From Pseudonocardiales bacterium (lineage in GTDB: Bacteria; Actinomycetota; Actinomycetes; Mycobacteriales; Pseudonocardiaceae): 35,875 nt of DNA. Within the stretch, counting starts at the first letter, position 1. Each line of letters opens with the position of its first letter. Below, piece by piece: positions 1 through 35,875 of the stretch. The stretch is taken from the NCBI GenBank assembly GCA_025465385.1, contig JAODNG010000435.1:1-35875 (forward strand), written 5' to 3'. Made by a program: the position numbers and the translations under genes. The notes under the pieces were generated by a model. That model had not been told where the DNA came from, made no database searches, and saw only the letters and a program-made list of their open reading frames with translations.

Positions 1-789
1 CTGGCCGCCCCCGCCCCCGTAGAACAGCCCGTTCGCGCCCGCGGAGTTGAGCACCGCAGTCGCCGGCGCAACCGTGGTGGTAAGGAACGCGTTGGCCGCG
101 ACCGCGCCTGCGGCGAGCGCCGAACCCGCGTTGAAGCCGTACCAGCCGAACCACAGCAACCCGGCGCCGAGCAGCGTGGCCGGCAGGTTGTGCGGGCGCA
201 TCGGCTCGCGCTGCCAGCCCCGGCGCCTGCCCAGGACCAACGCCAGCGCCAGCGCGGACATGCCGGAGTTGACCTCGACCGCCGTGCCCCCAGCGAAGTC
301 CAGCACGCCCAGCCGGTTCGCCAGCCAGCCGCCGTGGGCCCCGGAGAAACCGTCGAACGCGAAGATCCAGTGGGCCAGCGGCACGTAGACCCCCACCGTC
401 CACAGCGCGATGAACACCGTCCAGGACCAGAACCGCGCCCGGTCGGCGATCGCTCCGGACAGCAGCGCCGCGGTGATGATCGCGAACATCAGCTCGAACA
501 TGGCGAAGGCCGCCAGCGGAAGACCTTTCCCGACCACCACCCCTGGCACCCGCAAGCCGGCGAAGCCGAACCCGCCGATCAGCCCGGCATGGGAGTCACC
601 GAACGCCAGCGAGAAGCCGAACAACACCCAGATCAGCCCGACGACGCCGAGCGCCGCCATGCCCATCATCATCATGTTGAGCGCGCTGCGGGCCCGCACC
701 ATGCCGGCGTAGAAGAAGGCTAGGCCCGGCGTCATGAGCATCACCAACGCCGCGCAGACGAGCACGAACGCCGTGTTTCCGCTATCCAT
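1..789 (-). CDS. amt: Ammonium transporter (Amt/AmtB family), N-terminal part, runs off the left edge
   Basis: Reverse-strand translation from ATG at 789 reads MDSGNTAFVLVCAALVMLMTPGLAFFYAGMVRARSALNMMMM...; typical Amt N-terminus (TPGLAFFYAGMVR) and 'HWIFAFDGFSGAHGGWLANRLGVLDFAGGTAVEVNSG'. The ORF track misses it because it is open at the edge. Confidence 0.93.
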   Translation of the reverse strand, partial: MDSGNTAFVLVCAALVMLMTPGLAFFYAGMVRARSALNMMMMGMAALGVVGLIWVLFGFSLAFGDSHAGLIGGFGFAGLRVPGVVVGKGLPLAAFAMFELMFAIITAALLSGAIADRARFWSWTVFIALWTVGVYVPLAHWIFAFDGFSGAHGGWLANRLGVLDFAGGTAVEVNSGMSALALALVLGRRRGWQREPMRPHNLPATLLGAGLLWFGWYGFNAGSALAAGAVAANAFLTTTVAPATAVLNSAGANGLFYGGGGGQ

Positions 790-991
790 CACCGGATTAT
801 CGGTCCTTGTTGGTTACGACCGTGGGGCGCTGCGCCGACCGGGCGGCCTATCGGGGCAATGTCGCAGCGGTGGTCCGCGCCCGGTGCGCGGTGCTGGCCA
901 GGGCTGGGCAGAGCGCAAACTCACGGTGCCCGAGCACCTGGTGTCAGGGCGGGCCAAGACTGAACCGACAGCGACGATCCGATAAGCGACA

Positions 992-1354
992 TTATGACAA
1001 AGAGCCGGTGGCTCTCCTACGCACCTTCAAGGAGAGGAAGAAATGCCGAACATCCTCGCCAGCCATGTGCAAGCTGCCGAAGATTTCATCGAGGTACTGC
1101 GGGTCAACCAGGGTCATCGGGACCAGCAGCGGTCGACCGTATTCGCGACGAATCTCCTGGAGCGTCCGCACGGTCAGCCTGCGCTAGATCGGCAGATCCT
1201 GAAAGTCCCCGGTGGGCGCTGGCGGAACCATTCTCTTGAGCACGAATCCAAGGAGCTCCGGATCGACCGTCACGGCCGTGCCCAGACGTTTCGAGAGCTC
1301 CTCCACCAGAGTCGTCTTGCCCGCGCCGAAGGGACCGTTGACCCAGATAATCAT
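992..1354 (-). pseudogene. P-loop nucleotide kinase-like protein (TmrB/AAA-type), disrupted by in-frame TAG at 1184-1186 and apparently C-terminally truncated
   Basis: Translation from 1354: MIIWVNGPFGAGKTTLVEELSKRLGTAVTVDPELLGFVLKRMVPPAPTGDFQDLPI*RRLTVRTLQEIRREYGRPLLVPMTLVDPQYLDEIFGSLHMAGEDVRHFFLSLKVRRRATGSLS*. Walker A GPFGAGKT; family-like sequence continues in the same frame past the TAG. Confidence 0.75.
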
Positions 1355-1480
1355 TGCTCGATCCTGCCGGGTCGTCGTCGCCCACCTCACCCGAGGGCGA
1401 TGACGGTCTCACGAAGGGCCTACTCATCGGGGAGCCGTCCGCACTGCCGCCCAGCTTGACAACGGCGGGCTGTCCCACTC

Positions 1481-3082
1481 CTACGGGACGGCGCCTTCAT
1501 CCCCGCCTGATCCCACTGAGCGGCCCGGACCGGCCGGGCGGCCGAACCAGCGGTGCAGCGCCGACGCAGGTGACGAGTCCGGTCCGGCACCTGCCCAGCA
1601 GACGTACCCGTCGGGTCGGATCAGGACGCGGTCGGCACCTGGTGATGCACCCAGTGCGACGCCTACGGGCGAGTCGACCACACGAGCGATGACGCGGTCG
1701 ACGCCATCTGGTGTCGGCGTCGGGTATGACGCTGGTCCACCGAGTTGCAGGAGCACACCGTGCCCGGACCGCAGCAGTGTGCTGACCGTGGTCAAGCCGT
1801 CTTCGGTCTCCAACGAAAGGTCGACCATCCGGGCGCCGACCAACGGATCGGAGTCGCCGAAGTCATAGCGCAGGTCGAGGCCGGACATCAGTCCGGCCAG
1901 ATAACGGTTTGCGTCGGGCAGTCGCGCCAGAGTGATGATGATCTCACGCAGCGCCCGTACGTCGTCGGCTTCGGGTGGCGGACTCATCAACACGGTTTGA
2001 GCGCGCGTCATCGCGAGTACCCGCGCGCCCACCGGGTGGCGCTCGGTGTGATAACTATCGAGTAGGCCGTCCGGGGCACGGTCCTGGATGTGTGCGGCGA
2101 GTTTCCAGCCGAGGTTCATCGCATCCTGGATGCCGAGATTGACGCCCTGCCCGCCGATGGGCGAGTGAACATGTGCAGCGTCGCCGCCGAACAGAATCCG
2201 GCCGCACCGATAGGCGCTCACCTGGCGGGTTGCGTCGCTGAACCGACTACCCCACCGCAGTGTTTTCAATTTGGTCTCGGCGCCGTGAACGGCGGTCAAC
2301 GCGCGGATCACCTCATTCGCGGTCACCGGCGCCTGGCGGGGCAACGTTTCCTGCTCCGGGCCACCGAAGACGACCCGGTATAGCCCTGTGCTTTCGCCGG
2401 CTTCCTCAAGCGGATGCATCAGCATCCAATAACCACCACCAGTTCGAGTGAGCGTGCTGATGTGCGACACCGACCGCGGCACCGTCGTTGACATGGCAGC
2501 CAGCTCCACATCAGCACTGACCGCGGCCAGCGTCCCGGCCCGACCCGGGAAGTCCATCCCGATCAGCTTTCGGACAGTGCTGTGCCCGCCATCGCACGCC
2601 ACGAGATAGCTGCCCCACAGCACGCTTTCACCGCGACCACCCGACACGGTGACCTCGACGCCGGCATCGTCGCAGGCCAGACCCACCAAGTCGGTGCCGC
2701 GACGAACCCTCACTCCCCGCGCACGCAGGTGGTCCTCCAGCACTTCCTCGAGCTGGTCCTGCGGGAGGAGGACACCGTTGGGGTGGCGGGTACGCCATGG
2801 GCGCGCGTCCAGCGGCACCGGCAGGCCAGCAAAGTGCCCGCCAGCCGACTCCCTCCGGACAGCACGCTGGTTCGCCGCATCGAGCAGGCCGCGCATCGCT
2901 AGCACTTCTGATGTGCGCGGATTGATCCCGCCGCCGCGGGACTGGCCGCTCGGCACGGCCTGCCGCTCGATCACCTCGATGGCCACCCCGGCCAGTGCCA
3001 GCTCACCGGCCAGCATCAGGCCTGTCGGACCTGCGCCGACAACGATCACGTCGACCGCTGGTACCCCTCGCGGCGTGGTCAC
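1481..3082 (-). CDS. FAD-dependent aromatic monooxygenase (PheA/TfdB-type hydroxylase)
   Basis: 533 aa ORF; GxGxxG 'VGAGPTGLMLAGELALAG', DG motif 'ACDGGHSTVRKLIG', GD motif 'ILFGGDAAHVHSPIGGQGVNLGIQDAMNLGWKLA'. Confidence 0.92.
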   Translation of the reverse strand: MTTPRGVPAVDVIVVGAGPTGLMLAGELALAGVAIEVIERQAVPSGQSRGGGINPRTSEVLAMRGLLDAANQRAVRRESAGGHFAGLPVPLDARPWRTRHPNGVLLPQDQLEEVLEDHLRARGVRVRRGTDLVGLACDDAGVEVTVSGGRGESVLWGSYLVACDGGHSTVRKLIGMDFPGRAGTLAAVSADVELAAMSTTVPRSVSHISTLTRTGGGYWMLMHPLEEAGESTGLYRVVFGGPEQETLPRQAPVTANEVIRALTAVHGAETKLKTLRWGSRFSDATRQVSAYRCGRILFGGDAAHVHSPIGGQGVNLGIQDAMNLGWKLAAHIQDRAPDGLLDSYHTERHPVGARVLAMTRAQTVLMSPPPEADDVRALREIIITLARLPDANRYLAGLMSGLDLRYDFGDSDPLVGARMVDLSLETEDGLTTVSTLLRSGHGVLLQLGGPASYPTPTPDGVDRVIARVVDSPVGVALGASPGADRVLIRPDGYVCWAGAGPDSSPASALHRWFGRPAGPGRSVGSGGDEGAVP

Positions 3083-3305
3083 ACTGGAAGCATAAGACCC
3101 GTGGATGCAGCCGATTCACGGCATTGGTTCCACCATCCAGCGGGCCCTGGACGACATAATTCGCACTCCCCGCAGCTCCATTGAGGGCGCTTTAGGTCAG
3201 CTGAAAATGTTGGGAAAAACGCTATGATCGCGACGACATGAAATCGGCTCGGGCGAAGCAGCTAATGCGTGATAACACAGCGGTAATCCTGGCGTCACAG
3301 TTGCG

Positions 3306-3385
3306 CGTAGGTACTCGGGGTCTAGCACCTACGTCACCGTTGCTGTCGGCTACGTATTCGGAAAACGACTCGAGGCTACGTAGCC
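3306..3385 (+). repeat. Nested inverted repeats in the intergenic leader upstream of the glycine-rich peptide gene
   Basis: CGTAGGT (3306-3312)/ACCTACG (3327-3333); GGCTACGTA (3348-3356) pairs with TACGTAGCC inside the 12-bp perfect palindrome GGCTACGTAGCC (3374-3385). Confidence 0.7.
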
Positions 3386-3457
3386 AACCGGGAAGATTTA
3401 CGTGCGGCTACTGATTGCCGGTGGCGGTACACCTGGGCAGGGTATGGGAAGCCGAAT

Positions 3458-3500
3458 CGGGAATGCCACCGATGCGGTGTGTTTCCCGGCTAGTACCGGG
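3458..3500 (+). promoter_or_regulatory. Candidate mutually exclusive RNA hairpins just upstream of the SD of the glycine-rich peptide gene (attenuator/riboswitch-like)
   Basis: Hairpin A: CGGGAA (3458-3463)/TTCCCG (3483-3488) enclosing CACC-GATGC-GGTG (3467-3479). Hairpin B: CCCGG (3485-3489)/CCGGG (3496-3500). Both use 3485-3488. SD AGGAGG at 3513-3518. Confidence 0.45.
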
Positions 3501-3523
3501 ACGACTTTTCCTAGGAGGATTTC

Positions 3524-3799
3524 ATGTCTGACGCGGTGGGTTTTGTGGAGATCGACGGGCAGCATGTGGAGCTACTGCCGGCCCGTACGGTCCTGTCGCT
3601 GTTCAGCGCCGGTGGTTCGGGCGGCGGCCGTGGCGGCAACGGCGGCGTGGGTGGCGAGGGCGGCGTAGGCCGTGGTGGCCTCGGTATCAACGCTCTGAAT
3701 ATCAACGCGTTTGGTGACCAGACCAACAGTGCCGGTGACGGCATCGGTGGCGCGGGCGGCAGCGCCGATGGCGGTGCCGGCGGCTCTGTGTCGGGCTGA
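3524..3799 (+). CDS. Small glycine-rich peptide (91 aa) with a non-glycine N-terminal 'leader-like' segment; function unknown
   Basis: SD AGGAGG 5 nt before ATG; MSDAVGFVEIDGQHVELLPARTVLSLFSAGGSGGGRGGNGGVGGEGGVGRGGLGINALNINAFGDQTNSAGDGIGGAGGSADGGAGGSVSG; strong hairpin downstream; no competing recognisable gene on the other strand. Confidence 0.8.
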   Translation: MSDAVGFVEIDGQHVELLPARTVLSLFSAGGSGGGRGGNGGVGGEGGVGRGGLGINALNINAFGDQTNSAGDGIGGAGGSADGGAGGSVSG

Positions 3800-3808
3800 T
3801 AAGTCGCG

Positions 3809-3844
3809 GCGGTGCCGTTGGATGACGACGTGCGGTGCCGTTGG
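3809..3844 (+). repeat. 13-bp direct repeat GCGGTGCCGTTGG (two copies)
   Basis: Copies at 3809-3821 and 3832-3844, between the peptide stop codon and the terminator-like hairpin. Confidence 0.6.
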
Positions 3845-3847
3845 CCA

Positions 3848-3880
3848 GGGAGGGGTGGTTTCGACGCGGCCACCCCTCCC
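3848..3880 (+). terminator. Terminator-like hairpin downstream of the glycine-rich peptide gene
   Basis: Perfect 11-bp inverted repeat GGGAGGGGTGG (3848-3858)/CCACCCCTCCC (3870-3880), 11-nt loop; no U tract. Confidence 0.7.
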
Positions 3881-4077
3881 GCCATCATCGAACTACTCAC
3901 AGTATCGGCAGGATGCGATTGCAATGTGCGGTTGTCAACGTCTCCAGTCGTGCTCTGAGGTCGAGGGATGTGCGCATTTGTCGTCTTGAGAATGGTGGTT
4001 GCCACAGCCTGAGCAGGGCTGCCAGGCTCGCTTAGATCAACGGCAAACTAACTGAAGCTGCACCGGGCGAGCGCCAG

Positions 4078-5505
4078 GTGCTCACCCGAAGCCCCTGGAG
4101 CTGTTTCATGATGCAAGTCTCATCTCATCATCTGGAGGCACTTCGCACGGTGCTGGCCGGGAAAGTGATCACGGCGGAGGATGCCGACTATGACACCGCG
4201 CGTATCCAGTGGAACAACGACATCGATCGCAATCCGTTAGCGATCGCTCGCTGCGCGTCGCCGGCCGACATCGCGGCGGCGATCACCTTCGCCCGGGAAC
4301 AAGAATTGGAAATCTCTGTTCGCGGCGGGGGTCATGCCTTCTCCGGGACCGGTGTGTGTGATGACGGACTGATGATCGACCTCAGCGCAATGCGCCAGGT
4401 CTCAATTAGTGCTGACGCTGGGCTGGCCAGGGTTGGCGGCGGTGCCACCGTGGCAGAGCTCGACGCGGCAACCCAGGTGCATGGGCTGGCGGTACCCACC
4501 GGGGTAATCAGCCACACAGGCGTCGGTGGGCTGACACTCGGTGGCGGCATCGGATGGTTGACCCACAAGGCGGGATTGACCATCGACAACCTGGTGTCAG
4601 CAGATGTCGTGCTCGCCGACGGCCGCTGCGTGCGTACCTCCCCTGACGAGCACGCTGATCTGTTCTGGGCGCTCCGTGGCGGGGGCGGCAACTTCGGCGT
4701 CGTCACGACTTTCGAATTCCAGCTGCTCCCGGTCGGACCAGAGGTACACCTGGGATTGTTTTTCTGGGGGATGGATCAGGGCGAGGAGGTGCTGCGGTTG
4801 GCCCGCGACGTCGTCCCAAACTTGCCCGTCGAGGCCGGCGCTCAGATCGCGATCGGGCTCAATGCCCCGCCGGCACCGTTCGTACCTCCGCAGTACCACT
4901 TCACGCCCGGCTATCTGCTCATTATCGTCGGGTTCTCCTCCGCGGAGGAACACGCCCGCATCGTTGCGCCGATCCGTGACGCCCTGCCGCCGCTGTTCGA
5001 GCTCGTCACCCCGATCCCGTATGTGGCCTTGCAGCGGACGCTCGACGAGACCGCGCCGTGGGGACTTCTCGGCTATCAGGAGGTGATCTACCTCGACGAA
5101 CTGACTGACGACGTGATCTCGCGGATCGTCACTCAGCTGCCGGCAAAGCGTTCGCCGATGAGCTTCTGCCTGATTTTCCGGCTGGACGGTGCGTATTCGG
5201 CGGTTGGCGACGAGCAGACGGCCTTCGGTGGTCGACGTTCGCCGCGATATGTCGTCAACATCGCCGGCATCGGTGCCAGCCCCGCGGTCTTGAACGCTGA
5301 CCGAGCCTGGGTCCGGTCGTTGTGGAGCGCGTTACGGCCCTTCGCCAGGGACTCGGGTGGCTACGTGAACTCGATGACGGACAACGACGCGGACCGGGTG
5401 CGGGCCTCTTACGGCCCGACCAAGTATGGGCGGCTGGCCCGGATCAAGGCCAAGTACGACCCCGCCAACGTCTTTCACCTCAACGCCAACATCAAACCTG
5501 CCTGA
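4078..5505 (+). CDS. FAD-binding oxidoreductase, berberine-bridge-enzyme-like (PCMH FAD domain); start possibly internal at 4108 or 4111
   Basis: 'SVRGGGHAFSGTGVCDDGLMIDLS', 'GVISHTGVGGLTLGGGIGWLTHKAGLTIDNL', 'DLFWALRGGGGNFGVVTTFEFQL', C-terminal 'YGPTKYGRLARIKAKYDPANVFHLNANIKP'. Confidence 0.93.
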   Translation: MLTRSPWSCFMMQVSSHHLEALRTVLAGKVITAEDADYDTARIQWNNDIDRNPLAIARCASPADIAAAITFAREQELEISVRGGGHAFSGTGVCDDGLMIDLSAMRQVSISADAGLARVGGGATVAELDAATQVHGLAVPTGVISHTGVGGLTLGGGIGWLTHKAGLTIDNLVSADVVLADGRCVRTSPDEHADLFWALRGGGGNFGVVTTFEFQLLPVGPEVHLGLFFWGMDQGEEVLRLARDVVPNLPVEAGAQIAIGLNAPPAPFVPPQYHFTPGYLLIIVGFSSAEEHARIVAPIRDALPPLFELVTPIPYVALQRTLDETAPWGLLGYQEVIYLDELTDDVISRIVTQLPAKRSPMSFCLIFRLDGAYSAVGDEQTAFGGRRSPRYVVNIAGIGASPAVLNADRAWVRSLWSALRPFARDSGGYVNSMTDNDADRVRASYGPTKYGRLARIKAKYDPANVFHLNANIKPA

Positions 5506-5632
5506 ACAGTCCGGGCGTAACCCCATCGAGCACATGACCTCCAGCTGGGATCCTGCCGAATCCCACGGCCGCCGGGCGACGGTACGCTTGGCGCGGGGCA
5601 CGGCGCTGCATCGCATCTGGAGGAGATCGGCC

Positions 5633-6313
5633 GTGACTGACCTGGCCCGCACGCCACCCCGCGGACTGCGCACCCGCCTGTTGGTCACAGTGCTCGTGTT
5701 GGGAGTGGCCTGCGTCGTTGCCGTCGTGCTGCCGGTACCCAGCCCTTCACACATGCGTGACTGGTCGCAGTCTGTCGGCATCGCCGCGCCATTGCTCTTC
5801 TTGCTCGGACACACCCTGGTGACGGTGACACCGGTCCCCCGTACGGTGTTCACCCTCGCTGCCGGGTTGCTCTTTGGACCGGTGCTGGGGGTGGCTCTGT
5901 CGCTGGTGGCAACGGCGCTGTCCGCGGTCCTGGCCTTCGGTCTCGTCCGCCGGTTGGCTCGGGGACTTGTGTTGCCCCATCTGGATCACAAGGTGCTGCG
6001 GGCGGTCGATGCGCGGTTGCGCCGTCGAGGCTGGCTTGCAGTGGCGTCACTGAGGTTGATCCCGGCGGTGCCCTTCTCGGTACTCAATTACTGCTGTGCG
6101 CTGTCGTCGATCCGGTTCCACCATTATCTGGCCGGTACCGTGGGCGTCCTGCCGGGCACGGTAGCGGTGGTGGTGCTCGGCGACGCACTCACTGGAACTA
6201 CCTCGCCGGCCTTGCTCGTGGTTTCGCTGACCGGCGCGGCGATCGGAATGATTGGCCTGATCGTCGAGGCCCGCTCCCCCGTCTCGGTCGCCAAGACGAA
6301 GGCTGCATCCTGA
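5633..6313 (+). CDS. TVP38/TMEM64 (DedA/SNARE-associated) family membrane protein
   Basis: Hydrophobic ORF with 'RTVFTLAAGLLFGPVLGVALSLVATALSAVLAFGLVRRLAR' and 'LAVASLRLIPAVPFSVLNYCCALSSIRFHHYLAGTVGVLPGTVA'; GTG start with upstream GGAGGAG; ORF is open from 5426. Confidence 0.85.
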   Translation: MTDLARTPPRGLRTRLLVTVLVLGVACVVAVVLPVPSPSHMRDWSQSVGIAAPLLFLLGHTLVTVTPVPRTVFTLAAGLLFGPVLGVALSLVATALSAVLAFGLVRRLARGLVLPHLDHKVLRAVDARLRRRGWLAVASLRLIPAVPFSVLNYCCALSSIRFHHYLAGTVGVLPGTVAVVVLGDALTGTTSPALLVVSLTGAAIGMIGLIVEARSPVSVAKTKAAS

Positions 6314-6347
6314 TGAGTCCGGCGCCGATGTACCTGGCGGTGCGGCC

Positions 6348-7754
6348 ATGAGCAGTCCCGCGGATCTCACCGCCGTCCAGCTCGTCGCGGCGTACCGCAC
6401 GGGTGAGCTGTCTCCGGTCGAGGCCACCCAGGCCGTGCTGGATCGTGTCGATCAGCTCGACGGCCAGGTGCGAGCCTTTTGCTTGGTGGACGTCGACCGT
6501 GCGCTCCAGGACGCCAAGGCATCACAGCTGCGCTGGCAGCAGGGCTTGCCGCAGGGTCTGCTCGATGGCGTGCCGACGTCGATCAAGGACGTGTATCTCA
6601 CCCAGGGGTGGCCGACCCTGCGTGGTTCAAGGTTGGTCTCCCCGGACCAGGAATGGCCGCTCGACAGTCCGTCCGTCGCCCGGTTGCGCGAGCACGGCGC
6701 GGTCCTGTTCGGCAAGACGACCACCTCCGAGCTGGCCTGGAAGTGCGTCACCGACAGCCCGCTCACCGGCGTCACGGTCAATCCCTGGGACACCAGCCGG
6801 ACGTCGGGCGGGTCAAGCGGCGGCAGCGGGGTAGCGGTCGCCCTGGGTATGGGTCCGCTGTCGATGGGCATCGACGGGGGTGGTGCGGTCCGCATCCCCG
6901 CATCGTTCACCGCCACGGTGGCGATCAAGCCGACTTATGGCCGGGTGCCGCACTGGCCGGCAAGTCCGTTGGGCACCTTGATCAGTCCCGGCCCGATGGC
7001 CCGCACGGTGGCCGATACCGCGCTGCTACTTGATGCGGTATCCGGTTACGACCCGCGAGATTGGTCCGCCCTACCACCTATCACTCGCCCGTATTCCAGC
7101 ATGCTGGACAACGGTGTGCTGGGGTTGCGGATCGCGGTGAGCCCGACGCTGGGCTATGTCGAGGTCGATCCGGACGTCGCCGATGCAGTGCAGGCCGCCG
7201 CTGGGGTGTTCCGCCACCTCGGCGCGGAGGTCGAGTTCGCCGACCCGGGTTTCGCTGACTGCGCGCAGGAATTCCAGGTGCTCTGGTTCACCGCAATGGC
7301 CAAGACGGTCGAGCGCATGACGCAACCGGAGCTCGATCTTATGGAACCGGCGCTGCAGGAGATCGTCACACAGGGCCAGCGCTACTCCGCGCTGGACTAC
7401 CTGACCGCCACCGCGACCAGGATGGCGATGGGCGCCACGATGGGCGCTTTCCACGAACGCTATGACCTGTTACTCACCCCGACGGTTCCGATCACGCCCT
7501 TCGTCGCGGGTGAGGAGGTGCCGATTGGGTGGCACTCGCAGCGGTGGACCAGCTGGACGCCGTTCACCTACCCGTTCAACATGACCCAGCAACCCGCCGC
7601 GAGCGTGCCATGCGGATGGACCAGCGCTGGAATGCCGATCGGATTGCAGGTGGTGGGGCCGCGCCACGCCGACGACCGAGTGCTCGCCGCATGCGCGGCC
7701 TACGAGCAGGTCGAGCCGTGGGTCTACCGGCGACCTCCGTTATTGCTCCGCTAA
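6348..7754 (+). CDS. Amidase (amidase signature family)
   Basis: 'GVPTSIKDVYLTQGWPTLRGS', 'GKTTTSELAWK', 'NPWDTSRTSGGSSGGSGVAVALGMGPLSMGIDGGGAVRIPASF' (Ser-cisSer-Lys signature), 'PCGWTSAGMPIGLQVVGPRHADDRVLA'. Confidence 0.95.
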   Translation: MSSPADLTAVQLVAAYRTGELSPVEATQAVLDRVDQLDGQVRAFCLVDVDRALQDAKASQLRWQQGLPQGLLDGVPTSIKDVYLTQGWPTLRGSRLVSPDQEWPLDSPSVARLREHGAVLFGKTTTSELAWKCVTDSPLTGVTVNPWDTSRTSGGSSGGSGVAVALGMGPLSMGIDGGGAVRIPASFTATVAIKPTYGRVPHWPASPLGTLISPGPMARTVADTALLLDAVSGYDPRDWSALPPITRPYSSMLDNGVLGLRIAVSPTLGYVEVDPDVADAVQAAAGVFRHLGAEVEFADPGFADCAQEFQVLWFTAMAKTVERMTQPELDLMEPALQEIVTQGQRYSALDYLTATATRMAMGATMGAFHERYDLLLTPTVPITPFVAGEEVPIGWHSQRWTSWTPFTYPFNMTQQPAASVPCGWTSAGMPIGLQVVGPRHADDRVLAACAAYEQVEPWVYRRPPLLLR

Positions 7755-8993
7755 CGGGTCATCCCCGGCCGAATCGGGTGGTCCGGTCGGGGATGACTGC
7801 GGACGGGGCACATGGTGCGCCGTGCCGGGTTGGCCGCTGAACGCCGGCCGTACCGAGGGCCCCAGCAACGGGGCCGTCCCGACATCCGGGGGTGGCACCT
7901 CCCTGCGGGCGACTTCCTCCGCGGCCCGCACCGCAGCCGCCACGTCCGGGTCGGTGGCGGTGTCGAACCACCCGGCAACGGCCTCGTCGTCGTCCTCTGG
8001 CCGGCTGGCGGCCACGTATTCCCGGCTTGGTTCGTACCGGAACACCCCGTCATCCCCCGGCGCCCCGAGCATCTTGGTGAACCCTTCGAGGGCCTTGCCG
8101 AAGTCGCTGGGCACGATCCAGACCTTGTTCGCATCGCCCTGGGCCATCTGCGGCAGCGTCTGCAGGTACTGATAAGCCAACAACTCCGGCGTCGGGCGAC
8201 CTTCTTTGATCGCGGCGAACACCTTCTCGATCGCCTTGGCCTGACCCTGCGCCTGCAGGTACCTCGCGGCCCGTTCGCCCTGGGCGCGCAGGATACGAGA
8301 CTGTCGCTCAGCTTCCGCGGTGAGGATCGCGGCTTGCTTGGCGCCCTCAGCGGAGAGGATAGAGGCCTGCTTCTGGCCCTCCGCGGTTTTGATCGCCGAT
8401 TCGCGCTGGCCCTCGGCAGTGAGGATGGTGGCGCGCTTCTCCCGATCTGCGCGCATCTGCTTCTCCATCGAGTCCTGGATGGACGGCGGTGGGTCGATCG
8501 CCTTGAGCTCGACGCGCCCTACCCGGATCCCCCACCGCCCGGTCGCCTCGTCGAGCACTCCGGACAGCTGCCCGTTGATGAAATCGCGGGAGGTCAGGGT
8601 GTCCTCAAGACTCATCCCACCGACGACGTTTCGCAGCGTGGTGGTGGCCAGCTGCTCGACTGCCGCGATGTAGTTGGAGATTTCGTATACCGCGTCCTTC
8701 GGGTTGGTCACCTGGAAGTACACGACGGTGTCGATGTCCACTGTCAGGTTGTCCTTAGTGATCACCGATTGCGGCGGGAAGGACACCACCTGCTCGCGCA
8801 GATCGATCCGGTCCCGGATCCGGTCGATGAACGGCACCAGGAAGTTCAGGCCGGGGGTGAACGTACCGCGGTAGCGGCCGAGCCGCTCGACGACCGCAGC
8901 GGACGCCTGCGGAATCACCACCACGGACTTGACAACGGTGGCGACGATCGCCAGCACGATCACCGCTATCACCACGAGCAGAGCAACGCTCAT
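7740..8993 (-). CDS. SPFH/band-7 (stomatin/prohibitin-like) membrane protein
   Basis: 417 aa: N-terminal TM, 'GLNFLVPFIDRIRDRIDLREQVVSFPPQSVITKDNLTVDIDTVVYFQVTNPKDAVYEISNY', 'RNVVGGMSLEDTLTSRDFIN', alanine/glutamate-rich coiled coil. Confidence 0.96.
   Translation of the reverse strand: MSVALLVVIAVIVLAIVATVVKSVVVIPQASAAVVERLGRYRGTFTPGLNFLVPFIDRIRDRIDLREQVVSFPPQSVITKDNLTVDIDTVVYFQVTNPKDAVYEISNYIAAVEQLATTTLRNVVGGMSLEDTLTSRDFINGQLSGVLDEATGRWGIRVGRVELKAIDPPPSIQDSMEKQMRADREKRATILTAEGQRESAIKTAEGQKQASILSAEGAKQAAILTAEAERQSRILRAQGERAARYLQAQGQAKAIEKVFAAIKEGRPTPELLAYQYLQTLPQMAQGDANKVWIVPSDFGKALEGFTKMLGAPGDDGVFRYEPSREYVAASRPEDDDEAVAGWFDTATDPDVAAAVRAAEEVARREVPPPDVGTAPLLGPSVRPAFSGQPGTAHHVPRPQSSPTGPPDSAGDDPLAEQ
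7758..7797. terminator. Candidate bidirectional terminator at overlapping convergent gene ends
   Basis: Perfect 10-bp inverted repeat GTCATCCCCG (7758-7767)/CGGGGATGAC (7788-7797), 3' of the amidase and inside the 3' end of the SPFH gene. Confidence 0.5.
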
Positions 8994-9418
8994 GAAGGCT
9001 CCCCCAAAACGACGGCAGTGGCGCCGGAGATGGACATCACCGTCACCGCGTGGCCGGGCTCCAGCACCTCGGTCTCGTCGAACGCCCGCGCGGACCAGAA
9101 CTCCCCGCGCAACTTGATCTTGCCGCCGCGCGCGTCAACGGTGCTCACCACAATCGCCCTATCGCCGATCAATGCCTCGACGTTAGTCAGCACGTGGGCG
9201 GTATACAGCCGGCGCTTGAGTACTGGGCGGGCCACGGTGATCAGAGCCACCGCGGTGCCGCCGAAAGCGGCGACCTCCGCCAATGGCCCAGCGCCCAACG
9301 CCGCGAACCCTGCGGCCACCAGTGCCCCCATCCCGAACATGATCAGCACGAAGCCACTGGTCAGTACCTCGGCAGCGATCAGTAGCAGCCCCACAACGAG
9401 CCACACGACAGCGGCCAT
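8990..9418 (-). CDS. NfeD family membrane protein
   Basis: Short TM-rich N-terminus followed by a C-terminal OB-like segment 'LIGDRAIVVSTVDARGGKIKLRGEFWSARAFDETEVLEPGHAVTVMSISGATAVVL'; overlaps the start of the SPFH gene. Confidence 0.92.
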   Translation of the reverse strand: MAAVVWLVVGLLLIAAEVLTSGFVLIMFGMGALVAAGFAALGAGPLAEVAAFGGTAVALITVARPVLKRRLYTAHVLTNVEALIGDRAIVVSTVDARGGKIKLRGEFWSARAFDETEVLEPGHAVTVMSISGATAVVLGEPS

Positions 9419-9475
9419 ATGCCCATCTTGACAGATCTTCGGGCTGGATTCTGCAGTGATCGTGAGCGGGTTTCG

Positions 9476-10333
9476 CTACTCGACAGTGACGAAGTCGATG
9501 AGCTGCTCGACGGCACCCAGCAGGGCCGGCTCAAGATCGCGGAAGCTATCCACGGCGCCCAGGACCCGTGCCCATCCCTGCACCGGGTCCGCGAACCCGG
9601 TCCCGTCCACCCAACCCAGCGCCCGGCACACGCCTTCCTTCCACGGCACCCCGTGCGGGACGTCAGGCCAGCCCCGGATGCGCAGCGTCGCGGGTCGCAC
9701 AGCCTGCCAGATGTCGACATAAGGGTGGCCGGTCACCAGCACGTGCGGCGAGCGCACCGCCGCCACGAGCCGGCTTTCCTTGCTACCGGCGACCAGGTGA
9801 TCGACCAGCACGCCGAGCCGGCGGTCCGGGGCGGGATCGAACTCCGCGATCCGGTCGGCCAGGTAATCCACACCGTCGAGTGGCTCCACGACCACACCGT
9901 CCACCCGTAGATCGTGGCCCCAGACCCGTTCTACAAGCTCCGCGTCGTGCTTGCCCTCCACCCAGATCCGGCTGGCGCGGGCAGTCCGGGCCCGTGTCCG
10001 CGCCACCCGAACCGACCCGGATGCTGACCGGATCACGGCCGCGGTGGGCTGCTGCGCGGGGCGGACCAGCGTGACCGGATCGCCGTCGACCAGGAACGCG
10101 GCACGTCGAAGGGGAAACGACCGGACCACACCCCGGGCATCCTGAAGTTCCACCGCGTCGCCTGCGCAGCGGAGTACCGCGCCGCAGAACCCGCTCGCGG
10201 CATCCTCCACCACCACACCCGCCTCGGCGGGCAGCTGCGGCACCTCGCGGCGTCGGCGTGGCTGCTGCAGCACGTCCGGTCCATAGCGTGCGCTACGACC
10301 CGGTGAGCTGCTCGGTAGGTCACGGGAGCGCAT
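9476..10333 (-). CDS. DUF3097 family protein
   Basis: 'IWVEGKHDAELVERVWGHDLRVDGVVVEPLDGVDYLADRI', 'VLVDHLVAGSKESRLV', 'HPYVDIWQAVRPATLRIRGWPDVPHGVPWKEGVCRALGW'. Start proposed at MRSRDLP (10333); ORF is open to 10390. Confidence 0.85.
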   Translation of the reverse strand: MRSRDLPSSSPGRSARYGPDVLQQPRRRREVPQLPAEAGVVVEDAASGFCGAVLRCAGDAVELQDARGVVRSFPLRRAAFLVDGDPVTLVRPAQQPTAAVIRSASGSVRVARTRARTARASRIWVEGKHDAELVERVWGHDLRVDGVVVEPLDGVDYLADRIAEFDPAPDRRLGVLVDHLVAGSKESRLVAAVRSPHVLVTGHPYVDIWQAVRPATLRIRGWPDVPHGVPWKEGVCRALGWVDGTGFADPVQGWARVLGAVDSFRDLEPALLGAVEQLIDFVTVE

Positions 10334-10421
10334 GGGTTCGACGGTAACCGCGGGTCTGAATTCCACGGCGCAGCCACGCCGGGTGTGCATCTTGCGAGTC
10401 CGCGTTCTACGCTCCTACTCC

Positions 10422-11216
10422 GTGCCATGTCCCAGCGCGACATTCACCGTGTGGGCCTCGGCCTGGCTGCACGGCTGCGCCGCCCCTGACGCTGTGATCG
10501 ACGGTCTGCACACCTGGGCGGGTCTGCACGAGGTGGTGGCTGTAGACGAGGCCACCGCACGGCAGCTTGATCTGCCCGCACCCGATGAAGTCCCGACCTC
10601 TGTGGTCGGTATGCTGGCCACGGCGCGACGGGCTGGAGCGGGCGTCGGCCAGCTGTTGTTGCCGGTGCCCGGTGACGTCCGCGGGCTGCCTCCGGAGGGA
10701 CCGCTCGCGGCAGCGGCGCTGCGCAGCGGTGAGGTCGCCGTCTTTACCGGCGCGGAACTGGCGGCGGTGCCGGACACGGTCGCCGAGGGAGTGCTTCGCT
10801 GGACGGTGTTCGCCAGTGGTCCGCTGCCCCCCGCCCCCGAACCTGAACTGCCGGATGCCGAGCATGGGCTGCGCGGCGCGGTGCGCCAGGCGGCAACGAC
10901 TCTGGTGGAGCTCGACCTGGCCCGGCACCGGCCCGGCGTGCGCGCCGAGATCGCCGAAGCCTTGGAGCTCCGGGTCCGCCCGCCATGGCCCGAGGGCACC
11001 CCGCCCCGCGCGCTACGGGTCCTCGAGCAGGCCGACGAGGTGGAGGCGATCCTGCGCGCGGCGGACACCGACAACCTCGGCGGTGCGCTGTCCGCCTCGG
11101 TGGCGGCGGCCCGTTCCGCTGCGCTGCGACCCCTGTTCACCGCGGTACGCGAAGCTCGCCGCTCCGCGGTGGCGGAAGCGGTCCGAGCCCTAACCCCCCG
11201 CGCTGGCCGTCGCTAA
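10422..11216 (+). CDS. Conserved hypothetical protein, probable positional counterpart of mycobacterial Rv1486c
   Basis: Coding-like ORF between DUF3097 and hemH, opposite orientation to both; GTG start proposed; 'VWASAWLHGCAAPDAVIDGLHTWAGLHEVV...' to 'AALRPLFTAVREARRSAVAEAVRAL'. Confidence 0.75.
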   Translation: MPCPSATFTVWASAWLHGCAAPDAVIDGLHTWAGLHEVVAVDEATARQLDLPAPDEVPTSVVGMLATARRAGAGVGQLLLPVPGDVRGLPPEGPLAAAALRSGEVAVFTGAELAAVPDTVAEGVLRWTVFASGPLPPAPEPELPDAEHGLRGAVRQAATTLVELDLARHRPGVRAEIAEALELRVRPPWPEGTPPRALRVLEQADEVEAILRAADTDNLGGALSASVAAARSAALRPLFTAVREARRSAVAEAVRALTPRAGRR

Positions 11217-11246
11217 GCGGCCTCTCACCAGCGCGGTGAAGCCGGT

Positions 11247-11263
11247 GTCGACTTCTCGTCGAC
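11247..11263. terminator. Weak hairpin between convergent genes
   Basis: GTCGAC-TTCTC-GTCGAC inverted repeat in the 3'-3' intergenic region. Confidence 0.3.
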
Positions 11264-11335
11264 GTAAGAGCAGGCGACGGGTAAGCGCGGTCTCGCGGAT
11301 GGCTAGCGCCTAGGTGTACCACCTGGTTTCGAGGT

Positions 11336-12376
11336 CTACCGCACCGGTTCACAACAGTGCGCCACGCAGGGCATTCCGTTGACGCCTTGACCGGCTGCCG
11401 GCACCTGCGAGCATCGGCGGGCGGGTGCGTTACGGACCTGCTCGGCGACTAGCTCCACCACCATCTCGGCGAAGCGCGGGTCGGTAGCCGGGGTGGCGGC
11501 GCGCACGAAGTCCATGCCGAGCGAGGCCGCCCGCTGCCGTGCCTCCTGATCGAGGTCCCACACCACTTCCAGGTGGTCAGAGACAAAACCGACGGGTGCC
11601 ACCACGACGCCGGGCACGCCCTGGGCATGCAGCGTGTCGAGATGGTCGATGACGTCTGGTTCGAGCCAGGGCACTTGCGGCGGCCCGGAACGGGATTGCC
11701 ACACCACGTCGTAGGAGTCCACCCCCACCGCCGCGGCGACCAGCCGGGCGGCCTCGGTGACCTGCCGGGAGTACCGGTGACCGCGCTCCGCAGCAAGCCC
11801 GGCAGCGGCGTCCGCGGCCAGGGGCACCGAATGCGCCGTGAACACCACCCGGGCGGAGGGATCGGCCTGTTCGCGTGCGGTACGCAGCGCGTCGGCGCAC
11901 GCCGCGATGAACAATGGATGATCGAAGAACTGCCTCAGCTTGACCAACTCGGGTGCCCCGGGCCCGACGGCGAGTCGGGCTCGAGCGATGTCCTCGTGGT
12001 ACTGCCGGCAACCCGAGTACCCAGCCCACGCGGAGGTGGCGAACACCACTGCGCGGCGCACCCCATCGGCTGTCATCGCTACGACGGTGTCTTCCACCAT
12101 CGGGTGCCAGTTTCGGTTCCCGAAGTACACCGGCAGGTCCAGCCCTGCGGTGGCGAGCGCTTGCTCGATTGCGATGATCAGGGTGCGGTTGCATCGGTTG
12201 ATCGGCGACACTCCCCCGAAGTGCAGGTAATGCTGCGCAACCTCATCCAAGCGCTGCGGCGGTACAACCCGGCCACGAGTGACGTTCTCCAGGAACGGCC
12301 GTACCTCGTCGGGTCCCTCGGGCCCGCCGAAGGACAACACCAGCAGCGCGTCGGTCAACGCCGAGATCTGCTGCAT
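11336..12376 (-). CDS. hemH: Ferrochelatase / coproporphyrin III ferrochelatase
   Basis: '[56 protein letters not shown]', '[16 protein letters not shown]', 'VVFTAHSVP', '[23 protein letters not shown]'. Start MQQ at 12376; the ORF's 50-aa upstream extension overlaps the FabI gene. Confidence 0.95.
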
Positions 12377-12378
12377 AC

Positions 12379-13146
12379 CTAGACGCCGATGGCGTGGAAG
12401 CCGCCGTCGGCCCACACCATCGAGCCGGTGGTGGCAGGTAGCCAGTCGGACAGCAGCGCGCAGACCGTGCGAGCCACGGGGGTCGGATCGTCGATGTTCC
12501 AGCCCAGCGGAGCGCGACCGTTCCAAGCGTTCTCGAATGCGGCGAAGCCGGGGATGGACTTGGCCGCCAAGGTGCGCACCGGGCCGGCCGCCACCAGGTT
12601 GACCCGGACGCCGTGCGGGCCGAGGTCACGGGCGAGGTAGCGGCACACCGACTCCAGCGCCGATTTCGCGACTCCCATCCAGTCATAGGCCGGCCAGGCC
12701 TGCCGGTTGTCGAAGTCCATCCCGACGATCGAGGAACCCGAGCCCAGCAGCGGGAGGCACGCCATCGCCAGTGACTTCAGCGAGTAGGCCGAGACGTGCA
12801 GCGCGGTGGCCACGTCCTCCCACGGCGCGTTGAGGAACTCGCCTCCCAGGCAGGACGCCGGGGCGAAACCGATGGAGTGCAGCACTCCGTCCAGCCCGTC
12901 GACGTGCTCACCGAGTCGCTGCGCGAGCGAGTCCAACTGGCCCTGGTCGGCCACGTCGAGCTCCAGTACCGGAGCCGGCTGGGGAAGCCGCTGCGCGATC
13001 CGCTCCACCAGGCGCAACCGGCCGTATCCGGTGAGTACCACCTGGGCGCCCTGCTCCTGCGCCACCCGGGCCACATGAAATGCGATCGAGGCGTCAGTGA
13101 TCACACCTGTGATCAGCAGCCGCTTGCCGTCGAGCAGACCCGCCAC
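12379..13146 (-). CDS. inhA: NADH-dependent enoyl-ACP reductase, InhA/FabI type
   Basis: '[51 protein letters not shown]', '[12 protein letters not shown]', '[57 protein letters not shown]'. Confidence 0.96.
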
Positions 13147-13165
13147 CTGTTGTCCTCTCCCCTGA

Positions 13166-13879
<714 letters not shown>

Positions 13880-13916
13880 CTACGGTCGGGCTTGTGAGGG
13901 CACGAGCCTCCCATAC

Positions 13917-14900
13917 TCAGGGCAGTCGTTGACCGATGGCTAACGCGCCCGCGGCAGCGATTATCGCGAACAGGGTGCCCGCGATCAGCCATGGCTTACT
14001 CGCGTCGGCTCGCTTGGTCTCATAGCCGATCTGCTCGCCGAGAGTGCTCACGACATCGCTGAGCTGGCCAGCGCTGGCAGCGTCGTAGAACTGGCCGCCG
14101 GACAAGTCCGCGATCCTTCGGATCGAGTCATCGTCGGCGGGAACCGGCTGGCGCTCCCCATTGATTTCCACCTGACCGTACGCAGTGCCGAAGGAGATCG
14201 CCGAAATCGGGACCTTGGCTGTGGCCGCGGCGCGAGCCGCGGTGAACCCGCCACGAGAGTCGTCGCCGTCCGGGGTCGGCACCGTCTGTTTGCCGTCGGT
14301 GAGCAGCACGATGCGCGCCGGTGGCGGTCCCTGGACATCGGGGACCACGGCGCCGAAGGCCTCGATCGAGGACAGCGCAGCGAAGATCGCCTCACCGGTG
14401 CCGGTCGCTTCGGCAAGCTTGAGGTTGTCGATGGCCCGCATCACCGAGGCCCGCTCAGTGGTCGGCGACACCAGTACGGTCGCCGAACCTGCGAACGACA
14501 CCAGCCCCAGGTTTACCCCCGGGGTGAGGTCGTGGGCGAATCTCTTCGCCTCCCGCTGCGCTGCGGCGATTCTGGTCGGTTCGATATCAGTAGCCCGCAT
14601 GGACAGCGACACGTCTATCACCAACATGACGGTCGCCCGGTTGCGTGGCACCTTCTGCTCCGCGGTGGGACCGGCCAACGCGATGGTGAACAGCACCAGG
14701 GCAGCGAGAAGCAGCGCCACCGGGAGGTGCCGGTACCAGCCCTGGCTCTTCGGCGCGACCCGTTCCAGCATGGCGAGATTGGCAAAGCGCAGCACCTGCC
14801 TACGCCGTCGGCGCTGCATCCACACGTAGCCGACCGCCAGCGCAGCGACCACCACCAGCAGCAGGAACCACAGCGGACTGGTGAAGCCGGTCAGGCTCAT
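13917..14900 (-). CDS. VWA domain-containing membrane protein (Rv1481-like, BatA type)
   Basis: TMs at both ends; MIDAS 'VMLVIDVSLSMRATDIEPTRIAAAQ'; 'RIVLLTDGKQTVPTPDGDDSRGG'. Start MSLTGFTSPLWFL at 14900. Confidence 0.94.
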   Translation of the reverse strand: MSLTGFTSPLWFLLLVVVAALAVGYVWMQRRRRRQVLRFANLAMLERVAPKSQGWYRHLPVALLLAALVLFTIALAGPTAEQKVPRNRATVMLVIDVSLSMRATDIEPTRIAAAQREAKRFAHDLTPGVNLGLVSFAGSATVLVSPTTERASVMRAIDNLKLAEATGTGEAIFAALSSIEAFGAVVPDVQGPPPARIVLLTDGKQTVPTPDGDDSRGGFTAARAAATAKVPISAISFGTAYGQVEINGERQPVPADDDSIRRIADLSGGQFYDAASAGQLSDVVSTLGEQIGYETKRADASKPWLIAGTLFAIIAAAGALAIGQRLP

Positions 14901-15859
14901 GTGCCACCGCCCGACCAGTGCCGCTTGCGGTTGACTGCGAAGCGAACAATGTCGGACACCCAGTCCGAGTCGGTGCGCAGCGTCAGCTGCCCAGCACCGC
15001 ATCGGCGCAGCGTCGCGGCTACCTCGTCGCGATGCGCGGCCGCTGCCGCGGCGAACTCCCGGCGCAGCAGCGGGGTGGTCACGACCTCCTTCTGCCGCCC
15101 GGTCTCTGGATCCGCGAGCACAACGGTGCCCATGTCGGGCAGCTCGAGGTCGCGTGGGTCCAGGACTTCGATCGCGATCAGGTCGTGCCGGCCGGTCAAC
15201 CCGCGAAGGGGCCGCTCCCAGTCGAACACATCCCCAGATCGTGGACCGAGGAAGTCCGAGATCACCGTGACCAGACCGCGCCGACGCGGTGGACGGCGCA
15301 GCTGCTCGAGTATTCCGGCGAGGTCTCCGCGGGTACCTTCGGTGGCGCGCGGCACCTCGGCGATCCGGCGGATCATTCCGCGGGCATGCGGCTGACCACC
15401 GCGGGCGGGTACCCGCAACACCTCGGCGCCGGTGCTCACCACAGCACCGATCCGGTTCCCACCACCCCGAGTCAGATGTGTTACGGCGGCGCAGGCGGCT
15501 ACCGCAAGCTCCCGCTTGTCACACTCCGCGGTACCGAAGTCCAGGCTGGCCGACAGATCCACGGCCAGCCACGTTTCCAGTTCACGGTCGGCGACGGTAT
15601 CGCGGATGTGCGGCTCGGTGGTGCGCGCGGTAACCGCCCAGTCCATCCGCCGGACGTCGTCGCCCGGCTGGTATCGCCTGGCCTCTCCCGGCTCGGTGCC
15701 CGGCCCCGGCACCAAGCCGAGGTGATTGCCCTGTAGCAGCCCGTCCAATCGGCGCCGCACGGTGAGCTCCAACGCGCGTAGCCCGGCCTCCATGCGCCCC
15801 TCGCGTAGCGCCGGCGGCGCCCAATGGTGCCGCTGCCCCCAGTCGTTGTGCGCAGTCAT
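14897..15859 (-). CDS. DUF58 domain-containing protein (Rv1480-like)
   Basis: 'GLVPGPGTEPGEARRYQPGDDVRRMDWAVTARTTEPHIRDTVADRELETWLAVDLSASLDFG'; 4-nt overlap with the VWA gene. Confidence 0.95.
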   Translation of the reverse strand: MTAHNDWGQRHHWAPPALREGRMEAGLRALELTVRRRLDGLLQGNHLGLVPGPGTEPGEARRYQPGDDVRRMDWAVTARTTEPHIRDTVADRELETWLAVDLSASLDFGTAECDKRELAVAACAAVTHLTRGGGNRIGAVVSTGAEVLRVPARGGQPHARGMIRRIAEVPRATEGTRGDLAGILEQLRRPPRRRGLVTVISDFLGPRSGDVFDWERPLRGLTGRHDLIAIEVLDPRDLELPDMGTVVLADPETGRQKEVVTTPLLRREFAAAAAAHRDEVAATLRRCGAGQLTLRTDSDWVSDIVRFAVNRKRHWSGGGT

Positions 15860-15867
15860 CCGGTCAG

Positions 15868-17043
15868 TCAGCTCGGGCCCGCGACCCCGGCAGGCGTTCC
15901 TGGATCAGCGGCAACCGGGCCGGTGCTTTGTGGGCGGGCGGACACCTGTGGCAGCGGCACGGTTTGGAGTACCCGGGTGACGATGTGTTCGACCGGCACA
16001 CCGTCGGCCAGCGCATCGTAGGACAGCACTAGGCGGTGTCGCAGCACGTCAGCCGATACGTCCACCACATCCTGCGGCAAGACGTAGTCCCGCCCGCGGA
16101 TCAACGCCAACGCTCGGGCTGCCGCGACGATACCCAGGCTGGCCCGTGGGGAGGCGCCGTAGGCGACCCAGCCGGCCACGTCGGACAGGCCGTGCTCGGC
16201 TGGTGTCCGAGTGGCGAGGACCAGTCGCACCACATAGTCGACCAGTGCGTGATGCACGAACACCTGTGCGGCGACCTCTTGCAGCCGGATCAGCTCGGCG
16301 GGGTCCAGCACCTGGTTCGGCTCGGGAGGATGCACACCCATCCGGTAGATGATCTCGCGCTCCTCCTCTACCGTCGGGTATTCCACCTGGATCTTGAACA
16401 GGAACCGGTCACGTTGTGCCTCGGGAAGTGGGTAGACGCCCTCGTTCTCGATGGGGTTCTGGGTGGCCAGCACGAGAAATGGCGTGGGCATCGGGTAGGT
16501 GGTGCCACCGATGGACACGTGGCGTTCGGCCATTACCTCCAGCAACGCCGACTGCACCTTGGCCGGGGCACGGTTGATCTCATCGGCGAGTACGAAGTTC
16601 GCCACCACCGGCCCCAGCTCAACGTCGAACTGCTCCCTGCCCTGCCGGTAGATCCGGGTGCCGAGGATGTCGGCGGGAACCAAGTCAGGAGTGAACTGGA
16701 TGCGCGAGAACGAACCGCCCACTACCCGGGCGGTGGTCTCCACAGCGAGGGTCTTGGCCACTCCCGGCACGCCCTCGAGCAGCAGGTGGCCGCGGGCCAG
16801 CAAGCCGACCAGCATCCGCTCGACCAAGCGATCCTGACCTACGATCACCCGCTGGATCTCGAAGGCCGTCCGCTCGATGAGCTGCGCGTCCCTGGCTGGG
16901 GTGGCTACTCGGCCGGGATGGGCCGGCCGGCCGGACGCTGGCAGGTCGGCCCCGCCGTCGGCCTTACTCACGGGCTCCTCCTCGCAACGGATCCGACTGG
17001 GCACCAATCTGACTCGGGCGCAGATCGACTGCAGCAGATCCAC
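15868..17043 (-). CDS. moxR: MoxR-family AAA+ ATPase
   Basis: 'LLARGHLLLEGVPGVAKTLAVETTARVVGGSFSRIQFTPDLVPADILGTRIYRQ', 'FVLADEINRAPAKVQSALLEVMAERHVSIGGTTYPMPTPFLVLATQNPIENEGVYPLPEAQRDRFLFKI'. N-terminus may start internally. Confidence 0.95.
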   Translation of the reverse strand: MDLLQSICARVRLVPSRIRCEEEPVSKADGGADLPASGRPAHPGRVATPARDAQLIERTAFEIQRVIVGQDRLVERMLVGLLARGHLLLEGVPGVAKTLAVETTARVVGGSFSRIQFTPDLVPADILGTRIYRQGREQFDVELGPVVANFVLADEINRAPAKVQSALLEVMAERHVSIGGTTYPMPTPFLVLATQNPIENEGVYPLPEAQRDRFLFKIQVEYPTVEEEREIIYRMGVHPPEPNQVLDPAELIRLQEVAAQVFVHHALVDYVVRLVLATRTPAEHGLSDVAGWVAYGASPRASLGIVAAARALALIRGRDYVLPQDVVDVSADVLRHRLVLSYDALADGVPVEHIVTRVLQTVPLPQVSARPQSTGPVAADPGTPAGVAGPS

Positions 17044-17094
17044 AGGGTCCAGCCAGACCCAACCGCCGCACCGGTGTGGCGGCTGTGAAGGTAG

Positions 17095-18420
17095 TCAGAG
17101 CACCCGGACGGCGTAGGGCATGATACCGCTGTAGCGAACCGAAGTGACCCGGACCGCGGCTCCGGAGTATGGCGCCTCAATCATCTGTTCGCCGCCGATA
17201 TAGAGCGCCACATGGTGAATGTCGCCGTCGGTGCTCCAGAAGAGCATATCCCCCGGGCGTTTCTGGGCCAGCGGTACTTTGCGGCCGGTGTTGTACTGAA
17301 AGCCGGTGTAGTGCGGTAGCGATCCACCGAGCGCGTGTGAGAACGCGTAGATCATCAGGCCGGAGCAGTCGAAGCCTACCCTGCGGTAGTCGCCGTAGGT
17401 GTCCGCGACGCCGCCGTCGCGAACGCCGACCGTGGGTCCGTCGGCGTTGCCGCCACCCCACGAATAGCGCACGCCCAGCTGAGCCATCGCCCGGTTGATT
17501 ACCGACTGGACAGAGCTGGTGGCCACCCGAGAGCTGCCGCCGGTGACCGCGGAACTTCTCTCGGCGGCGGCGGCAGCGGCCGCAGCCGCCGCCGCCTGTT
17601 CGCGATCGCGTTCCACTCGCCACTGGTCGTAGCGCTGCCGCTGCCCGCGCAGTCCGGCTACGGCGTTTTGCGCATCGAAGAGTTGCCGCTCAAGATCGGA
17701 CTTGTGATTCTGCAGGGCGGTGGATTTTGCGGATTGCGCTGCCTCCGTATCGATGGCCACGCGGTAGGCGGTGTCCAGCGCCGTTTTGGCGTCAGTAGCA
17801 GCATGCTTGGCGGCCTGAGCCGCTGCCAGGGCCGCCCGGGTCTGAGAGTCCTTATTTGCGGCATCGACGCGGGCTCGCCGCATGTTGTCCACCGCGTGTA
17901 GCTGAGCCCCTCCCACCGCATCCAGCAGCTCGGCCCTGGCGAGGAGGTCCTTCGGACTGGTCGAGCCGAGGAAGGCCGACAGCGATCCCACGGTGTTGCC
18001 CTGACGAAAACTCGCGGCCGCGAACTGGTCGAGATCCTTATGCGCCACCGCGATCTGGGCCGCCGCCGCATCGGCTTCGGCGCGGGCGCTGTCTGCTGCG
18101 AGATTCGCCGCGGTTGCGGCGTTGTCCGCAGCCTGCAGGTTGATCAGCGCCTTGTTGGCCTGCTCGTGCCGGAGCTCCACCTGCGATTGACTTGCCAGCA
18201 GGTCGGCGTCCGCCTGGGCGACCTGGTTGGCTAATTGGCCTACCCGGGTCGCGGTCGCGTCGACGTGGCCCTGACTGGATTTGAGATCGTCGTCGCTGGG
18301 ATTGGGCGGAGGCGGCGGCAGCGCTTGTCCAACGGCCGGGTGACCCACTAGTGCCAGCACCGCAAGCATCACTGCGACAAACCCATGGCCGGCGAGGTGA
18401 CGTCGACTCCGGACGCTCAC
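17095..18420 (-). CDS. Secreted coiled-coil NlpC/P60 peptidoglycan hydrolase (RipA-like)
   Basis: N-terminal signal-like segment, long Ala/Gln coiled coil, C-terminal NlpC/P60 'VGFDCSGLMIYAFSHALGGSLPHYTGFQYNTGRKVPLAQKRPGDMLFWSTDGDIHHVALYIGGEQMIEAPYSG'. Confidence 0.95.
   Translation of the reverse strand: MSVRSRRHLAGHGFVAVMLAVLALVGHPAVGQALPPPPPNPSDDDLKSSQGHVDATATRVGQLANQVAQADADLLASQSQVELRHEQANKALINLQAADNAATAANLAADSARAEADAAAAQIAVAHKDLDQFAAASFRQGNTVGSLSAFLGSTSPKDLLARAELLDAVGGAQLHAVDNMRRARVDAANKDSQTRAALAAAQAAKHAATDAKTALDTAYRVAIDTEAAQSAKSTALQNHKSDLERQLFDAQNAVAGLRGQRQRYDQWRVERDREQAAAAAAAAAAAERSSAVTGGSSRVATSSVQSVINRAMAQLGVRYSWGGGNADGPTVGVRDGGVADTYGDYRRVGFDCSGLMIYAFSHALGGSLPHYTGFQYNTGRKVPLAQKRPGDMLFWSTDGDIHHVALYIGGEQMIEAPYSGAAVRVTSVRYSGIMPYAVRVL
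17563..17595 (-). repeat. In-frame GCN trinucleotide tract encoding 11 consecutive alanines within the NlpC/P60 protein
   Basis: Reverse-strand gcg gcg gcg gct gcg gcc gct gcc gcc gcc gcc between the coiled coil and the catalytic domain. Confidence 0.85.
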
Positions 18421-18623
18421 ACCTCACTCCTTCCCCGGTGGCCTCGGCAGGCGCCAGTCCGCTCTGACGCCAGCGGATTTCGTCAAGTAGGCATGCGGGT
18501 GCACTCTGTCACGAGCCCCTCACAAACACCAACAAGCCCATAGGCAACTTACGCAACATCAGCCACATGGGCTAATACAGGGGGGGCGTCACAGCTAGTG
18601 ACAGGAGGGGCGACCGGGGCAGG

Positions 18624-20171
18624 TCAGTTCACCTGCCGCTCCCGGCCCTCCCAATACTCCTGGCGCAGCTTGAACTTCTGGATCTTGCCAGTGGCGGTAC
18701 GCGGAATAGCCTCGCGAAACTCCACCGATGTCGGTGCCTTAAAGCCGGCTAGCCGTTCCTTGCAGTAGGCGATCAGCTCGTGCTCGGTGACCTGCTGCCC
18801 CGCGGCCACGACGACCAGCGCTTTGACCGTCTCACCCCATCGTTCCGACGGCGCGCCGATCACCGCGACCTCGGCCACGGCCGGGTGACTGAACAGGCAG
18901 TCCTCCACCTCGATGGAAGAGACGTTCTCACCGCCGGTGATGATCACATCCTTTTTCCGGTCAATAATGGACAAGTAGCCCTGGTCATCCACCTGCCCGC
19001 CATCGCCGGTGTGAAACCAGCCGTCCACGAGCACTTCGCTGCTGGCCTGCGGGCTGTCCCAGTAACCGGCCATCACGACATTGGAGCGGGCCAAGACCTC
19101 TCCGGACTCGGAGGTACGCAGTTGCACGCCGAGCGCTGGGGCACCGGCCCGGGACAGCCGGCGGGCGCGATCAGCAGCGGGCAGCTCATCATCGGCCGGT
19201 CCGCCGCGGTTGAAGGTCAACAATGGCGCGGTCTCGGACAGCCCGTAGAGCTGCATGAACTCCCAACCGAGTTCCTCGCCGACCCGTTGGATCAGCCTGG
19301 TGGGCGGCGGCGCACCCGCGCAGACCAACCGCACCCGCCCTCGCCCCGGAATCTCGCCATCCCAGCTCGTAGCGGCGTCGAGCACCGCGTTCCACACCGC
19401 GGGGGCGCCACACATCAGCGTCACGCCGTGCTGGTCGATCCGCCGCAGGATCTCGGCGCCATCAATCCTGCGTTGGACGATCTGCTTGGCTCCCAACCCG
19501 ACAAGGCCGAAGGGCATGCCCCAGCCGTTGCAATGGAACATCGGCAAGGTGTGCAGGTAGACGTCACGTTCCCAGACACGTGTGTGCATGGCGAAGGTCA
19601 CCGCGTTGATCCAGATGTTGCGATGGGTCAGCTGCACTCCTTTGGGCCGGGCGGTTGTGCCCGAGGTGTAGTTGATCGTCGCCGTGGCGTCCTCGTCAGG
19701 CTCGGCCCACAGCTGCGGCTCGGTGTCGAAGCGCATCACCTGCTCGTCGGTCTCGGTGCCCAGTACGAACCGGTGTGGCGCGGCCACCGCTTTGAGGGCG
19801 TCGTCGAGTTCCGGGTCGACCAGCAGCACCGACGCGCCGCTGTGCGACACGATGTAGTTCACCTCGTCAGCGTGCAGCCGGAAGTTCACCGGCACGCAGA
19901 TGCGGCCGCTGGCGGGGACCGCATGCAGTAGCTCGAGCAGCCGCGTCGAGTTGTGGCTGACAACGGCGACCCGCTGTCCTGGACCCAGACCGAGCGCGTC
20001 CAGGCCCGCCTGCCAGGCGCGGACCCTGCTGCCCAGCTCCTGGAAGCTCGACGTGGGCACCGGGGCGGCCGGTTGATCGGGGTCGTCGACCACTGCGGTC
20101 GACTGGGCGAACGCCGTCTCGCCGCGGGCCAGGAAGTCAGCGACGGTCAAAGGCACCCGCATGGTTGCCAC
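18624..20171 (-). CDS. Acyl-CoA synthetase / AMP-dependent ligase (FadD-like)
   Basis: 'INYTSGTTARPKGVQLTHRN', 'QLYGLSETAPLLTFN', 'GYWDSPQASSEVLVDGWFHTGDGGQVDDQGYLSIIDRKKDVIITGGENVSSIEVE', 'PRTATGKIQKFKLRQ'. Confidence 0.95.
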   Translation of the reverse strand: MATMRVPLTVADFLARGETAFAQSTAVVDDPDQPAAPVPTSSFQELGSRVRAWQAGLDALGLGPGQRVAVVSHNSTRLLELLHAVPASGRICVPVNFRLHADEVNYIVSHSGASVLLVDPELDDALKAVAAPHRFVLGTETDEQVMRFDTEPQLWAEPDEDATATINYTSGTTARPKGVQLTHRNIWINAVTFAMHTRVWERDVYLHTLPMFHCNGWGMPFGLVGLGAKQIVQRRIDGAEILRRIDQHGVTLMCGAPAVWNAVLDAATSWDGEIPGRGRVRLVCAGAPPPTRLIQRVGEELGWEFMQLYGLSETAPLLTFNRGGPADDELPAADRARRLSRAGAPALGVQLRTSESGEVLARSNVVMAGYWDSPQASSEVLVDGWFHTGDGGQVDDQGYLSIIDRKKDVIITGGENVSSIEVEDCLFSHPAVAEVAVIGAPSERWGETVKALVVVAAGQQVTEHELIAYCKERLAGFKAPTSVEFREAIPRTATGKIQKFKLRQEYWEGRERQVN

Positions 20172-20340
20172 CTCCGGCGTGTTCTCATTACCAAAGAGAC
20201 CCAGGGTATGACGTGTTACCAGGATGCTTCGTGCACTTCACCTGATCGTTAAGGCCGCGCCCGCTGATCACCCCGGCGGATGCTCAGACGTAGAGTCACG
20301 GTGTAGGGCACCGCGTTAGCCCTCTCCCAAGGAGGTGTCG

Positions 20341-23181
20341 ATGACCCACCCAGCAGCCAGCGCCGACAGCTTCGGCACCCGCGGCACCCTGTCCGTCGGA
20401 TCCGCCCGCTACGAGGTGTTCCGGTTGGCCGAGTTGGACCGGCGCCTCGGTACCCGGTGGCGTGCCCTGCCGTACAGCTTGAAGGTGCTGCTGGAGAACC
20501 TGCTGCGCTGGGAATCAGACACTGTCGGTGGGCGTGTCACGGCCGAACACATCGCGGCGCTCGCCGGTTGGGACGCGCAGGCACAGTGCTCCACTGAGAT
20601 CCAGTTCACTCCCGCCCGCGTCATCATGCAAGATTTCACTGGAGTGCCCTGCCTGGTCGATCTGGCCACGATGCGCGAGGCGGTCACAGCCCTGGGTGGC
20701 GATCCGCATGCGGTCAATCCGCTGGCGCCTGCCGAGCTGGTCATCGATCACTCGGTGATCGCCGATGTGTTCGGCCGTCCGGACGCCTTCGAGCGCAATG
20801 TCGACCTGGAGTACCAGCGAAACTGGGAGCGCTACCAGTTCCTGCGCTGGGGCCAGGGTGCCTTCGACGAGTTGAAGGTAGTCCCGCCGGGGACCGGCAT
20901 TGTGCACCAAGTCAACATCGAGCATCTGGCCCGTACCGTAATGATCCGCAACGGCCAGGCATATCCGGACACCGTGGTGGGCACCGACAGCCACACCACG
21001 ATGGTCAATGGGCTCGGCGTGTTGGGCTGGGGCGTGGGTGGAATTGAGGCCGAAGCAGCGATGCTGGGTCAGCCAGTGTCGATGCTCATCCCGCAGGTGA
21101 TCGGGTGCAAACTCACCGGGTCCATCCCGCCGGGGGCAACCGCGACCGATGTCGTGCTCACCCTGACCGAGATGCTTCGCCGATACGGCGTGGTCGGGAA
21201 GTTCGTCGAATTCTACGGCGAGGGTGTGGCTGCGGTGCCGCTGGCCAACCGCGCCACCATCGGCAACATGAGTCCGGAGTTCGGCTCCACCTGCGCGATC
21301 TTCCCGATTGATCAGGAGACCGTCCGCTACTTGACGTTGACCGGTCGCCCCGCCGAGCAGCTTGCGTTGGTCGAGGCCTACGCCAAGGAACAGGGCCTCT
21401 GGCACGACCCGCACCGGGAGGCCACCTACTCCGAGTACCTGGAGCTGGACCTGTCCACCGTGGTGCCCTCCATCGCCGGGCCCAAGCGCCCGCAGGACCG
21501 GATCTCACTGACCGACGCCAAGCCGGCGTTTCGCCGCGCGCTCGTCGGCTACACGTGCGCTACCGAGTGCCCGGTCGACGAGGCCGGCGCCGAATCCTTT
21601 CCGGCCAGCGACGCTCCCGCGGTGAGCGGCGGTAACGGCGCCGAAGTACCGTACAAAGCGACCTCTCCCGCCGCCGACGCGTCGGGCCGTGCCAGCTCTC
21701 CGACGCCAGTGCGGCCATCCAAGGGCGCTGGCTACGAGATCGACCACGGTGCGGTGGTGATCGCTTCGATCACCTCGTGCACCAACACGTCCAACCCATC
21801 AGTGATGATCGGCGCCGCGCTGCTAGCCCGCAACGCCGTCGAACGGGGCCTGACCGTCAAGCCATGGGTGAAGACGTCGATGGCGCCGGGGTCCCAGGTG
21901 GTCACGGACTATTACGAGAAGGCTGCTCTGTGGCCATACCTGGAAAAGCTTGGCTATCACCTGGTCGGGTACGGCTGCACAACCTGTATCGGCAATTCCG
22001 GCCCGCTTCCCGAAGAGGTCCACCAAGCCGTTCATGACGCCGATCTCGCTGTAGTCAGTGTGCTGTCCGGTAATCGCAACTTCGAGGGCCGGATCAACCC
22101 GGACGTCACGATGAACTATCTCGCCTCGCCGCCGCTGGTGATCGCCTATGCGCTGGCCGGAACGATGGATATCGACTTCGCCAGCGACCCGCTGGGGCAC
22201 GACCGCGACGGCCAGCCGGTCTATCTTACGGACATCTGGCCCGCGCCAGAGGAAATTCAGAAGGTGATCGAATCCACGATCAGCCAGGAGATGTTCGCCA
22301 AAGATTACGCTGACGTCTTCGCCGGTGATGCTCGCTGGCAGTCACTCCCCACGCCGGAGGGCGAGACCTTCACCTGGGATCCGGAATCGACCTACGTCCG
22401 CAAGCCTCCGTATTTCGACGGCATGACCGCGCAGGCGCCGCCGGTGCGCGACATTTCGGCCGCGCGAGTGTTGGTGCTGCTCGGAGACTCGGTGACCACC
22501 GACCACATCTCACCGGCCGGCACGATCAAGGCGGATTCCCCGGCTGGCCGCTACCTGGCTGAGCGAGGTGTGGAGCGTAAAAACTTCAATTCCTATGGAT
22601 CTCGCCGGGGCAATCACGAGGTAATGATCCGCGGTACCTTCGCCAACATCCGACTGCGGAACTTACTGCTTAACAACACCAGTGGCGGCTACACCCGCGA
22701 CTTCACCACGGAATCCGACGGTGACCAACCGGTCCCGATATATGACGCGGCTCAACATTACGCCGCCAATGGGATTCCGCTACTGATCGTCGGGGGCAAG
22801 GAATACGGTTCGGGTTCTTCGCGGGACTGGGCGGCCAAGGGCACCCGATTGCTGGGAGTGCAGGCGGTGTTGGCCGAATCCTTCGAGCGCATCCACCGCT
22901 CCAACCTGATCGGAATGGGCGTGCTCCCATTGCAGTTTCCAGCCGGCGAATCGGCCTCGTCATTGGGTCTCGACGGTACCGAAACATTCGACATCTCCGG
23001 CGTCACCGCTCTGAATAATGGCTCTATCCCAGCGACGGTGCAGATCAAAGCCACCCGTGAAGGGGCCGATCCGGTTGATTTCGACGCCGTACTGCGCATC
23101 GACACCCCCGGCGAAGCTGAGTACTACCGCCACGGCGGCATTCTGCAATATGTTTTACGCGACATGGCGGGCCGCGCCTAG
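20341..23181 (+). CDS. acnA: Aconitate hydratase A
   Basis: 948-aa ORF, start placed at ATG 20341 after SD AAGGAGG (20329-20335); '[34 protein letters not shown]', '[24 protein letters not shown]', '[13 protein letters not shown]', '[13 protein letters not shown]', '[17 protein letters not shown]'. Confidence 0.97.
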
Positions 23182-23363
23182 CGATTCGCCTAGTCATGGC
23201 CAGGCTGGTAGCTGCGCGGTGCTGATCGAGCTGCGATGGCCAACCGTTCCGAGCCGGCCAGGAGCGATCCCGCAAACTGGGTAAAGCGGGTCACGCGTAC
23301 GGCCGCCTGTCGGTGGGCATCCCTGAAGCAGAAGCGCTGGTCGACGGGAAGCTGAGGTCAGGT

Positions 23364-24380
23364 ATGACTCATCGTCAGGTTGTGGTGATCACCGGGGCGA
23401 GCGCGGGGATCGCCCGCGCGACCGCGCGACAATTCGGCGCCCGAGGGGCGCAAGTGGCGCTGCTGGCGCGCGGGCAGGCAGGTCTGGACGGCGCGGCCAA
23501 GGATGTAGAGAACGCCGGCGGCAGCGCCTTGACCATCCCCACCGACGTCGCGGACTATGACCAGGTCGACGCCGCAGCCACACAGGTTGAGGACACCTTC
23601 GGGCCGATCGATGTGTGGATCAATGTGGCGTTCACTTCCGTTTTCGCCCCATTCCACGAGATCGGGCCCGAGGAGTTCCGCCGGGTCACCGAGGTCAGCT
23701 ATTTGGGCTTCGTCTACGGCACCATGGTGGCGCTGGCCCGGATGCGGCCACGCGACCGGGGCACCATCGTTCAGGTGGGCTCCGCGCTGGGGGAACGCAG
23801 CATCCCGTTGCAGTCTGCGTACTGCGGCGCGAAGCACGCCATCAACGGGTTTACCGAGTCGCTGCGCACCGAGCTGATGCATGACGGCAGCAACGTCGCG
23901 ATCACGGTCGTGCAGATGCCGGCGGTCAACACCCCGCAGTTCTCCTGGGTACTCTCCCGGCTGCCCCACCACCCCCAGCCGGTGCCACCGATCTACCAGC
24001 CTGAGGTGGCTGCGCGTGCCGTCGTGTTCGCCGCCGACCACCCGCGCCGCAAGCAGTACTGGGTGGGTGCGAGCACCGCGGGCACCCTGCTCGGCCAGAA
24101 GATCGCCCCAGCGCTGCTGGACCGCTATCTGGCTAAGACCGGCTACCAGTCACAGCAGACCAAGGAGAAGGTCGGCCCGGACCGACCGCACAACCTGTGG
24201 AAACCCGTCGACGGCAAAGACGGGCACGACCACGGCGCGCACGGGGTGTTCGACTCCCAGGCCCATGGGCACTGCGCGCAGCTATGGTTCTCCCACCATG
24301 CCCGGCTGAGCTCGAGTCTGCTGGCGGGAGCCGGGATCGCGGCGCTGGCGACCGCGGTGTCGCGGTTGCGGAGGCGGTGA
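23364..24380 (+). CDS. Short-chain dehydrogenase/reductase with His-rich C-terminal extension and putative C-terminal TM
   Basis: '[32 protein letters not shown]', '[21 protein letters not shown]'; C-term '[55 protein letters not shown]'. ORF is open from 23313. Confidence 0.92.
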
Positions 24381-24414
24381 ACCGCTTCAACCTCCCTCGC
24401 GCGCTTGCCTGCGG

Positions 24415-24606
24415 CTAACGGCGGCCAGCGGCCAGTTGGTAGCGGATGAGTCGTAGGTCCAGGAGACGTCGCAGGTCATCGCCGGCGAGTGCCACGTCAG
24501 CGGTCTCGACCGCGACGTCGGCACCGGCCACACCCATCGCGATGCCAATGTCGGCCAGCGCCAGCGCGGGGGCGTCATTTCCGGCCGCGGCAATGCCACC
24601 GAACAT
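24415..24606 (-). pseudogene. Remnant of a heavy-metal P1B-type ATPase (HAD hinge region only)
   Basis: [63 protein letters not shown] resembles the '(V)GDGINDAPALAxADVGIAMGxAGxDVAxExADVALMxDDL' segment of P-type ATPases but lacks the rest of the protein. Confidence 0.8.
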
Positions 24607-24627
24607 CGTACGACCTCCCCTGGACCG

Positions 24628-25488
24628 CTAATGGTTTACCTTCGACGATAGCCCTGATGCCTCCACCGATCGGGTGGCGCTGCGCCGGCGCCGAGTGCTG
24701 AGCAGTGCAAGGGCGTAGCCGCCGGTGGCGACGGCGAGGATGGCGAAGCTGGGCGGGAGCGCCGGCACTGTGTAGCTGAGCGCGAGGCCTGCCCACATCT
24801 CACCTACCGCAAGGCCGGCGGAGATGAGCAGCGCTGAGTACGGCCGGGTGGTGAGGCGTTGAGCTGTCCCGGCGGGTGCGGCGAGCAGCCCGAGCAGCAG
24901 CAGCGCACCGACGGCTTGGCTCGCCTCGGCGGCGGCGGCGCCGACCAAGGCGAGAAAGACATACCCGAGCATGCGGACCGGAATACCTCGGGCGGCGGCG
25001 ACGGCGTTGTCGATGCTGGCGAACAGCAGCGGTCGAGCGATGGTGACCATGCCAGCGGCGATGACGGCGGCGACGACGACCGCGGTGACCGCCTCGGAGC
25101 GGTTCAAGCCGAAAATTGAGCCGAACAGGACGTTGACGCCGGCGTTGCCGTTGCCGGCGCTGTTGGTGGTGGTGTACAGCGTCAGGAAGAACACGCCAAG
25201 GCCGAGGATCCAGGCGAACACGCTGCCGATCACGACGTCGTCAGCCCTGCCCCGTCCGCCGAGGGCGCCGAGGGCGACGCCCACGCCAATGGTCGCCGCA
25301 AACAGCCCGAACCGCTCGTCGACGCCCAGTGCCAGCGCCGCCAGAGCACCCGTGAACGCCACGTGGCTCAGCGCGTCGCCGGTGAAGACCTGGGCCCGCA
25401 GCACTACGAAGTAGCCAACCAGTCCGGCGGCTGCGGCGATGGCGGTACCGGCGAGCAGGGCGTTGACCAGGAATGACGGCCAGATCAT
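24628..25488 (-). CDS. Zn/Mn-type metal ABC transporter permease (ZnuB/MntB family), copy 2
   Basis: MIWPSFLVNALLAGTAIAAAAGLVGYFVVLRAQVFTGDALSHVAFTGALAALALG...; 'LVGAAAAEASQAVGALLLLGLLAAPAGTAQRL'. The ORF's 55-aa upstream extension overlaps the previous gene. Confidence 0.92.
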   Translation of the reverse strand: MIWPSFLVNALLAGTAIAAAAGLVGYFVVLRAQVFTGDALSHVAFTGALAALALGVDERFGLFAATIGVGVALGALGGRGRADDVVIGSVFAWILGLGVFFLTLYTTTNSAGNGNAGVNVLFGSIFGLNRSEAVTAVVVAAVIAAGMVTIARPLLFASIDNAVAAARGIPVRMLGYVFLALVGAAAAEASQAVGALLLLGLLAAPAGTAQRLTTRPYSALLISAGLAVGEMWAGLALSYTVPALPPSFAILAVATGGYALALLSTRRRRSATRSVEASGLSSKVNH

Positions 25489-26393
25489 GGCGCGGTCCAC
25501 GTTGGCGTCGGGCTCACTTCGGTAGTTCCGGCCCGCCACCGGGACCGCGTATGGCGGACTCCCTGGGCGGCCACATAACCGGCGAAGGCGAAGCTGGTCA
25601 CGAAAAACCCGACCGGAAATGGGGTGTAGTAGGCCACGCTCAGGCCGAGCCACGTGACGAGCAGCCCGATCGTGACTGTCAGAGCCAGCGCGCGGCCAGG
25701 TCGCGCGGTCAACGCCTGCGCGGTCGCCGCGGGCATCACCAGCAAGGCGAACACCAGCAGGGTCCCGGTGATCTGGCTGGCTTCGGCCGTCGCGGCACCG
25801 AGGAGCACCAGAAATGCCACCGACAGGGCGCGCACCGGCACGTTGCGGGCGGTCGCCACGTCAGGATCGATCGAGGCGAAGGCCAGCGGGCGACCGATCA
25901 CCGCCAGGGCGGCAAGCGACAAAGCGGCGACGACTCCCAGAAGGGTCACCTGTCCGGTGCTGATTCCCAGGAAGTTGCCGAACAGCAGCGCATTGATGCC
26001 ATTGAGGAATCCTTTGTAGAGCGCCACGAACAGAAATCCGCACGCTAAGGCGAAAGACTGGACAGTGCCGGTGACCGCTGACTCCTCCGAGTAGCCACCG
26101 GGTCCGGCGCGGGGCAACGCTGCGATGACCAGGGCTCCGGCCAGGCAGAACGCGAAGTAGCCGTAGCTGGCAGCGACACCGATCAGGACCGCGCCAGCTG
26201 CGCCAGGAAAACCGATCAGCGACAAGGTATGGCCGGCGAAGCTCTGCCGACGCAACACCATGAACCAGCCCATCACCCCGGCCAGCACCGCGACGATGGT
26301 GCCCGCGCGAAAGGCGTTGACCATGAACGGGAACGACCACATCTCCTGCAAATCGATGATCGGGTTCCAGCTCGGACTCGCTGCGAAGATCAC
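25485..26393 (-). CDS. Zn/Mn-type metal ABC transporter permease, copy 1
   Basis: GTG start at 26393 (VIFAASPSWNPIIDLQEMWSFPFMVNAFRAGTIVAVLAGVMGWFMVLRRQSFAGHTLSLIGFPGAAGAVLIGV) with CAGGAG SD. The N-terminal half of the 574-aa track ORF is out-of-frame read-through of the ATPase gene. Confidence 0.9.
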   Translation of the reverse strand: MIFAASPSWNPIIDLQEMWSFPFMVNAFRAGTIVAVLAGVMGWFMVLRRQSFAGHTLSLIGFPGAAGAVLIGVAASYGYFAFCLAGALVIAALPRAGPGGYSEESAVTGTVQSFALACGFLFVALYKGFLNGINALLFGNFLGISTGQVTLLGVVAALSLAALAVIGRPLAFASIDPDVATARNVPVRALSVAFLVLLGAATAEASQITGTLLVFALLVMPAATAQALTARPGRALALTVTIGLLVTWLGLSVAYYTPFPVGFFVTSFAFAGYVAAQGVRHTRSRWRAGTTEVSPTPTWTAP

Positions 26394-27310
26394 GGCTCCT
26401 GCCAGGTGTGCCGCTCGGCGTGACCTTGACACCTTTCGGGGTGGCCGATGACGACTAACCGGCCGTCGGAGGCGGTGAGCACCTCGATTGGGGTGCCGAA
26501 CAGCTCGGTCAGCGTCGGACCGGTGATCACCTCGCGGGGTGAGCCGATCTTCGAACCGCCTGGAGCGAGATAAACCACGGTATCCAGGTGCGACAAGATC
26601 GGGTTGACGTCGTGCGCGACCATGATCACGGCCACCCGTTGCGCACGGCAGATTCTGGCGATGAGGGCAGCGACGGCGGCCTGATTCGGCAGATCGAGGC
26701 TGTCCAGTGGCTCGTCGAGCAACAGCAGATCGGGAGCGGGCGCCAGTGCCTGGGCGATCAACAGGCGTTGCTGCTCGCCCCCGGAAAGCTCTCCGACCGG
26801 GCGATCGGCATATGCGCTGGCACCGACGAGATTGATGACCTCCTCGACGCGCGCGGTGGTTGCGCGCCGCGCCGTGCCGCCTGGCCACGGCCACCAGGCC
26901 GGCAGTGGAAGGCCCCACCGATGCCCGTCCAAGCCCAGCCGCACGATGTCGCGACCGCGCACCCGCAGAGATGGGTCGAAGCTGCGGCGTTGGGGCAGAT
27001 ATCCAATCCGCTCGTTGGCTCGTCCAGCAGGGCCGGCCAGCACCCGCACCTCGCCCTCGATCAGGGGTAGCGCCCCCAAAATGACCTGGATGAGCGTGGA
27101 CTTGCCGACCCCGTTGGGTCCCAACACCGCAACGAACTCCCCGGCGGCAATCGTCAGATTCAGCCCACTCCACAGCCGCCGACCGCCTCGCTCGACCGCC
27201 GCATCGCACAGGGTGATCACGGGACCGACTGGCCGTTGCTCCTCCTTCCGCGGCGCAACGGTGTTGCTGGGCTGCTGATCCACGTCGGAATTCAGCGAGT
27301 GCGCAGTCAT
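26390..27310 (-). CDS. Metal ABC transporter ATP-binding protein
   Basis: Walker A 'AVLGPNGVGKSTLIQVI', signature 'LSGGEQQRLLIAQALAPAPDLLLLDEPLDSLDLPNQ'. Confidence 0.95.
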   Translation of the reverse strand: MTAHSLNSDVDQQPSNTVAPRKEEQRPVGPVITLCDAAVERGGRRLWSGLNLTIAAGEFVAVLGPNGVGKSTLIQVILGALPLIEGEVRVLAGPAGRANERIGYLPQRRSFDPSLRVRGRDIVRLGLDGHRWGLPLPAWWPWPGGTARRATTARVEEVINLVGASAYADRPVGELSGGEQQRLLIAQALAPAPDLLLLDEPLDSLDLPNQAAVAALIARICRAQRVAVIMVAHDVNPILSHLDTVVYLAPGGSKIGSPREVITGPTLTELFGTPIEVLTASDGRLVVIGHPERCQGHAERHTWQEP

Positions 27311-28281
27311 CGGGCGGCTGCTTTCGACAGTGCTTGCTCGATACCTTCGAGCTGGCCGACCTGCCAGTCCTGGAAGCTGGCGGTGGCCGGCACGAGTGTC
27401 TCGGTGACTGTTGCCACCGGGATGCCCTGGTCCTTGGCTGCGGTTACCAGAGCCGCCACGTCCGGGGTCGAGTTCTGCCTGTTGAACACGAATACCTTGA
27501 TCTGCTTGGTCTTGATCTGCTGATCCACCGTGATCTTGTCAGCCGCGGTCGGATCGGTGCCTTGGCTCACCGCGTCCAGGAACGGCTCCGGGGTGGCCAT
27601 CTTCAATCCCAGGTCTTCGGCCAACGGGGTCACGATCGATTCCGAGGCCCCGATCGGGGTTCCGCTGTACTTGCTCTTGATGTCGGCGATGAGCTGGTTG
27701 TAGCGGGCCAGACCCCGGGTCTCGTAGTCCTGTTTCTGCTGATCGAAATAGCCGGCGTCGGCCGGGTCGATCCGTTTGTAGTCGGCGGCGATCCGCTCGA
27801 TCACCTGGTGTACGTCATCCGGGGAGTACCAGCGATGCGGGTTGCCGCCCTTCTTAACCCCCACCAGATCCCCCACCGTCAACACCCACCGCGCCGGCGC
27901 CGGATTCGCGCTGACCACCTTGGCGACCCACGGGTCGTAGCCGGCCCCGTTGGCGATCACGTACTGGGCGGTCGCCAGGGCCCGCCCGTCAGCCGGGGTC
28001 GGTTCATAGTCGTGCGGGTCGGCGTCCGGACTCGCGACGATGCTGCGCACGGCGACGTGCACGCCACCCAGCTGCGTGGCGATGCTGCCCCAAAAGTTCT
28101 CCGCCGCAACCACCGCGATTTTCGCGTTCCCGCTGGGCTGACCCGCGGGCCCGCCACCGGTGGGGGCCGTGGTGGCACAACTTGCCAGCAGACTGGCGAG
28201 CGTGACCGCCACAGCTGCGACTGCGCCCACCGGTAAGACCCGACGCCATACTCGAGCTCCGCTCACGTTCCGCCTCGTCAC
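27307..28281 (-). CDS. Metal ABC transporter substrate-binding lipoprotein (ZnuA/cluster A-I family)
   Basis: Lipobox 'LASLLASC'; 'KIAVVAAENFWGSIATQLGG', 'DPHDYEPTPADGRALATAQYVIANGAGYDPW', 'GNPHRWYSPDDVHQVIERIAADYKRIDP'; 4-nt overlap with the ATPase gene. Confidence 0.93.
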   Translation of the reverse strand: MTRRNVSGARVWRRVLPVGAVAAVAVTLASLLASCATTAPTGGGPAGQPSGNAKIAVVAAENFWGSIATQLGGVHVAVRSIVASPDADPHDYEPTPADGRALATAQYVIANGAGYDPWVAKVVSANPAPARWVLTVGDLVGVKKGGNPHRWYSPDDVHQVIERIAADYKRIDPADAGYFDQQKQDYETRGLARYNQLIADIKSKYSGTPIGASESIVTPLAEDLGLKMATPEPFLDAVSQGTDPTAADKITVDQQIKTKQIKVFVFNRQNSTPDVAALVTAAKDQGIPVATVTETLVPATASFQDWQVGQLEGIEQALSKAAAR

Positions 28282-28327
28282 CTGGACGTTGTGTCACCCA
28301 CATAGGTGCAGCTGACGCCGAGAGTAA

Positions 28328-28349
28328 ACGAAATCGATAATCATTCCAA
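28328..28349. promoter_or_regulatory. Candidate Fur/Zur-type metalloregulator operator between the metal ABC operon and the CooC-like gene
   Basis: ACGAAATCGATAATCATTCCAA is AT-rich in a GC-rich background and contains GATAATCATT, matching the core of the classical Fur-family GATAATnATTATC pattern; symmetry is imperfect. Confidence 0.4.
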
Positions 28350-28496
28350 GGCTGCACGCGCGGCCACCTTCCGACCGGATGGGCCCAGCCCCGGCGGCGC
28401 GACGAGGCCTGTGACCCAAGGGCTCACCCCTGGACGACACTGATAACTGTTACCGATAAGCTCCCGGCTTCTCGCTCGATCTCTCGGAGGATACAT

Positions 28497-29483
28497 TTGA
28501 AGATCGCTCTGGTCGGCAAGGGTGGCAGCGGTAAAACCACGCTGGCCGCGTTGCTCGTCCGCCGCCTGGCTGCCATCGGACGCCCGGTGTTGGCGGTCGA
28601 TGCCGACATCAACCAGCACCTGGCCGTCGCGCTCGGAGCCACCGAGCCCGATGCGGTGGCACTGCCGACCTTGTCCGCGCATCTCCCGCTGATCAAAGAC
28701 TATCTGCGAGGTGCCAACCCGCGGATCGCCTCGGCCGCTGTGATGGTCAAGACCACCCCACCCGGTGCCGGTTCCCAGCTGCTGCGCGTCGTGGAGCGCA
28801 ACCCGATCTACGACGCGTGCGTGCGCGAGGTCGGCGGTGCACGCCTCGCGGTGACCGGCCCGTTCGCCGAGGACGATCTGGGCGTTGCCTGCTACCACTC
28901 CAAAATCGGGGCGGTGGAACTGCTGCTCAACCATCTCGTCGACGGCGTCGGGGAGTACGTGGTGGTGGACATGACCGCTGGCGCCGACTCCTTCGCCTCT
29001 GGGCTGTTCACCCGGTTCGATGTGACGTTCCTGGTGTGTGAACCCACCCTGCGAAGCGTCGGGGTGTACCGGCAATACCGTGCCTACGCCCGCGACTTCG
29101 GCGTGCGGATCGCTGTCGTCGGCAACAAGGTCTCCGATGCACAGGACGCCGCATTCCTCAGCGCGCAGGTCGGCGACGACCTGGTGGGCTGGATGAGTCG
29201 CTCCGCGCACGTCCGCGCCGCCGAACGCGGCGAGATCCGCCCGATCAGCGCGCTCGAGCCGGCCAATGTGGCGACCCTGGACGTGATGCGTGCCACGGTG
29301 GACAGCACCGTTAAGGATTGGGACACCTACCAGCAGCAGGCCGTCGACTTTCACCTGCGTAACGCTGCCGCCTGGGCCAACGACCGAACCGGTTGCGATC
29401 TGGCGGATCAGGTTGACCCAGACTTCATCGCCGGCCCCGACGCGCTCGCTTGGTCGGGACAGCTCCCGGCTACCAGGTCCTGA
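28497..29483 (+). CDS. CooC/MinD-like P-loop ATPase (putative metallochaperone/maturation ATPase)
   Basis: TTG start with GGAGG SD; 'MKIALVGKGGSGKTTLAALLVRRLAAIGRPVLAVDADINQHLAVALG' (deviant Walker A, KGGSGKTT), 'YVVVDMTAGADSFASGLFTRFDVTFLVCEPTLRSVGVYRQY'. Confidence 0.88.
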   Translation: MKIALVGKGGSGKTTLAALLVRRLAAIGRPVLAVDADINQHLAVALGATEPDAVALPTLSAHLPLIKDYLRGANPRIASAAVMVKTTPPGAGSQLLRVVERNPIYDACVREVGGARLAVTGPFAEDDLGVACYHSKIGAVELLLNHLVDGVGEYVVVDMTAGADSFASGLFTRFDVTFLVCEPTLRSVGVYRQYRAYARDFGVRIAVVGNKVSDAQDAAFLSAQVGDDLVGWMSRSAHVRAAERGEIRPISALEPANVATLDVMRATVDSTVKDWDTYQQQAVDFHLRNAAAWANDRTGCDLADQVDPDFIAGPDALAWSGQLPATRS

Positions 29484-29544
29484 TCAGTACACCGCCACAC
29501 CCGCCAGGTGGGGCGCGGCTTCCAATGGCGGGCTGGTAGGTGTG

Positions 29545-30522
29545 TCAGGCCGCCTCGGCGAGAACGAGGGCGAATCGGTCGTTGCAGTCGGTCCAGCACG
29601 TCTGGTCGGCGAAGCCGGCGTCAGCTAGCTCGGCTTCGAGCTCAGTGCGGAGGAACTTCACAGAGATTTCGGTGCGCATCTGCTCGCCATCGGCGTAGTG
29701 CACCGTCATACCAACTGCGGGCAACCGTACGGTCATCGCGTGGCGGGCTCGCAGCCACATTTCGATCCGCCCGTGGGGGGCGTTCCACACCGCGACGTGA
29801 TCGAACGCATCGACGTCGAAGTCTCCCTCGAGCTCGCGATTGAGTACCCACAACACATTGCGGTTGAATTCGGCGGTCACGCCGGCAGCGTCGTCGTAGG
29901 CCGGCACCATCACTGCCGGGTCCGTGACCAATCCGGCGCCCAGGAGCATCAGCTCACCGGGGTCCAACGCGGCGCGTACTGCAGCGAAGAAGCGGGCCCG
30001 CTCGACTGGCAACAGATTGCCGATTGTGCCGCCGAGAAAAGCGACCAGCCGGCGCCCACCCTGACTGGGCGGCAGCAGCTCCAGATGCTCGGTGAAGTCG
30101 CCGACCACACCGTGCACCGCGAGCGCCGGGTACTCCCGCGCCACTGCCGCCATCGCGCCGCGCAATGCTGACTCCGACACGTCCAACGGCACGTAACGCT
30201 GCAGCGACCCGGTCGCGGCAAGTGCGTCGAGGAGCAACCGGGTCTTCTCCGAGGAGCCCGAACCTAGCTCGACAAGGGTGTCCACGGCCGCCCGCGCCGC
30301 GATCTGCTCCGCGCTGCGCCGCAACAGTTCCCGTTCAGTACGGGTTGGGTAGTACTCGGGCAACGTGGTGATCTCCTCGAACAGCTCGCTGCCGCGGGCA
30401 TCATAAAACCACTTGGGCGGCAACCATTTGGGATCGGCCGACAGCCCGACCCGTACATCGTGCTGCAGCGCGTCAGCGGCGTCGGAGTCGGACAGGTGGA
30501 CCTCGAGCACGGGTGCGGTCAT
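29545..30522 (-). CDS. egtD: L-histidine N(alpha)-methyltransferase EgtD
   Basis: 'DVRVGLSADPKWLPPKWFYDARGSELFEEITTLPEYYPTRTERELL', 'LVELGSGSSEKTRLLLDAL', 'LVAFLGGTIGNLLPVERARFF'. Start MTAPVLEVHLSDS at 30522. Confidence 0.97.
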   Translation of the reverse strand: MTAPVLEVHLSDSDAADALQHDVRVGLSADPKWLPPKWFYDARGSELFEEITTLPEYYPTRTERELLRRSAEQIAARAAVDTLVELGSGSSEKTRLLLDALAATGSLQRYVPLDVSESALRGAMAAVAREYPALAVHGVVGDFTEHLELLPPSQGGRRLVAFLGGTIGNLLPVERARFFAAVRAALDPGELMLLGAGLVTDPAVMVPAYDDAAGVTAEFNRNVLWVLNRELEGDFDVDAFDHVAVWNAPHGRIEMWLRARHAMTVRLPAVGMTVHYADGEQMRTEISVKFLRTELEAELADAGFADQTCWTDCNDRFALVLAEAA

Positions 30523-31313
30523 GGCTCCTCGGTAAAGGTCGGGTCGGCATGGGCCATATCGGCAGGGATCGCGGGGATCGGCACGACATCCACAGCGGAC
30601 GATGTCGCGGTGAGCAGCTGACGGTCCGGGACCGGTTCCCACCCGGAGCCTTGGTCGATGGGCTCGGAGCAGATCAGCACTGCCCCGTTGCCGACTCGGA
30701 CCGCCAACGCGTGGTGCACCGTGGTCGCGGCGAGTGCGACGCCGTCGGTGACCAGCAGGTTGAGCCGGGAACCCGGGGCGCAGCCAAGCACTTGGGCAGT
30801 AACAGTGCCTATCGCGCAGCCCAGCGACTCACCGGCCGCCAGCCGGCTGCGGACCAGCGCCCACAGCAGCGCGGAATCCGTGGGTGCGTCGAGCGTGAGC
30901 AGGTCGGTCACCGGCAGGCGGCGGGCCAGTGCCGCCACGCTGTCCGGCCACCCGGCGATCCTGCCGTTGTGGCTGAACAGCCACCGGCCAGTGCCGAAGG
31001 GGGCGCAGGCGGTGTCCACTATGGGCATCCCCACAGTGGCCGAGCGCACCGCGGCGAGCACTGCACCGCTGCGCACCTCGGTGGCCAGCGCCGCGAACGT
31101 CGCGTCGGTCCACAACGGGACAGCCCGCCGGTACCGAATCGGCGTGATGGCACCGTCGGGGTACCAGCCTGCGCCGAACCCGTCGGCATTGATTGTGCCG
31201 CCGCCACGCATGTCGACCGGCGCGTAGCTCTGCCGCAGCAGCGAGTGCGGCGGGGCAAGCAGCAGCGTTGCGAGGTCGCGCGGCGGCCCGAGGTAGGCCA
31301 GGTGTCGACACAC
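30519..31313 (-). CDS. egtC: Ergothioneine biosynthesis amidohydrolase EgtC
   Basis: Ntn glutamine-amidotransferase N-terminus MCRHLAYLGPP; 'WLFSHNGRIAGWPDS'; lies between egtB and egtD. Confidence 0.96.
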   Translation of the reverse strand: MCRHLAYLGPPRDLATLLLAPPHSLLRQSYAPVDMRGGGTINADGFGAGWYPDGAITPIRYRRAVPLWTDATFAALATEVRSGAVLAAVRSATVGMPIVDTACAPFGTGRWLFSHNGRIAGWPDSVAALARRLPVTDLLTLDAPTDSALLWALVRSRLAAGESLGCAIGTVTAQVLGCAPGSRLNLLVTDGVALAATTVHHALAVRVGNGAVLICSEPIDQGSGWEPVPDRQLLTATSSAVDVVPIPAIPADMAHADPTFTEEP

Positions 31314-31314
31314 G

Positions 31315-32643
31315 TCAGGTCAGGTCCCCCTGGTCGGCGTCCCGCGCGCACCGGAAACCGGTGAAGATCTGCCGGCGCACCGGGTGATCCCAGTTGCGGA
31401 AGGTCCCCCGGCAGGCCGCTGCATCGGTGCCGAAGGAGCCGCCACGCAGCATCCGGTAGTCCCCGCCAAAGAACACCTCGGAGTACTCCCGGTACGGGAA
31501 CGGGGCGAAGCCCGGGTATCCGGAGAACCCGGAAGACGTCCACTCCCACACGTCGCCGATCAGCTGGTGCACGCCCAGCGGGGAGGCGCCGGCCGGGTAA
31601 CTGCCCGCAGCAGCGGGCTGCAAATGTCGTTGTCCCAGGTTGGCGTGCGCCGGAGTGGGATCCTCATCACCCCACGGAAAGCGGCGGGACCGGCCGGTGG
31701 CCGGATCGAATCGGGCGGCCTTCTCCCACTCCACTTCGGTGGGCAGGCGCTTGCCGGTCCAGGCCGCATAGGCCTGGGCCTCGAAGAAGCAGACATGCAC
31801 GACGGGCTCGTCCAGCGGGACCGGCTCGATGATGCCGAACCGGTTGCGCCACCACGACCCGCTGTCGAGGAACCAGAACTCCGGGCCGACCAGGGCCGCC
31901 TCACACCGGTGCGCCCAGCCCCGCTCACTCCACCACCGCGGGTTGTCGTAACCCCCCTCAGCCAGGAATCGCTGGTAATCGCCATTGGTCACTAGAACGG
32001 TGTCCAACCAGTACGCATTGGTGCGGGCGCGGTGCGCGGGGCGCTCATTGTCCAGTGACCACGGCTCGGCGGAGGTGCCCATAGTGAACTCGCCGGCGGG
32101 CACCAGCACCTCGTCGGGAAGGTGCAGGGAGCGCTGCGGCTGGGGTGGGGGGGCGTGCAACGCAGCCGGGCCGGCCCGAAGCTGGTGCGTCGCCAGCATC
32201 GTCTCGTCGTGCTGCTGTTCGTGCTGCACGATCATCCCGAAGGCGAATCCGTGCTCCACCAGCCTGCGCCCCTCCAGGGGCGCGCGGTCCAGAACGTCGA
32301 GCACCTTGCTGCGGACCTCGGTCAGATAACGTCGGGTCTCGGTGGGGTCGAGCAACGGCAGCGCCGGGCGGTTGGGCCGGGGGTGCTTGAACGCGTCGTA
32401 GAGCTCATCGATGTCGGCCCGGACCGGGTCGCGGCCACCCACGTCCCGAACCAACCAGAGTTCCTCCTGGTTGCCGATGTGAGCGAAATCCCAAACCAGC
32501 GGGGACATGATGTGGGAGTGTTGGCAGACCAACTCGCGGTCATCGATCGCGTCGGTCAGCGCGGCGCTGCGGGCCCGGGTGCGGGCGAGCTCAGCAGCGA
32601 GATGGTCGCGCAGGGCGGCGGTGCCCCGCTCGGTGATCGGCAT
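31315..32643 (-). CDS. egtB: Ergothioneine biosynthesis sulfoxide synthase EgtB
   Basis: 'SHIMSPLVWDFAHIGNQEELWL', 'EHGFAFGMIVQHEQQHDETML', 'GGDYRMLRGGSFGTDAAACRGTFRNWDHPVRRQIFTGFRCARD'. Start MPITERGT at 32643. Confidence 0.96.
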   Translation of the reverse strand: MPITERGTAALRDHLAAELARTRARSAALTDAIDDRELVCQHSHIMSPLVWDFAHIGNQEELWLVRDVGGRDPVRADIDELYDAFKHPRPNRPALPLLDPTETRRYLTEVRSKVLDVLDRAPLEGRRLVEHGFAFGMIVQHEQQHDETMLATHQLRAGPAALHAPPPQPQRSLHLPDEVLVPAGEFTMGTSAEPWSLDNERPAHRARTNAYWLDTVLVTNGDYQRFLAEGGYDNPRWWSERGWAHRCEAALVGPEFWFLDSGSWWRNRFGIIEPVPLDEPVVHVCFFEAQAYAAWTGKRLPTEVEWEKAARFDPATGRSRRFPWGDEDPTPAHANLGQRHLQPAAAGSYPAGASPLGVHQLIGDVWEWTSSGFSGYPGFAPFPYREYSEVFFGGDYRMLRGGSFGTDAAACRGTFRNWDHPVRRQIFTGFRCARDADQGDLT

Positions 32644-32645
32644 GG

Positions 32646-33962
32646 TCACAGCGGGTGGCCTCCGTGGAGTCGGGTCGAGCCGGCCGTGGCACTGGCGAGA
32701 TCGTCTGCTGGGCAGCGACCGCGCCGGACCCGGTGCTCGGTGATCTCTTCCACGAGCAGCTGCAGTTCGGCTGGCGCGTCCAGCGCGGGCAGGGCTTGGC
32801 GGGCCAACTCGAATACCGCGATTGCGGCCGCGGCCAGAGTGTCGTCGCGCAGGCCACGTCGCGCAGCCGATAACCATCGCCCGACGGTCGGCGCGCAGGC
32901 ATCCCGGGCGGCCACGGTGACCGCGGGATCGGCAAGGAGGGCGGCGATGACCGCCACCGGCACCAGCCACTGCCCCATTGGCTGGGTGTCGAGGTAGCGG
33001 ACCTCGAGGTGACCCTGCGGACGGACCGGCGGGAACAACGTAGTCAGGTGATAGTCCAGGTCAGCGGTGTTGGGGCGCCCGGGTAGCGCCCCGGACAGCC
33101 AGTCGGCGAAGGTGACCCCGGTTGGCACGTGCCATTTGCCCCAGGCACGGCGCTGGCACAGCACCGGGGTGTCCAGCGCGCGGCGGGCCCAATCGGCGGC
33201 GGGGTCCCAGCCCGCAGCCAGGCCCCACGGCACCCGGCTGGGCCGAGTCCGGGCTGGATCCAGCGCGAACCATGCCTGCATCCGGGACGACGCCCATCCG
33301 GTGCGCCGACCACCTAGCCAGGGGGAATTGGCGAATGCCGCTAGCAGCACGGGCCCGAGATCGTGTAGTGCGGACCAGCGCAGCGCCACCTCGGCAGCAG
33401 TGCCTGCGTCCAGGCACACCTGCACCGCCGCGGTGGAGCACATCATCGCCCGGCCCATCGGACCTATCCGGTCGAAGGCAGTCTCCATGGCGGCGTAGCG
33501 CGGAATGTCGATCAGCCGGCGGGACGGACGATGCGGGTCGGAGCCCAATCCGATGAGGACCAGACCCGCTGGATCGAGTAGATCGGTCAGTGCGGCGGTA
33601 TCGCCTTCGACGGTGGCGATGAGCTCGGTCAGCGAGGCACAGGGCGGGCTGGAGATCTCGAGCTGACCACCGGGTTCGACCGTAACAGTGGAGCCGTGTG
33701 GCAGAGGGTACTGGGGGCTGTCGGGGACAAGAGAATTCGGCGCGTACCCGCCGAGCGTCTCGGCGAGATGCCTGGCCTGCAACGGGCGGTGGGGGTTGCC
33801 GGAATGCTGCACCACCCACTCGAGTTCGGCGCCGAGCAGCTTGGGGGGTCCGTGCTTGAAACACACCGACGCGACGTACACCTCGGCCTCTGCCCGACTG
33901 CGCAAAACCGTCGGCGGTGCGACTGCCGGTGATGCCCACGGCAGCGTTGCCTCTGGAGTCAC
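32646..33962 (-). CDS. egtA: Glutamate-cysteine ligase EgtA
   Basis: 'GAELEWVVQHSGNPHRPLQ', 'STVTVEPGGQLEISSPPCASLTELI', 'MMCSTAAVQVCLDAG', 'LEVRYLDTQPMGQWLVPVAVIAALL'; GTG start with GGGAGG SD; directly upstream of egtB. Confidence 0.95.
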   Translation of the reverse strand: MTPEATLPWASPAVAPPTVLRSRAEAEVYVASVCFKHGPPKLLGAELEWVVQHSGNPHRPLQARHLAETLGGYAPNSLVPDSPQYPLPHGSTVTVEPGGQLEISSPPCASLTELIATVEGDTAALTDLLDPAGLVLIGLGSDPHRPSRRLIDIPRYAAMETAFDRIGPMGRAMMCSTAAVQVCLDAGTAAEVALRWSALHDLGPVLLAAFANSPWLGGRRTGWASSRMQAWFALDPARTRPSRVPWGLAAGWDPAADWARRALDTPVLCQRRAWGKWHVPTGVTFADWLSGALPGRPNTADLDYHLTTLFPPVRPQGHLEVRYLDTQPMGQWLVPVAVIAALLADPAVTVAARDACAPTVGRWLSAARRGLRDDTLAAAAIAVFELARQALPALDAPAELQLLVEEITEHRVRRGRCPADDLASATAGSTRLHGGHPL

Positions 33963-34057
33963 TTCTACCTCCCGAGAATCGACAAGCCGAGCCCACGCTA
34001 CCTAGTTGTTTCTATGTCCGCAGCGTTACACGATGCGTAAATAAGTAACTGCGATGG

Positions 34058-35875
34058 TCATACAATGGCGAACTGGGTGTGATACAGCTGCGCGTAGCGC
34101 CCGTCGGCTGCCAGCAGCTCGTCGTGTGTGCCGCGCTCGACAACCAGCCCGTCCTCGATCACCAGGATCTGGTCCGCGGCGCGGATGGTGGACAGTCGGT
34201 GCGCGATCACGAGCGCGGTGCGCCCGTGCAGTGCTTCGGCCAGCGCGGCCTGCACTGCCGCCTCAGACTCCGAGTCCAGATGTGCGGTGGCCTCGTCGAG
34301 GATTACCAGTCGCGGTCGGGCCAGCAGTAATCGGGCGATGGTCAGCCGCTGCCGCTCCCCGCCGGACAGCCGGTACCCACGGTCGCCCACCACGGTGTCC
34401 AACCCGTCGGGCAGCGACCGCACCAGCTGCTCCAGCCGGGCTCGCCGCAGCGCTTCCCACAGCTCCCCATCCGGCGCATCCGGCGCCGCGAAGCGGAGGT
34501 TGCCCGCGATGCTGTCGTGGAACAGATGCCCGTCCTGGGTCACTACTCCCACCGTGTCCCGCAACGCGGCAAAGGACAGGTCGCGGACGTCGACCCCGTT
34601 GAGTCGGATCGCCCCGGCGTTGACGTCGTAGAGCCGCGGCACCAGCGACGCGATGGTCGATTTGCCCGCTCCCGAGGATCCGACCAGCGCCACCAGCTCC
34701 CCCGGCTCGGCGCGGAAATCAATTCCGTGAAGTACCTCGGCACCACCTCGTGCGTCCAACGTCGCGACCTCCTCCAACGAGGCCAGCGACACCTGATCGG
34801 CCGACGGGTAGGAGAAGTGGACATCGTCGAACTCCACCGACACCGCACCGACCGGTACCGTCCGGGCATCTGGTCGTTCAGTGATCATCGGGCGGACGTC
34901 GAGCACCTCGAAAACCCGCTCGAAGGCGACCAACGCGGTCATCACGTCGACCCGGGCGTTGGCCAGCGCGGTCAACGGCGAATAGAGCCGGGTGAGCAGC
35001 AACGCGAGGCTGACCACAGTGCCCGGTGCGATCTCGCCGCGTAGCGCCAGCCAGCCACCGAGCCCGTAGACCAGAGCTTGTGCCAGCCCCGAGACCGTCG
35101 TCAGCGCAGTGAGAAACAGTCGGGACGACATCGCGCTGCGGACACCGATGTCGCGTACCTGAGTTGCCCGGTAGTCGAATTCAGCCGCCTCGGTCTCCGG
35201 CCGTCCGAAGAGCTTGACCAGCGTGGCGCCTGGGGCGGAGAACCGCTCGGTCATTTGAGTGGTCATCGCAGCGTTGTGCGTCGACGCCTCCCGCCGCAGC
35301 TCGGCCATCCGCGCACCCATCCCCCGCGCCGGTATGACGAAGATCGGCAGCAACACCAACGCCAGCACGGTGACCTGCCATGACAGGGTCAGCATCACCG
35401 CCAGCGTGAGCACCAGCTGGATCGCGTTGGTGAGCACACCGGACAGCGTGGAAGTCAGCGCGGTCTGCGCACCTATCACGTCGTTGTTCAGCCTGCTGAC
35501 CAGCGCGCCGGTGCGGGTGCGAGTGAAGAACGCCACCGGCATCCGCTGCACGTGCTCGAACACCGCGCGGCGCAGGTCCAGGATGAGCCCCTCACCGATC
35601 CTTGAGGACTGCCAGCGCGACGCCAGACCGATCCCCGAGTCGATCACGGTCAGGAGCGCGATGAGCGCGGCCAATCCGACGACCAACGCCGCACCCGCGT
35701 GGTTGACGATCCCGTCGACGACCCGTCCGGCGAGCACCGGAGTGGCGACGGCGAGGACCGCGGATACCGTGCTCAACGTAAGAAAGATCAGCAGCGACGT
35801 GCGGTGCGGCTTGGCGAACGTGACGATCCGGCGCAACGTACCCGGCGCGAGGGCTCGGGGGGTGCTGCCCTGGCG
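34058..35875 (-). CDS. ABC exporter (fused TMD-NBD, MdlB/MsbA-like); N-terminus probably beyond the right edge
   Basis: 'LVGSSGAGKSTIASLVPRLYDVNAGAIRLNGVDVRDLSFAALRDTVGVVTQDGHLFHDSIAGNL', 'LSGGERQRLTIARLLLARPRLVILDEATAHLDSESEAAVQAAL'. The tool's start at 35836 is a TTG and the frame stays open to the edge. Confidence 0.95.
   Translation of the reverse strand, partial: RQGSTPRALAPGTLRRIVTFAKPHRTSLLIFLTLSTVSAVLAVATPVLAGRVVDGIVNHAGAALVVGLAALIALLTVIDSGIGLASRWQSSRIGEGLILDLRRAVFEHVQRMPVAFFTRTRTGALVSRLNNDVIGAQTALTSTLSGVLTNAIQLVLTLAVMLTLSWQVTVLALVLLPIFVIPARGMGARMAELRREASTHNAAMTTQMTERFSAPGATLVKLFGRPETEAAEFDYRATQVRDIGVRSAMSSRLFLTALTTVSGLAQALVYGLGGWLALRGEIAPGTVVSLALLLTRLYSPLTALANARVDVMTALVAFERVFEVLDVRPMITERPDARTVPVGAVSVEFDDVHFSYPSADQVSLASLEEVATLDARGGAEVLHGIDFRAEPGELVALVGSSGAGKSTIASLVPRLYDVNAGAIRLNGVDVRDLSFAALRDTVGVVTQDGHLFHDSIAGNLRFAAPDAPDGELWEALRRARLEQLVRSLPDGLDTVVGDRGYRLSGGERQRLTIARLLLARPRLVILDEATAHLDSESEAAVQAALAEALHGRTALVIAHRLSTIRAADQILVIEDGLVVERGTHDELLAADGRYAQLYHTQFAIV

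Follow-up and report, generated by a model that had tools for sequence, protein, structure and literature searches.

The gene at positions 3524-3799 of the window, by which the whole analysed stretch of 35,875 nucleotides from a Pseudonocardiales bacterium is meant, probably encodes a precursor peptide, one of about 22 that would undergo proteolytic maturation in a system directed by their leader (we put the probability of this reading at roughly 0.72). The N-terminal block of 27 amino acids, with the core motif E-L-L-P-x-R-T-[VT]-[ML], would be the recognition leader. The following features of the window, all on the forward strand, are relevant:

3387..3520, forward strand: conserved upstream element of about 125-134 nt that ends at the ribosome-binding site, defined by nhmmer, a covariance model and ortholog conservation
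3513-3519, forward strand: ribosome-binding site AGGAGGA; columns -11 to -5 are G/A-rich across 53 family members
3524-3799, forward strand: precursor reading frame with ATG start, translating exactly to 91 amino acids and a stop
3524..3604, forward strand: leader region MSDAVGFVEIDGQHVELLPARTVLSLF, codons 1-27, with near-invariant E16 L17 L18 P19 x R21 T22 V23 x S25
3605..3796, forward strand: Gly-rich core (45% Gly) that contains GLGINALNINAFGDQTNSAGDG, a segment recurring in its subtype
3797..3799, forward strand: stop codon TGA
3840..3886, forward strand: strong GC-rich hairpin 3' of the gene

The reading frame of the original prediction is thus real, with its exact translation, its start codon and a ribosome-binding site, and also the stated lack of Cys agrees with the translation. 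The peptide matched no family in Pfam (E up to 10) or NCBIfam, and tblastn found no match in phages and plasmids. A predicted fold of the peptide was of low confidence (mean pLDDT 43.6) and was set aside. The hairpin behind the gene folds with -32.4 kcal/mol (z -3.7), a stability that was reached in 0/200 shuffles, and it is a possible transcript end that lacks a T-run; a T-tailed terminator was sought downstream of the gene and not found. Elsewhere in the window, the reverse strand encodes a ZnuA-type binding protein together with an ABC-3 permease, which is a zinc/metal uptake locus (25485-28281), and a protein with FGE-sulfatase and DinB_2 domains (31315-32970), a domain pair that we take to be that of the ergothioneine enzyme EgtB.

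The gene had been regarded as an orphan, and this does not hold. A leader profile search of the whole host genome, that of a soil actinobacterium, found 22 strong copies of the leader (E down to 3e-20), a whole-genome search with the peptide gave 25 matches, and each of ten congeneric genomes contains 5-26 leader copies. A scan of GTDB contigs yielded 22 relatives, all from Pseudonocardiales/Pseudonocardiaceae or from otherwise unplaced actinobacterial MAGs. Family members are about 60-110 amino acids long and share the 27-residue leader consensus MSDALSFAExDGQHVELLPARTVLSxF, in which ELLPxRTVxS is nearly invariant; in the loci from the GTDB scan, the apparent conservation of ELLPARTV is raised because the scan patterns included this string, and the leader HMM, which was derived from these loci and the copies of the host genome, inflates apparent conservation there as well. 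The predicted split into leader and core is evident from 54 members, in which the information content is about 2.5-4.3 bits per column over columns 1-27 and drops sharply, to about 1.4-2.3 bits, at column 28 and beyond, so that the two-block layout goes beyond mere composition. Compared in pairs, the copies of the host genome are on average 72% identical in the leader and 35% identical in the core, which gives a positive answer to the question raised with the prediction, namely whether the leader stays while the Gly-rich part varies. The tails of these copies are variable, mostly Gly-rich and in most cases free of Cys, and as the Gly content of the cores ranges from 14% to 55%, with some Gly-poor copies at 14-17%, the family is defined by its leader and not by its Gly content. 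In a codon comparison of the window gene with its ortholog at locus L005, pS was 0.51 and pN 0.05 in the leader, and pS was 0.45 and pN 0.10 in the core. Pooled over orthologous and paralogous pairs, dN/dS is about 0.22 for the leader and about 0.35 for the core. Purifying selection acts on both parts, and it is stronger on the leader.

Some of the dispersed copies occupy corresponding positions in the genomes of related species (orthologous synteny), and a clustering of their neighbours revealed no enzyme in common. For this reason, distant loci with clustered genes were examined, and there a protease is encoded beside leader genes. In the host genome, this protease is represented by one gene:

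Contig C359, 528-1871, reverse strand: integral-membrane HExxH metalloprotease with four leader genes beside it

The protease combines an N-terminal PqqD/RRE-like domain with an M50-like membrane domain of the type HExxH...LDGYY. Its best NCBIfam matches are daptide_HExxH (E 7e-28) and the YydH/LiaK RiPP_HExxH family (E 8e-10), both below the cut-offs, with 97.9, 83.2 and 93.5 bits where 300 are required in the first case and 37.5-44.5 bits where 225 are required in the second; also Pfam M50 matches only weakly and below its cut-off (E 0.21). Residues H207, E208, H211 and D303 are invariant in 14/14 protease sequences, and an HExxH motif with a downstream Asp ligand in a membrane protein, which is characteristic of M50 (site-2 protease-like) enzymes, argues for proteolysis as its predicted activity. 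The enzyme is a predicted zinc enzyme. By profile comparison with hhalign, the first 90 residues of the protease match PqqD at E 4.8e-6, compared to 0.49 and 0.83 for reversed controls, which points to a putative leader-binding RRE domain in this partner. The AlphaFold model places strands and helices of the N-terminal domain in a predicted beta3-alpha3 order, and its top two fold matches in the PDB both show the RRE protein TbiB1 in complex with its leader peptide (E 0.18, prob 0.99); as the model is poor (mean pLDDT 46.6, built with two sequences) and the E-value not significant, this match is suggestive and of supporting value. A search of viral contigs with the protease confirmed no relative.

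Protease and leader are tightly linked. In an order sample of 399 genomes, leader matches occur in 14, which are the window's own genome and 13 others. All 14 have the protease, and in 13/13 of the others an HExxH membrane protein is encoded close to a leader gene, in the typical case not more than about 2 kb away, a proximity that spans seven genera. The same is seen from the side of the enzyme, as 20/20 genomes with the strong protease subtype (E at most 1.8e-147 with the protease profile in the order sample) have an adjacent leader gene, which in six of the 20 was missed by the leader HMM and has the shorter form MFEDQ/MFENQ...LLPARTT. A short reading frame with the motif is present at 33/34 strong-subtype loci and at 0/25 control loci. 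The hypergeometric P for co-occurrence is 1.6e-21 by genome, a value that is inflated by the relatedness of the sampled genomes, and 1.9e-10 by genus. Within the window's genus, 11/11 genomes have protease and leader, several of them with a second protease. A weaker protease subtype alone, with no leader match, was seen in one g14 genome and in two g68 genomes, so that the two parts are present or absent together even inside a genus.

No modifying enzyme recurs near this pair at the protease-precursor loci of several genera. Among 35 proteins encoded around protease loci in these genera, Pfam searches showed recurrence of LuxR/AAA regulators (seven), and the other families, of which many have housekeeping roles, occurred one or two times each; YcaO, LanB/M and radical SAM proteins were not among 25 of the 104 Pfam families from these 35 neighbours. 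The window agrees with what had been noted for it, as no YcaO-, LanB- or LanM-type gene is present among the subset of its reading frames that was scanned with Pfam. In one related MAG, a DUF2807 protein (putative adhesin, head GIN domain) is encoded immediately after the protease gene (L007:10864-11901, forward strand).

The original suggestion of a RiPP-like or secreted-peptide precursor can therefore be kept for the conserved leader and the variable core, which follow the general layout of RiPPs, but not with respect to an enzyme of a classical RiPP class, as none recurs in the neighbourhoods. It could be argued that the core is first modified by an unlinked enzyme and only then freed of its leader by the protease, which would make the peptide a true modified RiPP precursor of a new class. 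The leader/core layout, the RRE-like domain and the many precursors per genome are known from other RiPP families, and one PqqD-like protein is encoded elsewhere in the host genome, but the missing recurrence of a modifying enzyme near the loci, the variation of the cores in composition and length with no one obvious common residue to modify, and the absence of Cys from most host-genome cores make this unlikely. Somewhat less likely still is an N-terminal block that serves as uncut sorting or anchoring signal, with the membrane protein as translocase or regulator and the peptides as surface scaffolds that keep the block. An export function besides cleavage has been proposed for EpeP-type proteases (PMC10885120), and in four loci of same-family genomes Gly-rich proteins of 432-446 amino acids with signal-peptide-like N-termini adjoin the protease (L076:9743, L077:8906, L078:9692, L084:8740). 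The invariant HExxH residues and the downstream Asp speak for cleavage instead, and a search for the Gly-rich partner in the window's genus, made without a positive control, came out negative. A low-complexity PE-PGRS-like protein or a chance reading frame without any specific system, for which the GGxGG composition could be quoted, can practically be dismissed in view of the conserved non-Gly leader, which is present even on the copies with 14-17% Gly in the core, the purifying selection, the tight linkage to the protease and the failure of the peptide to match any Pfam family.

Nearly all family genes of the window's genus have another part in common. The upstream element was found by nhmmer in front of 52/54 members, nearly always directly before the start codon, with one of the 52 matches belonging to a neighbouring gene in tandem and a few covering only part of the element. 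In the window, covariance model R1 matches at 3387-3526 with 120 bits, and orthologs retain the element even where their synonymous sites have diverged. With the element model, the host genome has 21 matches, compared to 22 leaders, and the congeners show similar counts; of 16 element matches in relatives for which no corresponding leader match was listed, 11 are followed by clear leader reading frames, three by short or decayed ones and two by none. In the host genome, one copy (L044:1424-1569, reverse strand) has no leader reading frame after it and possibly belonged to a precursor that has decayed. At L249 and L252, the element is followed by the short reading frames MSDALGLAEIDEPEIER and MSEALGLAEIDEPEIER, which suggests decay of old precursor copies. 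On contig C359 (locus L031), the four leader genes gave matches to the element and the protease gene gave none, and the searched loci of other genera gave no supported match. It matched no known Rfam family, and sub-threshold Rfam matches look like chance. As the evidence for an RNA structure is weak (mean folding z -0.94 in sense and -0.66 in antisense orientation, and some compensation in a single hairpin of 5 pairs), the element may work at the level of DNA; it may act as promoter/operator or as 5' UTR. The precursors would be expressed as a set through this shared element.

For the proposed leader-directed maturation, it follows from known daptide and epipeptide systems by analogy that the RRE-like domain of the single protease may bind the ELLPxRTV leader, and that the M50-like site may cut near the leader-core boundary. 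The host genome has one protease for 22 candidate substrates, of which four adjoin its gene, and since the window copy is not among these, its processing would have to take place in trans, as with the other dispersed precursors. The Gly-rich core would be released otherwise unmodified and perhaps be exported by the protease itself; an export route beyond the protease was not identified. What the mature peptides do can be stated with clearly less confidence than their maturation. Our best guess is that they are secreted, self-assembling surface or matrix peptides, and this guess is based on their Gly/Asn-rich composition.

Weaker-subtype proteases are common among Actinomycetes, with 47/395 other genomes of a class sample encoding one (E up to 1e-100), and 14 of 36 such loci contain short reading frames with the looser motif E-x-LP-x-R-x-x-[LM] (Fisher P 1.7e-4 relative to controls). 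Looser-motif reading frames of this kind lie beside the protease also on the Streptomyces plasmids NZ_CP102333 and NZ_CP107797, where protease and short reading frames are annotated as hypothetical proteins. These distant loci may belong to one system with the window's family. The RRE/M50-like partner, the upstream element and the related leader motif by distant proteases all go beyond the original prediction. A wider reading, which we hold tentatively and at slightly under even odds, is that such a system is widespread in actinomycetes. An RRE-fused intramembrane metalloprotease would then suffice, with no modifying enzymes, to recognise leaders of the LPxR type and to set free dozens of unmodified, self-assembling peptides encoded in the genome, and in the window's genus a new upstream element would control these peptides jointly.

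A family that annotation has left as hypothetical proteins thereby gains a testable partner in the combination of leader and RRE-protease, and RRE-guided leader recognition is extended to a pathway that apparently has a protease as its only enzyme. One protease with many substrates is useful for studying the specificity of intramembrane metalloproteases, and the related arrangement in Streptomyces makes the system open to genetics. No description of the leader string or of the leader/protease combination was found in the literature, coverage of which was partial, and "undescribed" thus means not found in the literature searched.

Mycobacterial PE-PGRS proteins have a C-terminal part rich in Gly-Gly-x, as do the present peptides, but these have no PE domain, are short, and come with a leader and a partner protease. 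In prochlorosin-type RiPP systems, one trans-acting enzyme serves many dispersed precursors with constant leader and variable core, which is the same principle, whereas the present enzyme is a protease and not a lanthionine synthetase. In epipeptide systems (YydF/EpeX with YydH/EpeP; NCBIfam NF058609), a small peptide owes its maturation, and perhaps its export, to an M50 membrane protease, and EpeP is thought to cleave the peptide as well as to export it (PMC10885120); unlike these, the present system has an unrelated leader, dozens of precursors, and no radical SAM enzyme among the scanned neighbours. Close as well are the daptides (DapP/MpaP; NCBIfam NF041824), the clusters of which are marked by RRE-peptidase fusions, with leader removal assigned to MpaP (PMC10036551). 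Daptides share with the window's family the short multi-copy precursors, a conserved leader motif and the RRE-fused intramembrane metalloprotease, but their leader motif is ELExMEAP and not ELLPxRTV, and the ELExMEAP motif with the invariant C-terminal Thr (PMC10036551) is absent from the present sequences. Also, the daptide set of aminotransferase, dehydrogenase, methyltransferase and transporter does not recur at the present loci, the protease is far below the family cut-off, and the precursors are dispersed over the genome. The parts of the system thus resemble known ones, while its leader, its protease-only layout and its number of precursors set it apart from every family tested.
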